Shown here: positions 1-64,000 of the stretch, piece by piece
Numbering within the stretch: position 1 is the stretch's first letter
How the letters are laid out: each line of letters starts with the position of its first letter
NCBI RefSeq assembly: GCF_016888135.1
Contig: NZ_JACSWB010000244.1
Location: 1 to 64,000 of the forward strand
Source of the DNA: Leptolyngbya sp. CCY15150
Lineage (GTDB): Bacteria; Cyanobacteriota; Cyanobacteriia; RECH01
Reading direction: 5' to 3'
DNA: 64,000 bases
Notes under the pieces: model-generated
Told to the model about the DNA's origin: nothing
What the model saw: only the letters and a program-made list of their open reading frames with translations
Databases searched by the model: none
Position numbers and translations under genes: made by a program

Positions 1-539
1 AGCTTCCTTCAGCACAAGCTCCATCGCCTCTCGTAAATTCGCAACGTCTCCCAATACTTTACGAATCCGGCTCTTCAACCACGCCCAGCACTTCTCAATT
101 CGATTTAAGTCCGGGGAGTACGGCGGCAGATACATCACCTGACACCCAGCTGCCTCAATCAGTTCAGCTATTCGTCCCCCATGATGAAACGTCGCATTAT
201 CCAAGACCACCCACTCCCCTGGACGCAGTTGCGGGATTAAGCAGCTTTCCAGCCACACCTCAAACACCATGCGATTACAGGAACCCTCCACCGTAAAGGG
301 CGCAATCAGCTCACCATCCCGATACCCCGCAATCATGTTCACCCGTCCCTGACGCCGACCCGATTTCATCGCATAGAACCGCTCGCCGATGGGGGAGTAG
401 CCATAGCCATAGTTGTCCCGCTCATCCATACCAGACTCATCGACGTAGGTCACAGAAGCCTTGAACACTTGGCTCAACCAGACTAGGAATGCTGCTCGTT
501 TCTCCTCATCTCGTTGGATGTACCCGTAGGTTTTTTTTT
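1..539 (-). CDS. IS630 transposase, catalytic DDE frame (orfB, partial)
   Basis: The -1 frame relative to orfA is open from the A9 run to the window edge, about 178 codons without a stop. It begins KKTYGYIQRDEEKRAAFL and carries the three catalytic motifs of the IS630 DDE superfamily: YVDESGM (first Asp), VVLDNATFHHG (second Asp), and YSPDLNRIEKCW (the acidic third residue in the usual P-x-L-N-x-I-E context). It has no convincing start of its own, so it is probably made as a fusion with orfA by -1 frameshifting. The C-terminal end lies outside the window. Confidence 0.82.
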
Positions 540-869
540 ACGGCTGTAGCGAATCTTCGCGATGGCCCGTGAGATGGTAGGTTGGCTGATCTCACCGTCC
601 CACAGTTCGGCTAGTTCCCGCTGAGTTTTGTCGCCATGGGCACGGACGAAGACCTCAAATTTCTCCCAATCGTTGATTTTGGGTGGGCGTTGGGGTCGGT
701 TTCGGGGGGTGGGTTTGATATCGCCGGTTTGGGCTTTGCGCTGACACCACAAGTTGATGGTGTTGCGGCTGATGTTGAACAGTTGACTGGCTTCGCATTT
801 CTTGAGTCCGTCCAACTCGATCGCCTGCATCACTTTGCGTCGAAAGTCGTCACTATAGGGTTTAGCCAT
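483..869 (-). CDS. IS630 transposase, N-terminal helix-turn-helix frame (orfA)
   Basis: This 128-residue frame holds the DNA-binding part of an IS630/Tc1-mariner-type transposase. The start (MAKPYSDDFRRKVMQAIE) is typical of these families and is followed by a helix-turn-helix around residues 20-45 (ASQLFNISRNTINLWCQRK) and a second winged-helix-like segment around 65-110. It reads through a lysine run (RKKK) encoded by A9 on the minus strand (531-539) and then stops after about 18 out-of-frame residues. The catalytic half lies in the -1 frame, so full-length transposase probably needs slippage at the A9 run. Alone, this product would be a DNA-binding protein without catalytic residues, a possible self-regulator. 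Confidence 0.85.
   Translation of the reverse strand: MAKPYSDDFRRKVMQAIELDGLKKCEASQLFNISRNTINLWCQRKAQTGDIKPTPRNRPQRPPKINDWEKFEVFVRAHGDKTQRELAELWDGEISQPTISRAIAKIRYSRKKKPTGTSNEMRRNEQHS
531..539 (-). promoter_or_regulatory. A9 slippery run, probable -1 frameshift site
   Basis: Nine consecutive A on the minus strand join the two transposase frames. Reading one A twice moves the ribosome from orfA (CGT AAA AAA AAA CCT) into orfB (AAA ACC TAC GGG). Programmed slippage at A-runs is known for IS630-type transposases. A plain one-base indel cannot be excluded from sequence alone. Confidence 0.65.
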
Positions 870-1078
870 GGAGAGGGTGGAGGCAAGGGAACTCTTCTAG
901 TATGCGTCCTAACCGTGATGAATGCAGCTATAGATAAAAAACATGAATATCTTATTGTGGCTCTCATCCCATAGGTGAGGACGTCCAGAAAGTCTGGGAG
1001 TCCTGAAACTTCAGAGCATTCACCCAGGGCATGTCTCAAGCAAATCGAATGAGCTATGCATCATATTCTTTCCAAAAT

Positions 1079-4000
1079 CTAAAATCGGATTTGATATTCT
1101 AAAACGGCACTGGGATTACCACTGGAGCTAACACTACCTCGGATACGAAACTCGTCATTGAGGCGATAGCGTAGCCCTAACTGGGGTGGATCATCCGCTG
1201 TCAAGACTTGCAAAATCGATACTGACAGATCATTGGTGACTTCGAAGCCCACCTCTGCGGCCAGTCCTAGGGTGGAGGCATCACCACTATCTGATGCAGT
1301 ATTGGTAGGAAAGAGGCGAAATTCGGATAAGCCTAGGGCGCGACCAATGAGGTTTTGTAAACTGCCGAGGAGGGCAGAGCCAGCTAAGTTAACGATCGCT
1401 AAGGTTTCGTCTCCTTCGTTCAAGGCGCTGAGGGCACCGCCGCCGATCAAGGCCACAATTTGATTCTCGCTACGGGATGGATCACTGCTCAGCTCAAGGG
1501 TGTCGAAGATGCGATTGGCTGGGCCATCTACCGTTGCAATAATCCGCACGCTTTCTACCGTACCAAAATCGCTGGCCGTCACCACGGATTCAGCAATTTC
1601 GGAGGACGTAAAGCCACTGCTGGATTGGAAAGTGGGTGGGAGCGTCACCTCGGGAACGATGGCCAAAAGCCGTACCTTGAGGGAGGGCATTAATCCTTGA
1701 TTGGGGGTGAAGACGGCGGTTTGCGGAAACTCATCGGTTTCTTGGGTCAGATTAAAGCGAGTTGTAAATAAGTTAACATAGCCGCGTTCAAGCTGGACGG
1801 TACCTTGGGGCAGTAGGTTATCAAAGGTTCCGTTGATAGTTAACCCGCCGGTAGCCACAAAGTTAATCAACGGCTCACTCAAAATTTGTAGGTTATTTCC
1901 TAGGGTGATCTGCAAGTTATTTAACTCGGGTGGACGGAATCCTCCCTGTCGTTGCTCTTCGGCTTCTGGGACGGGTTCTGCTGGCTGGTTGCCGCTAGCT
2001 AGAAAGACACGCCCATTGCTGAGGCGAATATCACCACCGACGAGGGGAGCGATCGCTGTTCCATCAATCCGTAAATCACCGGCAACACCGCCGTTATACA
2101 ACCCTCGGAAATTCATGGCAATATCGCGCAGCGTTACGGTGAGGGGTTGAAGCCTGGGATCCTCCTCCGTATCTAGATTATCCACGAGCTCCCTCAGCGG
2201 CGTAGCGATAGGCAACACCCCCTGGGCGCTGATGGTACCAGCGCTGAAGTTCCCGGTCAGAGACTGAACCTGGATGCGATCGAAGTTGAAGTCAACCTGA
2301 CCGGTCACCTCGGTAATCGGGGCAGGTAGGTTCTGGGCTGTCAACACCGTATCTTGCAGCGTGATGCTGCCCACCGCCCTCGGATCAGATAGCGTTCCTT
2401 CGATGGTCAGGTCAACTGCTCCTTGGCCACTGATCCAAGTAACCTGGTTGGTAAACAAGTTCATCAGCGCTAGACCGTCGTCTCGAACATTCACAGCCAA
2501 TCGTAGGGCATCGCTTTCGGGCTCAATGGTCATGAATGGCAGGGCGTAGGGAATGCTGCCGGATATCGAAAGGGGTTCAGGATCTACCCCTGCGCCATCA
2601 GCCCCCTTAATTTCGCCCACCAGCATTTCCCCAATGAAGTTTAAGCGGGCATTGTTGTAGCTGAGGCGAACTTCGGCTGTATCGATGGGGGTGGCGTTGA
2701 GGGTGCCGTTGCTGAGGGAGACTGCCCCCGTGACCTGAGGTGCGGTTACATCACCCGTCAGCAAGGCGTTGGCGTTGAGGTTGCCATCCACAAGGAGCGG
2801 TAGATCTACGAGGTCACGCAAGGGGGCAACGGGGACATTGCTGAGGACGAGCTGGGCGGATTGATCGCTGCCGCCAATGCGTCCTGATAGATTAAGAACC
2901 GCATCCCCTGATTCTGCCCGTAGAGGTAGGAGAGTAAGCATATTGTCTCGCAGATCACCAACGGCAACCACCCGTTGAATGTCATAGTCTCCCCAGCGCC
3001 AGTCTGTGCCTTCGATATTGAAATCAGCGGTGAAGCCTGTTTGAGCGGAGGCGGTGAATTGGATGCCGCCGGTGAATTGTCCTTCAGCATCACTGGGGCT
3101 GGGAAGGTTGAGATCGTTGGATTCGTCTATCTCTTGGCGATCGCGTAGGGCATCAAGTTCGGCTAGGCGACGCAGGCGATTGATCAGGGTGTAGGGTCGC
3201 ACGTCTAGGGCGGTGGGCTGGACGGCGCTGGCAGCACCATAGAGGGGCGGACGCAGCCCGCGGGTGAAATCTTGAACATCAATAATTTTTAGGGCAAATA
3301 GCAAATCACTGAGTTCACCAGGTTGGGCGATGACTTGCCCTGACAGTTGCGGCGATCGCCCCGGATTGTAGCTAGCCTCCACGCCGTAATTGCTGCGGGC
3401 AAAGGCTAGGTCACCGCCGGTCAGCGAGAGGCTGCCGTTGCCATAGTATAGTTCTCCTGAAAAAGCTTGGGCATCGATGTAGCCGATGGCGGGACGATCT
3501 ACAGCTACATTGGCCGTGACGATGGGATTGCTGAGGTCGTTGATATTGGCTTGAAAGGTGCCGCTGAGAATGCCCTGAATTTCGCCTAGACCTTGGTCGG
3601 CTGCCGGAGCAACGTCAAACCAAGCTAGATCAACCTGCTGGATCTCTCCCACCAAGCGATCGCCTTCTTCAATCGCCAGGAGTGAAGCTCCTTGCACATC
3701 CACCAGCACGGCGGTGGGCAGGTATCGCTCATTGAGAGCGAGGGCAATGCGGTCTTGGCTGCCGGAAATATCTAGGGCGACGCCGCTGGTGAGGGTGGCT
3801 TGCAGGTTGCCAGCGAGGCTTGGCTCGAAGGTCAGTTGGTTGATGGCCAGGCGATCTACTTGGGTGACGCCGGTCAAGGCTGGGTCGGTGCCGCTGCCGG
3901 TCACCTGACCGCTAAAGCTCACTAGACCGCGCACATCCACCTGGGATGGAAAGGTCTCCAAGCGGGCGGGCAGGGTGGCTAGGTCAAAATCATCCAAGCG

Positions 4001-6025
4001 TAGGTTCAAATTCAGGGCGGCGATCGCTTCGGCACCCCGTTGGCTGAGATCAGTGTCAATCGTACCGTCGGCGTAGAAGCCATCGGCCTCAGCCCGGTTG
4101 ACGACCAGGCGATCGCCCTCCCAGGCAAAGACCGTGGTCAAGGGGCCAGTTAGCAAGGAGACCCCATCGGAAAGGCGGGCATCTCCGGTGGCGGTAATGC
4201 CTGCGGGAGAAAGATCGGCGAGGCTGCCGCTGAGGTCGAGGTTGGCATCCAAGACGCCGCGGAGCTGGGGCGAGAAGGGAGCAAGGGGCACTTGATTCAC
4301 CCCCACGTTGGCCTGCCACTCGCGGGTATCGAGGGCGGCAAAGCCATTGGCGGTGAGGGTGCCATCCAAGGCCTGCACGACGGTGTTGCGCACTTCCACT
4401 AGATTGTTGTCTAGGGTAATTTCCCCTTGGGCTGGATAGGTGCCATCGGTGCGCCAGTTGGCGATTGCCTGGATGGAACTTGCCGGGCTGAGGGGGCCAA
4501 AGACTTGGATATCACCTGAGACTGCGCCGATGGTCAAATTGTCTGGCAGGGAGGCTCCGTAGAGGATGGCGATCGCGTCGGCGGGAATGTTTTGTACCGT
4601 GGTGTCGAAGACGAGACCGGAGACCTCGCCTAGGGCAATGCTGCCGTTGCCCAGCAGTCGTCCGCCAACTCGGGGCAAGACTTCGAGATTGGAGATCAGC
4701 ACCTCACTGGGGGTCACCAAAAACTCGGTGCCCACGGTGTCTAGGGCGAGGCGATCAACCTGCACGGCCTGCCGATTGCGCACTCGACCCGCCACTTGGG
4801 GTTCTGCTAAGGGGCCGGTGATGGTGGTGGTGACCTGAAAATCGCCCGACAGCTCCAGCTCTGGTGGCGTGATCGCAAAGGTGGTGAATAGGTTATCTAG
4901 GGTGAGGCTAGGTAATTCCACGGACAGATCATACCCTTCGGATAAATCCACCTGGCCTTGGGCGATCGCGTCGATGCTGCCGTAGCGCAGGTTGGTATCT
5001 TCCACGGTCACCGTTTGTCCCTGAAACCGTAGGCGACCGTTGCCATTCTGAATGGTATTGGGCACAGTGTCGGGGATGCCATCGATGGCCGCCGCCAGAT
5101 CGCGGAAGGTTAAACTGCCCTGGAGACCAAAGTCCATGAGCTCGCTTAGATTCAGGGCCACCTCTAGATTGGTGTCCACTGCGCCCTGCTGAAACGTCAA
5201 GGGCGATCGCACCACGGTTCCCAAGGCCGCGATCGCCAATTGGTGCCCCTGTACTGCCAACTGCAGGCGCTCACCCTCTAGGTCGGCTTCACCCTGAATG
5301 CGGAAGCGTCCGCCGCTGTCGGGCAGTCCGCGCAGGTTAAAGCCAATTAACTTATTTTCATTGCGGAAGGTGGCCTCGCCGTCTACCGCGTCTAGCACAA
5401 TGGGGGCGATCGCTTGATCAATCTGCGCGCCAGGGAGGGGAGCGATCGCCTGTGATCCCAGGATTTCGCTGGGGGAGGCTGCCAGGGCATCGGGTAACCG
5501 CGACCAGTCAAAGGGCTGGAGGGTGACGGTACCGTTGTCTAGCCAAATGCGGTTGAGTTCAATGGAGAGCGGCCCAGGTTCTGCAGGGGTAAAGGTGAGG
5601 GGTAGCCAGGCTCCATCAGCGGTTTGATCTAAGTAAAGCTGGGGCTGAACTAGGGTGATATCTAGGGTGAGGGTGCGATCGAAGACCACCTCTAGGGGAT
5701 TGAAATGTACGTCAACTGCAGCAATATCGAGGCGATCGCGATTGTCGTCTGTCGGAGGCATGGTTGATGGCCCGAGACGTAACCCCGTCACCCAAAAACT
5801 CTCCACCTCGCCGATATCTACCGGGCGGTTCACCAGGTTGCTGAGACTGCGAGACACCATCGGCGACAGATCATCATAGACAAACTGCCGAACCCGCAGC
5901 ACGCCTAGACCGCTGCCCAGCAGCAGTAAGACCACCACAGAACGTGCCAAATACCGCCGGCGGCGTGGCGGCGGCGATGGATTGGGGTCTGGGATCATTG
6001 GGTCGGGTTCAGGTGTATGGCTCAT
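1079..6025 (-). CDS. tamB: TamB/DUF490 family translocation and assembly protein
   Basis: A 1648-residue inner-membrane-anchored periplasmic protein of the TamB family, which with an Omp85-type partner is thought to bridge the periplasm for outer-membrane protein or lipid transfer. The N-terminus is proline-rich, then a basic RRRR cluster and one membrane segment at about residues 28-46. Next come over 1400 residues of repetitive beta-rich sequence, rich in 'G-x-x-x-L-x-G-x-x-x-x-P' blocks that suit the hollow beta-taco fold. The C-terminal DUF490 domain (around 1350-1648) holds LPQGTVQLERGYVNLF and ends in a C-terminal Phe. The length is at the long end, as is usual for cyanobacterial homologues. 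No Omp85 gene lies nearby. The gene stands alone, 562 bases downstream of the solute-binding protein gene. Confidence 0.9.
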   Translation of the reverse strand: MSHTPEPDPMIPDPNPSPPPRRRRYLARSVVVLLLLGSGLGVLRVRQFVYDDLSPMVSRSLSNLVNRPVDIGEVESFWVTGLRLGPSTMPPTDDNRDRLDIAAVDVHFNPLEVVFDRTLTLDITLVQPQLYLDQTADGAWLPLTFTPAEPGPLSIELNRIWLDNGTVTLQPFDWSRLPDALAASPSEILGSQAIAPLPGAQIDQAIAPIVLDAVDGEATFRNENKLIGFNLRGLPDSGGRFRIQGEADLEGERLQLAVQGHQLAIAALGTVVRSPLTFQQGAVDTNLEVALNLSELMDFGLQGSLTFRDLAAAIDGIPDTVPNTIQNGNGRLRFQGQTVTVEDTNLRYGSIDAIAQGQVDLSEGYDLSVELPSLTLDNLFTTFAITPPELELSGDFQVTTTITGPLAEPQVAGRVRNRQAVQVDRLALDTVGTEFLVTPSEVLISNLEVLPRVGGRLLGNGSIALGEVSGLVFDTTVQNIPADAIAILYGASLPDNLTIGAVSGDIQVFGPLSPASSIQAIANWRTDGTYPAQGEITLDNNLVEVRNTVVQALDGTLTANGFAALDTREWQANVGVNQVPLAPFSPQLRGVLDANLDLSGSLADLSPAGITATGDARLSDGVSLLTGPLTTVFAWEGDRLVVNRAEADGFYADGTIDTDLSQRGAEAIAALNLNLRLDDFDLATLPARLETFPSQVDVRGLVSFSGQVTGSGTDPALTGVTQVDRLAINQLTFEPSLAGNLQATLTSGVALDISGSQDRIALALNERYLPTAVLVDVQGASLLAIEEGDRLVGEIQQVDLAWFDVAPAADQGLGEIQGILSGTFQANINDLSNPIVTANVAVDRPAIGYIDAQAFSGELYYGNGSLSLTGGDLAFARSNYGVEASYNPGRSPQLSGQVIAQPGELSDLLFALKIIDVQDFTRGLRPPLYGAASAVQPTALDVRPYTLINRLRRLAELDALRDRQEIDESNDLNLPSPSDAEGQFTGGIQFTASAQTGFTADFNIEGTDWRWGDYDIQRVVAVGDLRDNMLTLLPLRAESGDAVLNLSGRIGGSDQSAQLVLSNVPVAPLRDLVDLPLLVDGNLNANALLTGDVTAPQVTGAVSLSNGTLNATPIDTAEVRLSYNNARLNFIGEMLVGEIKGADGAGVDPEPLSISGSIPYALPFMTIEPESDALRLAVNVRDDGLALMNLFTNQVTWISGQGAVDLTIEGTLSDPRAVGSITLQDTVLTAQNLPAPITEVTGQVDFNFDRIQVQSLTGNFSAGTISAQGVLPIATPLRELVDNLDTEEDPRLQPLTVTLRDIAMNFRGLYNGGVAGDLRIDGTAIAPLVGGDIRLSNGRVFLASGNQPAEPVPEAEEQRQGGFRPPELNNLQITLGNNLQILSEPLINFVATGGLTINGTFDNLLPQGTVQLERGYVNLFTTRFNLTQETDEFPQTAVFTPNQGLMPSLKVRLLAIVPEVTLPPTFQSSSGFTSSEIAESVVTASDFGTVESVRIIATVDGPANRIFDTLELSSDPSRSENQIVALIGGGALSALNEGDETLAIVNLAGSALLGSLQNLIGRALGLSEFRLFPTNTASDSGDASTLGLAAEVGFEVTNDLSVSILQVLTADDPPQLGLRYRLNDEFRIRGSVSSSGNPSAVLEYQIRF

Positions 6026-6587
6026 TGCACCCTCTTAATCTCATGCGGATCCGTCGGCTTCAAGACTGGTGGATTGACCGATACCTGACACCCTATCTGA
6101 TACTAGATGACCGTGCTGCACGTAGTGCTGCGGATGGTTCTAGACGGAGGCACGGTGCCATGTGTGTCCAAGTGTCATAGGTTGACCTTCTATCCAGACG
6201 GTGAAGACGATGGGGTGGACGGTGCGAACATAGGTTATCAAGACATCGGGATTTAGGTTTGAGCTACAGCTTGAGCTCCAGTGTCGCTCAGGCGTCTCGC
6301 CTACAGCAATCCAGAGGCTTGCGCGACGATAGTCAGGAGATTGTCGCCCCCGGTATTAGGTTTTGAGAACAGCCGGCATGGGCAAGGATAGGGCGGTATG
6401 AGATGAATGTCCCATTGCCCTAGAGGTCATCGGGGCAACTAGAGGTCATCGGGATCATCGGTATGCGAAGCGAGACAAACCAGTCTTGAAAAAAAACTGG
6501 TGTTTATGATGAGATTCCTTAGAAATTTAGCCTAGATCGCTAGCACCGACAATGGGTCTACACCAGATTTCTAGACCCCCGAGCCCA
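6026..6587. other. Intergenic stretch with short direct repeat
   Basis: 562 bases without a credible gene. An 18-20 bp sequence (CTAGAGGTCATCGGG) occurs twice in tandem around 6420-6454. An A-rich loop between ACCAGT and ACTGGT lies near 6480-6502. The tamB promoter is presumably in the low-coordinate part, but no clear -35/-10 pair was identified. Confidence 0.5.
6551..6582 (-). terminator. Hairpin just after the substrate-binding protein gene
   Basis: GGGTCTA (6554-6560) pairs with TAGACCC (6572-6578) and the flanks can extend the structure (AATGGG against CCCATT further out). It lies within about 35 bases of the stop at 6588. No U-tract follows on the minus strand, so termination is only a possibility. 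Confidence 0.3.
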
Positions 6588-8462
6588 TTAATTGTCCTGA
6601 CGGATTTGCAGGTGTTCGATGTTCCACAACCCCCAGGGTGATAGACCCGAATAGTCAACCCCCTCGACCGAATTGCGCACCGCCATCAGCGCAATCTCAT
6701 GGGCCAGGTAAATCACCGGCAGTTGGTTTTGCACAATGGTTTGAAACTCGCCGTAGATCTCCTGCCGCCGCGCTTCGTCAAATTCCTGAGCCCCAGCCCG
6801 AAACAGGCGATCGATATCCGCTTCCCAGTCGGAGACCTGCCAATCTTGGATGGGCGGTTGACCGGGCTGCGGGCCAAGGTTGAACAAATGGGAGCCGCCG
6901 GTACTCGTCCAGAGGTTGGAGCCGCTGTGGGGTTCGATGCTGCCGGTGAAGCCAATCAGAATCGTATCCCACTCGCGGGTTTGGGTGAGGCGGGATACGA
7001 GGGCACCGAAGTCGATCGCTTCCACGTCGAGCTGAATGCCGATCGCGCCTAGGTCAGACCGCAACTGGGAGGCGATCGCTTCCCGGACTTGGTTGCCCGC
7101 ATTGGTGCGCAGGGAAAACTGCACTCGGTTGCCCTCAGCGTCGAACAGTTGCCCTCCCGCGTCGTAAACAAAGCCGGCCAACTCTAGCAACTGCCGCGAT
7201 CGCTCTAGGTCATAGTCATACACCGGCAGCCCCTGCTCGGGGGAGAGAAAATAGGGACTTTGCAGGGACACGGGGGAATTTTGCGGGGTGGCGATGCCGC
7301 GATAGATATTGTTAATCAGCCGTGGACGGTTAATGGCATGGGCGATCGCTTGCCGAAACTGGCGATTGTGAAACCAAGCAGACTTGACCGGATCGACCAC
7401 CGGCTGCCCCTCATTGTTCTTGGCCCGATTCAGGTTAAACGCCACAAAGGTGGTGCTGGATGATTCTCCCCCCACCAAGATCTGAAACTGGCCGCGCTCC
7501 TCCTCCCGCTTCAGCAACTCAAAATAGTCGGGGCGCAGGGGACGGCTGTCGCCGATCACGTCTAGGTCACCGGAGCGAAAGCGCAGCAGTTGATTATCCG
7601 TCGATTCCACCAACTGCCAGACAATTTGGTCAAGACCGGGGAGCGATCGCCCCTGGTCATCCTGCTGCCAATAGTAGGGATTGCGGCGAAACAGCACCCG
7701 CTCGGCGGGCGTGTAGGACGCGATTTGGAACGGCCCCGCCACCACCAGATCGGCGGGATTGGTACTCGTGTCCCACTGGGAGATGAACAGAGGATTACCG
7801 CTGCTGTCTAGGGTGCTCACCGTATCGGCCAGGCGATGGCGGGGCAGGATTGAGGTACGGTAGTCGGCGGTGGCCCGCAGGAAGGGCGAAAAGGGTTCGG
7901 GCAAGCGAAAGGCAACCTGGCGATCGCCCACGGCCTGGACGGTGGGAAACTGGCGATCGTCCCCAATGCGTAGCCCATCCTTGGCATCGGACGGGATGGC
8001 GGGATTAAAAATCACATCGCGGTATGTAAACACCACATCCTCCACTGTCAGCGGTTCCCCATCCGACCAGCGCAGGTTGGGACGCAGGGTGAAGGTGATC
8101 AGCGTACCGTCGTCCGACACCTGCCAGGATTCGGCCAGTTCGGGCAGCAATTCTCCAGTAATGCCGTTTTCCTGGGTCAGCCCCCTGGCGGTGAACAGAA
8201 ATACATGGGGAAATTCTTGGTTGAGCGGTGGGTTAAAGGTTTTGGGATCGGATAGACCTGCCAGTACCAGCCTGCCCAGCGGCGATCGCTCAACTGTCGC
8301 TAGCGTCGTCGATATATCAGTCGATACATCAGTCGATACATCGGCTCTTTGACAGCCGATCAACAGCAGAGCGATCGCCAGCCAAAGACCTATCCATGCC
8401 CAACGGCGTCCCTGGCTGCGCCGAGCCTGTCTCTGACGATATCGCCTCCCTCGATACTGCAT
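6588..8462 (-). CDS. ABC transporter substrate-binding lipoprotein, family 5
   Basis: A 624-residue extracytoplasmic solute-binding protein of the SBP_bac_5 (peptide/nickel/oligopeptide) family. A very basic N-terminus (about 20 residues, many Arg) leads into a hydrophobic stretch and a lipobox ending at Cys37 (LLLIGC), so the mature protein should be lipid-anchored. The family body begins near residue 75, with LAESWQVSDDGTLITFTLR and LRWSDGEPLTVEDVVFTYRD typical of this group, and ends with QNQLPVIYLAHE and the terminal 'GLSPWGLWNIEHL'. After the lipobox there is a threefold Asp-Val/Ile-Ser-Thr repeat (residues about 41-52), a local 12-base tandem expansion. No permease or ATPase genes are adjacent, so the substrate cannot be assigned. 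Confidence 0.9.
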   Translation of the reverse strand: MQYRGRRYRQRQARRSQGRRWAWIGLWLAIALLLIGCQRADVSTDVSTDISTTLATVERSPLGRLVLAGLSDPKTFNPPLNQEFPHVFLFTARGLTQENGITGELLPELAESWQVSDDGTLITFTLRPNLRWSDGEPLTVEDVVFTYRDVIFNPAIPSDAKDGLRIGDDRQFPTVQAVGDRQVAFRLPEPFSPFLRATADYRTSILPRHRLADTVSTLDSSGNPLFISQWDTSTNPADLVVAGPFQIASYTPAERVLFRRNPYYWQQDDQGRSLPGLDQIVWQLVESTDNQLLRFRSGDLDVIGDSRPLRPDYFELLKREEERGQFQILVGGESSSTTFVAFNLNRAKNNEGQPVVDPVKSAWFHNRQFRQAIAHAINRPRLINNIYRGIATPQNSPVSLQSPYFLSPEQGLPVYDYDLERSRQLLELAGFVYDAGGQLFDAEGNRVQFSLRTNAGNQVREAIASQLRSDLGAIGIQLDVEAIDFGALVSRLTQTREWDTILIGFTGSIEPHSGSNLWTSTGGSHLFNLGPQPGQPPIQDWQVSDWEADIDRLFRAGAQEFDEARRQEIYGEFQTIVQNQLPVIYLAHEIALMAVRNSVEGVDYSGLSPWGLWNIEHLQIRQDN

Positions 8463-8848
8463 GAAAATCCCTCACGAGCTGCTGATGTTGACCTTACGGC
8501 TTGAAGTTGCCGATTACTGTAGCATTGATTGCTGCGGTTTGAAGGGCGCGATCGCTCCTGAGATTGCCCCTGAGATCGCTCCTGAGATCGCCCGTGAGAT
8601 TACTGCTGAGATCACGTCTGAGATCGCCCCTGAGACTGTGCAACAAATTATCAAGTTTTGAGATGTTTTTGATGGAGTCTTGGACGAGGCTTGAAGTTTA
8701 TTGGAACACTAGGATTAGTCACCCAGGTTATGAGGCTTGAGCGATCGCGGCATGGCTCCGTGGGATAGGCGTGACCTCCTCTGCTCGATTCCCCTTCATT
8801 TTGATGGGTTGAACGTAGTCCCAGATCTTGCACGCAACGTCTCTCACC
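8463..8848. other. Intergenic stretch upstream of aldehyde dehydrogenase
   Basis: No convincing protein gene. A 66-codon open frame at 8461-8661 on the plus strand is mostly the translation of a 12-bp tandem repeat and overlaps the divergent start of the lipoprotein gene, so it is not called. The lipoprotein promoter must lie here. Confidence 0.5.
8554..8637 (+). repeat. Seven 12-bp tandem units (GCTCCTGAGATC-like)
   Basis: Seven consecutive degenerate copies of a 12-base unit with consensus GCYCCTGAGATC. Several junctions create or nearly create GATCGC, half of the HIP1 octamer. In one frame the repeat encodes Ala-Pro-Glu-Ile four-residue units, but coding potential outside the repeat is poor. 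Confidence 0.85.
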
Positions 8849-8977
8849 ATGATGCAGCCCAGCACCGCTCAGGCTTACCAGTATCACCGTTTAGGGGTGC
8901 TCCATGACCATGGTTTGGGTGACTGGTGCATCTCCGCTCGCCACCGGGAGTTTGGCACCCTTAACGTTATGGAATAG
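8849..8977 (+). CDS. Possible 42-residue small protein upstream of the SSADH gene
   Basis: An ATG-ATG start opens a 42-codon frame ending at TAG 8975-8977. That stop overlaps the AGGAG sequence preceding the aldehyde dehydrogenase start at 8989, an arrangement suited to translational coupling. The peptide (MMQPSTAQAYQYH... ending GTLNVME) has a mixed, protein-like composition with His, Tyr and Trp. I recognise no family. It could be a leader peptide, a small protein, or chance. Confidence 0.3.
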   Translation: MMQPSTAQAYQYHRLGVLHDHGLGDWCISARHREFGTLNVME

Positions 8978-8988
8978 GAGAGTCACAG

Positions 8989-10380
8989 ATGGGGATTGCG
9001 TCCATTAACCCAGCGACAGGCATCACCCTCAAAACCTTTGAGCCCTTGGATGAAACGGCGATCGCCCAAGCGATTGACCTGGCCCAACAGACCTTTGAAA
9101 CCTACCGCCACACCACCTTTGCCCAGCGCAAAGCATGGCTGCAGGCAGCGGCGGACTATCTCATGGCCAACAGTGCTGGCTATGGCAAGCTGCTGACCTT
9201 GGAAATGGGTAAGCCTCTGAAGTCCGCGATCGCTGAGGTGGAGAAATGTGCCTTGGTCTGTCGCTACTATGCCGACCAGGCTGAAACCCTGCTGGCGGAT
9301 CACCCCATTGCCACCGACGCCAGCTACAGCGGTGTGCGCTACGACCCCTTGGGCATTATTCTGGCGGTGATGCCGTGGAATTTTCCCTTTTGGCAGGTGT
9401 TTCGCTTTGCTGCACCAGCGCTGATGGCGGGGAATGTGGCGTTGCTCAAACATGCCTCGAATGTACCCCAGAGCGCGATCGCCATTGAAACCATTCTGCG
9501 CCAAGCCGGTTTTCCCGAGGGCGCGTTCCAAACCTTGCTGATCCAAGCCGATCAAGTGGCCTCAGTGGTGGCCGATCCTCGGATTAAGGCCGCCACTCTC
9601 ACCGGCAGTGAAGGGGCGGGGGCAAGTTTGGCGGCCACGGCGGGCACCCATCTCAAGAAAACCGTGCTGGAATTGGGCGGCAGTGATCCGTTCATCGTCA
9701 TGCCCAGCGCCGATCTAGAAGCGGCGGTGACCACGGGCGTGACGGCGCGCTTACTGAATAATGGTCAGTCTTGCATTGCGGCCAAGCGGTTTATCCTCCA
9801 CGAAGCGATCGCCCCCCAGTTTCTCGATCGCTTTGTGGCGGCGTTTAAGTCCCTGAAGATTGGCGATCCTCTGGATATGGGCACCGACATTGGCCCCCTG
9901 GCCACGCCGGCTATTTTGCACGAACTGGATCAGCAGGTGCAGGCTTGCTTAGCTGACGGGGCCACGGTTTTAGTCGGTGGCGATCCATCGGCATTACCCA
10001 TTCGCGCCATCGCCGAATTTCAGCAGGGCAACTTCTACCCGCCCACCATTTTGACCCGCATTCCCCCGACCAGCGCCGCCAACCAAGAAGAGTTCTTTGG
10101 TCCCGTTGCCTTGGTCTACACCGTTGCTGATCTCGATGAAGCGATCGCCCTGGCCAACCAAACCCCCTTTGGCCTAGGCGCGAGCGCTTGGACGACCGAT
10201 GCCCAAGAACGCGATCGCCTGCTGGCGGGCCTAGAAGCCGGATCGGTGTTTATCAACGGTTTGGTGAAGTCTGACCCCCGCTTGCCCTTTGGCGGCATCA
10301 AGCGATCGGGCTATGGTCGCGAACTGAGCAGCCAAGGCATTCAGGAATTCGTCAACATTAAAACCATCTGGGTGAAGTAG
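8989..10380 (+). CDS. NAD(P)-dependent succinate-semialdehyde dehydrogenase
   Basis: A 463-residue aldehyde dehydrogenase that should oxidise succinic semialdehyde to succinate. Visible family features are VMPWNFPFWQVFR near the cofactor site, the general-base Glu228 in VLELGGSDPF, the nucleophile Cys262 in NNGQSCIAAKR, and the C-terminal LPFGGIKRSGYGRE. The short length and GQSCIAAKR signature match the YneI/Sad-like SSADH group found in cyanobacteria. A strong AGGAG lies 8 bases before ATG 8989. The neighbour 157 bases downstream is the acetolactate-synthase-like enzyme that supplies the substrate in the cyanobacterial TCA bypass, which is the main reason for the specific call. Sequence alone would allow another aldehyde as substrate. 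Confidence 0.88.
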   Translation: MGIASINPATGITLKTFEPLDETAIAQAIDLAQQTFETYRHTTFAQRKAWLQAAADYLMANSAGYGKLLTLEMGKPLKSAIAEVEKCALVCRYYADQAETLLADHPIATDASYSGVRYDPLGIILAVMPWNFPFWQVFRFAAPALMAGNVALLKHASNVPQSAIAIETILRQAGFPEGAFQTLLIQADQVASVVADPRIKAATLTGSEGAGASLAATAGTHLKKTVLELGGSDPFIVMPSADLEAAVTTGVTARLLNNGQSCIAAKRFILHEAIAPQFLDRFVAAFKSLKIGDPLDMGTDIGPLATPAILHELDQQVQACLADGATVLVGGDPSALPIRAIAEFQQGNFYPPTILTRIPPTSAANQEEFFGPVALVYTVADLDEAIALANQTPFGLGASAWTTDAQERDRLLAGLEAGSVFINGLVKSDPRLPFGGIKRSGYGRELSSQGIQEFVNIKTIWVK

Positions 10381-10389
10381 CGATCGCAG

Positions 10390-10408
10390 CCGAGGTCTTG
10401 ACCCTCGG
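10390..10408 (+). other. Small hairpin between the two TCA-bypass genes
   Basis: CCGAGG (10390-10395) can pair with CCTCGG (10403-10408) over a 7-base loop. No T-run follows, so it is weak as a terminator. It might trim or stabilise the upstream mRNA. Confidence 0.25.
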
Positions 10409-10537
10409 TTGGGGCCCGCCTCGGTTGCCGTCCCCTAGCGTTGCTATCTCGACAGAGGGCGATCGCCCCCGCCCCTCCAGCCTCCAGCCTGCTACCCCAA
10501 AAACTACCGCTGCGTCCTATCCGTTCAGAAAAAGGTC

Positions 10538-12190
10538 ATGACTATGAGCACCATGAATACTGCCGAACTTCTTGTCCGCTGCCTCGAAAATGAAGGCGTT
10601 GAATATATCTTTGGCGTACCGGGAGAAGAAAATCTCCAAATTCTCCAAGCCCTGAAGCATTCCTCCATTCAATTCATCACCACCCGCCATGAACAAGGAG
10701 CTGCGTTCATGGCCGATGTGTATGGACGCTTGACCGGGAAGGCTGGGGTTTGTCTATCGACCCTGGGCCCCGGTGCCACAAACTTAATGACCGGCGTTGC
10801 CGATGCCACCCTCGATCGCGCTCCCTTAGTGGCGATTACGGGTCAGGTGGGGACGGATCAAATGCATATCGAATCCCATCAATACCTCGATTTGGTGGCC
10901 ATGTTCTCGCCCGTGACCAAGTGGAATACCCAGATCGTGCGCCCCAGCAACACCCCAGAAATTATCCGCAAGGCCTTTAAGATTGCCCAAAGTGAAAAAC
11001 CGGGTGCCGTCCATATTGACCTACCGGAAAATATTGCCGCCATGCCCGCCGTGGGTGCGCCGCTACAGCCCGATACGCGGGAAAAAACCTATGCGTCCTT
11101 CCAAAGCCTAGACCGGGCAGCGGCGGCCATTGCTAATGCCAAAAATCCGCTGATCCTTGCGGGGAATGGGGTATTGCGATCGCAGGCCAGTGAAGCCCTC
11201 ACCGCTCTCGCCACCCAGCTCAATATTCCTGTCGTCAACACCTTCATGGGCAAGGGAGCCATTCCCTACACCCACCCCCTAGCCCTGTGGACCTTTGGTC
11301 TACAGCAGCGGGACTATATTAGCTGCGGGTTTGACAGCGCCGATCTAATTATTGCCATCGGCTACGACCTGGTGGAATATTCCCCCAAACGCTGGAACCC
11401 GGATGGCACCATGCCCATTGTTCACATTGGGCAAATCTCGGCAGAAATTGACAGCAGCTACATTCCCCTGGCGGAAGTGGTAGGAGATATTTCCGACTCG
11501 TTGTGGGAGTTGCTGAAGCGGGTAAATCGGCAAGATAAACCCGAACCCCGGGCCCTCGATCTACGCCAGGAAATAGTGGCAGACTATGAGCAATATGCAA
11601 CGGATAGTGAGTTTCCCATCAAGCCCCAGAAGCTGATCTACGATCTGCGCCAGGTACTGGGCCCAGACGATATTGTGATTTCTGACGTGGGAGCCCACAA
11701 GATGTGGATGGCGCGCCACTACCATTCTGAGCAACCCAATACCTGCATTATTTCCAATGGGTTTGCTGCCATGGGTATCGCTATTCCAGGGGCGATCGCG
11801 GCTAAGCTGGTTGCGCCCAATCGTAAGGTGGTGGCAGTCTCGGGCGATGGCGGGTTTATGATGAACTGCCAAGAGCTAGAAACAGCTTTGCGCATTGGCA
11901 CACCCTTTGTCACCATTATTTTCAACGATGGCGGCTATGGCCTGATCGAATGGAAGCAGCGCAATCAGTATGGCGAGCCGGCCTTCATCAAGTTTGGCAA
12001 TCCCGATTTTGTTAAATTTGCTGAAAGTATGGGTCTCAAGGGCTATCGTTTGGAATCGACCCTAGACTTTATACCCATGCTCAAGGATGCCCTCAACCAA
12101 TCGGTGCCAGCGGTGATCGACTGCCCCATCGACTATCGGGAAAACCTACTGTTTACCCAGAAAGCGGGGGATTTAAGCTGCCCTATCTAG
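10538..12190 (+). CDS. 2-oxoglutarate decarboxylase (acetolactate synthase-like ThDP enzyme)
   Basis: A 550-residue thiamine-diphosphate enzyme with the three-domain layout of acetolactate synthases: N-terminal PYR domain with catalytic Glu52 (TRHEQGAAF), central domain, and PP domain with the ThDP/Mg motif starting GDGG at 436-439 and ending with NDGGYG. Such proteins are usually annotated as ilvB. In Synechococcus sp. PCC 7002 the homologue next to an SSADH gene was shown to decarboxylate 2-oxoglutarate to succinic semialdehyde, closing the TCA cycle. The SSADH gene directly upstream supports that role here. No small regulatory subunit (ilvN) is adjacent, which also argues against a true acetolactate synthase. 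Three Met codons lie in the first seven positions; ATG 10538 follows AAAAAGG. Confidence 0.85.
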   Translation: MTMSTMNTAELLVRCLENEGVEYIFGVPGEENLQILQALKHSSIQFITTRHEQGAAFMADVYGRLTGKAGVCLSTLGPGATNLMTGVADATLDRAPLVAITGQVGTDQMHIESHQYLDLVAMFSPVTKWNTQIVRPSNTPEIIRKAFKIAQSEKPGAVHIDLPENIAAMPAVGAPLQPDTREKTYASFQSLDRAAAAIANAKNPLILAGNGVLRSQASEALTALATQLNIPVVNTFMGKGAIPYTHPLALWTFGLQQRDYISCGFDSADLIIAIGYDLVEYSPKRWNPDGTMPIVHIGQISAEIDSSYIPLAEVVGDISDSLWELLKRVNRQDKPEPRALDLRQEIVADYEQYATDSEFPIKPQKLIYDLRQVLGPDDIVISDVGAHKMWMARHYHSEQPNTCIISNGFAAMGIAIPGAIAAKLVAPNRKVVAVSGDGGFMMNCQELETALRIGTPFVTIIFNDGGYGLIEWKQRNQYGEPAFIKFGNPDFVKFAESMGLKGYRLESTLDFIPMLKDALNQSVPAVIDCPIDYRENLLFTQKAGDLSCPI

Positions 12191-12260
12191 GGTCTGGTGC
12201 CTCTGCTATTACACCTTGCTCAACCGTGACCTGAGTTCGATGGATCGTTCCTAGCTATAG

Positions 12261-12545
12261 GTTCCTCGAACTCGCGTTCCTGCCAAGGAACTCGAAGCCA
12301 TCCGCGATCGCGCCATCCGCAGCGGCGTTGACTTTCTTGATGTCTGGGCGATCGACTTCAACTAGCAACCGGGCAAACCCCTCACCCACGACTTGCAAGA
12401 CTGCCGCACCCGCAAAGATCGCAGCCTCAAAACCCTCAGCGATGCCGCCTGTACCTATCCCGCCCCCGGCAACTACATCGCCTGTGTCAAAGTCGTCCAT
12501 ACCTTTGGCTGCGATACCTCAATTACTATAGAAGCGGAGGTGTAA
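12261..12545 (+). pseudogene. C-terminal remnant of a larger gene with an in-frame stop
   Basis: One frame (codons in phase with 12261) reads as protein-like sequence: VPAKELEAIRDRAIRSGVD, then AIDFN, a TAG at 12363-12365 or its immediate vicinity where the context suggests Trp, then QPGKPLTHDLQDCRTRKDR and on to CVKVVHTFGCDTSITIEAEV before TAA 12543-12545. The tail resembles a PKD-like end that I recall at the C-terminus of large cyanobacterial DNA-methyltransferase/restriction-type proteins, but that assignment is from memory. The body of the gene is absent: an in-frame stop lies at 12258-12260 and the TCA-bypass gene ends at 12190. It sits immediately before xisH and marks the left side of a small accessory island. 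Confidence 0.55.
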
Positions 12546-12549
12546 AGTT

Positions 12550-12966
12550 ATGTCCGCGAGAGATCGATATCATGACTGGGTTAAAGAAACTTTAACTTTG
12601 GATGGGTGGGTGATTTCTCATGATCCACTCTCAATTGCGATTGGAAAAATTAGTGTCCAGATCGATCTAGGTTTAGAAAGTCTCATCGGAGCAGAAAAAG
12701 GAGCAAGAAAGATAGCTGTTGAAATTAAAAGCTTCAGTAATGTCTCTCAGATTACTGACTTCTATGCGGCTCTAGGACAATATCTTTGCTACAAAGTCGC
12801 TTTGGCAGAAAGACAGCCCGATCGCATCCTCTATTTAGCTATCCCCGATCTTGTGTACAACCTCTTTTTTGTCGAAGAGTTAATTCAAAAAGTTCTGCAA
12901 GCCTACCCCGTAAAGTTACTTGTGTACAACCTTTCAAATAAGGAGATTCAATCATGGATAGACTAG
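12550..12966 (+). CDS. xisH: XisH family protein (fdxN-element excision controlling factor)
   Basis: A 138-residue protein of the XisH family, first described as one of the factors needed for fdxN-element excision in Anabaena heterocysts but widespread in cyanobacteria lacking that element. The start MSARDRYHDWVKETL is characteristic. Asp39 (QIDLGLE) and Glu58-x-Lys60 (AVEIKSF) fit a PD-(D/E)XK nuclease-like core, so endonuclease or structural nuclease-fold function is plausible but inferred. It overlaps the following xisI by 13 bases, implying translational coupling. No xisF recombinase is in the window. Local sequence is visibly more AT-rich than the flanking chromosome, consistent with acquisition. 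Confidence 0.93.
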   Translation: MSARDRYHDWVKETLTLDGWVISHDPLSIAIGKISVQIDLGLESLIGAEKGARKIAVEIKSFSNVSQITDFYAALGQYLCYKVALAERQPDRILYLAIPDLVYNLFFVEELIQKVLQAYPVKLLVYNLSNKEIQSWID

Positions 12967-13286
12967 AACACTACCGCCAAAGTATTCGTAAGTTTTTAGA
13001 CAAATATGTTGATATCTGGCGAGAGAAAGATGTTGAAACTCAACTCATCATTGATTTGGAGCGAGATCATTACCTACTGCTTCGAGTTGGCTGGGAAGGA
13101 GACAAACGCATCAATCATATAGTCTTTCACTTTGATATCAAAGACGGCAAGATCTGGGTTCAAGAAAATAATACCGATATTGAACTTGACAAAGACCTTG
13201 AAGAAATGGGGATCTCCAAAAAAGAAATCGTAGTTGGGTTTCATCATCCTTTAATGCGTGAACATTCTGGCTACGCCACCGCCTAA
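12954..13286 (+). CDS. xisI: XisI family protein, first copy
   Basis: A 110-residue XisI-family protein, the usual partner of XisH. Recognisable blocks are YRQSIRKFLDKY at the start, ERDHYLLLRVGWEGDKR in the middle (family D-x-x-R-D-x-Y-x-x-x-x-V-G-W), KIWVQENNTD, and the C-terminal VVGFHHPLMREHSGYATA. The gene begins inside the end of xisH and stops two bases before the start of the second xisI copy, so all three are probably one transcript. The biochemical role of XisI is unknown to me. A complex with XisH is expected from the invariant pairing. Confidence 0.93.
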   Translation: MDRLEHYRQSIRKFLDKYVDIWREKDVETQLIIDLERDHYLLLRVGWEGDKRINHIVFHFDIKDGKIWVQENNTDIELDKDLEEMGISKKEIVVGFHHPLMREHSGYATA

Positions 13287-13287
13287 T

Positions 13288-13629
13288 ATGGCTCAATTAA
13301 CTCAGTATCGCCAAATCATCCAAAACATTCTGACCGAGTATCGAGATTGGGCAGCAGGTTCAAACAAAATTGGCGTGCAAGAATGCATTGCGTTTGACGA
13401 AGAACGCGATCATTACTTCTGGTTCAGTGTTGGTTGGGATGGTAAACAGCGGGCTTTTGGGGTGAGGGTCTATCTGCGCATAGAGAACGACAAAATTTGG
13501 ATCGAAGAAGACTGGACTGAGCAGAGCATTGCCCACGATCTATTCGAGACTGGAATCCCTGCTGAAGACATTGTTTTGGGTTTCCATCATTCCAGTAAAT
13601 GCCCCCTCACTGAATTTGCAACAGCGTGA
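13288..13629 (+). CDS. xisI: XisI family protein, second copy
   Basis: A second, diverged XisI of 113 residues (MAQLTQYRQIIQNILTEY at the start, ERDHYFWFSVGWDGKQR, KIWIEEDWTE, IVLGFHHSSKCPLTEFATA at the end). It aligns along its whole length with the first copy and shares the ending -ATA, but is far from identical, so this is an old duplication or two separately acquired partners rather than a recent one. ATG 13288 is chosen because it follows the upstream stop (13284-13286) by one base and gives the family-type N-terminus; an extension to 13258 would overlap the first copy. Confidence 0.9.
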   Translation: MAQLTQYRQIIQNILTEYRDWAAGSNKIGVQECIAFDEERDHYFWFSVGWDGKQRAFGVRVYLRIENDKIWIEEDWTEQSIAHDLFETGIPAEDIVLGFHHSSKCPLTEFATA

Positions 13630-13669
13630 GTCTTGCGCCCGCAAATCGCCTAACCGATGGAGGTTCAAC

Positions 13670-13897
13670 ATGCAGCACGTTGACATTACCGAAGCTAAAG
13701 CCCAAATCGAGGATTTATTACAATCTGCCCTCAACGGCGAGGAAATTATCATTACTCAAAATCAGCAGCCGATTCTAAAATTAATCCAGTTTTTACAACC
13801 CACCCAACGACGGCAACGAGGCAGTGCCAAAGGACAAGTTTGGATGGCTCCAGATTTTGATGAGCCGCTTGAAGGCTTTAAAGATTACATGGAATGA
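13670..13897 (+). CDS. Phd/YefM-type antitoxin (VapB-like)
   Basis: A 75-residue antitoxin of the Phd/YefM group. The N-terminal MQHVDITEAKAQIEDLLQSA and GEEIIITQNQQPILKLIQF form the usual DNA-binding beta-alpha fold; the C-terminal segment (GQVWMAPDFDEPLEGFKDYM) is the toxin-neutralising tail that cyanobacterial VapB-like members share. A GGAGG lies seven bases before ATG 13670. The stop overlaps the start of a toxin gene in the ATGA configuration typical of type II toxin-antitoxin operons, but that toxin gene is only a stub, leaving this antitoxin an orphan. It may still autoregulate or counter a related toxin elsewhere. Confidence 0.9.
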   Translation: MQHVDITEAKAQIEDLLQSALNGEEIIITQNQQPILKLIQFLQPTQRRQRGSAKGQVWMAPDFDEPLEGFKDYME

Positions 13898-13965
13898 AGC
13901 TACTCATTGATACGACCCTCCTGTGGTTTATCCATGACGATCCCAATCTCAGCGATCGCTCCTAG
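13894..13965 (+). pseudogene. vapC (PIN-domain toxin) N-terminal stub, 23 codons
   Basis: ATG 13894 overlaps the antitoxin stop. The 23 residues (MKLLIDTTLLWFIHDDPNLS and three more) are clearly the start of a VapC PIN domain, with the first catalytic Asp (LLIDT) present, but the frame ends at TAG 13963-13965. The other three acidic residues are missing. The stop lies within a 7-base duplication flanking a dispersed repeat, and would also be present without the repeat, so loss of the rest of vapC was not simply caused by that insertion. Confidence 0.8.
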
Positions 13966-14071
13966 TACTCTGAGGCGTAAGTAAACCGCCTATATGCTGA
14001 GGCAGGAAACCTTGTGTGTCCTGGATTCCTTTTCGTTTTTCTGTCTTCGTTCTTCTGTTTTGCACTCCTAG
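13959..14071 (-). repeat. Dispersed repeat, copy A (about 100 bp plus flanking duplication)
   Basis: Core about 13966-14064, flanked by CTCCTAG on both sides (13959-13965 and 14065-14071). On the minus strand it reads TGCAAAACAGAAGAACGAAG, about two 14-bp units (GACAGAAGAACGAA), then CCAGGACACACAAGG, a small hairpin (CTGCCT with AGGCGG, one wobble), and ends CAGAGTA. It is the same family as the repeats near 31.0, 42.2 and 47.3 kb. It lies between the stops of the vapC stub and crr6, and both stops fall in the flanking duplication. Confidence 0.85.
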
Positions 14072-14547
14072 GCGGTTCCCACGAGGTCAAAAAAGGCATC
14101 ATCGAGGTCATACCCGAGGGTGAGCAGCATGGCCTTAATTTTGGTGCGTCCGTCGATACCATTCTGACGCAGCCAGTGCAGCAAGGTGAACGTCTTGCCC
14201 ATGACAAACAGCTCCAGCGCCTCAGGGTTGTACTGAATGCCCTCCGTACGGCTGAATTGATGGGGCACCAGCATGGCGGTATAGCGGCTCAGCTCCGTGC
14301 CCCAATCTAGCCACAAGGGTAGCCAAGGATATTCGGCATCCAGCCGCAGAAACCAGAGGCGCACCTCAGGAATTTCGGAAAGTTCACGGGGGTCGTCGGG
14401 TTCGCGGGGATAGTCTAGGTCAAACTGAATCGCTTGCCCAGCTTGAGCGATCGCTTCTTGAACCTTGAGGGTAGACAACACCTTGGTGGCGGGCGAGAGG
14501 TTGAGGGTGTGGATATGCTCAGCCTGAAGGGAAATGGTAAGAGTCAT
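14068..14547 (-). CDS. crr6: CRR6 family NDH-1 complex assembly factor
   Basis: A 159-residue protein matching the chlororespiratory reduction 6 (DUF1817) family, an assembly factor for the photosynthetic NDH-1 complex that acts with the NdhI subunit in cyanobacteria and chloroplasts. The diagnostic block is FDLDYPREPDDPRELSEIPE followed by VRLWFLRLDAEYPWLPLWLD, then MLVPHQFS, GIQYNPEALELFVM and the C-terminal GYDLDDAFFDLV. The length is normal. It is a soluble protein with no signal or membrane segment. The stop codon lies in the direct duplication flanking repeat copy A, but the conserved C-terminus appears complete. The next gene upstream on this strand is a separate signalling pair. Confidence 0.92.
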   Translation of the reverse strand: MTLTISLQAEHIHTLNLSPATKVLSTLKVQEAIAQAGQAIQFDLDYPREPDDPRELSEIPEVRLWFLRLDAEYPWLPLWLDWGTELSRYTAMLVPHQFSRTEGIQYNPEALELFVMGKTFTLLHWLRQNGIDGRTKIKAMLLTLGYDLDDAFFDLVGTA

Positions 14548-14578
14548 GGGGATGCAATCTAAGTATCACGTCTGGGCA

Positions 14579-15016
14579 TCAGCTTGGGCTTTCGGACTCG
14601 CCCGTGGGCAGTGTTGCTTCCAGGGATAAACAGTTGCGTCCATTCACCTGTAGGCGATACTCCACCCGATCCATTAAGCGGTTCAAAATCAGCCAACCAT
14701 AGCCCCCGTCTTGTTTTTCCTCCGGCATGGGAGGCAAGTAGGTGGATAGGTCGAAGCCTTGTCCATGATCCCAGATTTCCATGGAAATATCTTGTCCCTT
14801 CAGCTCCAATCGGATCAGCACCGGCAAATTGGGCTGGTTTTTGTGGGCATGGCGCACCACATTGGAGTAAGCCTCCACCAACACGAGGCGCAGGCGATTG
14901 GACTGGCGCGGCCAATCTACGCGATCGCCCAGTTCCACCTCCAGCGCGCCCAGCAACCAGCTTTCCACAATATTCAAAAATCGTAAGTCACTAGGGATAT
15001 GCAGCTCAGTTCTCAT
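14579..15016 (-). CDS. RsbW-like anti-sigma/serine kinase (HATPase)
   Basis: A 145-residue GHKL-type ATPase of the anti-sigma-factor kinase group. The N-box is LVLVEAYSNVVRHAHKN, the G1 box WDHGQGFDLS, and the G2-like end GGYGWLILNRLMDRVEY. There is no other domain. It begins three bases after the upstream phosphatase gene, so the two are certainly co-transcribed. In partner-switching systems such kinases phosphorylate an STAS antagonist, and the SpoIIE-type phosphatase reverses that. No STAS protein or sigma factor is in this window, so the partner is unknown. It probably acts in the cytoplasm as the counterpart of the 15.0-16.8 kb gene. Confidence 0.88.
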   Translation of the reverse strand: MRTELHIPSDLRFLNIVESWLLGALEVELGDRVDWPRQSNRLRLVLVEAYSNVVRHAHKNQPNLPVLIRLELKGQDISMEIWDHGQGFDLSTYLPPMPEEKQDGGYGWLILNRLMDRVEYRLQVNGRNCLSLEATLPTGESESPS

Positions 15017-15019
15017 CAG

Positions 15020-16768
15020 CTACAACACCTCCAGGGAGAGCATGGTTTGATCATCTTCTTGGGTCTCGCTATGAGCCTGAATCCGAGACAGGATATGGGT
15101 TAGGTCGAGGCTGCTATGGTCTTGAATCAACAGTTGCCATAGCCCCGCCTGCCGCAGCATAGAACGGCTGGTGGGGGCATAACCGCTGCCGGGTTCCACA
15201 TTGGCGATGCTGGCTTCGGTGACGCCATCGCTGGCCAAGAGCAGCACATCTCCAGACTGTAGCTGCAACTCGCCCGCCGCTGCTGTCCATCGCGGCAAGA
15301 TCCCGAGGGGCACACCGCGCTGTTTGAGGTAGGTGGGTTCGAGGGCCGGGTTGCCGGTTTTCTCACCGTTATCTTCCCGGTGGTAGGACGACCACACGAG
15401 GGGATAGATATGCCCCGCATTGGCATAGACCAAGCGTTTGGTGTCGGGGGAAAAACTAGCAAGCACCATGGTAATAAAGCAATTGCTGCTAACGAGGTTG
15501 TCAAGCAAGCTACTGTTGAGGTTTTGCATGACGATATTGGGGGGCGGTGGCGCTTCTTGGGCTAGCTCTCGGCGCAGCACCGATAGGGCGCTGGCCATAA
15601 ACAAGGCAGCGGGCACTCCTTTACCAGATACGTCACCCACGGCTAACCAGATGTCTCCTTGGGGATGCAGGTAGACTTCAAAAAAGTCGCCCCCCACCTC
15701 GCGGGCGGGGTAGCAGTAGGCCTGAATTTTGACATTGTCGATATCAGGCAGGCTCTGGCGCAGCAGATTGCCTTGAATCTGCCGGGCTACGGCCAATTCG
15801 CCCTGCATTTGTTCGCTTTGCTTTTGGATGCGTTGATAGAGCTTGGCTTGGGAAATGGCTAGGGCGGCCTGTTCGGCAACGCCTTTCACCAGCTCGATAT
15901 CGTCTTTGAGCCAAGAGGCACTGGTGGTTTGCTTATAGAGCACCAGCACCGCCGGGATTTCTTGCTTGCAGGTGAGGGGAATCACAAGCTGGACGTAGGG
16001 CTGATCCTGCTGCTGGGTTTGGGCAATTTTCACGGAGCGATCGCCCACACTGCCCATCAATACCTCTGGATCGACCGGGGGGAGGGAGGCGCGATCGCTG
16101 GGCGAGTCGGCGTTGACCCAGCGGGTACTATTGGCCAGCACAAAATCCGCCTCAGCCTTGGTGGCCAGGGGTAGGTTCACCGATCCTGCCTCTCCAAACT
16201 CCACCTGTTCGACGGGGTACAACATGCAGGCATCTGCTCCAAAGGTGTTGCCAATGGTTTCCACAATGGTGCGCAACATGCTGTCGTAGTCCAAGGACTC
16301 GCGAATGGCGCTGGTCACGGCGTTGAATAGCGACTCTCGCCGCAGGGCCCGGGTCAAGTCGCAGGTGCGCTGCTTGATGGCGCTGTAGGTTTCCGCCGCT
16401 TGATTCACCAAGGCTCTGAGTTCGGCTGCATCCCATGGCTTGGTGATGTATTTGAAGACCTTGCCACTGTTGATAGCATCGACGAGATCCTGAGCATCGG
16501 TGTAGCCCGTTAAGACGATACGAATCGTATCGGGAAACAAGTCCACCGTTCGGCTCAAAAACTCAATCCCCGACAGCCTTGGCATTTGTTGGTCGGAGAT
16601 GATGACGGCCATCTCCCCTTCGCGATCCAACAGATCCATGGCCTCAAAGGCACTCTCTGCCTTAAACACCTCAAAGTCTCGCCGAAAGGTGCGATATAAC
16701 AAAGCTAAATTGTCGGTTTCATCGTCCACCACCATAAGTCTGGGCTTTAGATGTTCAACCTGAACCAT
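15020..16768 (-). CDS. Response regulator-GAF-PP2C (SpoIIE/RsbU-type) phosphatase
   Basis: A 582-residue signalling protein. The order is receiver domain (RLMVVDDETDN at the start; phosphoacceptor Asp in VIISDQQMPRLSG; conserved Lys in YITKPWD), a helical linker, a GAF domain (about residues 160-310), a short coiled coil (ARQIQGNLLRQSLP) and a SpoIIE/RsbU PP2C phosphatase with metal-binding motifs PAREVGGDFFEV, GDVSGKGVPAALFM and LLASDGVTEA. Phosphorylation of the receiver should control Ser/Thr dephosphorylation of a partner. ATG 16768 is preferred because the receiver starts right after it and AGGAG lies upstream; a GTG at 16849 would add 27 non-conserved residues. The RsbW-like kinase follows after three bases. 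Confidence 0.9.
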   Translation of the reverse strand: MVQVEHLKPRLMVVDDETDNLALLYRTFRRDFEVFKAESAFEAMDLLDREGEMAVIISDQQMPRLSGIEFLSRTVDLFPDTIRIVLTGYTDAQDLVDAINSGKVFKYITKPWDAAELRALVNQAAETYSAIKQRTCDLTRALRRESLFNAVTSAIRESLDYDSMLRTIVETIGNTFGADACMLYPVEQVEFGEAGSVNLPLATKAEADFVLANSTRWVNADSPSDRASLPPVDPEVLMGSVGDRSVKIAQTQQQDQPYVQLVIPLTCKQEIPAVLVLYKQTTSASWLKDDIELVKGVAEQAALAISQAKLYQRIQKQSEQMQGELAVARQIQGNLLRQSLPDIDNVKIQAYCYPAREVGGDFFEVYLHPQGDIWLAVGDVSGKGVPAALFMASALSVLRRELAQEAPPPPNIVMQNLNSSLLDNLVSSNCFITMVLASFSPDTKRLVYANAGHIYPLVWSSYHREDNGEKTGNPALEPTYLKQRGVPLGILPRWTAAAGELQLQSGDVLLLASDGVTEASIANVEPGSGYAPTSRSMLRQAGLWQLLIQDHSSLDLTHILSRIQAHSETQEDDQTMLSLEVL

Positions 16769-16849
16769 ACAACTGCCTACTCCTGAGTTAGCCACGTGCT
16801 CAGCGAACGAGACCGGATTGGGACACCCAGACCCGTTAAGATGGCACAC

Positions 16850-17358
16850 CGATGCCGAGGGTTTGTCGTTTGCTACCTTCTTATTATGCTCGAATCTTTC
16901 TCCCAGCTATCTTTGGATGCGCTTAATCCTTGGGATGCTCACTAACGATACCGTAGCGTACGGATAGGAGGGTTTTGAATGAACGTTCCGGAGCGATCGC
17001 CCTCTGCTCTACCAGTCTAGGATTCTTGACCGACTTCAGGATTGTTTTGACCTCAGGTTGGTCAGGATCGGCGGCGATCGCCCTCAGCGGTTACCCTCGG
17101 CACCTTGTTTCTGAAATGACCCATGGGCAGTCGGTTTCCAGGCTGTACTATGGGAACTTCCTACCCCAAAAAGGGCTCAGAAGATGCAGCCAGGTGATCC
17201 AATTACTGGTGACGAATGGATAATCTAGCTACAGTTGGTCAGACGTCACCTGGGGAATGGTCTAATCCGGTGCAGGGTTCGCCAGCATGGGGGATGATAC
17301 CCACAGGTATAGTGCAAATGTCCGTGACGGGATCTGCTAACGAGTGAGGTTTATAACC
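16850..17358. other. Intergenic promoter region between divergent genes
   Basis: About 500 bases (590 if the phosphatase starts at 16768). An 82-codon frame at 16975-17223 has no recognisable features and is judged chance. Promoters for both divergent genes must lie here. I could not pick a specific one. Confidence 0.45.
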
Positions 17359-18039
17359 ATGAAACGAATGGGATACGCGATCGCTTTGGGGCTAGCTCTA
17401 GCGACGATGGGTAATGTTGGGACAGGACAGGCGGCAGATAGAACTCTCCAAAAGCCAACCTTGGCTCCTGGGGGGGCTGGGGGAGCGATCGCTCAACGGG
17501 TGGGCACCTGCCGCACCACCGTGGCGCAAATTGCCGTATATGAACAGCCTAATACGATCAGTACCGTGGTCGGCACCATTCCAGCGGAAGGTGTGATGAT
17601 GCTAGGAGATGGGCGCGGTGAGGGCTGGATCCAAATCCTAGAGCCCCAAGTGGGCTGGGTTGACACGCGATTTTTGATTGGGGATGACAGCACGCCCTGT
17701 CCGCCAGGCTTTAGCTATACGGAACCCGCAGCCAACTTTCCCGCGCCTATGCCCGCTCCGGGGGCTGCTGCGTCTACGCCTGCGCCCGGTACCACCCGTT
17801 GTCAAGTGGTGCCCCCTCTGGGTCTGATCGTACGCAACCAGCCGGTGATTTCTGAACGCACCTATGTGGCAACAATTCCCACAGGAGCCCAGGATTTTGA
17901 GTTTGCGGACATGACCCGGACAACCGTGACGCCGGAAGGACGGCGCACCTGGATTTACATCACAGCTCCCTATGAAGGATGGATTTCCACCGGTTTTGTG
18001 GGTAGTGGCTCCAATCTTGTTGGGGTGAGTTGCCCATAG
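17359..18039 (+). CDS. Exported protein with two SH3-like domains
   Basis: A 226-residue secreted or periplasmic protein. A signal peptide (MKRMGYAIALGLALATMG...GQAAD, cleavage around residue 25-28) is followed by two bacterial SH3-like modules. The first (about 50-110) runs from CRTTVAQIAVYEQP to QVGWVDTRFLI; the second (about 145-225) runs from CQVVPPLGLIVRNQP to APYEGWISTGFVG. A Pro/Ala-rich linker (PAPMPAPGAAASTPAPG) separates them. Cys residues open each module and another closes the protein, suggesting a disulphide. The domains usually bind peptidoglycan or other envelope polymers. ATG 17359 is chosen over the in-frame GTG at 17344 because the GAGG around 17346 then serves as ribosome site. 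No operon partner. Confidence 0.82.
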   Translation: MKRMGYAIALGLALATMGNVGTGQAADRTLQKPTLAPGGAGGAIAQRVGTCRTTVAQIAVYEQPNTISTVVGTIPAEGVMMLGDGRGEGWIQILEPQVGWVDTRFLIGDDSTPCPPGFSYTEPAANFPAPMPAPGAAASTPAPGTTRCQVVPPLGLIVRNQPVISERTYVATIPTGAQDFEFADMTRTTVTPEGRRTWIYITAPYEGWISTGFVGSGSNLVGVSCP

Positions 18040-18059
18040 ACTAACGGGCGCTAGACGAT

Positions 18060-18099
18060 ACAGGAATGGGGGATGACGATGGCCACCCCCCATTCCTGT
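18060..18099. terminator. Bidirectional terminator-like hairpin
   Basis: A perfect 13-bp stem: ACAGGAATGGGGG (18060-18072) with its complement (18087-18099) over a 14-base loop, between the convergent SH3 and tpiA genes. The flanking T-rich stretch on the plus side (TTGAGTTGTTTTG) is modest. Confidence 0.7.
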
Positions 18100-18156
18100 G
18101 TTGAGTTGTTTTGATGGGTTGTTTCGATGATGGAGCGATCGCCCCTGTCTAGACGA

Positions 18157-18885
18157 TTAGGCGACGTAGTTGACGATGCGGGCAAAGCTTTCGGGCTCTA
18201 GGCTAGCTCCGCCCACCAGCGCGCCATCAATCTCGGGCTGGGCCATAATTTCATCGATATTACCCGGCTTCACCGATCCGCCATACTGAATCGGCACGTC
18301 GGCATGGGTGAGTTGGCTACGAATCAGGCCAATCACTCGGTTGGCTTCGCTGGATTCGCAGGTCTCGCCGGTGCCGATCGCCCAAATGGGTTCGTAGGCA
18401 ATCACCAACTGGGTTTGATCGACGCCAACCAAGTCTTTTTCCAACTGCATCATGATCAGGGATTCTGTTTCCCCAGCATCACGCTGCTCCTTGGTTTCTC
18501 CCACACAGAGGATCGGCGTTAAACCGTGGCGCTGGGCTGCTTTTAGGCGGAGGTTGACGGTTTCATCGGTTTCGCCAAAATACTGCCGTCGTTCACTATG
18601 CCCAACGACGACATAGCGAATGCTATATTCGGTCAGCATCGGCCCGGAGATTTCTCCCGTGTAGGCACCCGATTCTTCCCAGTGAATATTCTGTGCGCCA
18701 ATGCGAATGCGGCTGCCGTGTAAATTTTTGGAGAGGGTGCCTAGGGCGGTGAACGGCCCACAAAGGACGATCTCTCGTTCGTCTGGCGCTTCATTCACCA
18801 GGGTGGTAAACCCGAGGAGAAACTCTAGGGCTTCTGCCTGGGTTTTGTACATTTTCCAGTTACCAGCAATGACAATCTTTCGCAC
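18157..18885 (-). CDS. tpiA: Triosephosphate isomerase
   Basis: A 242-residue TIM-barrel enzyme interconverting dihydroxyacetone phosphate and glyceraldehyde 3-phosphate in the Calvin cycle, glycolysis and gluconeogenesis. It is complete, with the substrate-binding Lys in AGNWKM near the start, the catalytic His in [14 protein letters not shown], the catalytic Glu in [13 protein letters not shown], and the phosphate-binding YGGSVKPGN and [10 protein letters not shown] at the C-terminus. The length is normal. It lies downstream of pnp on the same strand, separated by a probable terminator at 19004-19044, so it likely has its own promoter at 18886-19003. Confidence 0.97.
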
Positions 18886-19003
18886 GAGTGACTCTGTCGT
18901 GATGGGTTATCAGCAATAATGCATCCTATAGTTTAGGACGGAATGGGCACATTCTGAAGGGCAGATGAGCAAATCCCAGGAATTGCCCCGATCGCTCCCC
19001 CAC

Positions 19004-19044
19004 AAAAAAGCGATCGCCCCTAGGATTATCCCAAGAGCGATCGC
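19004..19044 (-). terminator. Rho-independent terminator of pnp built from two HIP1 octamers
   Basis: On the minus strand two GCGATCGC octamers (19037-19044 and 19010-19017) can pair as an 8-bp GC-rich stem over a 19-base loop, followed directly by six T (complement of 19004-19009). It lies about 35 bases after the pnp stop. This is the best rho-independent terminator in the window. Confidence 0.7.
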
Positions 19045-19078
19045 CAGATGGTTTGGCCTAAATCAATAGGTCAGACAG

Positions 19079-21226
19079 CTAGTCGGCAGCAGCCCGAGCC
19101 GCAGCGGCTTCGTCGGGATGAATGTTAAGACGCGTTAAGTTAATCCGACCGCGACTATCAATTTCCCGTACCTTGACGATCACCTCATCACCAATGGCAA
19201 CTTCATCCTCAACCTTGCCCACTCGGTAGTCGGCGAGTTGGGAAATGTGGATCATGCCTTCTTTGCCGGGCAGGATTTCCACAAATGCGCCAATGGGGAT
19301 AATCCGCGTCACGCGACCCACATAGACATCGCCCGCCGATAGCTTGCGAGTCATGCCTTCGATGATGCCGCGAGCCTGTTCGGCATTGCTGCCTTCTAGG
19401 GCGGAGATGGTGATGGTACCGTCGTCTTCGATGTCTACCTTGGCACCGGTTTGTTCGGTGATCCCCTTGATGGTTTTCCCACCGGGACCAATCACCAAGC
19501 CAATTAGGTCAGGATCGATCTTGATGGTCAGCAAGCGTGGCGCAAAGGGCGATAGCTCAGCGCGAGGCTGATCAATGGTAGCCAGCATCTTTTCTAGGAT
19601 GTGCATCCGAGCTGGCTTAGCCTGGTGGATGGCATCGGCAATCACCGAAATCGGTAGACCGGTGATTTTCATGTCCATCTGCAGGGCAGTGATGCCGGTA
19701 TCGGTACCAGCTACCTTGAAGTCCATATCGCCGAGGAAGTCTTCAATGCCTTGGATGTCGGTGAGGATGCGAATTTCATCGCCTTCCTTAATCAAGCCCA
19801 TGGCTGCACCACTCACGGGCTTGGTAATCGGTACACCAGCATCCATTAAGCCTAGAGTCGATCCACAAACGGAACCCATGGAGGTGGAACCGTTGGAGGA
19901 CAGCACTTCCGAGACGACCCGAATCACGTAGGGAAACTCTTCTTTGGGGGGAAGGACGGGAATCAGGGCCCGTTCTGCCAAGGCACCGTGACCAATTTCC
20001 CGCCGTCCGGGCGATCGCATCGGCCGGGTTTCACCCACGGAGTAGGGGGGGAAGTTGTAGTGGTGCAGGTAGCGCTTCTTGCCATCGGGATGGAGATCGT
20101 CCATTTCCTGGGCGTCGCCGGGCGTTCCTAGGGTGACAATAGACATCACCTGGGTGAGCCCGCGCTGGAAGAGACCGCTGCCATGCACCCGCGATGGCAA
20201 GAGCCCTGTCCGACATTGGATCGGACGAACTTCATCGAGTTTCCGTCCATCCACCCGCACCTTATCGTCAACGATTTGGCGACGCATGAGGGTTTTGGTG
20301 AGGGATTTGAAGGCCTTACCCAGAGCTTTACCATCCGAAGCGATCGCCACCTGAATGGCATGATCGTCAGGAAGTTCGCTAATGGCTTGGGCCACCTTGT
20401 CCTTCACTTCATCTAAGGCCGCATCCCGAGCGCTCTTGTCATACTCGAAGTGCGCCAAGATGGTCTTGATGGCGTCCGCAGACTGCTCACTGACGAAGGT
20501 TGCTAAGGTTTCATCGGCAACTGGTTCTGCGAGGGTGACCACCTCGATGCCCAATTCTTTGATGATGTCGAGCTGGGCCTGGATCAAATCGCGCACCACT
20601 TCATAGCCGAAGTCGATGGCTTCAATGATGTCTTGCTCGGGCAATTGGTTTGCCCCAGCTTCCACCATAATCACGCCATCGGGGGATCCGGCGACCACCA
20701 AATCTAGATCTCCCATCTCAATTTCTTGATAGGTGGGATTAATAATAAAATCATCGCCGACTAGCCCGACCCGCACGGCAGCCATCGGCCCATTGAAGGG
20801 AATTTGTGCAATCAGAGTGGCTAAGGATGCCGCCGTCACCGCCAAGACATCGGGGGGAACCCGTTCATCCATGGATAGGGTGGTGGCTACCACCTGGATG
20901 TCATCCCGGAGCCACTGGGGAAAGAGCGGCCGCATGGGACGATCGATCAAGCGGCAAATCAACGTTGCTTTTTCCGGTGGGCGACCCTCACGACGCAGAA
21001 AACCGCCAGGGATGCGCCCAGCGGCATAAAGCCTTTCTTCGTAATCCACCAGGAGGGGCAAAAAGTCGATTCCTTCACGGCCTGAGGAGCGGGTTGCCGT
21101 GACTAGGACGGAGGTTTGTTCTGACTCGACCAAAACGGAACCGCCGGCTTGGGGTGCTAGCAACCCCATCTTAAGTCTAATATCCCGACCGTCGATGGAT
21201 ATTAACTTATCAATTTCCTCTCGCAT
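19079..21226 (-). CDS. pnp: Polynucleotide phosphorylase
   Basis: A 715-residue 3'-5' exoribonuclease that phosphorolyses RNA and can also polymerise tails; in cyanobacteria it makes heteropolymeric tails because a separate poly(A) polymerase is lacking. Two RNase PH domains (about 1-215 and 300-530; [43 protein letters not shown]) are followed by a KH domain ([16 protein letters not shown]) and an S1 domain ([20 protein letters not shown]). [16 protein letters not shown] at 21226 gives the family-type start; an in-frame ATG at 21286 adds 20 residues but has no ribosome site. The C-terminus after S1 is short and ends in an Ala-rich tail. Confidence 0.96.
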
Positions 21227-21687
21227 GAAATGCTGTACCTTTATTTCTTCTTGAGTTCTGTTGTTCTTCTGTGGCAATCGTAACATCGATCTTGAAACTG
21301 CGATCGCTTTCCGCTAAGCTTAACTATTCTCTTGTTTTTTAAGCCCTAAATGGCTCTAAAGTAGCCCCGAACGCCAATTGCTGCGATCGCTCTTCACGCG
21401 GCACGTTCAGGCTAAACCTTAGCCTCGGATCACCAGCGTTCCTTGGCCAGTTGTATCGATTTTCCGTGGCCATCACCGGATCTTGGTAGAATGAGCCAAA
21501 CGTATCCGGCGATGCTTGACATCATGAAGGGATGGGGGATTAAGAGCAACGGGCTCCTGCTTCCCGAGATTTGCTGATGACGTAGTCGCTTAGGTCGTTT
21601 TGGTTTGCTGGAATGGTTCAGGGCGCTGGTCTGCGTTGACCATCAGCCATCCCGTCTCCCACGTCAACTTATGGTTCTACGGTTCGC
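21227..21687. other. Intergenic region between divergent pnp and SNF2 genes
   Basis: 461 bases holding the two divergent promoters and 5' leaders. The leader of pnp is AT-rich near 21310-21345 (a TTTTTT run at 21335-21340). No gene, and no defined regulatory motif, was identified. Confidence 0.45.
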
Positions 21688-24600
21688 ATGGCAATCTTAC
21701 ACGGTAGCTGGCTGGCATTGCCCCAGAATTCGGCGTTGTTCGACGCTCCAGAGGGCACCTCGACCGACCATCAACCTCCGGAGACTGAGCCTGGCTTTGT
21801 GGTCTGGGGTGAGGCCTGGCAGCCGCTGGATGCGCTAGCGGAGGTGGGCAGCGATCGCGCCCATCCCTATGGCATGGCGTTGGCAGACCTGATGCAGTTT
21901 TTGCAGCAGTTGCACCAGGAGCACTCCATCCAGTGGGCTATGCCCCAGTTCCCCTTGGCGACGGTGCCGGCAGGTTCCAATCGCGATGGGGCAGACTCCC
22001 TGGACAACTGGGTCGATGCCTGGGCTCCCCGATGGCGATCGCTGCCCGTGAGCTTGCCCACCCTGGAGCAGGATGGCAAAACGATGCCGCGCTTTTCTGT
22101 GGCGGTGCCTGGGGATGCGGCTGAGCCAAGCGCTTCGGAGTTAACCCTTCAACCCTGGCAGATTAGCGGCCTGTGGCTGTCGGCCGATGAGGCGCTCACC
22201 CTGCTGCGATCGCTGCCCCTAGGGATCCAATCCCAAGCCAGTGGCTTCATGGGCGGCGATCTGCGCTTTTGGTCGCACGTGGCCCGCTGGCACCTAGACC
22301 TGCTGGCGCGATCCAAGTTTTTGCCGGAATTTAGCCGGGTGGATGAGCAAACCGCGATCGCCACCTGGCAGGTCTTGCTCGACAGCGCCACCGATCAAGA
22401 ACGGCTGGCGCGCTTTGCCGAGGTTATGCCTGCGGTCTGCCGGTTCTATGGCTTGGATGTCACCACCCAGGCAGACGATGCCGAGACCGAGCCGATCCTG
22501 CCCAGCGATGCCAGAGCCCGCATCCTCAGCTTTCTGCAAGCCGCCACCGATACTCAAGTGCAGCAAGCGATCGCCGCCCGTCCTCTGCCCACCAGCCCGT
22601 TTCCCAAAGATCCGCCCCTGCGAGAATGGCTGCAGGCCTTGGGGGTTGGCCAAGAGCGATCGCCCTCGGAGACGACTCGTGGCCTGCAGACCGATGCGGC
22701 TGGTCTCGATTCCCTGCAGTCGCTGCTGACCGCCTGGATTGCCCCCATTCAACATCAGCTTGCCCAACAAACCGCCACCTTTCGCACCTGTTTTATCCTC
22801 AAGGTGCCAGCGGAGCATGAAAAGGCTTGGGTGCTAGACTACTACCTGCAGTCGGTGATTGAGCCTAGTTTTTTGGTGGATGCCCAGACGGTTTGGGCCC
22901 ATCCCGTCGATCGCTGGGTCTACCATGGCCGCACCATTGAACTGCCCCAGGAAACCCTGTTAGCCGGTCTTGGTCTCGCCTCCCGCCTCTATCCGGTGTT
23001 GGAAGCTAGTCTGCAAACCCAGCAGCCGATCGCCTGTCACCTCAATCCCAATCAGGTGTATGACTTTCTGAAGGTGCAAACCTGGCGCTTGCGGGAGAAT
23101 GGGCTGGGGGTGGTGCTGCCTCCGAGTTTGGCTCAGCAAGATGGGTTTGCCAATCGTCTAGGTTTGAGCATCAAGGCCGATCCGCCCAAGGGCAACCGCA
23201 AACGCTTGGGGCTGCAAAGTTTGCTGAACTTTAAGTGGGAACTGTCCATTGGCGGACAGCGGATTTCCAAGGCAGAGTTTGATCGGCTGGTGGCACTGGA
23301 TACGCCGCTGGTGGACATTAACGGCGAATGGGTGGAATTGCGATCGCCCGATATTCGCGCGGCCCAAGCCTTTTTTGAAAGTCGCAAAGATCAGCGATCG
23401 CTCTCCCTAGAAGACGTCCTGCGCATCAAAACCGGCGACACGCAGATGATCGATAAGCTGCCGGTGGTCAACTTTGAGACCTCCGGAGCCTTGGAAAAAC
23501 TGCTAACCACCCTCACCACCGGCAACCAAAGCATCGAACCCCTGCCCACCCCCGCCAGCTTCCAAGGCACCCTACGCCCTTACCAGCAGCGCGGTGCATC
23601 CTGGCTCGACTTTTTGGAACAGTGGGGCTTGGGGGCCTGCCTGGCTGATGATATGGGTCTAGGAAAAACCATTCAGCTCATCGCCCTGTTGCTGCATCTC
23701 AAGGAACAGGGAGCCCTGACGGCTCCCACCCTGCTGGTCTGTCCCACCTCGGTGTTGGGCAACTGGGAACGGGAGGTGAAACGCTTTGCGCCCAGTCTCA
23801 AGGTGTTGGTGCAGCATGGGGAGAAGCGATCGCAACGGGCTGAGTTTGTCACCGCTGCTGAAGCCGTTGATCTAGTGATGACCAGCTATCCTCTGGTATA
23901 CCGCGATCTGAAAACCCTGAAGCGGGTCTCTTGGCGGGGGATTGTCTTGGATGAAGCTCAGAATATTAAAAACCCTCAAGCAAAGCAATCTCAGGCGCTA
24001 CGGGAATTAGAAACCCAGTTCCGCATTGCCCTCACCGGCACCCCCGTGGAAAATCGTCTGCTAGAGCTGTGGTCGATTATGGATTTCCTCAACCCTGGTT
24101 ATCTGGGCCCGCGCAACTTCTTCCAGCGCCGCTTTGTGATTCCCATCGAACGCTACGGCGATACGGCATCGTTGAAAACCTTGCGATCGCTTGTCCAGCC
24201 CTTTATTCTGCGTCGCCTGAAGACCGATCGCACGATCATTCAAGATTTGCCGGATAAGCAGGAAAATAACGTCTTCTGTGGCCTGGCTCCCGACCAAGCG
24301 GCCCTCTATCAACAGTTGGTGGATTCAGCCTTGGCGGAGATTGAATCAGCGGAAGGCATTCAGCGCCACGGCATGATCCTTGCTCTGTTGACCAAGCTCA
24401 AGCAGGTCTGTAATCATCCGCAGCTCTTGGGCAGTAAGAGTAAGAAAGTGCCGCTGCTCTCTGCCCAGCAGTCGGGTAAGCTCCAGCGCCTCCAGGCTAT
24501 GTTAGATGAACTAATGGACGAGGGCGATCGCGCCTTGATTTTTACCCAGTTTGCTGAATGGGGTAAGCTGCTTAAGACTTATCTAGAGCACCAGTTTCAG

Positions 24601-25026
24601 CAAGAGGTGCTGTTCCTCTACGGCAACACCTCCAAAAAACAGCGGGAAGCCATGGTCGATCGCTTCCAACACGATCCTCAAGCTCCTCGATTATTTATCC
24701 TGTCTCTGAAAGCTGGTGGAGTGGGCTTAAACCTGACCCGCGCCAATCACGTCTTCCACTTCGATCGCTGGTGGAATCCGGCGGTGGAAAACCAAGCGAC
24801 CGATCGCGTCTTTCGTATCGGACAAACCCGTAATGTGCAGGTGCATAAGTTCGTTTGTACGGGTACTTTGGAGGAGCGCATTCACGAAATTATTGAAAGT
24901 AAGAAAGCCCTGTCTGAACAACTGGTGGGTACGGGCGAAAATTGGCTGACGGACTTTGATACGGCCCAATTGCGCAACCTGCTCCTCCTCGATCGCAGCG
25001 CCGTGATCGAAGACGACGAGGATTGA
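21688..25026 (+). CDS. SNF2-family DEAD/DEAH-box helicase (HepA-like)
   Basis: A 1112-residue Swi2/Snf2-type ATPase. The start MAILHGSWL is characteristic of a bacterial subgroup whose first ~550 residues carry the SNF2-associated domain (DUF3670-like). The motor holds Walker A LADDMGLGKTIQ (Lys660), the DEAQ box (LDEAQNIKN, 755-758), motif III (ALTGTPVENRL), and motifs V/VI in the C-terminal lobe (LSLKAGGVGLNLT; DRVFRIGQTRNVQVHKF). Such proteins translocate on double-stranded DNA or remodel protein-nucleic acid complexes; the role of this subgroup is poorly defined. Its frequent companion, a SWIM zinc-finger gene, is not adjacent here. The acidic C-terminus (EDDED) is exposed. It stands alone on this strand. 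Confidence 0.93.
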   Translation: MAILHGSWLALPQNSALFDAPEGTSTDHQPPETEPGFVVWGEAWQPLDALAEVGSDRAHPYGMALADLMQFLQQLHQEHSIQWAMPQFPLATVPAGSNRDGADSLDNWVDAWAPRWRSLPVSLPTLEQDGKTMPRFSVAVPGDAAEPSASELTLQPWQISGLWLSADEALTLLRSLPLGIQSQASGFMGGDLRFWSHVARWHLDLLARSKFLPEFSRVDEQTAIATWQVLLDSATDQERLARFAEVMPAVCRFYGLDVTTQADDAETEPILPSDARARILSFLQAATDTQVQQAIAARPLPTSPFPKDPPLREWLQALGVGQERSPSETTRGLQTDAAGLDSLQSLLTAWIAPIQHQLAQQTATFRTCFILKVPAEHEKAWVLDYYLQSVIEPSFLVDAQTVWAHPVDRWVYHGRTIELPQETLLAGLGLASRLYPVLEASLQTQQPIACHLNPNQVYDFLKVQTWRLRENGLGVVLPPSLAQQDGFANRLGLSIKADPPKGNRKRLGLQSLLNFKWELSIGGQRISKAEFDRLVALDTPLVDINGEWVELRSPDIRAAQAFFESRKDQRSLSLEDVLRIKTGDTQMIDKLPVVNFETSGALEKLLTTLTTGNQSIEPLPTPASFQGTLRPYQQRGASWLDFLEQWGLGACLADDMGLGKTIQLIALLLHLKEQGALTAPTLLVCPTSVLGNWEREVKRFAPSLKVLVQHGEKRSQRAEFVTAAEAVDLVMTSYPLVYRDLKTLKRVSWRGIVLDEAQNIKNPQAKQSQALRELETQFRIALTGTPVENRLLELWSIMDFLNPGYLGPRNFFQRRFVIPIERYGDTASLKTLRSLVQPFILRRLKTDRTIIQDLPDKQENNVFCGLAPDQAALYQQLVDSALAEIESAEGIQRHGMILALLTKLKQVCNHPQLLGSKSKKVPLLSAQQSGKLQRLQAMLDELMDEGDRALIFTQFAEWGKLLKTYLEHQFQQEVLFLYGNTSKKQREAMVDRFQHDPQAPRLFILSLKAGGVGLNLTRANHVFHFDRWWNPAVENQATDRVFRIGQTRNVQVHKFVCTGTLEERIHEIIESKKALSEQLVGTGENWLTDFDTAQLRNLLLLDRSAVIEDDED

Positions 25027-25056
25027 TAGCTGCTACTACAACGACTGAAATTCTAT

Positions 25057-25082
25057 GGTGTCAACGCGGGAGCGCTGACACC
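25057..25082 (+). terminator. Hairpin downstream of the SNF2 gene
   Basis: GGTGTCA (25057-25063) and TGACACC (25076-25082) form a 7-bp stem with further pairing inside the loop, 31 bases after the stop. No long T-run follows, so the terminator call is tentative. Confidence 0.4.
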
Positions 25083-25105
25083 TATCTTGGTCGCTTCTGC
25101 GACTA

Positions 25106-25222
25106 GGTCTGGGAGCAGGAGCGACCCTTGGAGCGTTCCCACGCTGAGTCTAGGAGCGATAAGGTCTGGGCGCAGGAGCGCTGCTGGGAGCATTCCTATG
25201 CTCAGCGTAGGAACGATATTGT
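25106..25222. repeat. Two 57-bp direct repeats
   Basis: Two copies (25106-25162 and 25163-about 25220) of a unit beginning GGTCTGGG(A/C)GCAGGAGCG and containing inverted GGAGCRTTCCYAYGCT and TAGGARCGAT motifs, with about 75-80% identity by eye. They lie between the convergent SNF2 and larB genes and are internally self-complementary in part. Confidence 0.75.
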
Positions 25223-25266
25223 CATTTAGTCTGGACGCGCTACTACAACTACGGTATCTCGGTGGA

Positions 25267-26040
25267 CTAGGGGCGATCGCTCATCCGGGCTGCTGTCCGC
25301 AAAATTTGCCCTGCGAGAATAGCGGCCCCAAACCCGTTATCAATATTCACCACCCCAATGCCCGCCGCGCAGGAATTGAGCATGGTTAGCAGGGGAGCCA
25401 GCCCGCCAAAATTAGCCCCATAACCGATGCTGGTGGGCACGGCGATCACCGGACAGCTGGTTAGCCCCGCCACCACACTGGGCAGCGCTCCCTCCATGCC
25501 CGCCACCACAATCAACACATCCGCCTCCCGCACCAGCTCCTGATGCTGCAACAGCCGCTGAATGCCCGCTACGCCCACGTCCCAGAGGCGCTCCACCCGA
25601 AAGCCGCACAGCTCTGCCGTCACCGCCGCTTCCTCCGCCACCGCTAGATCCGCCGTGCCTGCTGACAGTAGCGTCATGGTGCCCGGTTGGTAGGGTATGA
25701 GGTTATCGGGGGCGATCGCTACAATTCTTGGCTGCTTGTAGTAGACAGCATCGGGAATGTGGGCCTGAATCTGGTGGTAAACCTCTGGCTCAATGCGAGT
25801 CGCCATCACCACCGGCTGCACCAATCGCATTGTCTGCATGATCTTCACGATCTGCTCCGGTGTTTTGCCTGGCCCCCAGATCACCTCCGGAAAGCCTGTA
25901 CGCAGCGATCGCTGATGGTCGAGCTTGGCGAACTCCTCCACCGGTTCAAAATCATCCCAGAGCCGCTCAAAGGCGACATCGGGTGGCACTGTGCCTTGGG
26001 CCACAGCAGCGAGTAATTGACGCAAAATATCCGGTTGCAT
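25267..26040 (-). CDS. larB: LarB-like nickel-pincer cofactor biosynthesis protein
   Basis: A 257-residue protein with a C-terminal PurE/AIR-carboxylase-like domain (about 100-250: TLLSAGTADLAVAEEAA, VIVVAGMEGALPSVVAGL, GYGANFGGLAPLLTMLNSC, GVVNIDNGFGAA) and an N-terminal LarB-specific part (LLAAVAQGTVPPDVAFERL; DHQRSLRTGFPEVIWGPGKT). LarB carboxylates and hydrolyses nicotinic acid adenine dinucleotide, the first step to the nickel-pincer nucleotide of lactate racemase and related enzymes. Cyanobacteria often keep larB and larC without an obvious racemase. larC and larE are not in the window. Start ATG 26040 gives the full family N-terminus. Confidence 0.93.
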   Translation of the reverse strand: MQPDILRQLLAAVAQGTVPPDVAFERLWDDFEPVEEFAKLDHQRSLRTGFPEVIWGPGKTPEQIVKIMQTMRLVQPVVMATRIEPEVYHQIQAHIPDAVYYKQPRIVAIAPDNLIPYQPGTMTLLSAGTADLAVAEEAAVTAELCGFRVERLWDVGVAGIQRLLQHQELVREADVLIVVAGMEGALPSVVAGLTSCPVIAVPTSIGYGANFGGLAPLLTMLNSCAAGIGVVNIDNGFGAAILAGQILRTAARMSDRP

Positions 26041-26453
26041 AGGGCGATCGCTTCCACTTGATCGTTGACTAACGCTGGCTAAAGAATTATGAAGGATTTG
26101 GCCCAGACTCGTCAGCCAAATTCACCCTTAGGAGGGCCGTGGATGATGGTTCAACGAGACGGGCTCTTCAGCGATCGCCCCGCCACGATGCCAAACCCTA
26201 TATCGATCGCCGTTGATAACAAACATCAGGAAATCGGGCATCTTAAAAATGGGGTTGTCGATGGACGATGCTGTTCTATAGTAAGCGGCCTAATCGGCCT
26301 ATCGATATCCATCAATACTTCGCGCTACCCTCTGCCCTGTCGAGGTGCTCCACCGAGCCTCGATCTACCCCGTGCCTGTTGTCCTTGGGGAATCGCCTCT
26401 GATTTGGGTTGTCTGTGCTATTCTTTGCTGGCTACTGAAGGGATTATGTCACT
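26041..26453. other. Intergenic region between divergent genes
   Basis: 413 bases upstream of both larB and the exported protein at 26.45 kb. An open frame (26089-26478, plus) overlaps the next gene and lacks any family feature. No repeat or RNA gene was recognised. Confidence 0.45.
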
Positions 26454-27014
26454 ATGTCCAAGCTCTTACAGACCGTAGTGGTGGTATCTGCCGTGGTGCT
26501 GCCTATTTTCGGCAGCCATGCTGCTATCTCCCAAGAGCGGCAGGGGTGTTATATGGTCAACCCGCGAGGTGTCTTGCAAGACCTCTCCGAAATTTGTCCT
26601 ACGCCGTCGTTTGTGGTGCAGGAAAGCACACCCGAAGGGTTGGGAACGGGCGATATTCAAGTCACCCTTCGTTGGGCGACCAGTGATGACCTCGATCTAG
26701 AAGTCACCGATCCAAGTGGGAACATTGTTGCTTACTACAACCGTCAGGTACCCTCAGGAGGGCAACTGGATGTCGATGCTAACGCAGCCTGTAGCGGCAC
26801 AACCACCCAGCCCATCGAAAATATCTTTTGGCCTGTGTCCCAAGCGCCCACGGGCAGCTACAGCATTCGAGTCAATCTCTTTACCCGCTGCGCTGGTGGG
26901 TCGGCGGAGATTCCCTTTGAGGTGACGCTGTTGACCCGTGGGGAAACCCAAACCCTGACGGGCACGGTCAGCGACCAAAGCCTAACCGCAAGTTTTCCAT
27001 TCTCGCTAGACTAA
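26454..27014 (+). CDS. Exported protein with DUF2135/YfaP-like domain
   Basis: A 186-residue exported protein. The signal peptide is MSKLLQTVVVVSAVVLPIFG with cleavage near HAAIS-Q (about residue 26). The body (about 66-160) carries IQVTLRWATSDDLDLEVTDP, GNIVAYYNRQVPSGGQLDVD, then FWPVSQAPTGSYSIRVNLFT. This DLDL-x-V-x-D-P-x-G beta-sandwich pattern is that of the DUF2135/YfaP group, found in envelope proteins and near von Willebrand A proteins. Several Cys (32, 47 and two more) suggest disulphides. The function is unknown. The next gene on the strand is another exported protein after a 157-base gap; they may or may not be co-transcribed. Confidence 0.75.
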   Translation: MSKLLQTVVVVSAVVLPIFGSHAAISQERQGCYMVNPRGVLQDLSEICPTPSFVVQESTPEGLGTGDIQVTLRWATSDDLDLEVTDPSGNIVAYYNRQVPSGGQLDVDANAACSGTTTQPIENIFWPVSQAPTGSYSIRVNLFTRCAGGSAEIPFEVTLLTRGETQTLTGTVSDQSLTASFPFSLD

Positions 27015-27171
27015 ACGTAGGTGAACAGCAACTAGCCGGCGATCGCTCCCAGTTTGCCGAATTGGCGAGAACCGCATACAATTCGGTCGTCTTATAGAAG
27101 ACGTCAAGCAGGCAGATCGCATCATCGTTGAAGTATTGATTGTTAGAGATGTGTGACACGGGGGACTGGGT

Positions 27172-27975
27172 ATGCGTCAAGTGTGGAAGCTAGTGTTGAT
27201 TGGAAGCCTAACGGTGCTGGTGGGCGGCTGCCAGTTCTTCTCGGGTGGCGAGGATGAGACGGTGAGTGAAGAGTTTGAAGCTGTACCGATTCCGGATGAG
27301 CCGGTTGAAGGGGAGCTTCCTCCAGGCGATGAGTTGGGCGATGAGTCAGCCGAAGGTTTTGAAGAGCCTGTGGTTGAAGGTGCAGCTGTGCCACCGCCGC
27401 CCCCTGCTGATGCAGACTTGATTGCTTCCACGAATGCCGATGAACGTATTCGGCAGATTACTCAGGAACGGGATAACCCTTTCGCGCTGATTCCCGCCAC
27501 GCCGCGCATTATTTCCACCGGAGAGGACGAAAACCAGCCATCAACACCACCACAACTAGCACCTAGTGACCCAAGTGGCAACGGTGCCTCTCCGCCTCTT
27601 ACTCCTGGTGGCCTAGCGCCTATTCCCGAGCTGGTGCCGCAGCAGCCGGCCGGCCCACCGCCGCCGCCGCCCACGGACTTAGCTCGGGCTGTGGTAGTTA
27701 CTGGTGTGGTACAAATTGGCACCACGGTTCACGCGATTGTGGCAGCGCCGAATGAACCCCACAGTCGCTATGTTCGCGAAGGTCAACTCTTGTCGAACGG
27801 TCAGGTTTTGGTGAAGCGCATTGAATTTGTGCCCGGCGGTGAGCCCCTGGTGATCCTAGAGCAAAATGGCGTAGAAATTACCCGCGCTGTAGGGGAAGGC
27901 GATGTGCCGTCTGAAACCACCACAGCATCTGCTAACAACGTTCTCCCGGCCGTACCCCTGGATTCTTCGATCTAG
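27172..27975 (+). CDS. Proline-rich lipoprotein with PilP-like C-terminal domain
   Basis: A 267-residue predicted lipoprotein: basic start, hydrophobic stretch and lipobox ending VLVGGC at about residue 22. After that comes an acidic stretch (EDETVSEEFEAVPIPDEPVE...), a proline-rich linker (PPPPPADA; QQPAGPPPPPPTDLARAV), and a compact C-terminal domain at about 185-250 (VVVTGVVQIGTTVHAIVAAP; YVREGQLLSNGQVLVKRIEF; LVILEQNGVEITRAVGEG). That domain resembles the small beta-fold of PilP-like periplasmic proteins; the resemblance is inference, and no pilus genes are adjacent. It was probably made to span periplasm or peptidoglycan. The efflux operon begins 359 bases later. Confidence 0.7.
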   Translation: MRQVWKLVLIGSLTVLVGGCQFFSGGEDETVSEEFEAVPIPDEPVEGELPPGDELGDESAEGFEEPVVEGAAVPPPPPADADLIASTNADERIRQITQERDNPFALIPATPRIISTGEDENQPSTPPQLAPSDPSGNGASPPLTPGGLAPIPELVPQQPAGPPPPPPTDLARAVVVTGVVQIGTTVHAIVAAPNEPHSRYVREGQLLSNGQVLVKRIEFVPGGEPLVILEQNGVEITRAVGEGDVPSETTTASANNVLPAVPLDSSI

Positions 27976-28334
27976 TCGGCGATCGCTTGTCTAGGTCTCA
28001 GCTACTCCCGTTGGCCGCTTAACGTCCATACCTCAATCACGGCTCTCTTGTTTCGTAGGGAGTCGTTTTGCTTGGATGGAGTCTCAACCCTAGGGCGGGG
28101 CATGGATGCTCCCTGGGATCCTGTGACCGCGATCGCCCGATGGGATGACTACACATGGAGGACGACAAACGGCGGAATCAGCGCTAGCGTAAAGGTAAGC
28201 GTCGAGGTAGCGATGTCCCTGTCCTCACAGATGGCTGGAAGGATCGATACCATAGAAGCAGAACTCAGCAATGGTCTAACCCGTAGGGCAGTGCTGTTGA
28301 TGTTGATCGTGTTTTCCTTGGATCCCTTTACGTT
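27976..28334. other. Upstream region of the efflux operon
   Basis: 359 bases with no credible gene; a 111-codon frame (28048-28383) overlaps the adaptor gene and looks accidental. It presumably carries the promoter of the adaptor-permease pair. Confidence 0.4.
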
Positions 28335-29687
28335 ATGCAACGTCCTTTTCCCGGCAAAGCCCGCGGATCGATGCCTTGGGTGATTGGTTTAGCCGCAGTA
28401 GGGCTATTGGGAGTTGGTGCCGTCGTGCTCGTGACTACACGCCAATCCTCTCCGTCGGCTGAGCAGCTCAATGCGTTGACAGTTCCCGTTGAAACCAGTA
28501 GTGTGGCGCTTCGTATTCGAGCTAGCGGGACAGTGCAGCCCTTTCGCACGGTGAATATTAGCCCTGCGACCTCCGATATTTTGGATGAACTCTACGTTGA
28601 ACAGGGCGATCGCGTCACCCGTGGACAGGTGATTGCTCTGATGAAAAATGATACGGCGGCGGCCAACGTGGCCCAGGCTGAGGCCCAGGTCGCCCAGGCC
28701 CAGTCGCGCCTGCAGGAGTTGGAGACCGGTAACCGACCGGAGGAGATTGCCCAGGCCCAGGCCCGGGTGGAGCAGGCCCAGGCCCTGGTGGTTGAAGCAG
28801 AGTCGCAGGTGGTCTTGGCGACCGAGCGGGTGGAGCGCCAGCAATTTCTCTACGATCAGGGAGCGATCGCCCAAGATGGCTTGGATGAAGCGACCAACAC
28901 GGTGAATGCTGCCCGCGCGACTCTAGAACGCCAGCAGGCTAGTTTGCGGGAAGCCCAGGAAAATCTACGCCAGCAGCAGAGCGGTAGCCGCGTAGAAAGT
29001 ATTGATGCAGCTCGGGCCCAGGTGGCGGAGGCGGAGGCTAGCCTTCAAGCGGCCAGCGTTCGCTATGAGGATACCTTCATTCGGGCTCCGTTTAACGGCA
29101 TCATTACCCAGCGCTATGCGTCGGAAGGGGCGTTTGTCGCCCCCACAACCTCGGCATCGACGGCTTCGTCGGCCACCTCATCGGCGATTGTGGCGATCGC
29201 TGAAGGCTTAGAAATCTTAGCCGAAGTGCCAGAGGTAGATATTGCCCAGATCCAGCTCGGGCAGCGGGTGGAGGTGATGGCGGATGCCTATCCTGAGGAG
29301 GTGTTTGAGGGACGGGTGCGGCTGGTGGCTCCGGAGGCGGTGATTGAGCAAAACGTCACCTCGTTTCAGGTGCGCATTGAGCTGCTAGAAGGGCAAGATC
29401 GGCTGCGATCGCAGATGAATGTGGATGTGGAATTTATTGGCGAGACGGTAGACCAAGCGCTCGTGGTGCCAACCGTGGCGATCGTCACCCAGCAGGGCGA
29501 TACCGGAGTTTTGGTGCCGGATGACCAAAACCGGATTCGCTTCCGCCGAGTGACCCTGGGCCCGGCCGTGGGCAACCAGACTCAAATTCTCAGCGGTCTG
29601 GAGAGCGGCGATCGCGTGTTTGTCGATCTACCGCCCGGACAGCGGTTAGAAAATCTCAACTTTGGTGATGTTAGTGAGGAGGAGTAG
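28335..29687 (+). CDS. HlyD/MacA-type periplasmic adaptor of an efflux system
   Basis: A 450-residue membrane fusion protein with one N-terminal membrane segment (about 12-33: MPWVIGLAAVGLLGVGAVVLV). It has a biotinyl-lipoyl half-motif (ISPATSDILDELYVEQGDRVTRGQ), a long alpha-helical hairpin (about 110-240, rich in A-Q-A-x-V-E-Q-A heptads), the second lipoyl half (FIRAPFNGIITQRYASEGAFV), a beta-barrel (LEILAEVPEVDIAQIQLGQRVEV) and a membrane-proximal domain. It should link the permease five bases downstream to a TolC-like outer-membrane channel that is not in the window. The hairpin coding sequence is repetitive GCCCAG-rich DNA. Substrates of MacAB-like systems include peptides, macrolides and lipids; nothing here decides which. 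Confidence 0.92.
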   Translation: MQRPFPGKARGSMPWVIGLAAVGLLGVGAVVLVTTRQSSPSAEQLNALTVPVETSSVALRIRASGTVQPFRTVNISPATSDILDELYVEQGDRVTRGQVIALMKNDTAAANVAQAEAQVAQAQSRLQELETGNRPEEIAQAQARVEQAQALVVEAESQVVLATERVERQQFLYDQGAIAQDGLDEATNTVNAARATLERQQASLREAQENLRQQQSGSRVESIDAARAQVAEAEASLQAASVRYEDTFIRAPFNGIITQRYASEGAFVAPTTSASTASSATSSAIVAIAEGLEILAEVPEVDIAQIQLGQRVEVMADAYPEEVFEGRVRLVAPEAVIEQNVTSFQVRIELLEGQDRLRSQMNVDVEFIGETVDQALVVPTVAIVTQQGDTGVLVPDDQNRIRFRRVTLGPAVGNQTQILSGLESGDRVFVDLPPGQRLENLNFGDVSEEE

Positions 29688-29692
29688 AATCC

Positions 29693-30913
29693 ATGGACTT
29701 GCGTGAAAGCTTGGGAATGGCGGTCAAAACCCTCACAGCTAACAAGCTGCGCAGTACCCTCACGATGCTAGGCATCATCATCGGCAATGCCTCCGTGATT
29801 GCCATGGTGGGCATTGGTGAAGGGGCGCAAAAATTTGTGTCAGAGGAAATTGAGAGCTTGGGCCCCAACGTGCTGTTTGTGGTGCCGGGTAACCAAGAAA
29901 CCCAACGGGCAACGTTTAATCTTCCCAAGACCCTGGTGCTGTCCGACGCAGAGGCGATCGCTGAGCAGGTGCCTTCGGTGGTGGGGGTTGCGCCGGAGTT
30001 TAACGACAGCGGCCCGGTGGTCTACCGCAATCGGTCTACCAATTCCACCATTGTCGGCACCACCCCGGGCTTTCCCCTCGTGCGCAACTTCATCGTGGGG
30101 CGAGGGCGCTTTTTCACCGATCTAGATATGCAGCGCAGTACCCAGGTGGCGGTGCTGGGCTATGAGCTAGCCGATCGCCTCTTTCAGGGAACGGAACCCG
30201 TGGGGCAGCAAATCCGCGTGAAAAACGTTAGCTTTCAGGTGATTGGTGTTTTAGAGGAAAAGGGAGCTGGGCTAGGCGGTTTGAACTATGACGAAGCGGT
30301 GCTGGTACCCTTGCTGACGCTATCCCGGCGCTTGGTGGGGCAGACCTCGCCCTTTGGCGTCGAGCTCACCTATATTGTGGCGGCGGTGGATCAACAGGAC
30401 AACATGGGGGCGGCTGAGTTCCAAATTGCCAACCTGCTGCGCCTGCGCCATAAAATTACCGGCGCGGATGATTTTGTGGTGCGCAGCCAAAAAGACCTGC
30501 TGGAGTTTACCGGCACGATCACCGGCGCACTGACCGCCATGCTAGCGGCGATCGCTGGTATTTCCCTCCTAGTGGGCGGTATCGGCATTATGAACATCAT
30601 GCTGGTATCGGTGCGGGAACGTACCCAGGAAATTGGTTTACGGAAAGCGATCGGTGCTTCGGGGAACGACATTTTGGTGCAGTTCATGATTGAAGCCGTG
30701 ATCCTATCAGCGGCCGGCGGTATTATTGGCACCGGTATTGGGGTGGGTGGAGCCGCGCTCCTGGGGGTGGTGACGCCGTTTCAGCCAGGTATCTCCGTGA
30801 GCGCCATTGTGATTTCAGTGGTGGTGTCGGGGAGCATTGGCCTGTTCTTTGGGGTGGTGCCGGCGCGGCAGGCAGCCCAGCTCGACCCCATTGTGGCCCT
30901 GCGCAGTGCCTAG
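29693..30913 (+). CDS. MacB-type ABC transporter permease
   Basis: A 406-residue permease of the MacB/FtsX fold: an N-terminal segment (MDLRESLGMAVKTLTANKLRSTLTMLGIII), a large periplasmic MacB_PCD domain (about 45-270) and three C-terminal membrane helices (about 282-305, 335-360, 370-392) with the FtsX signature 'VGGIGIMNIMLVSVRERTQE' and IGLRKAIGAS. The ATPase is a separate protein encoded further on, unlike E. coli MacB where both are fused. It starts five bases after the adaptor stop. Its stop codon TAG lies in the 5-base duplication flanking repeat copy B. Confidence 0.93.
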   Translation: MDLRESLGMAVKTLTANKLRSTLTMLGIIIGNASVIAMVGIGEGAQKFVSEEIESLGPNVLFVVPGNQETQRATFNLPKTLVLSDAEAIAEQVPSVVGVAPEFNDSGPVVYRNRSTNSTIVGTTPGFPLVRNFIVGRGRFFTDLDMQRSTQVAVLGYELADRLFQGTEPVGQQIRVKNVSFQVIGVLEEKGAGLGGLNYDEAVLVPLLTLSRRLVGQTSPFGVELTYIVAAVDQQDNMGAAEFQIANLLRLRHKITGADDFVVRSQKDLLEFTGTITGALTAMLAAIAGISLLVGGIGIMNIMLVSVRERTQEIGLRKAIGASGNDILVQFMIEAVILSAAGGIIGTGIGVGGAALLGVVTPFQPGISVSAIVISVVVSGSIGLFFGVVPARQAAQLDPIVALRSA

Positions 30914-31047
30914 TACTGCAAGACAGAAGAACGAAGACAGAAGAACGAAGACAGAAGAACGAAGACAGAAAAACGAAAAAGATCCAGGACACACAAGGTT
31001 TCCCGCCTCAGTCCATAGGCGGGTTACTTACGCCTCAGAGTACTAGT
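30910..31047 (+). repeat. Dispersed repeat, copy B, inside the efflux operon
   Basis: Core about 30915-31042, flanked by CTAGT at 30910-30914 and 31043-31047. It reads ACTGCAAG, three and a half 14-bp units of GACAGAAGAACGAA, then CCAGGACACACAAGG, a perfect hairpin (CCCGCCT / AGGCGGG, 8-base loop), TTACTTACGCCT and CAGAGTA. It is the longest copy because it has the most tandem units. It separates the permease stop from the ATPase start at 31083 or 31071. Confidence 0.88.
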
Positions 31048-31082
31048 CCCCTATCTCGCGATCGCGTCTGGTGGAGCCTCCC

Positions 31083-31802
<720 letters not shown>

Positions 31803-31810
31803 GGGCCAGC

Positions 31811-31832
31811 TTCCCTAGCGATCGCTAGGGAA
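31811..31832. terminator. 22-bp perfect palindrome centred on HIP1
   Basis: TTCCCTAGCGA followed by its exact complement, with GCGATCGC at the centre, between the convergent ATPase and TPR genes. It can only form a hairpin by opening the centre and has no T-run, so it is a possible transcription end or simply a processing or pairing site. Confidence 0.4.
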
Positions 31833-31869
31833 AGGGGTCGGAGGATATGGGTCAAACAACGTTCACGGC

Positions 31870-33231
31870 TTAAGGGTTCTCTGCCTCCTCTGCGTCTGAA
31901 CCGCCGAGCACTTCTAGCACCTCTGGCGCTACCTCGGGTACCCGCACAGGACGCAGGGGTGGACGGACGGACAAAAGCTGCCGTTCAAAATAGGCCTCTC
32001 GAAAACCCAATTGCTGAGCCAAGCGCAGGGCTTGCTCAAAGGCTGCTAAGGATTGGGGAATCTGGCCGCGATCGCGATGGATGCGACCGATTTCGTCGTA
32101 GGCCCGCATCATGCCATAGACGCTGTAGGACTGTTGCTCCACGTCCACCAAGCGACGGTAGGCCACCACAGCATCATCAAAGCGCTCAATGGTTTTGTAG
32201 AGTTCGGCCAACTGGCGTAGGGCATCGCTGGCATAGCCAAACTGCTGGCTGAGCTGGGCGGCGGTGAGGGCGGCTTGGTAGTTGATCGCGGCGCGGTCGT
32301 AGCGCCCTAGAGCCTGGTAGTTATTGGCGATCGCAATCTTCAATCGCGGCACGGGCATCACCTGCACCTGGTTGATCTGCTCGGGAGACGTGCGTTCCAG
32401 CACATCGGCGGTATAGAGTTCTATCAAGCGTTCTTGGGTGGCGATCGCTTGTAGATATTGCTGATCCTGCTCGTAGGCATAGGCCAGATTTTCAAGCGCC
32501 TGGGCTTCTTGAGCGCGATCGCCCTGGCGTTGCAGGATCTGCGCCAATTCTTGATAGGTCGCAGCGGCATCACCATAGTCAAACCAGTTGAGATAAAGCT
32601 GCCCCAAGGTTTGCAACGTACTTTGTTCCAGCGCCGGATCTCGCTGCTGGCGGCTGTAGTCGAGTACACGGATATAGGCCGCGATCGCTTCGTCTTTCTT
32701 GCGCACCGTTTCGTAGGTTTGGGCAATGGTGATCCAGAGATCCAGATCCACCTCCAGCTCCTCCAGCGCCATCGCTTCAATCAGCGCTAAGCGATCGCCT
32801 ACCGCCCGCAGTTCCTCGGTTCGATCATCCTGAAACGCTCGTTGACCCAGCCAGTTGAGAGCCTCAATTTCGGCTCGATAGCCGAGAAACTGCCGCAACC
32901 GTAGCTCTCGCACCCAAATCTCATAGGCGGCATCCCGCTGCCCCTGTTGATCCAAGACCAGACCTTCTTGACGCAGGTCATCCAGAGCCGCCTCTAGCTC
33001 CAGAGCCTCCTCTGGTGAGAGAGAGCGATCGCCCTCGACCACCGCTTCATCTACCAGGGGCTCTTCATCCTGATCGGTGATCGGATCCAGCAAGAAAGGT
33101 GGCGGCTGGGCGATGGCTGGAGGCGCGATCGCCAGCAGGCCTGCAAGGGCTATCCCTGCCCAAGACCAGCCTCTCCGTCCTGAATTGTGCTGTATTAAAT
33201 TGTGCCGCGTCTGAATAAGCGATCGCGCCAT
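31870..33231 (-). CDS. Exported tetratricopeptide-repeat protein
   Basis: About 453 residues: an N-terminal signal segment (GWSWAGIALAGLLAIAPPAIA, cleavage before QPPP), an acidic spacer (DQDEEPLVDEAVVEGDRSLS), then helical repeats from about residue 65 to 430 with tetratricopeptide consensus positions (A-Y-x-x-L-G-R-Y-D-x-A; 'AAIAYEQ'-like blocks such as ALENLAYAYEQDQQYLQAIA and NNYQALGRYDRAAINYQAAL). TPR arrays mediate protein-protein contacts; here the export signal points to the periplasm. ATG 33231 is preferred to an upstream frame extension to 33345, whose extra residues precede the signal sequence. No pathway can be inferred from the neighbours. Confidence 0.82.
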   Translation of the reverse strand: MARSLIQTRHNLIQHNSGRRGWSWAGIALAGLLAIAPPAIAQPPPFLLDPITDQDEEPLVDEAVVEGDRSLSPEEALELEAALDDLRQEGLVLDQQGQRDAAYEIWVRELRLRQFLGYRAEIEALNWLGQRAFQDDRTEELRAVGDRLALIEAMALEELEVDLDLWITIAQTYETVRKKDEAIAAYIRVLDYSRQQRDPALEQSTLQTLGQLYLNWFDYGDAAATYQELAQILQRQGDRAQEAQALENLAYAYEQDQQYLQAIATQERLIELYTADVLERTSPEQINQVQVMPVPRLKIAIANNYQALGRYDRAAINYQAALTAAQLSQQFGYASDALRQLAELYKTIERFDDAVVAYRRLVDVEQQSYSVYGMMRAYDEIGRIHRDRGQIPQSLAAFEQALRLAQQLGFREAYFERQLLSVRPPLRPVRVPEVAPEVLEVLGGSDAEEAENP

Positions 33232-33682
33232 CACTGCCACTCCAGTCTGCCCATGGGACGTATTCTCAAGACTCAGGACTCTGGGGTAGACGCTCCAGTT
33301 CCTCTCGCCATCATCACATAAATGTCTACCCCATACCAAAACCAAGCTGATGGTGGCCTTTAGTCCCTTCAGCCCACCGATGGATCGATCCGCCCAAATC
33401 CTAGGGGCGGAGCCCTGATGTCAGTGAACTCACCTACGCGAGAGCGATCGCTGCCTGCATCACCTCAGTCAGGGATCTGAGCGCCATCATGGGGAGCATC
33501 ACAGGTTAAGATATGGAAGCAATTTCACGGTAGAGACTAGACGTATTGTCGAATCAATTCTTACAATCCTACAGAACTACCCTTTAAATTCACTAACACT
33601 TGATGCCTAGTTGTTTTTATATTGATATTCGACGCTTGGCTCTCATACGTAATACATTTCTATTCACCGAGGTGATCTGGGC
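33232..33682. other. Promoter region between divergent TPR and purD genes
   Basis: About 450 bases. The 33540-33670 part is distinctly AT-rich and should contain the purD promoter. GAGGTG at 33669-33674 is the likely purD ribosome site. No gene or repeat was recognised. Confidence 0.5.
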
Positions 33683-34960
33683 GTGAAAGCATTAGTGGTT
33701 GGTAATGGGGGGCGCGAACATGCCCTCGCATGGAAGCTTCTGCAATCTGAGAAGGTGCAGGAGGTCTTCTGCGTGCCAGGCAATGGAGGAACCGCCCAAC
33801 TCGATGGCTGTCGCAACATTGCAATGTCCAGCTTAGACTTCGAAGGCATTGCTCGGCTATCGCTGGTTAATAATGTGGGTCTGATTGTCATTGGCCCCGA
33901 GGTGCCTTTGGCAGCAGGCATGACGGACTATCTGCAAAATGAAGGGCTGAAGGTCTTTGGGCCCAACCGCGCCGGTGCCCAAATCGAATCTAGTAAGGCC
34001 TGGGCAAAGGCCTTAATGGTGGAGGCGGGTATCCCCACGGCTGCCTCCCAGGTGTTTACGTCGCTAGAACCGGCGATCGCCTATGTGAAAGATCAGGGCG
34101 CACCGATTGTGATCAAAGCCGATGGCTTGGCGGCGGGCAAAGGGGTGACCGTGGCGGCTACGGTGGAGGAGGCGATCGCTAGCCTGAAGGACATCTTCGG
34201 CGGTAAGTTTGGCGATGCTGGCCAGCAGGTGGTGATTGAAGACTGTCTGGTGGGTCAAGAAGCTTCGGTGCTGGCGGTCACGGATGGCTTGTCTATCCGC
34301 CCGCTGTTGGCCGCCCAAGATCATAAACGCATCGGCGAGGGCGACACGGGCCCCAACACCGGCGGCATGGGAGCCTATGCTCCGGCCCCCGTGGTCACCG
34401 ATGCGCTGCTCGATCGCATCCAGCGCGATATTTTGGAGCCAGCGATCGCTGCTCTGCGCCAGCGCGGTATCGACTATCGGGGGGTGCTCTATGCCGGCCT
34501 GATGATTACCCCTGGGGGCGATCCCTGGGTGATTGAATTTAACTGTCGCTTCGGGGATCCCGAAACCCAGGTGATTTTGCCCTTGCTGGAAACACCCCTC
34601 GACCAAGTGTTGCTGGCCTGCGTTGAGCAACGCCTCGCCCAACTGCCGCCCTTTACCTGGACACCGGGGGTGGCTACCTGCGTTGTGGCTGCATCCGGGG
34701 GCTATCCCGATAAATTTACCAAGGGCCACGAAATTACCGGGCTAGCGGCGGCGGAAGACTCGGGGGCGATCGTCTTCCATGCGGGCACTCGGCAGCAGAA
34801 GGGTGTGCCGGTCACCGACGGCGGTCGGGTGTTGGGGGTGACGGCCATGGGCGATACCTTCCAGGCAGCGATCGCTCAGACCTACGCTGCTCTAGACTGC
34901 ATTCAGTTTGATGGGCTCTATGCTCGGCGAGATATCGGTCATCAAATGCAGGCTCATTAG
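33683..34960 (+). CDS. purD: Phosphoribosylamine-glycine ligase (GAR synthetase)
   Basis: A 425-residue ATP-grasp enzyme, second step of purine synthesis: phosphoribosylamine + glycine + ATP to glycinamide ribonucleotide. It has the N-terminal VVGNGGREHALAWKL, the ATP-grasp region (GAPIVIKADGLAAGKGVTVA), GPNTGGMGAYAPAP, and the metal-binding EFNCRFGDPETQ. The length is normal. GTG 33683 is the start; there is no ATG nearby that preserves the N-terminal Rossmann strand, and GAGGTG lies nine bases upstream. It is followed after about 240 bases by nblS on the same strand, a neighbourhood I recall as recurrent in cyanobacteria. Confidence 0.97.
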   Translation: MKALVVGNGGREHALAWKLLQSEKVQEVFCVPGNGGTAQLDGCRNIAMSSLDFEGIARLSLVNNVGLIVIGPEVPLAAGMTDYLQNEGLKVFGPNRAGAQIESSKAWAKALMVEAGIPTAASQVFTSLEPAIAYVKDQGAPIVIKADGLAAGKGVTVAATVEEAIASLKDIFGGKFGDAGQQVVIEDCLVGQEASVLAVTDGLSIRPLLAAQDHKRIGEGDTGPNTGGMGAYAPAPVVTDALLDRIQRDILEPAIAALRQRGIDYRGVLYAGLMITPGGDPWVIEFNCRFGDPETQVILPLLETPLDQVLLACVEQRLAQLPPFTWTPGVATCVVAASGGYPDKFTKGHEITGLAAAEDSGAIVFHAGTRQQKGVPVTDGGRVLGVTAMGDTFQAAIAQTYAALDCIQFDGLYARRDIGHQMQAH

Positions 34961-35117
34961 ACCAGCTCGTGACCTATGCAGACCGCAAGGGGGAGCCATC
35001 CCCCGAGTCTATTCCAGTCGTTTCAGGTTGGCTTAGATGATCGAGACCATTGATCGGTCTGGGCTGGAGGCGGCTGAACTTGATATGATTGAGGTGTTTC
35101 GTGGCATAGGCTAGATG

Positions 35118-35155
35118 CGCCAGAGAACCAAGTACCGATGAAGAGTACTCTGGCG
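35118..35155 (+). promoter_or_regulatory. Leader hairpin upstream of nblS
   Basis: CGCCAGAG (35118-35125) is exactly complementary to CTCTGGCG (35148-35155), with an alternative inner pairing AGTAC/GTACT. It lies 44-81 bases before the nblS start and about 160 bases after purD. It could be an attenuator, a processing site, or the purD terminator; no T-run follows. Confidence 0.4.
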
Positions 35156-35198
35156 TGACGGTGCGGCTTGACGATTAGTCCTATTTTCTTACACTGCC

Positions 35199-37163
35199 TT
35201 GTTTGAGCTATTTGGTCAGCTTCGAGAAATTATCGCCCGGTGGTGGTCAGAATTCACGCTGCAAACGCGGCTGATGGCCGCCGCTACGCTTGTGGTCTCT
35301 TTGCTGATGAGTGGTCTCACGTTTTGGGCCGTCAACAGCATTCAGCAAGATGCCCGTCTCAATGACACGCGCTTTGGGCGAGACTTGGGGCTGCTCTTGG
35401 CAGCGAATGCGGCTCCCTTGGTGAGTGACAGCAACCGCACGGAGCTGGCGCGCTTTTCCCATCGTTTCTACAGCAGCACCACCAGCATCCGCTACATGCT
35501 CTATGCCGATGAGGATGGTGATATCTTCTTTGGCATTCCTTTCTCAGAGTCGGAGGTGAAGAACTCGCTGACGATCCAGCGACGCATGCAGCTCCCTGAG
35601 AACTACGCGGAGAACCGCAACGCGCCCATGGTGCGGCAGCATCTTACCCCCGATGGCGAAGTGACCGACGTGTTTGTGCCTTTAGAACACGAAGGGACGT
35701 ATTTAGGCGTTTTAGCGATCGGCATTAATCCCAACCCTACGGTGGTCACCTCATCCCACCTGACGCGGGATGTCACCATTGCCGTCTTTGTGTCGATCTG
35801 GGTGATGGTGATTTTGGGTGCGGTGTTCAACGCTCTCACGATTACCAAGCCGATTAAGGAACTGTTGGTGGGGGTCAAAAATATTTCCGCTGGTAATTTC
35901 CATCAGCGTATTGATTTACCCCTAGGCGGTGAGTTAGGGGAACTCATCCTCAATTTCAATGAGATGGCTGAACGCCTCGGCAGCTATGAAGAGCAGAATA
36001 TTGAGGAGCTGACGGCGGAGAAAGCCAAGCTGGAGACCCTCATGTCTACCATTGCGGATGGGGCGGTGCTGCTGGATGACCATATGCGGATTATGTTGGT
36101 GAATCCAACGGCGCGGCGCATTTTTTGCTGGGATGGTCAGGATGTGTTGTCCAAGCCTGCTCTGCAGCATCTGCCGCTGTCTGTGAAGGCACAGCTAACC
36201 AAGCCGCTCTACCAGATTGCCTCTGGTGATTTCTCAGAAACCTCGGGCGATCGCGAAGCCACAGAATACCGCATCCATATTCCCGAAGCGGGCGATCGCA
36301 CCGTACGCATCTTGCTGACCACCGTGCTCGATCAATCGCGGGAGCATTTGAAGGGCATTGCTATCACCGTGCAAGATATCACCCGTGAGGTGGAGCTGAA
36401 TGAGGCTAAGAGCCAGTTCATCAGCAATGTCTCCCATGAACTGCGCACCCCCTTGTTTAACATCAAGTCGTTTATTGAAACGCTGCATGAGTATGGCGAA
36501 GACCTAAGCGACGTGGAGCGCCGGGAATTTCTAGATACGGCCAACCGCGAAACCGATCGCCTCACGCGATTGGTCAACGATGTGCTGGATCTGTCTCGCC
36601 TAGAGTCAAACAAGCGCTATCGGTTTGAAGCTGTTGAAATTGCCCAGCCTATTGAGCAGACCCTGCGCACCTATCAGTTGAATGCTAGAGACAAGGGAAT
36701 TGAGCTACTGCAGGATATTGACCCTAATATTCCATCGGTCGTTGGTAACTATGATTTACTGCTGCAGGTCTTTGCGAATTTGGTAGGTAACGCCCTTAAG
36801 TTCACCGAAAGTGGTGGCAAGGTTGCTATTCGTGCCTATCCCCTGCCGGTGAATGAAGACTATGAGAGCAATGCCTACGTGCGGGTCGAGGTATCTGATA
36901 CGGGCATTGGCATTGATCCAGAAGATCAGCAGGCGATCTTCGATCGCTTCTTTCGGGTAGAAAACCGGGTGCATACCCTAGAGGGCACGGGCTTAGGGCT
37001 ATCGATTGTCCGTAATATTATGGAAAAACACCATACCCTGATGCATCTCGTCAGCGAAGTAGGCGTGGGGACGACATTTTGGTTCGATCTCGTGGTTTCC
37101 CCAACCGACGTGTCGTCGTTGGAGGTCGCCTCTAGCCCATCGGTGCAAACCGCTTCTTCCTAG
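35199..37163 (+). CDS. nblS: NblS/Hik33 sensor histidine kinase
   Basis: A 654-residue membrane-bound histidine kinase, orthologue of NblS (Hik33/DspA), the essential cyanobacterial sensor for high light, nutrient stress and cold. Order: N-terminal WWSEFTLQTRLM, first membrane segment 25-46, periplasmic/sensor part with DTRFGRDLGLLLAANAAP, second membrane segment about 190-213, HAMP, PAS (about 275-385), HisKA with phosphorylated His413 (SHELRTP), and HATPase (NLVGNALKFTESGG; VSDTGIGIDPED; GTGLGLSIVRNIMEKH). The length fits the family (~660). The start is TTG 35199: an in-frame TGA lies at 35169-35171 and no ATG in between, and the homologous N-terminus begins here. Confidence 0.93.
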   Translation: MFELFGQLREIIARWWSEFTLQTRLMAAATLVVSLLMSGLTFWAVNSIQQDARLNDTRFGRDLGLLLAANAAPLVSDSNRTELARFSHRFYSSTTSIRYMLYADEDGDIFFGIPFSESEVKNSLTIQRRMQLPENYAENRNAPMVRQHLTPDGEVTDVFVPLEHEGTYLGVLAIGINPNPTVVTSSHLTRDVTIAVFVSIWVMVILGAVFNALTITKPIKELLVGVKNISAGNFHQRIDLPLGGELGELILNFNEMAERLGSYEEQNIEELTAEKAKLETLMSTIADGAVLLDDHMRIMLVNPTARRIFCWDGQDVLSKPALQHLPLSVKAQLTKPLYQIASGDFSETSGDREATEYRIHIPEAGDRTVRILLTTVLDQSREHLKGIAITVQDITREVELNEAKSQFISNVSHELRTPLFNIKSFIETLHEYGEDLSDVERREFLDTANRETDRLTRLVNDVLDLSRLESNKRYRFEAVEIAQPIEQTLRTYQLNARDKGIELLQDIDPNIPSVVGNYDLLLQVFANLVGNALKFTESGGKVAIRAYPLPVNEDYESNAYVRVEVSDTGIGIDPEDQQAIFDRFFRVENRVHTLEGTGLGLSIVRNIMEKHHTLMHLVSEVGVGTTFWFDLVVSPTDVSSLEVASSPSVQTASS

Positions 37164-37179
37164 GGTTGCCGGTGTGGGT

Positions 37180-37602
37180 TCAGGGAGATGAACTGCCGCG
37201 TACCTGACCACTGGGCATCACCATGCGATCGAGGGTCGCTCCGGTGAAGATGGCAGGGATCTCGATGCGAGCGCCGTTGAGGCTGGCGTCGGTTAGGTCT
37301 GCGAAGGTGAAGTCGGCACCGCTGAGGTTAGCACCATTGAGAATAGCGCGCTCTAGGTTGGCGCTACGCAGATTGGCATTCGACAAATCGGCTCCAATCA
37401 GGAATGCGCCCGCCAGGTAGGCATGGGATAAATCGAGACCGCTGAGGTCTGCTCCAGATAGATCACAGGACGAGCAGCGTCCAGTTCTGCGGAGTTGATC
37501 AAGGTGGTCGGCATTCTGGGCGATCGCTGGAGTGGCGATCGCTAACAGAGCACTTCCCAAGGCGATCGCTCCTGCTAAGGATTTGAGGATAGGCTGACGC
37601 AT
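37180..37602 (-). CDS. Exported pentapeptide-repeat protein
   Basis: A 140-residue protein with signal peptide ([29 protein letters not shown], cleavage after AIA) and then one run of A(D/N)LSX pentapeptides (about 50-115: [35 protein letters not shown]). These form a right-handed quadrilateral beta-helix. The helix is preceded by a CSSC pair (about residues 43-46) that could be a disulphide cap or redox site; small thylakoid-lumen pentapeptide proteins in cyanobacteria and plants look similar. The stop is 17 bases from the convergent nblS stop. Confidence 0.88.
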
Positions 37603-37711
37603 GGTTATGTCTCCTGCAGATGGGTTTGCCCCAATCCTAGCCTAGCCCTGCCCTGGTTGACCTTGAGCATCTCTAGACAAGTCCTAGACGGTGGACGGCG
37701 ACGCTGAGGGG

Positions 37712-39628
37712 TTAGGAGGCAGGGCGGGACTTCGACGCTGCTTTAGCTGTCTTGCCGGTGGATTTGGCACTGGCTTTCTTCCGACTGCTGGCTGCTTTGG
37801 GCGGAGCCTCGGTTGAAGTAGATGCCTCAGTGTCCGGTGGTGACGATGGTGAAGGCTCAGCGCCAGTGCCCTCGGGGTTCACCTGCGATCGCAACGAGCC
37901 AGCAAAGGTGATGGCGTGGTGATCGGTTTTGCCGCCAGCGAGCTGGGCCAGTTCTTCTAGGCGCTGCTGTTCATCTAGGGCCACCACTCGCACCACGGTA
38001 CGCACCGCATCGTCTCCCTCGGGAGTGGCGTTAGACGGCTTGCCCTTACCCGATGGCTTGGGCGAAGCGGCAGCTCCTGGATTGACCACTTCTTTGTTCA
38101 CCCGCAGGTGTAAATCGGCCTGGGCAGCAATAATCGGTTGGTGGGTGACGCAGAGCACCTGGCGGTGGCGGCTGAGCTGGTGGAGCTTGTCGGCGATCGC
38201 TTGGGCAACCCGTCCCGATACCCCTGCATCAATTTCGTCAAACACCATGGTGCCCACCGCATCCACCTGGGAGAGGCAGACCTTGAGGGCTAGGAGAAAC
38301 CGGCTCATTTCTCCACCTGAGGCGATCTCTGCTAGGGGCTGTAGCGGTTCTCCTGGGTTAGGGCTGAGCAAGAAGGTAATGCGATCGCTGCCATGCACCG
38401 AGGGCGTGATCGGCGCAAGGTCAACGCGAAACTGTACCTTCTCCATCGCCAAAGGCTTCAGTTCCTCCAGTAGCCCTGCCTCCAACTGCTGAGCGGCCGC
38501 TTGCCTGAGGCGGGTGAGGTCGCGACAGGTTTGGATGAGGGCGTTCTGCTGCTCCTGATAGGCTTCCTCTAGGGCGTCCAGAGATTGCCCACCATCGCTC
38601 AAGGATTCTAGATCCGCCTGCACCTGTTCGCTATAGGCGATCGCGTCGGGCAGGGTTGGGCCATACTTACGGCAAATTTGCTTGAGGTCTGCAATTCGGC
38701 ATTCTACCTCCTGAAGGCGATCGGGATCGGCTTCCAGCACGTCTCCATAGGCATTCATCTGCCGCCCAGCTTCTTCCACTTGGGCCAGGGCGCTGGTGAC
38801 CATGTCGAGGATAGGCTGGATCTGGTCGTCGTACTGCACCATGTCAGACAAGATCGACTCTGCCTTGCCGAGCAAGTCGGAACAGGCATCGCCTTCTTCT
38901 TGATCGTAGAGAGCTTGATAGACCTGATAGCTTTGCTGCTGGAGCTCAACGCAGTGATTCAGCCGCTGCTGTTCTTGCTGGAGCTGTTCCAATTCTTGGG
39001 GATCGTTGAGATTGGCCTCGGCCAGTTCCTTAGCCTGATACTCAAAAAGATCGAGCTGTTGCAAGCGCTGCTGTTCAAACTGGCGACGCTTTTCCAAGGC
39101 TTTCAGCGCCGTTTGGGCGGCCTGGTAATGGTCTGCCACCACCCGTTTTTGCTGCAATAGCTCATTGCCCCCAAAGCCATCCAGCCATTCCCGCTGCAGG
39201 TTGGCCTGGCTGAGCTGGATCGTTTGCCCTTGGGCGGTGATTTCTAGCAAATGCTCTCGCAGAGACTGCATCTGCTGCTTATTCATCACCACTCCATTCA
39301 CCCGCGATCGGCTGCGCACGCCGCTGCGTCCGGCGGTTAGCTCTCGGCTACAGACGAGGGAGAGTTCGTCGAGCAGGTCGATCTCTTGCTGATCGAGCCA
39401 GCTAATGAGCGCGGGGTTGAGGTCAAAGGTGGCTTCCACCAGCGCCCGTTCTGACCCCGAGCGAATGACGCGACTGGTCATTTTGCCCCCGAGGGCCGCA
39501 TCGAGGGCATCGAGGATGATCGATTTCCCGGCTCCGGTTTCCCCGGTCAGCACGTTCAGCCCGGCGGCAAAGTCGAGGGCGAGGGAATCGACAAGGGCGA
39601 AATTTTCTACTTGAAGAGAGGTCAGCAT
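37712..39628 (-). CDS. recN: DNA repair protein RecN
   Basis: A 638-residue SMC-like ATPase involved in double-strand break repair. N-terminal Walker A (LTGETGAGKSIILDALDAAL), a split long coiled coil (about 150-370 with Gln-rich heptads), and a C-terminal ATPase half with the signature EIASGGEMSRFLLALK, Walker B (TMVFDEIDAGVSG) and the D-loop/H region (QVLCVTHQPIIAAQADLHL). It is longer than most RecN proteins (about 550-590): an insertion between the H-loop and the last strand (PGAAASPKPSGKGKPSNATP) and a 63-residue Ala/Ser/Lys/Thr-rich low-complexity tail account for the excess. The basic tail may add DNA contact; this is inference. Confidence 0.95.
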   Translation of the reverse strand: MLTSLQVENFALVDSLALDFAAGLNVLTGETGAGKSIILDALDAALGGKMTSRVIRSGSERALVEATFDLNPALISWLDQQEIDLLDELSLVCSRELTAGRSGVRSRSRVNGVVMNKQQMQSLREHLLEITAQGQTIQLSQANLQREWLDGFGGNELLQQKRVVADHYQAAQTALKALEKRRQFEQQRLQQLDLFEYQAKELAEANLNDPQELEQLQQEQQRLNHCVELQQQSYQVYQALYDQEEGDACSDLLGKAESILSDMVQYDDQIQPILDMVTSALAQVEEAGRQMNAYGDVLEADPDRLQEVECRIADLKQICRKYGPTLPDAIAYSEQVQADLESLSDGGQSLDALEEAYQEQQNALIQTCRDLTRLRQAAAQQLEAGLLEELKPLAMEKVQFRVDLAPITPSVHGSDRITFLLSPNPGEPLQPLAEIASGGEMSRFLLALKVCLSQVDAVGTMVFDEIDAGVSGRVAQAIADKLHQLSRHRQVLCVTHQPIIAAQADLHLRVNKEVVNPGAAASPKPSGKGKPSNATPEGDDAVRTVVRVVALDEQQRLEELAQLAGGKTDHHAITFAGSLRSQVNPEGTGAEPSPSSPPDTEASTSTEAPPKAASSRKKASAKSTGKTAKAASKSRPAS

Positions 39629-40091
39629 AGGCTCCGGTTCAGCAGATTAGTAAGGCGTTGACGGCGATCGCCTCCTGGCTTGGGAGGAACTGGGACGAAG
39701 GGCGATCGCACCTTGAGGATGAGCTACGGGATCACGCTTGAGCGACTACAGTCTAGTTTAACTCTACACCTTAGTACTTGGGTACTACAAGCAAGTTCTA
39801 GGCCAAGTTCTAGGCCAACAAGCAGCATCCGGATCCATGGCGCGGCGATCGCGTTCCCTGCCGAGGATCGTGAGCCTGCCCGCCATGGATCTCTACCCTG
39901 CGGGCCATCCCGCTGATCTAAGGTTAGTTGTTACAATGCTTTACGTGGGCATTCATGCACCCAACGTCGCGGTCATTCAGTGGTTTTGGGTTGTGGGACA
40001 CCTGTGCGCTCAGTCTGAATGCCTCAGCTAACCCCATACACCGCCGCACCAGCACGGCCCAGTCGGTTGACCCAAATTTGGATCTTCACTT
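39629..40091. other. Promoter region between divergent recN and ABC1-kinase genes
   Basis: 463 bases with no credible gene. A 12-bp unit AAGTTCTAGGCC is tandemly duplicated at 39793-39816. TTAGTACTTGGGTACTA near 39771-39787 is a small inverted repeat (AGTAC/GTACT) that might be an operator, for example for a LexA-like repressor given recN, but it does not match a consensus I can name with confidence. Confidence 0.4.
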
Positions 40092-42134
40092 ATGCAGACC
40101 GTTCCCTCTCCTTCCCATCATCCAGAGCCCACACTGCAAACGGTGACGGTTGAAAGTCAGCCCGTTGTGGATCCACCACGCGATCGCCGCCCATCGAGGG
40201 GAACGCTGCCCCCAGAATTAGCGGATGTGATTGCGTCCGATTCGCTCGATGAAGCCATTCGCTACAACCCAGAGGCGATCGCCAACTATTATCGGGGTCG
40301 GCCTGTGATGGTGTTTCGGCGCATTGTGGCCATTATTTTGCCGTTTTTGTCCTTTGGTTTGGGGGTTTGGTGGGATCGCTGGACAGGGCGGGTTAAAGCT
40401 GGGCAGGCAAACCGGGCTAAGCAACTGCGTATCTTGCTCACCCAGTTGGGCCCCGCCTATATCAAGGTCGGGCAAGCGCTGTCTACCCGGCCTGACTTGG
40501 TGCCGCCGTCTTACCTAGAAGAATTGACCCAATTGCAGGATCAACTGCCACCCTTTCCCAATGAAATCGCGTTTCGCTTCATTGAGGAAGAATTGGGCGA
40601 TCGCCCTGAGCAGATCTATGCAGAATTTTCCGATCATCCCGTGGCGGCGGCGTCCTTGGGTCAGGTTTACAAGGCTCGGCTGAAAACCGGGGAGCAGGTG
40701 GCCGTCAAGGTGCAGCGTCCTGGCTTGGCCCAGCGTATTACCCTAGATCTATATATCCTGCGCCAACTAGCTGCCTTGACGACCCGTATGGTGAAGGCGG
40801 TGCGCAGTGATCTCGTCGGCATCATGGACGAGTTTGGGGCGCGCATCTTTGAAGAGATGGACTACACCCAAGAAGGGCATAATGCCGAGCGCTTCGCCTC
40901 CCTCTATGGCCACATCCAGGACATTTACGTCCCGAAAATCTATTGGCCCTACACCCAGCGGCGGGTGCTGACCATGGAATGGATTAACGGCACCAAACTC
41001 ACCCAGATTGCCGAGCTAAAATCCCAGGGGATTGACGCGGCCTATTTGGTGGAAGTGGGGGTGCAGTGCTCGTTGCGGCAGTTGCTGGAGCATGGCTTTT
41101 TCCATGCCGATCCCCATCCGGGTAATCTTTTTGCCACCCCCGAAGGCAAGCTGGCCTACCTCGACTTTGGCATGATGAGCGAGGTGAAGCCCTACCAGCG
41201 CTACGGCCTGATTGAGGCGGTGGTGCATTTGGTGAACCGAGACTTTGAAGGGTTGGGGCAAGACTACATTAAGCTAGAATTTCTGTCGGAAGATACGGAT
41301 CTAACGCCGATTATTCCTGCCTTTGCCAATGTGTTCAACGATGCTCTCAGCGCCAGTGTGGCGGAGATGAACTTTAAGAGCATCACCGATCAGCTTTCTG
41401 GGTTGATGTATGAATATCCCTTCCGAGTGCCGGCCTACTACGCGCTGATTATCCGTTCTTTGGTGACCCTAGAGGGGATCGCCATTAATATTGACCCGAA
41501 TTTCAAGGTGCTCAGCAAGGCCTACCCCTACGTGGCTAGACGGTTGCTCACGGATCAATCCCCTGAGCTGCGAGCCTCGCTCCAGGATCTGCTGTTCAAA
41601 GATGGCGATTTTCGCTGGAACCGCCTGGAAAACCTGCTGCGCAATGCCCAGGATAGCCAAGACTATGATCTCAACCAGGTGTTGGATCAAACGGTGACGT
41701 TTCTGTTCTCCGATCGCGGCACCTTCATTCGCGATCGCATCTCGGCTGAAATTGTCAACGCTCTAGATGCGGCTGGACGCAATGCTGTTTACCGAGCCAC
41801 CCATTGGCTGCAGGCGCGCACGGGTCTACCCTTGGGGGCAAATGCTGCGGATGCTGCGCCAGTCCAAAGCAACCTAGAGCCCCTAGGTCGCATCCTCAAC
41901 CTGCTCAAGGAGACCCCAGGCTTTGATCCTATGACGCTGGCATCGATGGCGAGCAAGCTGGTTGTCAAACCAGAACTGCATCACATGGGTCAGCAGATTG
42001 CTACAGAACTCACCCAGCGATCGCTTGCCCGTCTCATTCGCGAACTGATGCAGGAGTCTGAGGAGTCTACGCCGCTGCGATCGCCCCAGCCCTATGCCAA
42101 ACAGCGATCGCTGCCCGCTGCCCATCGTCGGTAA
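40092..42134 (+). CDS. ABC1/UbiB (AarF) family atypical kinase
   Basis: A 680-residue UbiB-family protein-kinase-like protein. Diagnostic motifs are the KxGQ segment (GPAYIKVGQALSTRPDLVPP), the Ala-rich loop (VAAASLGQVYKARLKTGEQV) followed by the ATP-site Lys (VAVKVQRPG), catalytic HADPHPGNLF, and the metal-binding YLDFGMMSE. A hydrophobic stretch at about 72-90 (RIVAIILPFLSFGLGVWWD) may associate with the membrane. Members support quinone biosynthesis; cyanobacterial and plastid ABC1 kinases regulate prenylquinone metabolism and plastoglobules, often as ATPases rather than protein kinases. It is divergent from recN. The substrate is not determinable here. Confidence 0.93.
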   Translation: MQTVPSPSHHPEPTLQTVTVESQPVVDPPRDRRPSRGTLPPELADVIASDSLDEAIRYNPEAIANYYRGRPVMVFRRIVAIILPFLSFGLGVWWDRWTGRVKAGQANRAKQLRILLTQLGPAYIKVGQALSTRPDLVPPSYLEELTQLQDQLPPFPNEIAFRFIEEELGDRPEQIYAEFSDHPVAAASLGQVYKARLKTGEQVAVKVQRPGLAQRITLDLYILRQLAALTTRMVKAVRSDLVGIMDEFGARIFEEMDYTQEGHNAERFASLYGHIQDIYVPKIYWPYTQRRVLTMEWINGTKLTQIAELKSQGIDAAYLVEVGVQCSLRQLLEHGFFHADPHPGNLFATPEGKLAYLDFGMMSEVKPYQRYGLIEAVVHLVNRDFEGLGQDYIKLEFLSEDTDLTPIIPAFANVFNDALSASVAEMNFKSITDQLSGLMYEYPFRVPAYYALIIRSLVTLEGIAINIDPNFKVLSKAYPYVARRLLTDQSPELRASLQDLLFKDGDFRWNRLENLLRNAQDSQDYDLNQVLDQTVTFLFSDRGTFIRDRISAEIVNALDAAGRNAVYRATHWLQARTGLPLGANAADAAPVQSNLEPLGRILNLLKETPGFDPMTLASMASKLVVKPELHHMGQQIATELTQRSLARLIRELMQESEESTPLRSPQPYAKQRSLPAAHRR

Positions 42135-42177
42135 GCCTCTCTAACGAGTCGGATCTCTAGCTAACGAAGGCTGACTG

Positions 42178-42306
42178 GGCCGACTCGTACTCTGGCATAA
42201 GTACCCCGCCTAGGCGGAAAACCCTATGTGTCCTGGATTCCTTTGCGGTTTTCTGTCTTCGTTCTTCTATCTTCGTTCTTCTGTCTTGCGATACTAGGCC
42301 GACTCG
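42178..42306 (-). repeat. Dispersed repeat, copy C, with 10-bp target duplication
   Basis: Core about 42188-42296, flanked by GGCCGACTCG at 42178-42187 and 42297-42306. On the minus strand it reads TAGTATCGCAAG, three 14-bp units (GACAGAAGAACGAA with changes), CCAGGACACATAGGG, a loopless palindrome CCGCCTAGGCGG, and ends CCAGAGTA. Its first three bases on the minus strand (TAG) are the stop codon of the gene ending at 42294. Confidence 0.88.
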
Positions 42307-42785
42307 TCGGAGGCTGGTGAATCCTTGGGGATCACCTTGGCCTGAGGGCTGCTCCCCTCTAGCTTGTCTTTGTTTTCCTGAAGATTTTTCTCTAGTTCTT
42401 GAATCTGGTCGCGCCGGGCCTCCAGCTCCAGGGTGCGACGACCCAGTTCCTGATCCCGCAAGGTTAGCGACTGCCGCCATTGCTCAGCCCGCTCAGCCTC
42501 TTCTTGCAAGCTGGTGGGGCTGAGTCCCTTGGTGAGATACTCACTGATCATCTGCAGCACCCAAGGTAGGGCATCTTCTAGATGCTGAATGTCTTGGGTG
42601 TCTGATAAATCGACCATGACTAGGCTTTGGGGAGCATAGCCTAGGTCGGCAAGCGTTTTATCCAGGACAATCTCCGTGGGATTGGGCAAAACCACCCAGG
42701 TATACTCAGTTTTTTGCACTGCCAACAGGCGCAACATGGCGTGCTCGGTGATCTCGTCTTGTTGAACCTGGGCTAGGTGTCGCAT
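42294..42785 (-). CDS. Conserved-looking protein with C-terminal coiled coil, tail altered by repeat
   Basis: A 163-residue soluble protein of unknown function. Residues 1-75 look globular (MRHLAQVQQDEITEHAMLRL; VVLPNPTEIVLDKTLADLGY); about 80-140 form a charged coiled coil (EEAERAEQWRQSLTLRDQEL; RRDQIQELEKNLQENKDKLE). The last five residues are SDESA and the stop TAG is the first triplet of repeat copy C. Removing the repeat and one copy of its 10-bp duplication restores a frame that continues QSAFVS before TAG (complement of 42157-42159), so six C-terminal residues seem to have been lost by the insertion. I recognise no named family. Confidence 0.75.
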   Translation of the reverse strand: MRHLAQVQQDEITEHAMLRLLAVQKTEYTWVVLPNPTEIVLDKTLADLGYAPQSLVMVDLSDTQDIQHLEDALPWVLQMISEYLTKGLSPTSLQEEAERAEQWRQSLTLRDQELGRRTLELEARRDQIQELEKNLQENKDKLEGSSPQAKVIPKDSPASDESA

Positions 42786-42973
42786 TTTGGTTTTAACAAC
42801 GACTAATCGGCTACCGAAGGACAGTGTATCTTCCTAGGATTAGGCCGGGCATGTGCTGTGGGCAGCTTCACTACAGATACAGATTGTGATGTTCAGATCT
42901 TGATGTTCATCTTACGGCTATTCATCCCGTTTGACAGGATGCATCTCTGTTTCGGCTAAGCAACTCGACAGAG

Positions 42974-43000
42974 ACAGCGGAAGGTTTAGGCTTCCGCTGT
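42974..43000 (-). terminator. Hairpin after valS
   Basis: A 10-bp perfect stem, ACAGCGGAAG (42974-42983) with CTTCCGCTGT (42991-43000) and a 7-base loop, lies about 20 bases after the valS stop. The following minus-strand sequence (CTCTGTCG) is only mildly T-containing. Confidence 0.55.
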
Positions 43001-43019
43001 GGTCTCCAAGGGCGATCGC

Positions 43020-46000
43020 TTAAAGACGACGGACGCGATCGCGGAGGATTTCCGCCTGTTTCTCGGCTTCTGCCAGGGAGTCGCGAGCCCCCTGCACCAC
43101 CGCCGCCGGAGCCTTGTCTACAAAGTTAGCATTGCTGAGTCGTTGGGTCAGAGAGGTGACCTCTGCCACCACTTTGCCGAGGTCTTTCTCAATTTTGGCC
43201 TTGAGCGCCTCCACATCCACCACGCCAGCCAGCGGAATCAAAACCTGCACGGTACCCACGACGCCAGCGAAGAGCTGTAGACCATCGGGAGTGGCAGCCG
43301 GCTCCACCTCCTCGGTTTGCACGGGCTCTACCGGCTCCACAGACTCCACAGACTCCACAGACTCCACCGGGGTAGCTGCAGCCGTGGGCTCTGGCTTTGC
43401 CGTGGGCATGGTGCCTGTTTCTGCCGTTTCCCGCAGTTTGAGACCAATCTGGCTCACCAACCGCGACCAAGCCTTCATCAACTCTTGGCGGCGATCGGCC
43501 TGGAGAAGATAGTGGTTCACAAACCAGATGCTATAGCCCAAACCTATGAGCTTCAAGAGCGGTGAGACGAACACCAGACCGTCGAGGGCGTCCATGACGG
43601 CTAGGAACAGGCGGGCCATTACAACTAGCAGCAGGAGAAACCCGAGGGCGATCGCTGGCTTTTGCAGTTGATTCAACTCAAATTCGCTGGCCGGCTGGTC
43701 GTTAGATGGAGTATCGGACTGACCAGCAGCTTGACCAGCGGGTTGAGTGGCCACGGTTAAGTCATCGGTTTCTACGGTCTCTGAGCTGGCAGATGGGGGA
43801 GTGACGTCGGGGGCGATCGCCTCTGGAATCGCTGACTCCTCCACGGTGACCTCAGGTATGTCCTCCGGTGAGACGTCAAGCGTGACCTCAGGCAAGCCGT
43901 CCTCTAGCTGATGTTCATCCCCAGGTTCACCAATCACCAAGCGCTCGATCCTTGCCAGGTCTTGAATGTAGGTTTCTCCTTCGGAGAGGATATGGCGTTC
44001 GTCGGCATTTTCGCTGAGCAGCAGGGCGGTAATCTTGGTGCCGGGTTTAATGCCGGCCTCCGCCCGCAGGTTGCGCACGGTGCGGATGGTGCCAATCACT
44101 AAGTCAAACTGCTGTTCTAGGGTAGGGTTGATCCACTGATTGTCGGCTTCGGGATAAATCTGCACCGCTAGAAATTCGCGATCGCCTGCCTGGGTGAGGG
44201 TATGCCAAATCTCCTCGGTGATATGGGGCATGAAGGGATGCAGCAGTTTGAGAATGCCGTCGAGCACATAGGCTAGGGTTTGCTGGGCAACCCGGCGGGA
44301 GGGCGCATCCGACTGCAGGCGGGCCTTGGCGAGTTCAATATACCAATCGCAAAAGTCGCCCCAGATGAATTCATAGAGTGCCTTAGCGGCTTCGCCCAAA
44401 CCGTAGTGGTCAATATCATGGCGGGTTTGGCGCACCACTTGATGGAATCGGGACATAATCCAGCGATCGCTAAGTTCCACCTCAGACACCTGCGGCTGTC
44501 CTAGGCTGGACGGGGTTTGCCCCTCTAGGTTCATCATCACAAACCGCGCCGCGTTCCACAGCTTATTGGTGAAGTTGCGTGAGGCTTCTACCGAGGCCGA
44601 TTCATCGGTTTTGCGATCGTATTCTAGGCGCACGTCCTGCCCAGCTCCGGCCACTTCCCGAATCAGGGTATAGCGCAGGGCATCGGTGCCGTATTTGTCG
44701 ATCAGCACCAGCGGGTCGATGCCGTTATTGGACGACTTCGACATCTTTTTGTTGTTTTCATCCCGCACGAGACCATGAATATACACGGTTTCAAAGGGCA
44801 TCGTGCCCATGAAATGCCCGGCCATCATGGTCATACGGGCGACCCAGAAAAAGATGATGTCAAACCCCGTGACTAGGGTAGTCGTGGGGTAGTAGCGTTC
44901 CAGATCCCGAGTTTCTTCAGGCCAGCCCATGGTGGAAAAGGGCCACAGTCCCGACGAGAACCAGGTATCCAGCACATCCGGATCCTGCTGCAGTTGCACA
45001 TGGGGGCCAAACAGCTCCCGAGCCTGCTGCCAGGCTTCTTCTTCGGTGCGCACCACCACAAAGGGGGTTTCATCCGTAATCTGGCCGTTCGTTTCGCTCA
45101 CCGCATACCAAGCGGGGATTTGATGCCCCCACCAAAGCTGCCGAGAAATACACCAATCTCGCAGGTTTACCAGCCAGTCGCGGTAGACCTTCGTCCAGCG
45201 ATCGGGCACGAACACCGGCGACTGTTGCTGATCTAAAAATTGCAGAGCAGCGTCAGCCATGGGGCGAATGCTGACAAACCATTGGGTAGACAGCAACGGC
45301 TCTACGGGAACCTTGCCGCGATCGCTGTAGGGGACGGCATGGCGATAGTCTTCCACGCGCACCAGGAAGCCTTCGTCATCCAATCGCTCCACCACGGCTT
45401 TACGGGCGTCAAAGCGATCCTGTCCCTGGAAGTCGCCGGCATTGGCATTCAGGGTGCCATCGGGGTTCATGATGTTGATCATGGGCAGGTCGTGGCGCTT
45501 ACCCATTTCAAAATCGTTGGGATCGTGGGCTGGGGTGACTTTGACGCAGCCTGTCCCAAAGGCCGCATCCACGTAGTCATCGGCAATGATGGGAATGTGC
45601 CGCCCCATAATCGGTAGGGTGAGCGTTCGTCCTACCAAATGCCGGTAGCGATCGTCGTTGGGATTCACCGCCACGGCCGTATCGCCCAGCATGGTTTCTG
45701 GACGGGTGGTGGCAACTTCCACAAAGCCGGAGCCATCGGTGAGCGGATAGCGAAAATGCCAGAGATGGCCGTCGATGTCCTTGTTTTCCACTTCTAGGTC
45801 AGACACGGCGGACTGGCTAGCTGGACACCAGTTCACCAAATACTTACCGCGATAAATCAGGCCCTCTTTATAGAGCCGCATGAAGGCTTCGGTCACCGCT
45901 TTGGACAACCCTTCATCCATGGTGAAGCGTTCCCGCGACCAATCCACCGACACACCCAGGCGTCGCAGTTGTCCAACAATGGTGCCGCCCGATTCCTCTT

Positions 46001-46382
46001 TCCATTGCCAAGCGCGCTGAAGGAAGGCTTCCCGACCTAGGGCTGCTCGACTGGTGCCTTCCTCGCGCAGTTGGCGTTCTAGGATGGTTTGCACGGCAAT
46101 ACTGGCATGATCCGTGCCCGGTAGCCAGAGGGTATTGCGCCCGATCATGCGGTGATAGCGCACGAAGGTATCGATCAGGCTGTGCTCGAAGGCATGGCCC
46201 ATGTGGAGACTGCCGGTGACATTGGGGGGCGGAATCACCACGCAGTAGGGATCCCCCTCGTGATCTGGGTTGGCAACGAAAACCTGGTTCGCTTCCCAGG
46301 ATGCCTGCCATTTGGATTCTGTGGCAGAAGGATCGTATTGCTTGGGGAGTTCAGACGTTAGGGCTGGAGTCGTTGCAGTCAT
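43020..46382 (-). CDS. valS: Valyl-tRNA synthetase with inserted CAAD membrane domain
   Basis: A 1120-residue class I synthetase that charges tRNA-Val. It has the HIGH-type motif ([13 protein letters not shown]), editing domain, KMSKS loop ([14 protein letters not shown]), the anticodon-binding region, and a C-terminal coiled coil (about 1032-1120; [20 protein letters not shown]). Between the last two sits about 214 extra residues (818-1031): an acidic Pro/Thr/Glu-rich linker, two membrane helices (about 910-932 and 939-960) with a short amphipathic tail, and a second linker with [13 protein letters not shown] repeats. This is the CAAD (cyanobacterial aminoacyl-tRNA synthetase appended domain), reported to anchor such synthetases to thylakoid membranes. 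Usual bacterial ValRS is 880-950 residues. Confidence 0.95.
43290..43931 (-). other. CAAD insertion within valS
   Basis: DNA for the appended domain and its two linkers (residues about 818-1031). The linker at 43330-43375 contains tandem GACTCCACA-type 9-base repeats encoding Val-Glu-Ser, a likely site of length variation between strains. Confidence 0.8.
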
Positions 46383-46894
46383 GGAGGGAAGACGGTTAGG
46401 GTGCCAACAATTCGGTACTTTTTGGTGCGAACAGTTACCTAAGATTTTGCCATGCCATTCTACATGTGGTTCAGGTTGGCAGGATGAATATCAGGATTTC
46501 TCGCTGGATTTGTATCAATGCAGGGGGCGATCGCTCCTCAACTATCCCCATTGCCCTAGGCTGGGATGACAGATTTTGCTATGAATGGGGAATACTCGTT
46601 GAACATCAAGTGTGGATTACCCTACAATTCCTCACAATTGTTAAACCTGATTCAAACTATCCGGGATGTTTCCCCTAGAGTGGTGAGCACCGTTGAGGTC
46701 TACCTATCTGGGCAACCCGCGTAGTTGGTCATCGCGATCCTTGGGATCCTTGGGACTGCCTGAGGGACGTCCGCTAATGCAGCTACCGTTCTTTGGACTA
46801 GTAGCGGAGCCTATCGATGATCGCCGCCTGTTCGTTTTCATCCAGCGTAATCCAACTTTTTTCAACCCTGCAGCTACATCAACAGGAGAATAAA
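46383..46894. other. Intergenic region between divergent valS and a small conserved gene
   Basis: 512 bases with no credible gene. The valS promoter and leader lie at the low end. AACAGGAGAATAAA just before 46895 is a good ribosome site for the small gene. No T-box-like structure was recognised. Confidence 0.45.
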
Positions 46895-47236
46895 ATGGAC
46901 TATACATTTGAACTACTGGGTATTTCCCCCATTTTGGCGTTTTTTAACCACCAGCAGGAGCAGCAGACCAAGCAGGACGGAGCTGCCTATGTGGGAGCTT
47001 ACCACTGTACCCTGGATGCTTTTTTAGATTCCCTAGAGCCGGTGCCGCGCCATCGAGGTTGGCCGATGGATGCTGTGGTGGATACGGTGATTCAGTTTTG
47101 GGTGAACAATGCAGAACAGGTGCGTCATTGGCGATCGCGCTTGGATGATGCGGGTACCCAAAGTTTGGTTGTGGCACGGGTGGCCGATGTTACCTCGTTG
47201 CGATCGGAATTTGAGTCGCTGCTGCGGGACGACTAG
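46895..47236 (+). CDS. Small conserved cyanobacterial-type protein of unknown function
   Basis: A 113-residue soluble protein starting MDYTFELLGISPILAFFNHQ with a good AGGAG nine bases upstream. It has a Gln-rich N-terminal part and a central AYVGAYHCTLDAFLDSLEPV, then VIQFWVNNAEQVRHWRSRLD and an acidic C-terminus (RLRSEFESLLRDD-like). The overall look is of the short uncharacterised proteins common in cyanobacteria; no catalytic motif is visible. A longer in-frame extension to 46817 is rejected because the ribosome site is inside it. The stop TAG (47234-47236) is part of the first bases of repeat copy D. Confidence 0.72.
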   Translation: MDYTFELLGISPILAFFNHQQEQQTKQDGAAYVGAYHCTLDAFLDSLEPVPRHRGWPMDAVVDTVIQFWVNNAEQVRHWRSRLDDAGTQSLVVARVADVTSLRSEFESLLRDD

Positions 47237-47353
47237 TACCGCAAGACCGAAGAACAAAAATAAAAGAACGAAAACAGAAGAACGAAAAGGAATTCAGGAA
47301 AAACTAAGGTTTCCCGCTTGAGCAAATAGATGGGGTACTGCCGCCTCATCGTA
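47234..47353 (+). repeat. Dispersed repeat, copy D (most diverged)
   Basis: About 120 bp reading TAGTACCGCAAG, three degenerate 14-bp units (GACCGAAGAACAAA and variants), GAATTCAGGAAAAACTAAGG, a weakened hairpin (CCCGCTT against AGATGGGG), CTGCCGCCTCATCGTA. The order of parts is the same as in copies A-C. A flanking duplication is not clear, so this is probably the oldest insertion. Confidence 0.8.
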
Positions 47354-47376
47354 CTCGGTTGGGGCGGTTGAAGCCA

Positions 47377-47631
47377 TCAGCCGCCGCTGACCGGCGGAAT
47401 CAGCACCACTTCGTCGCCGTCGGCTAAGACCGTATCGGCATCCGCAAACTGTAGGTTTACCCCAAATCGGGTCACATCTCGCCACTGGGCCAGGCTCGGC
47501 TGCTCAGCAATTAAGCGATCGCGCACTTGGGCAACCGTGGTGCCGGGTGCTAGAGATAGCACTAACTCCGGCTGTTGGTAGACTTCTTGGTAGGCGGCAA
47601 AAAGTTTCAGCGTAATGGTAATGGACGACAT
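47377..47631 (-). CDS. moaD: MoaD/ThiS-family ubiquitin-like sulfur carrier (molybdopterin synthase small subunit)
   Basis: An 84-residue beta-grasp protein ending in the diagnostic Gly-Gly (PPVSGG), the residue that is adenylated and thiocarboxylated to carry sulfur to molybdopterin. Other family features are TITLKLFAAYQE at the start and FADADTVLADGDEVVLIPPV near the end, which fit MoaD better than ThiS. moaE and other molybdenum-cofactor genes are not adjacent. ATG 47631 is chosen because the strand-1 motif starts right after it; an upstream ATG at 47676 would overlap the CHAT-FHA gene by 23 bases and add 15 non-family residues. Translation may be coupled to the upstream gene. Confidence 0.85.
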   Translation of the reverse strand: MSSITITLKLFAAYQEVYQQPELVLSLAPGTTVAQVRDRLIAEQPSLAQWRDVTRFGVNLQFADADTVLADGDEVVLIPPVSGG

Positions 47632-47653
47632 GGTTGGTGTACTGGGGTCGTAG

Positions 47654-49321
47654 CTAGGTTGCGTCGGAGTCATCAATCACAAACTCAACGGTTTGCCCCT
47701 TGGAACTGCCAAACTTGAGCTGGGTTTGAGAGGTCAGTGGGACTTCATTGCGGTGAATTTTGTGCCAGCCTTTGTCTGTGAGCATCAGGGTGCCAAAGCG
47801 GGAAAAATCTCGCAGGAAGTAGGTGGGTCGAGCGTCATTCAGATTGCGGCAGAAAATTTCGGCATGTTTGCGGGAAACGCCCGGCTCTTCCAAAATCAGA
47901 TCATTGCCATGGTCTTCGCTGCTGCCCACCCGGATAATGCCCCCCTGCACGCGCCACTTACGCTCGGGTTGGTTTAGCACTTTGAGGTAGGCGGCGGGCG
48001 GTTGGTTATCAATCCAGGTGGTGGACTGCTGGGGAATCTCAGTCACAGATTCGGCAATCCGCTTAATCAACTCGCCGTCAAACTCGGGGTGCATGTAGAG
48101 CACCGGCAGCGTCCAGGCGGGCTGGTTGAATTTGTAGAGGGTGAGGAGATGCTGACGGGCGATCGCCACCGCTTCATCCACGGGCGATCGCTCGGCCAGT
48201 GCCTGGGCGAACACTTGGATAAAACTTAAGGATTCGCGATCGGCGATCGAGTCGCGCATGCCCACCACTGCCGGCACGCCATGGTGAATCAACACCTCGG
48301 CTAGGCTACTGCGAGGGATGGCATGCTGCTGCCCCTGCTGATCCGGCTGTGCCCCCCAGCAGGCATTAAACACCGCCAGCTTCACACGGCAGCGGGTTAG
48401 CACTTGGGCGAGCTCCGTGCCATTCAGGGTGGCATCATCCCGCAGGAACAAGAGCCCGCCATCAGGAGCTGGCATCCCGTGCCCTGCATAGAAAAATACA
48501 TTAAAGCTATCGGCTTCTAGCTGTTCAATCAGCTCGGCGGGTGTGGGTTGCAGCAGCGTCGTCACCTCACAGGGAACGGGAGCCGTTTGCCCGCGTCCGC
48601 TATAGGTTTTGGTGGAGCGGGTGAGTAAGCTGGCCAGGGCCTCCGCCTCTTGTTCGAGCTTCAAACGGTGCTGAGCGTCACCGCCCTGCTGCTGTCGGAT
48701 GCCAGTTGCCGGATCAGACTCATCATCATGGCCCAGCACCAACAGCACCTTCAGCACCTGCTCAATTCTCAGGGGCGGTAGCGGATCAACGTCGCTTGTG
48801 GTGCGGCTAAAGAAAATTTGTTGGCTGAGGGAAATGGCTTGCTTCCCTGGCTGGGGCTGCATGATCTCCCAGGGTAGGGCGATGAGTTCAGGATCGCGGA
48901 TTTCTAAACGCAGGCGTAGGGAGTTGCCTTGCCCAATAGCAATGCCCTGACTTTGATCGAGGCTGCTCTGAATGGGGCCATCAAACAGCCACTGCCATAG
49001 CTGCACGCCCAAATGCTGCATCAGGCGGCTGGTATACCCTGCCTGCCCCGATGATGGAATGGCGTCATTGCCAGCTAGGCTCGGTACTGGCTCGGGCACG
49101 TAGGTGGACGGGATGCGCGGTACCATGGGCAAGCCCCGCAGCGAGAATAGGCTTTGCCAGGTTTCCCAGGTTTGGCTCAGGGTCAACGGCCATAGGCAGT
49201 CGTGATGAACGTAGCCACTTGGGTAGGGTGCTTGCAACACCCACAGCGCATAATGACCAGACTCCGCAGCAGTCAGGCGAGTAATCGCTAAAGATAGGCA
49301 GGGGGTGTCAGACAAGGGCAT
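47654..49321 (-). CDS. CHAT-domain (caspase-like) protein with C-terminal FHA domain
   Basis: A 555-residue cytoplasmic protein. The central CHAT peptidase domain (about 150-415) has the catalytic dyad of the caspase/separase fold: His281 in FFYAGHGMPAPDGG and Cys321 in LAVFNACWGAQ, with the downstream GVPAVVGMRDSIAD and FVQALAERSPVDEAVAIAR-like helices typical of CHAT proteins. The C-terminal FHA domain (about 455-545) has its phosphothreonine-binding signature IIRVGSSEDHGNDL and VSRKHAEIF. The first ~140 residues match no domain I know. The combination suggests a protease recruited to, or switched by, phosphoproteins. It has no signal or membrane segment. moaD follows after 22 bases. The substrate is unknown. 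Confidence 0.85.
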   Translation of the reverse strand: MPLSDTPCLSLAITRLTAAESGHYALWVLQAPYPSGYVHHDCLWPLTLSQTWETWQSLFSLRGLPMVPRIPSTYVPEPVPSLAGNDAIPSSGQAGYTSRLMQHLGVQLWQWLFDGPIQSSLDQSQGIAIGQGNSLRLRLEIRDPELIALPWEIMQPQPGKQAISLSQQIFFSRTTSDVDPLPPLRIEQVLKVLLVLGHDDESDPATGIRQQQGGDAQHRLKLEQEAEALASLLTRSTKTYSGRGQTAPVPCEVTTLLQPTPAELIEQLEADSFNVFFYAGHGMPAPDGGLLFLRDDATLNGTELAQVLTRCRVKLAVFNACWGAQPDQQGQQHAIPRSSLAEVLIHHGVPAVVGMRDSIADRESLSFIQVFAQALAERSPVDEAVAIARQHLLTLYKFNQPAWTLPVLYMHPEFDGELIKRIAESVTEIPQQSTTWIDNQPPAAYLKVLNQPERKWRVQGGIIRVGSSEDHGNDLILEEPGVSRKHAEIFCRNLNDARPTYFLRDFSRFGTLMLTDKGWHKIHRNEVPLTSQTQLKFGSSKGQTVEFVIDDSDAT

Positions 49322-49666
49322 TGACGAACAAGCAGCTTCTATCGTTAAGGGTCAATCTGAGCTTAATGCACAGGGTTGACATTGAATCGTTGCATGGAGC
49401 GCCGAGATGTGAGGGCAGCGATCGCCTCGGGCTACCCAGTACCGATGCAGTACCAAACCCAAAGCCTAACAGACTAACCTGCTATCCCTCAAGGACAACG
49501 ACTCTGTCACCATAGCCTAGCCTGCCCACTTAAGAGCAGGAATCTGCTGGATGGGTAGCTACATCCTCAGCTACCTCCTCTATCATCCTAGATTTCTGTG
49601 GAGTTCTCTGACAAATCTTTGAGCATCACCCTAACCGATGGGCCGGTGTGGATTGAGAAACCATCC
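49322..49666. other. Intergenic region between CHAT-FHA and pentapeptide genes
   Basis: 345 bases with the likely promoter of the CHAT-FHA/moaD pair. A 64-codon plus-strand frame at 49321-49515 lacks protein-like features. Nothing else was recognised. Confidence 0.45.
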
Positions 49667-50314
49667 CTAGGCGTTGCTGGTCGTTGTTTCTAGGATCGTG
49701 CCCAACACACAGGCTCCTGACCAATGCACACCAAGCATCACGGCCCCGGATAGATCGCAACACAGTAGATTGGCGCTACTAAAGTTTGCCCCGGTGAGGT
49801 TTGCACCACGTAGATCGGCCTCTTGGAGATTGGCCCCGGTGAGGATCGCCCCCTGTAAATCTGCCTGGCTAAGATTTGCACCCTCTAGATTGCTGCTGCT
49901 GAAATTGCACCCTCGGAGATCTGCGCCTCGGAGATCTGCCCCAGACAACTGGGCTCCCATCAAAGATGCGCCACTCAAGAAGGCTCCGGCCAGACAGGCT
50001 TGACGCAGTTGGGCTTGCATTAAATTGGCACCGCGCAGATTGCTGCCCCGGAGATCAGCTTCGGTGAGGTCAGCCTGCATGAGGTTGGTGCCCAAAAAAC
50101 TGCCCCGGAGGTCAGCTAAATAGCCATAACATCCCACTAAGGTGGCTCCGTCTAAGCGGGCATTGAGTAATTTAGCTTGGGATAGATCTACCCCCGTGAG
50201 GTTGGCCCCTGCAAGGTTCACGTGGCTGAGATCCACACCGGATAGATCTTCATCTTCAAGGTTGGTGCCAGCTAATTGTTTGATCTGTCCAGCACGAATC
50301 AGGTCAAGCTCCAT
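49667..50314 (-). CDS. Cytoplasmic pentapeptide-repeat protein
   Basis: A 215-residue protein made almost entirely of A(D/N)L(S/R)G pentapeptides: LSGVD LSHVN LAGAN LTGVD LSQAK and onward to about residue 200, roughly 35 repeats forming a right-handed beta-helix. The N-terminus MELDLIRAGQIKQLAGTNLE is a helical cap with no signal peptide, so unlike the 37 kb protein it should be cytoplasmic. One loop (VGCYGYLADLRG) interrupts the array. ATG 50314 is preferred over an upstream GTG/ATG frame to 50434 that would run into the previous gene. It starts 22 bases after the DICT/HD gene, so it is most likely co-transcribed with it. Confidence 0.88.
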   Translation of the reverse strand: MELDLIRAGQIKQLAGTNLEDEDLSGVDLSHVNLAGANLTGVDLSQAKLLNARLDGATLVGCYGYLADLRGSFLGTNLMQADLTEADLRGSNLRGANLMQAQLRQACLAGAFLSGASLMGAQLSGADLRGADLRGCNFSSSNLEGANLSQADLQGAILTGANLQEADLRGANLTGANFSSANLLCCDLSGAVMLGVHWSGACVLGTILETTTSNA

Positions 50315-50336
50315 AGGCTCCAAAATACTCCAGGCA

Positions 50337-51803
50337 TTAATGCAACGGGGTGGACGAACGGTTGGGGTTTTGCCCCCAGGCAACCAGGGGACTTTGGTCA
50401 CAGTGGGAATCGAGCAGCCAAAGCCCGGCGGCAATCTTGGGCGTCACTATGGGCAACTCTAGCCCTTGGCGTAGACCATTGACCAGCAGTTCGAGGGTAT
50501 CGAGCAGCTTGGGATCCCAGCGATCGCTTTGTTCAACTTGACAGGCGACAAAGGCATCTAGCCATTGATCGGCGGTGAGGCTGGCTGCGCCGGTGCGATC
50601 GCTGCGCCGCTGGGCCAAATGCTTCTGAAACGCCGTTGCCAACCCTAAAATACGCGACTCTAGGGGAATTTCATCGCCGGATAGCCCAGACGGATAGCCC
50701 TTACCGTTCCACCATTCTGTTTGATGGGTAATGATGGTGGCGATCGCCCTCAGTCTGGGCATGGTGCGCAACACCTGAGTGCCGGGGGTGAGGGCACAGG
50801 TGAGGGGCAGGGAGGTGGCATCTGCTTCTTCCGGCTCGGGGAGCGAGGTATCGAGTTGGCTGGCTCCAATGCCGGCCACGCGGGAGAGCAGCCCGGCTAG
50901 GCGTAGGCGATGCAGTTGCCAGGTTGGCAGGTCTAGCAAATGTCCCATCGCTTCCGCTAGGGTGGCCACTTCGGTAGCCGCGAGAGGATTACTCAGGTCG
51001 GCTTGATCGATCAACTGGGCCGCGCGCAGGAAGGCCTGAAGTTCGTTAGAGGTCAGGTTTTGATCCAGGTTTTGATGACGCTTCTGGGGCCGCTGTCCTG
51101 GGGTAGCTTCCAGGGCAGTTTGGTGGGTGCGCAGGTAGTCTACAACGCGGGCTACGACCTGGCCTAAACGTTCGGAGGTGGGCTGGCGGCAGAGGGCTTG
51201 GGGCTGAATCGCTGCCTGGGTGATGGTGGCTAAGCGTTGGGCCAACTGTGCCTGCAGAGTAGGATGATAGGAACCGAGGTGGGCGATCGCTAATTCAGCG
51301 GTTTCCAGCACCAAATCGGGCTCAAAGGTCCAGAATCCATAGAATCGTCGCTCTAGATCCGTTTGGGGTAGGCCCAAATCAGCATAGTCTGCGGCGGAAA
51401 GCTCTTGGCACAGCACCATGGCCATGTAGTCTGGCGAGACGATGATCAGGTGCCACTCTTGGGCCACCGGATCGCTATCTTGCAGGGGCACAATGTCAAC
51501 ATTGGGGCGCTGACTGGTGGGATGGTCGGCAAAGCCCGCGTCATCCGCCGCCATGATCACCACTGCGTCAGCCTGCTGAGCGATCGCCCCATAGCGCTCC
51601 GCTTCTTCCAGATACCATTTCCCTCGTTGGAAGGCGGTAATCACCAAGGGGTTAGCCTGGGATTCTAAAATGGCGTCTTCTAAGGCATGGCATAGAGCCA
51701 CCAGCGTATTTTTGTAATACACGCCAAAATTAAGCGATCGCTGCCCTGAGTCGCCAGACTGATGGGCAAGCTGTAGGTTCTTGAGAATTGATCCGTCTAA
51801 CAT
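50337..51803 (-). CDS. DICT sensory domain protein with degenerate HD-GYP-like domain
   Basis: A 488-residue cytoplasmic protein. The N-terminal ~170 residues match the DICT domain, a sensor module often joined to GGDEF or HD output domains in cyanobacteria (DGSILKNLQLAHQSGD; VYYKNTLVALCHALED; ADAVVIMAADDAGFADH; WHLIIVSPDYMAMVLCQELS). After a helical linker comes an HD-GYP-like domain (about 300-460) with HQTEWWNGKGYPSGLSGDEI and ESRILGLATAFQ. The usual 'HD' pair before it (LLHDIGK in active enzymes) is replaced by LLSRVAG, so cyclic-di-GMP hydrolysis is doubtful and ligand binding more likely. It lies 37 bases after the radical SAM gene. Confidence 0.82.
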   Translation of the reverse strand: MLDGSILKNLQLAHQSGDSGQRSLNFGVYYKNTLVALCHALEDAILESQANPLVITAFQRGKWYLEEAERYGAIAQQADAVVIMAADDAGFADHPTSQRPNVDIVPLQDSDPVAQEWHLIIVSPDYMAMVLCQELSAADYADLGLPQTDLERRFYGFWTFEPDLVLETAELAIAHLGSYHPTLQAQLAQRLATITQAAIQPQALCRQPTSERLGQVVARVVDYLRTHQTALEATPGQRPQKRHQNLDQNLTSNELQAFLRAAQLIDQADLSNPLAATEVATLAEAMGHLLDLPTWQLHRLRLAGLLSRVAGIGASQLDTSLPEPEEADATSLPLTCALTPGTQVLRTMPRLRAIATIITHQTEWWNGKGYPSGLSGDEIPLESRILGLATAFQKHLAQRRSDRTGAASLTADQWLDAFVACQVEQSDRWDPKLLDTLELLVNGLRQGLELPIVTPKIAAGLWLLDSHCDQSPLVAWGQNPNRSSTPLH

Positions 51804-51840
51804 AACCGTGTGACTCTACTACTTCCCTAGATCTCTGCGC

Positions 51841-53412
51841 CTAAGCCTGCACCAACTGCCGCGTTTTTTGAACCATCGGTGCTGACAACGCTTCTTCTAA
51901 GGCTGCACAGCCTAAGCGTTGCTCTAAGAGCGCCATCACCTCTCGACCAAAATCGTTGGGGTTACGCTGCCAAGCCTGTAGGCAAACCTCCCCAAAGAAA
52001 GACCCCAAGGGCTCCGGGTTCCACAATAGCTTCTTGGCAGTCCAAGGCATCATGCTCATTGGATTATAGCCCGGCTTAAGAATGTCATTTTTGAACGCAT
52101 ACTCTTCTAGGTGAGTGTGGGGCTGCAGCCCAATGAAGAAGATGGCGGGTTCGACCTTATCGGCCCCAAAAATACGCTCTAGCTCGCGATGGTAGGCAAT
52201 GGTTTGCCGGATGGTGTCAAAGGTTTCATCGATGACATTGAAGGAATAGTTGACCGAGACCACATCGTTGAAGCCAGCAGCCTTCAAGTCTCGACAGTTT
52301 TCGAGCACCGTGCGCAGATTGTAGCCCATGCGCATCTTGCGCACCAGTTCTTGAGAGCCGCTGGTGATGCCAATCTCGAAGTAGTTCATTCCGGTTTTCA
52401 CCATCAGATCACAGAGCTGTGGCGTGAGATTATCCGCTCGGATATAGGCAGCCCAGTGAATATCCGTCATGCCGGAGTCTACAACCTTTTGCAGAAGCTC
52501 GATCGCATCGTCGATATATTTGCGGGCCGGGATAAACTGAGCGTCGGTAAACCAAAAATTGCGAATGCCCCGGTCATAGAGCTGGCGCATCTCCGCCACC
52601 ACCTCATCGGCGGGATTGATGCGCACCTGCTTGCCTTCCACCACGGTATATACGCAGTAGCAGCAGTTGTGGGGACAGCCCCGCTTCGTCTGGACGCCGA
52701 CGTAGAAATCCTGCTCCTGCAAGTAATAGTCAAACTCGGGCCAGATGTGACCGATGTAGTCGTAGTTGCAGGCAGTTTTTTCAATGGGCGTGGGCCATTC
52801 GTGGATCATGCGATCGCGGGGTTGGGTTTCGCCCGCCACATAGCAGCGCTCGCCGGCTATATCTTGGCCGCGCAGCAACTTTTCTAGGAGCGTTTCTCCC
52901 TCACCGACGGAAATAATCGTTCCCTTGGGCAGCTTGGTGCCCAGTTGTTCGTAGAAGACACTCACGGCACCGCCGCCCACCACCGATCGCGCCTGAGGAT
53001 TGTGGCGCTGGGCCTGCCGCAATCCCCGTTGAATCAAGCCGGTGTTGCGCCATAGCTCTTGGTAGTAGGCCGTAGTCACCTTGAGGCCGCCCATGGCACC
53101 GCGCAGGCGAGTCAGAGGATTTTTGGCGTAATAAAACTCAAAGGCGTGCTGCAGGGGGTTGCCGCCCCGCCCGCCCACCGGGGCATAGATTTGAATATCT
53201 CGCCAAGAGAAAACCAGCAGCGAGGGCTGAAACTCGTCGATGCAGGCATCAAGGGCGGTGGAGAAGTCCAGCGGAGGAACCGTTCCTAGATCAAAAATGC
53301 GTTGTTCAATAGCCGGAAATTGTTTATGGACATGATCTGCCAAGTAAACAACACCGATGGGAAAAATAGGATTGCAAGGAAGGCGAACGTATAAAATGCG
53401 CTCTTGCGTCAT
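51841..53412 (-). CDS. Radical SAM protein with B12-binding-like N-terminal domain
   Basis: A 523-residue radical SAM enzyme. The iron-sulfur cluster motif is C-x3-C-x2-C in RGCPHNCCYCVY, followed by family elements WFTDAQFI, YFEIGITSGSQELVRKMR and FNVIDETFDT. The N-terminal ~200 residues have the B12-binding-like Rossmann topology (RILYVRLPCNPIFPIGVVYL; SLLVFSWRDIQ; SVVGGGAVSVF; ISVGEGETLL) but lack the DxHxxG cobalamin ligand, so cobalamin may be bound differently or not at all. The reaction is unknown; this type occurs in photosynthetic bacteria next to tetrapyrrole or hopanoid enzymes, but nothing here decides. ATG 53412 is preferred over 53532 because GAGGAT precedes it and the extra N-terminal residues look non-conserved. 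Confidence 0.85.
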   Translation of the reverse strand: MTQERILYVRLPCNPIFPIGVVYLADHVHKQFPAIEQRIFDLGTVPPLDFSTALDACIDEFQPSLLVFSWRDIQIYAPVGGRGGNPLQHAFEFYYAKNPLTRLRGAMGGLKVTTAYYQELWRNTGLIQRGLRQAQRHNPQARSVVGGGAVSVFYEQLGTKLPKGTIISVGEGETLLEKLLRGQDIAGERCYVAGETQPRDRMIHEWPTPIEKTACNYDYIGHIWPEFDYYLQEQDFYVGVQTKRGCPHNCCYCVYTVVEGKQVRINPADEVVAEMRQLYDRGIRNFWFTDAQFIPARKYIDDAIELLQKVVDSGMTDIHWAAYIRADNLTPQLCDLMVKTGMNYFEIGITSGSQELVRKMRMGYNLRTVLENCRDLKAAGFNDVVSVNYSFNVIDETFDTIRQTIAYHRELERIFGADKVEPAIFFIGLQPHTHLEEYAFKNDILKPGYNPMSMMPWTAKKLLWNPEPLGSFFGEVCLQAWQRNPNDFGREVMALLEQRLGCAALEEALSAPMVQKTRQLVQA

Positions 53413-53578
53413 GGCTTTAACGAGGGTATCCTCAGTTTTTTCATATAACTTTACGATACCACTGCCCTCTAGATGCTGCACGGCTTCCTCTGAATCGTTT
53501 GGATGGACTCCGGTCAATGGTGCTGGTGGCACACTTCAGGGCGACTCGGGAACCAATGCCGTGGGATTGAGCGATCGC

Positions 53579-53621
53579 TTTTTGGGTAAAAGTCTTGCTG
53601 GATAGGGCTTTTACCCAAAAA
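53579..53621. other. Perfect 14-bp inverted repeat between PadR and radical SAM genes
   Basis: TTTTTGGGTAAAAG (53579-53592) and its complement (53608-53621) around a 15-base spacer. Because the T-run is on the 5' arm and the A-run on the 3' arm, it is not a classic terminator on either strand. It lies about 170-210 bases upstream of the radical SAM start and just after the padR stop, so it could be an operator or an RNA-stabilising hairpin. Confidence 0.6.
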
Positions 53622-53643
53622 ACTGGCTCGTTAGAACGTTGGA

Positions 53644-54021
53644 TTAAGACATCGATGTTCCTTGCCGAGATGGACGGGATGATCGGCCAATATAGCCTTG
53701 CCAGAGCTGGGCTAACTCCTGAGCCTGCGATCGCCACTTGGGGGACACTTGATACATCCGTCGAGGCCGTCCTCGCCCCTTCATTTTTTGCCAATAGCCC
53801 GTGATCGCTGCTTCGTCTTCGAGGAACTTAATGGCACTGTAGAGCACCGTATCGGAGAGCCGATAGTTGGGATGCTCATGTTGGAGTTGCCGAATCAGTT
53901 CTGTGCCATAGGAGTCATGCTGAATCAGCACATCTAAGACATAGCAAATGGCTAGTTCTTTGTTGAGGTAAAACGGCGGTGGATTGCTAAAAAACTCGTA
54001 TACATCGTCAAACGTGGTCAT
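53644..54021 (-). CDS. PadR-family transcriptional regulator
   Basis: A 125-residue winged-helix regulator: CYVLDVLIQHDSYGTELIRQ, a recognition helix (RLSDTVLYSAIKFLEDE), and the wing with GRGRPRRMYQVSPKWRSQ are the PadR signature. There is only a short C-terminal dimerisation helix, as in the small class of PadR proteins. It resembles the cyanobacterial PadR group that includes the clock-related Pex protein, but I cannot tell orthology from sequence alone. It reads toward the radical SAM operon with a 231-base gap containing the inverted repeat at 53579-53621, so it may regulate that operon and itself. Confidence 0.88.
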   Translation of the reverse strand: MTTFDDVYEFFSNPPPFYLNKELAICYVLDVLIQHDSYGTELIRQLQHEHPNYRLSDTVLYSAIKFLEDEAAITGYWQKMKGRGRPRRMYQVSPKWRSQAQELAQLWQGYIGRSSRPSRQGTSMS

Positions 54022-55318
54022 GGAAGTTATAGGTCGAAGGTCAAGTTAGACGCGATCGCCTCAAGGACAAATCACGCCAGGGGCAACATGATTGCATAGG
54101 GGGTTATGAGCAGGATCTAGGTGAAATGTAGTGCGGTGAGATGCACCATGAAAGAGCAGCAGGGCAGTTTTTCCTAGGAAAGTAAGGGGCGTACTCTCGT
54201 TAGGATGACGGGTTCACTAAGCGCCGTGAAGAATATCCAGATCAATCCGTCGCTTGCGTCAGGAGCTTTGATGCAAGGCGATAGGAGGAATTCTCTGGAA
54301 TGAATGCCGCTGTACGAGTATCCCGCCAACCGCTACTGCACATCGCAGATCAGGCGTTAGGGGGGACAAGGTTGGGAACACGTTGCTTTGGGGGTGATGC
54401 GACAAGATCGTTCCACTGATCTAACCTGAATCCTTAGGGTTGGTGAGAGTTCCCCATCGGTGCAACATTGATCACACCTAAAACCCTAGGGTGACGGAAC
54501 GACAGATGTCACGGACAGGGCAGTCCCCATAGATAGTCCCGACGATCAACAACCGTAGGACTGTCGTCTAACTACGTAGAACATTCAGTTAGACGCAGAC
54601 CGTGAAACTACGATCTAGGGAAAAGCATCACCCCGTCGAAGCAGAGATTTTATGGGTTGGAGTAACTCTAGCGACACAAGCAGCAAGGCGAAAACAAGAT
54701 GGGGACATCATGACTTACCGTACAGGAGAAGTCCCCCTAAGAGTATTTCACAGAATCTAGCATCCACGGCTGATTGTCTTTCACCCTCGTGACATGTACT
54801 CGTCAAAGTCTGGCTCGTTGCTGGAGCAGCTATGGAAGGATGAGCGATCGCCCCGTGGCTCACTTAAAATGCTCCACAGCTATGGGACGTAGATCTAAAC
54901 ATTCAGGAACTCATGACGTGGATCCAAAGCATGGTCAATGTGGAGGATGTCCACACGTTCACCATCCTGCTTGTGGGAGCATGGGACATGCTTATGGATG
55001 CAGTAACTACCTTTGAAGTGACAATTTTGATAGGTTACAGGCGCACCTGTGCAAACCTTAGACAACTTTTGGACTAGTAGCCACAGCAAACTTACGCAAT
55101 TGGGCAATGATCGATAGGGCTCTGGAATCTAGGGGAATGATCACCGCCAACTCAGGGTTATTACGGATGAATCAGGCGCTTATGGCGTAAAAAAACGGCT
55201 CTTTTTTGGTGATGGCTTGAACTCGTCTGAGGTTGGGCATTGTCAGGTGAATCATCATCCAAGCAGATCTACGGAGCTCGATTGTTCATGGGGTCGGGCG
55301 ATCGCTTAGATCCTCCAT
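54022..55318. other. 1.3-kb stretch without recognised genes
   Basis: The longest gene-poor stretch in the window. HIP1 octamers are rare here and stop codons are frequent in all frames. Visible structures include a perfect 8-bp inverted repeat GTCTAACT/AGTTAGAC (54566-54594), GGGGAC/GTCCCC (54701-54736) and AAAAAA/TTTTTT around 55190-55207. Two 70-80-codon frames overlap at 54774-55107 on opposite strands; neither shows a family. It may be a decayed gene, a non-coding RNA locus, or an old mobile-element footprint. Confidence 0.5.
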
Positions 55319-57079
55319 TCAACGGCATTCAAAAGGTTGGTACCGATAGCCATCGACGGAGGCAGCATCCTGTATGGGCAGACAGGTTTGATCGTCTAGC
55401 ACCGCCTCTAGTCGGCGAGGGGGAACCGTCTGCATGTTGATCAGCCAAAGCTGTAGGGGGCGGGGGCGATCGCTCAAGACATCATCCAATCGGTTGGCGG
55501 CATCAATAGGTTGTTGCTGGTGGGCCAAGAGAAACTGGGGAGCTGGGCGTCCCGTTGCGGAAACAGGATAGCGCTCTTGGATGTCCCAGGCGATGGCCAT
55601 CAGGCGGCCGGTTTGGCCGTGGGTGCGGTGGGCGATCGCCACCAGGGTTTCTGGGGCTGGCGCTTGGGCTGGCACTTGGGCATAAATGGCATCTACCACG
55701 CGATCGGGACGATGGGTCTTTTGGTAGCCCAAATTGGTAACCACGGTCAGGCTACCCAGCAGTGCGGCCATGAGCATCATCAGGGCAGGACGCGACAGAC
55801 CCCATCGCGTCACCGGGCGATCGCTCTGTTCCACCCAGATGGCGATCGCCACCAGCACGGCGGGAAAGTAGACGAAGTTGTAGCGGAAGGCGCTGGTGAG
55901 ATCCATGCCTAGACCGTAGGTGATGCCTAGGAAGATCAGGACGGCGATCGCCACCAGTAAGACGAACGCTTGTCCCGAGGATGGGGGATGCGCTGGGGTG
56001 GCTGTTCCCCGTCCCTGTACGAGTCCCGACCGACTCGACCCGAGCAGCCAAATCGTCCAGATGGTCAAGCCAACGAGACCCAGGGCAGACCCGATCACCA
56101 CGGCGGTGGAAGCGGCTTGAATGGGCAATAGGTAGAGCATGGTGATCCAGCCAGCGATCGCTTGCCCTAGGGGATCTAGCCAGCCGAGTCCTGAGCGATC
56201 GCCTTGGTAGATCCAGCGGGTGAGTTCACTATCGTGGGCTCCCAACAGCCACGGCAGCCATACGGCACCGCCCGCCGCTGTGCCAACTATAGCCGCCAAA
56301 ATGCGCCATAAAGCAGATCTCTGTAGGTTAGAGCGCCAGGCGATCGCTACTATCAGGAGGGCGATCGCTTCTGCCAGTAGGGTGAGCGTGAAGAAATAGT
56401 GGGTGGCGATGCCGAGGGTGTTGACGCTGATCCAGGCGGCGACCTCTGGGATGGTGAACCGGTGTTGACCCTGAAGCGATCGCACGGCCTGTAGCCAAAG
56501 GGCTAGGGAGGCAAGAATCCACAGAATCGGCAGCGTATAGTGGCGAGCTTCTTGGGAGAGGTAGACCGCGAAGGGTGAGAGGGTCATCAAGCCAGCGGCA
56601 AAATGGGCGACCCGTTGGGAACGGCTGGCCATCCAAGCTAGGCTATAGGTGGCGGGAATGGCCAATACTCCGAATAGGACAGACAGCGATCGCACCCCGA
56701 CCACCAGCGTAGACTGACCGCCCAACCCAGTCCACAGACGCAGCCATAGGTGGGTGAGGACAAAATAGAGGGGCGGATGGTTGCTTTCGCTGAGCAGGTT
56801 GGTGATCACCTGGGAAGCGGAGTTGGGGGGCTGCTGCACCGGCGCTAGCAGGGCGTCGAGGGAGATGACTTGGTTGAGGGGGACGGTCTGAAAGCTATGC
56901 CCTAGGCTAAAGACCAAGGTGGCAAACTCATCCGTCCACAGGGGTTTGTCGGCTAAGCCCCAGAGGCGTAATCCAGTGCCCACAAGCATCCATAGCAGAA
57001 GTCCAATCCAGGCTGCTGGCGATCTACCTCGTGGCGGCACATGGTTCATGGGAGTTGCGCTGAACGAATCGCCCATCAC
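55319..57079 (-). CDS. Membrane glycosyltransferase, GT39/PMT-ArnT-like (GT-C fold)
   Basis: A 586-residue polytopic membrane protein, about eleven to thirteen hydrophobic segments starting at residue 23. The acidic pair after the first helix (KPLWTDEFATLVFSLGHSFQ) is the catalytic loop of GT-C enzymes that use polyprenyl-phosphate sugars; HPPLYFVLTHLWLRLW after it is also typical. The C-terminal ~110 residues are soluble (PETLVAIAHRTHGQTGRLMA), with two Cys near the end. The donor and acceptor are unknown: lipid, protein or cell-wall glycan are all possible. No other polysaccharide genes are adjacent. Start ATG at 57079 or the second Met; both precede the first helix. Confidence 0.82.
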   Translation of the reverse strand: MMGDSFSATPMNHVPPRGRSPAAWIGLLLWMLVGTGLRLWGLADKPLWTDEFATLVFSLGHSFQTVPLNQVISLDALLAPVQQPPNSASQVITNLLSESNHPPLYFVLTHLWLRLWTGLGGQSTLVVGVRSLSVLFGVLAIPATYSLAWMASRSQRVAHFAAGLMTLSPFAVYLSQEARHYTLPILWILASLALWLQAVRSLQGQHRFTIPEVAAWISVNTLGIATHYFFTLTLLAEAIALLIVAIAWRSNLQRSALWRILAAIVGTAAGGAVWLPWLLGAHDSELTRWIYQGDRSGLGWLDPLGQAIAGWITMLYLLPIQAASTAVVIGSALGLVGLTIWTIWLLGSSRSGLVQGRGTATPAHPPSSGQAFVLLVAIAVLIFLGITYGLGMDLTSAFRYNFVYFPAVLVAIAIWVEQSDRPVTRWGLSRPALMMLMAALLGSLTVVTNLGYQKTHRPDRVVDAIYAQVPAQAPAPETLVAIAHRTHGQTGRLMAIAWDIQERYPVSATGRPAPQFLLAHQQQPIDAANRLDDVLSDRPRPLQLWLINMQTVPPRRLEAVLDDQTCLPIQDAASVDGYRYQPFECR

Positions 57080-57226
57080 TTTATCAGGAAGCGGTCTCAG
57101 TCCGTGATCTTAGTCAGGAGTAGGATTGCGTTAGGCGAAGCCGTAACGCATTTCAAGCCTCACTCACGTTGCATCCAAGACCATGGATACTAGATGCATG
57201 GTGAGACGCATGGAAGGATGGGAACA

Positions 57227-57919
57227 ATGGCCGAGCTGATGCCGCCAGAAGCAGATTGGCTGCCCGCCTTGACGGGGAAATCCGTGCGCCAAGCAGGGAA
57301 GCAGTTCATTCAAGATGACCAAGCGCGATCGCTCCCGAGTGTGAGCACTATTTTGAATGCCACTAAGCCACCGGAGGCCCGCGCTGCTCTGGCCCAATGG
57401 CGATCGCGTCTAGGACACGATGCCGCCACCAAGGTGACGATGACGGCCAGCCGCTGGGGTAGCCAAACCCATAAGTACTTACGACAATTTTTGCAAGGTG
57501 AAGTAGTTACCTGTCCCGATACGGTGCAGCCCTACTGGCAGAGTTTGCAGGCGGTGCTGGCCGATTTAGACGCCGTGCGTTTGGTAGAAAGCCCTGTTTT
57601 TCACTACGACTTGGGTTACGCCGGCCGGGTCGATTGCGTGGTTAGCTACCAAGGCACGCCCTGCCTATGTGATTGGAAAACTGCCGATGTGCCCAAGCGG
57701 TCGAGCGATCGCCTCTATGATCAGCCCCTCCAGCTTGCTGCCTACTGTGGGGCCGTGAACCATTGCTATGGCGATCGCCTGCACCTGCGCCATGCTCTAC
57801 TGGTCGTGGCTCTGCCCGATCAGCCTGCGGAGGTGTTTTGGTTTGGCCCCGACCAGCTTCGAGAGTATTGGCATCAATGGTGCGATCGCCTGGGCCAGTA
57901 TGATCGCCGCTATCGCTAA
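57227..57919 (+). CDS. PD-(D/E)XK nuclease-superfamily protein (RecB/Cas4-like exonuclease)
   Basis: About 230 residues with the RecB-like nuclease core: SRWGSQTHKYLRQFLQGE (first helix with conserved His), GYAGRVDCVVSYQGTPCLCD (Asp of the PD motif), DWKTADVPKRS (D-x-K of the active site), then DQPLQLAAYCGAVNHCYG (the QxxxY helix). All expected catalytic residues are present, so activity on DNA ends is likely. There is no helicase or iron-sulfur Cys cluster as in Cas4 or AddB, so it is a stand-alone nuclease. ATG 57227 is preferred (GGAAGGA eight bases upstream); earlier ATGs at 57194 and 57218 have poor ribosome sites. It is convergent with the slipin gene. Confidence 0.85.
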   Translation: MAELMPPEADWLPALTGKSVRQAGKQFIQDDQARSLPSVSTILNATKPPEARAALAQWRSRLGHDAATKVTMTASRWGSQTHKYLRQFLQGEVVTCPDTVQPYWQSLQAVLADLDAVRLVESPVFHYDLGYAGRVDCVVSYQGTPCLCDWKTADVPKRSSDRLYDQPLQLAAYCGAVNHCYGDRLHLRHALLVVALPDQPAEVFWFGPDQLREYWHQWCDRLGQYDRRYR

Positions 57920-58003
57920 GATTCTGCTCTGATCCTAGGGATAGTGGGTGACCCTCGGCGTTGATCAGCACAGCGCTATGGTTGCATGACGCCATACCTG
58001 ACA

Positions 58004-58032
58004 ATCCCCCGGATCTGAAGGACTCGGGGGAT
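58004..58032. terminator. Hairpin between convergent genes
   Basis: ATCCCCCG (58004-58011) and CGGGGGAT (58025-58032), a perfect 8-bp GC-rich stem with a 13-base loop between the nuclease (plus) and slipin (minus) stops. There is no strong T-run on either side. Confidence 0.5.
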
Positions 58033-58087
58033 AGAAGAGCGTCTCGGATGGTTGCCAGGACAATGGCATTCGTTCACCATCAAATCC

Positions 58088-59068
58088 CTAGCGATTGGGA
58101 GGCATGGGAACTTGGGGCATGCCGTCGCCAATAATCGATCGCATCCCTTCCACGGTGGCGGGAATGCTTTGGGGATCCATGAACATCACCTTGCTGCTAT
58201 CGCTTTCGCCAATCTTGGTGCCCATTTCAATATATTGTTGAGCCATCAGATATTGCAGCGACTCCCGAGCATTGGGATCAGATTGGAGGATGTTGGAAAT
58301 AATTTTCATGGCCTCGGCGGTGGCTTGAGCCTTGAGCACCTGTTCTTGGCGCACGGCTTGGGCCCGCAGGACGATGCTCTTCTGCTGAGCTTCTGCATCT
58401 AGAATCACCGCTTTTTGATCCGCCTCGGCTGCGAGTAACTGCGAATCGGCCCGACCTCGGGCCGAGTTCACCGCAGCTTCCCGCTCCCCTTCCGAGGTGA
58501 GGATGGCGGCCCGTTTGCGGCGCTCGGCGGTCATTTGCATTTCCATGGATTCCTGCACGGCCTTGGAGGGCATGATGTCGCGCAGTTCTACCCGCGTCAC
58601 CTTGACGCCCCAGGGGTCGGTGGACGTATCTAGCTCTCGCAGGAGCGATTCGTTGACTTCTGAGCGAGCTGTAAACGTTTCATCCAGTTCTAGCCTGCCC
58701 ATTTCTGAGCGAATTTGGGTGAGTACCAGGTTCACCATGGCTGCCTGCAGGTTTTCCACCTTATAGTAGGCTCGCTCTAGATCCATAATTCGCCAATAGA
58801 CCACGGCATCCACGGAGATGGACACGTTATCACGGGTAATACATTGCTGGGCAGGAATATCCAGCACTTTTTCCCGAATGGTTTCTTGATAGACCACCCG
58901 TTCGATAAAGGGCACCATGAAGTTCATGCCGGGCTTCAGCTTTTTGTTGTTGTATTTCCCTAGCATTTCCACAAGGGCTTCATTTCCTTGGTTGATGATT
59001 TTGACGGAGTTCGCTAGGGTAATCGAGCCGCCAAAGGCAATCACAATCAGAAACATTAATGGATTCAT
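58088..59068 (-). CDS. Slipin/stomatin-type SPFH-domain protein (QmcA-like)
   Basis: A 326-residue membrane scaffold protein: one N-terminal membrane segment (about 2-20), SPFH/band-7 domain (about 20-190: [40 protein letters not shown]-like; [20 protein letters not shown]), then a long charged alpha-helical part ([40 protein letters not shown]) and the C-terminal oligomerisation segment. Such proteins form ring-shaped or microdomain assemblies in the membrane and are commonly encoded with an NfeD-type partner, as here: the NfeD-like gene lies 51 bases upstream on the same strand. Confidence 0.93.
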
Positions 59069-59119
59069 GGGATCAGTCTCCTAAGTAGCGAAGGGTCGTT
59101 GAAACAACAGGCTTGGCTA

Positions 59120-59557
59120 TCAACGGGGATGAATGGAGGTTTCCGGCATCACCAGCAGGGTATTGCCCCGCCGCCCCACCACGTACACCAGTTGGTTGGG
59201 AGCGATCGCCACGTCATCTTCGCAGCGGGCGGGCCAAGAGTTGCCTTCGTAGAGCACCCGGCCGGTTTCGCCGGGCAGAATCTCCGTTAAGGTTTTGGCA
59301 TCGGTGGCATCTTCCAGCACTCTGGCGCTTTGGGGTGGCATAAATCGCCGTAACATCAGCGTTGCAACGACGGATAGCACCAGCCACAGCACAATTTGAA
59401 TGGAAACCTGAGGCACCACCAGGGCCACGATCGCCACAATGATGGCGCTCACGCCCAGGGTGAACTCGGTAAAGCCGGTGGGGATTGTAAATTCCATGAC
59501 GCATAGGATGACGCCAGCAATCAGCCAAATTAGCGGAGGTTCCATAGAGACCATCAA
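59120..59557 (-). CDS. NfeD-like membrane protein
   Basis: A 145-residue protein of the short NfeD family: three membrane segments in the first ~75 residues (IWLIAGVILCVMEFTIPTGF; LGVSAIIVAIVALVVPQV; IVLWLVLSVVATLMLRRF) and a C-terminal soluble OB-fold (GETGRVLYEGNSWPARCEDD; VYVVGRRGNTLLVMP). Short NfeD proteins pair with slipins, and the next gene downstream is exactly that, so the two probably form one membrane complex. It lacks the protease domain of long NfeD proteins. Confidence 0.9.
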   Translation of the reverse strand: MMVSMEPPLIWLIAGVILCVMEFTIPTGFTEFTLGVSAIIVAIVALVVPQVSIQIVLWLVLSVVATLMLRRFMPPQSARVLEDATDAKTLTEILPGETGRVLYEGNSWPARCEDDVAIAPNQLVYVVGRRGNTLLVMPETSIHPR

Positions 59558-60166
59558 TTCATCATCAAATCATCGTCAAAAGAAGCGTCAATTAAAGCTG
59601 TTGGATCACAACGATCGATGTCCGCAGGGAAGCGATCGCTTGAGGGTTAACTACGCGCTCAATCGTAGGTGTTCCTTATAACCACATAACCACGTTGGCT
59701 AGCTTGGTTTCTTGGAGGTTTGGCTGATGCAAGTCCTGATCATGGGCCGTGACGGCTGATGGGACTACAGTGGTCATTTCTGCAAAGATTTGCCAAAATT
59801 TGCGAAACCCTGGATGGATGCCTTTCTCTAGTAAGCTGCTGGTGGAGCTGGATCAGATGTCGAGCAGATCGGACGTCGAGCAGATCGGTGGCGTTGGGGC
59901 GGGCAATGCGGAGTCTTGAACTCTGGCAGCAGGTCTGCCATGGCGTCTGGGTGTCACCCCTAGCTACCTAGACTCAATCTAGCTCACCTCTGGGGCGATC
60001 GCGGTCAGCGAGTTGTGTATCTTTAGATTGAGGTGAGTCAGAGCTGCGCTTGGGCTTGAGCCCTTGATCAATCGGATGGCATCACGATCGAGGTAGAGCG
60101 CTAGACTGCTAAGTAGGAAGCCCTGTTGATTATAGTCATCTTACATTGTTCGCCGGTTGAGCCACC
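59558..60166. other. Intergenic region between divergent NfeD and PP2C genes
   Basis: 609 bases with no credible gene. A 16-bp unit (GTCGAGCAGATCGGAC-like) is tandemly duplicated near 59858-59890. TTGATT and TATAGT around 60126-60138, about 30 bases before the PP2C start, are a possible promoter fragment but spaced poorly. Confidence 0.4.
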
Positions 60167-62227
60167 ATGAGCCCTTCTACCCTATCTATCGAGTGCGCCG
60201 ATCCATCCTGTGCCCAGCCGGGCAATTCCATGGATCAGCTTCTCTGCCGTCAGTGCCGTAAGCCGCTTGTGCATCGCTACCTTTGGGCGGTGGGAACCAG
60301 GGCAGAGGCGGTGCCGGTGGGTACGCGGGTGAGCGATCGCTATGCGGTGGTCGCCCCCCACATTTGGCTGGATACTCAACCAGGACGGCTGCCTGATTTG
60401 CCTGATCAGCCGCCTCCATCTGCGATCCCCTATCTAAAGCTACGCTCCCACCATCTCCACATTCCTGATGTCTACGGCGTTTGTCACCTAGAAGGCGATC
60501 CGGAGCCGGTGTTGCTGCTAGAACAGGGCCCCCTACACCGCCAAGGAATTTTGCATCCAGCGATCGCCACCGCTTGGGATGCCGCCACCCCGGTGCGGCG
60601 GGTCTATTGGCTCTGGCAACTGTTCCAGCTTTGGCTGCCGCTGGCCCAGCAGGGGGTGGCCCAGGCGTTGCTGAATCCTGAACAGATTCGGGTGGATGGC
60701 TGGCGGATACAGCTACGTGACCTTGAGGTGAGCCAAGCCTTGGATGCGCCGGCGAGTTTAGGACAGTTGGCGAGCCTGTGGCTGCAGTGGATTGGCAATG
60801 AACCGGGAGCGATCGCCCAAGGGCTACGCTCGATCTGCTACGAAATGCAGTCCGTGGGGCAACTGTCTCCCACCTTGGTGGCCGTCGGCGGCGAGTCTGG
60901 TGTGGATGCCGACGCATCGACAACGGGAGGATCCATGGAGGATCTACGCACGGCACCGCCCGTGGCGGCCATTGCCCAGAAGCTGAACCAGCTCTTGCTC
61001 GAACAGGCGAGTCAACTGCCGATTAAGCTGCGGGTGGCGGGCGGCACAACGACGGGGCCCCAGCGAGCGCACAATGAAGATGCTTGTTACCCCAATGGCC
61101 CAGAGAGCAATCTTGCCGAAGATGTGATCCTCAAGCCCCATGTGGCGATCGTCTGTGATGGTATCGGCGGCCATGCTGGCGGGGAAGTGGCGAGTCGGCT
61201 GGCGTTGCGATCGCTCAAGCTCCAGCTTTCCGCCCTGTTGACCGAGGTGGTAGACCAGGGCGAGGTGCTGTCACCAGACATTGTCAGCCAGCAGCTTGAG
61301 GCGATTTTGCGCATTGCCAACAATATGATCGCGGCCCAAAACGATAGCCAGGGGCGCACGGCCCGTCAGCGCATGGCCACCACCGTCATGCTGGCGCTGC
61401 AGTTGCCCCAACGCATTCGCACCGAAACCGGCGATCGCAATACCCACGAACTCTACCTGGCCCATATTGGTGATAGCCGCGCCTACTGGCTGACGGAAGA
61501 ATCCTGCCATCGGCTCACCCTCGACCACGATATGGCCAACCGTGAGGTGGTGCTGGGGAATAGCCTACCCCGCGCTGCCCGCCTGCAGCCCAATGCGGGC
61601 GCACTCACCCAGGCCCTAGGCACCAAAGATGCGGACTATATCCATCCCACCGTCCAGCGCTTCATTCTCGAAGAAGATGGGGTATTGCTGCTCTGTTCCG
61701 ATGGGCTGAGTGACCATGGCTGGGTGGAGACCCTGTGGGAAGACTCTACCCAGAGGGTGCTCAAGGATAAGATGTCTTTGGATGCGGCTATGCGCTCCTG
61801 GCTAGAACTGGCAAATCAGCGCAATGGTCACGACAATGCCTCGGTGGTCTTGCTCGACTGTCGGGCATCGCTATCGAGTCCCCAATTGTTTGAGCCGGGG
61901 GATGTGCCGCTGCAACCATCAGACACCGACCTGTCTGACACGGCCCGGGCCTTGCTCTATCCCGAGGATGAAGATGAACCAGATCTGCCCTGGGATAGCG
62001 GTTTAGAAGAAGAGGCGGGCGATCGCTCCCCTGAGCACCACAGCAACATCTGGGGGGTGATTCTCGGTCTAGCGCTGCTCTGCTTTTTGGTGGGTGGCGT
62101 GGGCATTTTGGTTTGGCGGTATGTGAACACCTACGGCGTACGCGATGGGCTGGAGCAATTGCTGATTCCTGAACAGCCTGACGAGGCCAATCCTGAGGAG
62201 ATCGATGAAAGCGAGCCCCAACCCTAG
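60167..62227 (+). CDS. PP2C-type Ser/Thr phosphatase with zinc-ribbon-like N-terminus and C-terminal membrane helix
   Basis: A 686-residue signalling phosphatase. Residues 1-35 hold four Cys (10, 15, 27, 30) spaced like a zinc ribbon. Residues about 50-240 contain YAVVAPHIWLDT, LLLEQGPLHRQGIL and LNPEQIRVDGWRIQLRDLEV, which by position resemble a kinase lobe without catalytic residues; this is inference. The PP2C domain (about 287-566) is complete: GPQRAHNEDACYPN, IVCDGIGGHAGGEVAS, LAHIGDSRAYW, LLLCSDGLSDHGW, NGHDNASVVLLD. An acidic linker leads to one membrane helix (about 629-650) and an acidic tail. It likely opposes a Ser/Thr kinase at the membrane. Confidence 0.88.
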   Translation: MSPSTLSIECADPSCAQPGNSMDQLLCRQCRKPLVHRYLWAVGTRAEAVPVGTRVSDRYAVVAPHIWLDTQPGRLPDLPDQPPPSAIPYLKLRSHHLHIPDVYGVCHLEGDPEPVLLLEQGPLHRQGILHPAIATAWDAATPVRRVYWLWQLFQLWLPLAQQGVAQALLNPEQIRVDGWRIQLRDLEVSQALDAPASLGQLASLWLQWIGNEPGAIAQGLRSICYEMQSVGQLSPTLVAVGGESGVDADASTTGGSMEDLRTAPPVAAIAQKLNQLLLEQASQLPIKLRVAGGTTTGPQRAHNEDACYPNGPESNLAEDVILKPHVAIVCDGIGGHAGGEVASRLALRSLKLQLSALLTEVVDQGEVLSPDIVSQQLEAILRIANNMIAAQNDSQGRTARQRMATTVMLALQLPQRIRTETGDRNTHELYLAHIGDSRAYWLTEESCHRLTLDHDMANREVVLGNSLPRAARLQPNAGALTQALGTKDADYIHPTVQRFILEEDGVLLLCSDGLSDHGWVETLWEDSTQRVLKDKMSLDAAMRSWLELANQRNGHDNASVVLLDCRASLSSPQLFEPGDVPLQPSDTDLSDTARALLYPEDEDEPDLPWDSGLEEEAGDRSPEHHSNIWGVILGLALLCFLVGGVGILVWRYVNTYGVRDGLEQLLIPEQPDEANPEEIDESEPQP

Positions 62228-62457
62228 CTCCAGCCGCCAATCGTTCAAGGGTACCCATCCTATGCAAAGATAATAGAGGTTCTTTTCCGCCCTGCCTCAG
62301 AGTTGTGCTGACTGTCATGATGGGCTGGATGTAGGGATGGCGGGCGATCGCCTTGCCCTAGCGTCTAAGTATGGAGGTGGGGTAGGTCGCTAATGTTGCA
62401 GGGGCGGTGAAGGGTACGTTGGCATTGTGCACCGTTGAACGAGGGATACAGAGATTT

Positions 62458-62682
62458 ATGAAAGTTGGCGATCGCGTCCGAGTTTGTCAATCCGTTGTGG
62501 TTTATCATCACCCCAAACATCGCAACCAGCCTTTTGATCTAGAGGGGCAAGAAGGCGAAGTTGTGGGGTTGGCTAGCCAATGGAAAGACAAGCCCATCAG
62601 CGCAAACTTTCCTTGGCTGGTGAAGTTCGACGGTAGATTTAAGGCCCATCTGCGAGATACAGAATTAGAGGTGGTGGAGTAG
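62458..62682 (+). CDS. ftrV: Ferredoxin-thioredoxin reductase variable chain
   Basis: A 74-residue SH3-like subunit that wraps the catalytic chain of ferredoxin-thioredoxin reductase, which passes photosynthetic electrons from ferredoxin to thioredoxin. The sequence is near-diagnostic: MKVGDRVRVCQSVVVYHHPK, NQPFDLEGQEGEVVGLASQW, FPWLVKFDGRFKAHLRDTEL. The catalytic chain gene (ftrC) is not in this window and is usually unlinked. ATG 62458 gives the family start; a GTG-initiated extension to 62407 would be untypical. Just after the stop a short tandem of GGCGGTCTAGAT-like units begins. Confidence 0.95.
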   Translation: MKVGDRVRVCQSVVVYHHPKHRNQPFDLEGQEGEVVGLASQWKDKPISANFPWLVKFDGRFKAHLRDTELEVVE

Positions 62683-62686
62683 GGCA

Positions 62687-62725
62687 TGGCGGTCTAGATG
62701 GGCGGTCTAAATGGGCGATCTAGAC
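62687..62725 (+). repeat. Three short tandem units between ftrV and the DUF3352 gene
   Basis: TGGCGGTCTAGA, TGGGCGGTCTAAA and TGGGCGATCTAGA follow each other with a 12-13 base period. Minor feature, no known function. Confidence 0.6.
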
Positions 62726-62842
62726 GATGGGTTAGCCAAGACGATGGGTGGCGATCGCCGTTGGGGTTCCCGCTCAGCACTACACTAGGGGGTGGCGTTT
62801 TCTCAGGAAAACCCGCCCCACTCACGGACTGGATGAGCAAGC

Positions 62843-64000
62843 ATGATCGTTCGTTTTTTGGTTTCCCTGCTGGCGCTGCTGACGGTGGCGGTGACGGGCT
62901 TGGGGCTATCAAGCTGCAGCACAACTGACCTTCGTCCTACGATTCCGCTTGCGGAGATTCAGGGTAAGTCAAGTCCTGAGGCCGCGATGTTTGTGGCTAA
63001 GCAGGCTCCCCTGATGGTGTCGGTGTTGGTGCGTCCGGATGAACTAGCCGCCATCGATGCCCAACTGGTTGCCCAAGGGCGATCGCCCCTCTCGGCCGAG
63101 CAACTGACACAGTCTTGGTTAGCCGATACGGGGCTGAGCTATGGCCGCGATATCCAGCCTTGGGTGGGCGATGAAGTCACCCTGGCAGTCACCACTGCCG
63201 ACCTCGATCGCAATCCTGACAACGGCGAGCAACCGGGCTATTTGCTGGCGCTGAGCAGCACCGACCTGCAGCGATCGGAGCAATTTGTGCAAAAACTCTG
63301 GCGCAATCAAGCGATCGCTGGCTCTGATCTCGTTTTTGAACGCTACGCCGGGGTGACCATTACCACCCATGCTCCCAGCGATCCAGATCAAGCGCCCACC
63401 CTGGCCAGCGCCACCGTTGACTCCTTTGTGCTGCTAGCCAATCACCCCAAGGTGCTGCAGCAGGCCCTGAATACGGTGCAGGTGACCAATTTGAGCATCG
63501 CCCAAGATCGCCGCTACCAGGAAGCCTTGGCCCATGGGGGCGATCGCTTAGCGGTGGTGTTTGTGAACGTACCGCAGTTGCTCGATTGGCTGGTGCCGTC
63601 GGCGGATCCGGCTCCCTTTCCCCTTTTGACCAGTTTGCTAGCGGGCGTGCGATCGACGGCCGGGGGCTTGGTGATCGAAGGATCTCTCTTCTCCGCTGCC
63701 GGGCAGCACATGCCCCTGAGCCAACCGCTGCTCTCTGCCCCCGTGGGCGCGTTGCAGTACATCCCTCGCCAGAGTGCGCTGGTGGCGGCGGGGGTGGATC
63801 TCTTCAGCAGTTGGCAGCAGCTCAATGCCGGGCTGGCGGGCTACCGATTGCCGCAGCAATGGTTAGGCTCCCTGGTGAGCGATCGCCAAACCCAATGGGG
63901 GATTGACCTACCGCAGGATATTCTGTCCCATTTAGTCGGGGAATATGCGATCGCCCTATTGCCCACTACGCCTGCCTTTAGCGATTGGGTCTTGGTGACC
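62843..64000 (+). CDS. DUF3352-family lipoprotein, partial at window end
   Basis: 386 residues are visible; the stop is beyond the window. The N-terminus is a lipoprotein signal (MIVRFLVSLLALLTVAVTGL, lipobox LSSC with Cys25). The body matches the DUF3352 family common in cyanobacteria: FVAKQAPLMVSVLVRPDELA, GRDIQPWVGDEVTLAVTTAD, GYLLALSSTDLQRSEQFVQK, FVLLANHPKVLQQALNTVQV, and a second half repeating the same pattern (GALQYIPRQSALVAAGVDLF; LSHLVGEYAIALLP). The function is unknown; it should be anchored in an envelope membrane facing the periplasm. ATG 62843 is chosen since the signal peptide begins there. Confidence 0.85.
   Translation, partial: MIVRFLVSLLALLTVAVTGLGLSSCSTTDLRPTIPLAEIQGKSSPEAAMFVAKQAPLMVSVLVRPDELAAIDAQLVAQGRSPLSAEQLTQSWLADTGLSYGRDIQPWVGDEVTLAVTTADLDRNPDNGEQPGYLLALSSTDLQRSEQFVQKLWRNQAIAGSDLVFERYAGVTITTHAPSDPDQAPTLASATVDSFVLLANHPKVLQQALNTVQVTNLSIAQDRRYQEALAHGGDRLAVVFVNVPQLLDWLVPSADPAPFPLLTSLLAGVRSTAGGLVIEGSLFSAAGQHMPLSQPLLSAPVGALQYIPRQSALVAAGVDLFSSWQQLNAGLAGYRLPQQWLGSLVSDRQTQWGIDLPQDILSHLVGEYAIALLPTTPAFSDWVLVT

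Follow-up and report, generated by a model that had tools for sequence, protein, structure and literature searches.

The window, a stretch of 64,000 nucleotides from Leptolyngbya sp. CCY15150 (genome G000), contains four copies (A to D) of a short dispersed repeat. Copy C lies between two convergent genes: an ABC1-kinase gene (40092-42134, plus strand) and a minus-strand gene (42294-42785) for a conserved cyanobacterial protein of 163 amino acids, which has no known function and no Pfam match and ends in SDESA. The element proper, delimited by alignment with the family consensus, occupies positions 42187-42294 (plus strand, ~108 bp), begins with GTACTCTGG and ends in GATAC (GTAC...ATAC), and has a deletion of the hairpin loop relative to that consensus. 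The TA at 42295-42296 (plus strand) belongs to a canonical right end (C-TA-G) and, with the terminal C of the element, forms the minus-strand stop codon TAG of the 163-aa gene (42296-42294). The T and A of this stop therefore lie just outside the right end, and its G is the terminal base of the element on the gene strand.

Copy C is flanked by a direct repeat. A first-pass annotation made from the letters alone had described a 10-base duplication, and GGCCGACTCG does occur at 42178-42187 and again at 42297-42306; one further base matches, which makes the repeat 11 bp long (GGCCGACTCGT; 42178-42188 and 42297-42307, plus strand). The left repeat has CTCG in place of the left CTAG of the family, and the right repeat constitutes the last codons of the gene. 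Exact 10-bp repeats at this spacing occur at ~4.5e-5 of random window positions, and the repeat is therefore not due to chance. Deletion of copy C with one repeat copy gives the frame DESA-QSAFVS-TAG, reproducing the extension originally described. Read in the direction of the gene, the flanking repeat forms the end of an array of in-phase 9-bp units, with GAGTCGGCC before the element and GAGTCGGCC CAGTCAGCC TTCGTTAGC TAG after it (42151-42187, minus strand), the last TAG being the stop of relatives without the element. Adjacent 9-mers sharing 7/9 letters are found at 0.5% of positions, so the array likely exists in its own right, and what looks like a 10-base footprint is probably a small tandem repeat older than the insertion.

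The family has the architecture GTACTCTGAGGC, GC-rich stem-loop, TTCGTTCTTCTGTC repeats and CTTGCGGTAC, with GTACTCTGAGGCGTAAGTAACCCGCCTANNNGCTGAGGCGGGAAACCTTGTGTGTCCTGGATTCCTTTTCGTTTTTCTGTCTTCGTTCTTCTGTCTTGCGGTAC as its unit. Elements consist of 105 bp plus 14-bp tandem units and are mostly 104-133 bp, the tandem unit accounting for length clusters at 105 and 119. Copies occupy at least 46 BLAST places in G000, and left ends with ≤2 mismatches number 54 in G000, 72 in G002 and 25 in G001, although all three genomes are draft assemblies and copy counts derive from retrieved loci. The listed G002 copies are 90-98% identical to the consensus, indicating recent movement in that genome. Among 291 genomes of the class, matches at E 1e-8 were found in the three genus members and two others, which belong to two other families; in one of these, G154, the tandem unit is TTCATCCTTCTGCC. 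Like miniature inverted-repeat transposable elements (MITEs), the repeat is short (<600 bp), lacks coding capacity and is dispersed in many copies, but its terminal inverted repeats are only ~4-7 bp rather than the ≥10 bp expected of MITEs, and the ends share only GTAC (CTAGTAC including the target). The window had no match in Rfam. Covariation in the hairpin was not above that of shuffles, although its 7-bp stem was paired in 88%, and RNAalifold gave a different, weak structure. Many G154 copies (L317-L350) keep the right half only, with other sequence in place of the left half. G002 also contains a second dispersed repeat family (L250-L253) with the same left end (CTAGTNCTCTGCGGCG) and a different interior with GTTCCCTGAGCGAAGTCGAAGGGAAC palindromes, which is possibly moved by the same transposase.

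The right-end TAG of all four window copies is the stop codon of a neighboring ORF. In addition to copy C, these are copy A (13965-14068, plus strand; 159-aa minus-strand ORF, 14068-14547), copy B (30913-31043, minus strand; 406-aa ABC-permease-like ORF, 29693-30913) and copy D (47236-47354, minus strand; 139-aa ORF, 46817-47236), the left end of the last being CGAG. The insertion of the copy D region (47234-47357) is shared with G002 (L256), where CGAG is also found. Because the element starts with G and ends with C, a TAG stop within a CTAG target is rebuilt at the junction, and insertion into the stop codon leaves the protein unchanged. Among 88 genus copies, 44 are at stops of adjacent long ORFs, 39 are intergenic and five lie inside called ORFs, and only 74/560 non-coding CTAG sites (13%) in 464 kb of G000 are gene stops (odds ratio, 7.4; p=7e-15). 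Enrichment persisted when orthologous sites were merged (39/77 at stops; odds ratio, 7.8; p=6e-14) and in G000 alone (odds ratio, 9.4). The background comprised non-overlapping ORF calls, made by a simple longest-ORF method, in the window and 20 stretches of 20 kb; the 88-copy sets include one misregistered duplicate of copy C, with no material effect. These ratios may be inflated, as selection may deplete insertions at intergenic CTAG sites near promoters. A cruder background, with 41 stop and 61 other CTAG sites in the window, gave little enrichment and was replaced because it counted spurious ORFs. Among G000 ORFs sampled from the window and L219-L238, TAG is used as a stop more often than the other two codons, and C-TAG is the most frequent stop context (77/339 ORFs).

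Placement is precise and oriented. Genes enter the right end of the element, which carries the tandem repeats, 34 times and the left end seven times (p=2.5e-5). Genes on the right side end at distance 0 in 36/52 cases and within 14 nt in 45/52, and the junction frame stays open over ≥100 codons at 52 ends, compared with two ends for each of the other two frames (52:2:2). Furthermore, at all 15 alignable sites the corresponding codon of the empty allele is a stop (TAG, TAA or TGA), the misregistered L078 being excluded. The stop was thus preserved at these 15 sites, and the insertions entered existing stops and created none. Stop-codon placement recurs in distant cyanobacterial families: at 6/18 sites in G154 and G189, an ORF of ≥80 codons terminates at the right-end TAG, with no such ORF in either of the other frames.

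Mobility of the repeat, asserted in the first-pass annotation, was borne out by empty alleles in relatives, sought by comparing the joined flanks of G002 copies with G000 and G001 and those of G000 copies with G001 and G002. Removal of the element and one TA yields the relatives' sequence, with CTAG, at L087, L109, L110, L111, L115, L014, L028, L163, L168 and L091. These ten clean empty sites place the insertion at TA within CTAG and give the product C-TA[GTAC...GTAC]TA-G; some empty alleles have TTAG, TCAG, CTAA or CGAG. Empty sites together with target duplication are features of MITEs, and a duplicated TA target with preference for CTAG is characteristic of IS630/Tc1-mariner elements. Duplication of TA is compatible with all clean sites. 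CTAG on both sides of copies would also be compatible with a 4-bp YTAR duplication, but the orthologous copies L012 (G000) and L076 (G001) have CTA|G at the left and TA|A at the right, and this combination of left CTAG with right CTAA agrees better with duplication of 2 bp than of 4 bp. The duplication is therefore probably 2 bp long. The 97 located copies from the three genomes have CTA at the left in 77 cases and TAG or TAA at the right in 79 and nine, respectively, with no flanking repeat longer than 5 bp; small deletions place copy C out of register in this count. A 10-bp target duplication is consequently rejected as a rule of the family, which, as the empty sites in relatives indicate, duplicates TA within CTAG and makes no 10-bp duplications. 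More generally, a direct repeat that flanks a single copy proves target duplication only if the empty sites of the family bear it out.

Site C is empty in both G001 and G002, which belong to the same genus as G000 and encode orthologues of the 163-aa protein with 89-91% identity. Relatives lacking the repeat had been predicted to end in a sequence like SDESAQSAFVS. Both instead end in DESASSS, with the tail SSS rather than QSAFVS, and their AGC-TAG stop aligns with the AGC-TAG that closes the restored QSAFVS frame of G000, in which the ESA-to-TAG interval is longer by whole 9-bp units. Neither relative stops directly after ESA, the case that had been named as refuting a clipped C terminus; both run on to the homologous TAG, and the G000 protein has therefore lost its tail relative to both. 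The loss thus stands, but its attribution to the element is at odds with the other stop sites, 15/15 of which had a stop before insertion. Similarly, the gene does stop at the junction TAG, but this codon is not the element's own, as it combines the TA of the target duplication with the terminal G of the element.

Canonical removal of copy C gives GAC GAG TCG GCC TAG TCG GCC CAG TCA GCC TTC GTT AGC TAG. In this sequence ESA is already followed by a stop codon that lies in a CTAG target, and the far-end CTAG would have had to become CTCG afterwards. The history would have begun when 9 bp at the gene's 3' end were duplicated in tandem. Substitution of G by T would then have produced GCC-TAG, both a stop and a CTAG target, into which the element would have inserted canonically, and the far end, being unprotected, would have drifted to CTCG and so recreated the look of a perfect direct repeat. 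Drift of the left end after insertion is common and directly observed: CTA is missing at the left of 20/97 copies, one and the same insertion reads CTTG, CTAG and CTCG in different orthologous copies, and L013 and L091, with CGAG and CTCG at the left, have CTAG empty sites. The right end, in turn, would be held by selection because it is usually a stop codon. Nevertheless, this history requires two substitutions at one position, and in the relatives, which run on to SSS, the junction codon is not a stop, in contrast to the other 15 sites. For that reason truncation by the insertion itself is a live possibility, and shortening of the 163-aa protein by the repeat is unproven. An earlier CTAG stop within the tandem array fits the behavior of the family slightly better, and we lean narrowly toward a stop that preceded the insertion.

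Two other histories would make the insertion the source of the stop. If only the left tetramer (CTCG in copy C) were untouched target and the right CTAG moved with the element, as in one-sided insertion modelled on IS200/IS605- or IS91-type elements, no later substitution would be needed, and the empty site would read GAGTCGGCC-GAGTCGGCC-CAGTCAGCC-TTCGTTAGC-TAG, a perfect tandem repeat encoding DESAESAQSAFVS*. L032, whose left end and G002 empty site both read CGAG, fits this scheme better than it fits the preferred history, and in many G154 copies the right end alone is retained. The CTAG empty sites of L013 and L091 and the drift among orthologous copies point the other way, as do the Y1 transposases present, which are not flanked by the element; we regard one-sided insertion as unlikely. 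The original proposal, that the element duplicated 10 bp at site C and its TAG cut off QSAFVS, draws on the perfect 10-11 bp flanking repeat and on relatives that read beyond ESA to the homologous TAG. It would leave the canonical right end of copy C (GATAC-TA-G) to chance, and with an in-phase 9-bp array already at the site, flanking repeats of >5 bp in 0/97 located copies and TA/CTAG at all ten clean empty sites, it appears quite improbable. Taken as a whole, the evidence makes it probable that the repeat is a non-autonomous, MITE-like element that inserts at TA within CTAG and rebuilds stop codons, and slightly more likely than not that copy C entered a prior stop in the canonical manner.

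The excess at stop codons may reflect either target choice or the survival of harmless or useful insertions. Selection against insertions near promoters, a useful effect at 3' ends and true targeting may each explain the excess and the orientation bias, and the bias thus poses the question of target choice versus 3'-end function. In one scenario, which applies at the level of the family and fits any history of site C, copies are retained at the 3' ends of genes in a single orientation because the element acts on mRNA ends through stability, termination or the blocking of antisense transcription, and not because stop codons are chosen by the transposase. The 34:7 orientation bias, unexpected from a palindromic CTAG target, and the better folding of the gene-sense strand than of shuffled sequences (z -2.1) are consistent with such a role, but stem covariation was not above that of shuffles, copy C has no terminator-like U-run and placement exactly at the stop codon goes beyond what 3'-end function alone requires, so that this role is tentative and somewhat unlikely. 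It is doubtful that the machinery of the element, rather than selection alone, recognizes stop-codon CTAG in a set orientation conserved across distant cyanobacterial families, for example, through coupling to translation termination, transcription or stop-specific DNA context; if so, the element would have a built-in safe harbor that keeps host proteins intact. In either case, stop codons are safe sites for landing, given the palindromic CTAG target and element ends that restore TAG, and a short mobile repeat can reach many copies in a gene-dense genome with proteins unharmed. In the distant cyanobacterium G026 (L083, L086, L092, L095 and L098), runs of GAAGAACGAAG heptamers and their reverse complement follow directly after gene stops and resemble long terminator hairpins.

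The element is MITE-like and targets CTAG/TA, which is a known kind, and we consider it a variant with a bias in stop-codon placement and orientation that was not found described; no report of stop-codon-targeting insertion elements was found in the open-access literature. IS870-type elements need CTAG to supply a stop codon. As in the present element, their CTAG target supplies a TAG stop, but that stop ends the transposase's own ORF, whereas here the stop of the host gene is rebuilt. IS630/Tc1-mariner elements (IS630, and ISY100 of Synechocystis), which are active in cyanobacteria, share the TA duplication, and IS630 prefers TA within CTAG (Tenzen and Ohtsubo 1991, as cited in PMC2170065). 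The present element differs in having no internal transposase and inverted ends of only ~4-7 bp, and no description of stop-codon or orientation bias in that group was found in the open-access literature. The IS5 family and MITEPsy1 of Pseudomonas syringae, a 100-bp non-autonomous element, have a YTAR/CTAG target (PMC5493358, PMC3189936). They resemble the present element in target and, for MITEPsy1, in short non-autonomous form, but they make a 4-bp duplication, compared with probably 2 bp here, and MITEPsy1 has 18-bp inverted ends where the element has no long ones. The BrickBuilt MITE of Porphyromonas gingivalis likewise contains a tandem repeat of variable copy number, but its unit is 23 bp and it lies 49-591 nt from genes (PMC4596501) rather than exactly in stop codons. 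Heptamer tandem repeats (STRR) and MITEs are common in cyanobacteria. One such MITE is Nezha (cited in PMC10969869); compared by description, the present heptamers differ from STRR and Nezha in that they make up half of a defined element whose ends are fixed.

Mobilization would occur in trans through an IS630/Tc1-like or IS5-like DDE transposase. No transposase gene bearing the ends of the element was found among the DDE_3, DDE_Tnp_1 or Y1_Tnp loci: DDE_3 fragments in G000 and G002 lacked these ends, and DDE_Tnp_1 loci had other inverted repeats. RAYT-like genes in G000 and G002 had no element copy nearby, unlike the arrangement in REP/RAYT systems. Candidate autonomous copies, sought from unpaired left and right ends in G002, proved to be diverged element copies or members of the second family with the same left end. 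A partial IS630-type (DDE_3) transposase gene lies at the contig edge (58-453), with no element-like ends seen near it. Elsewhere in the window, in the valyl-tRNA synthetase encoded at 43020-46382, the anticodon-binding domain and the C-terminal arm are separated by a CAAD domain.
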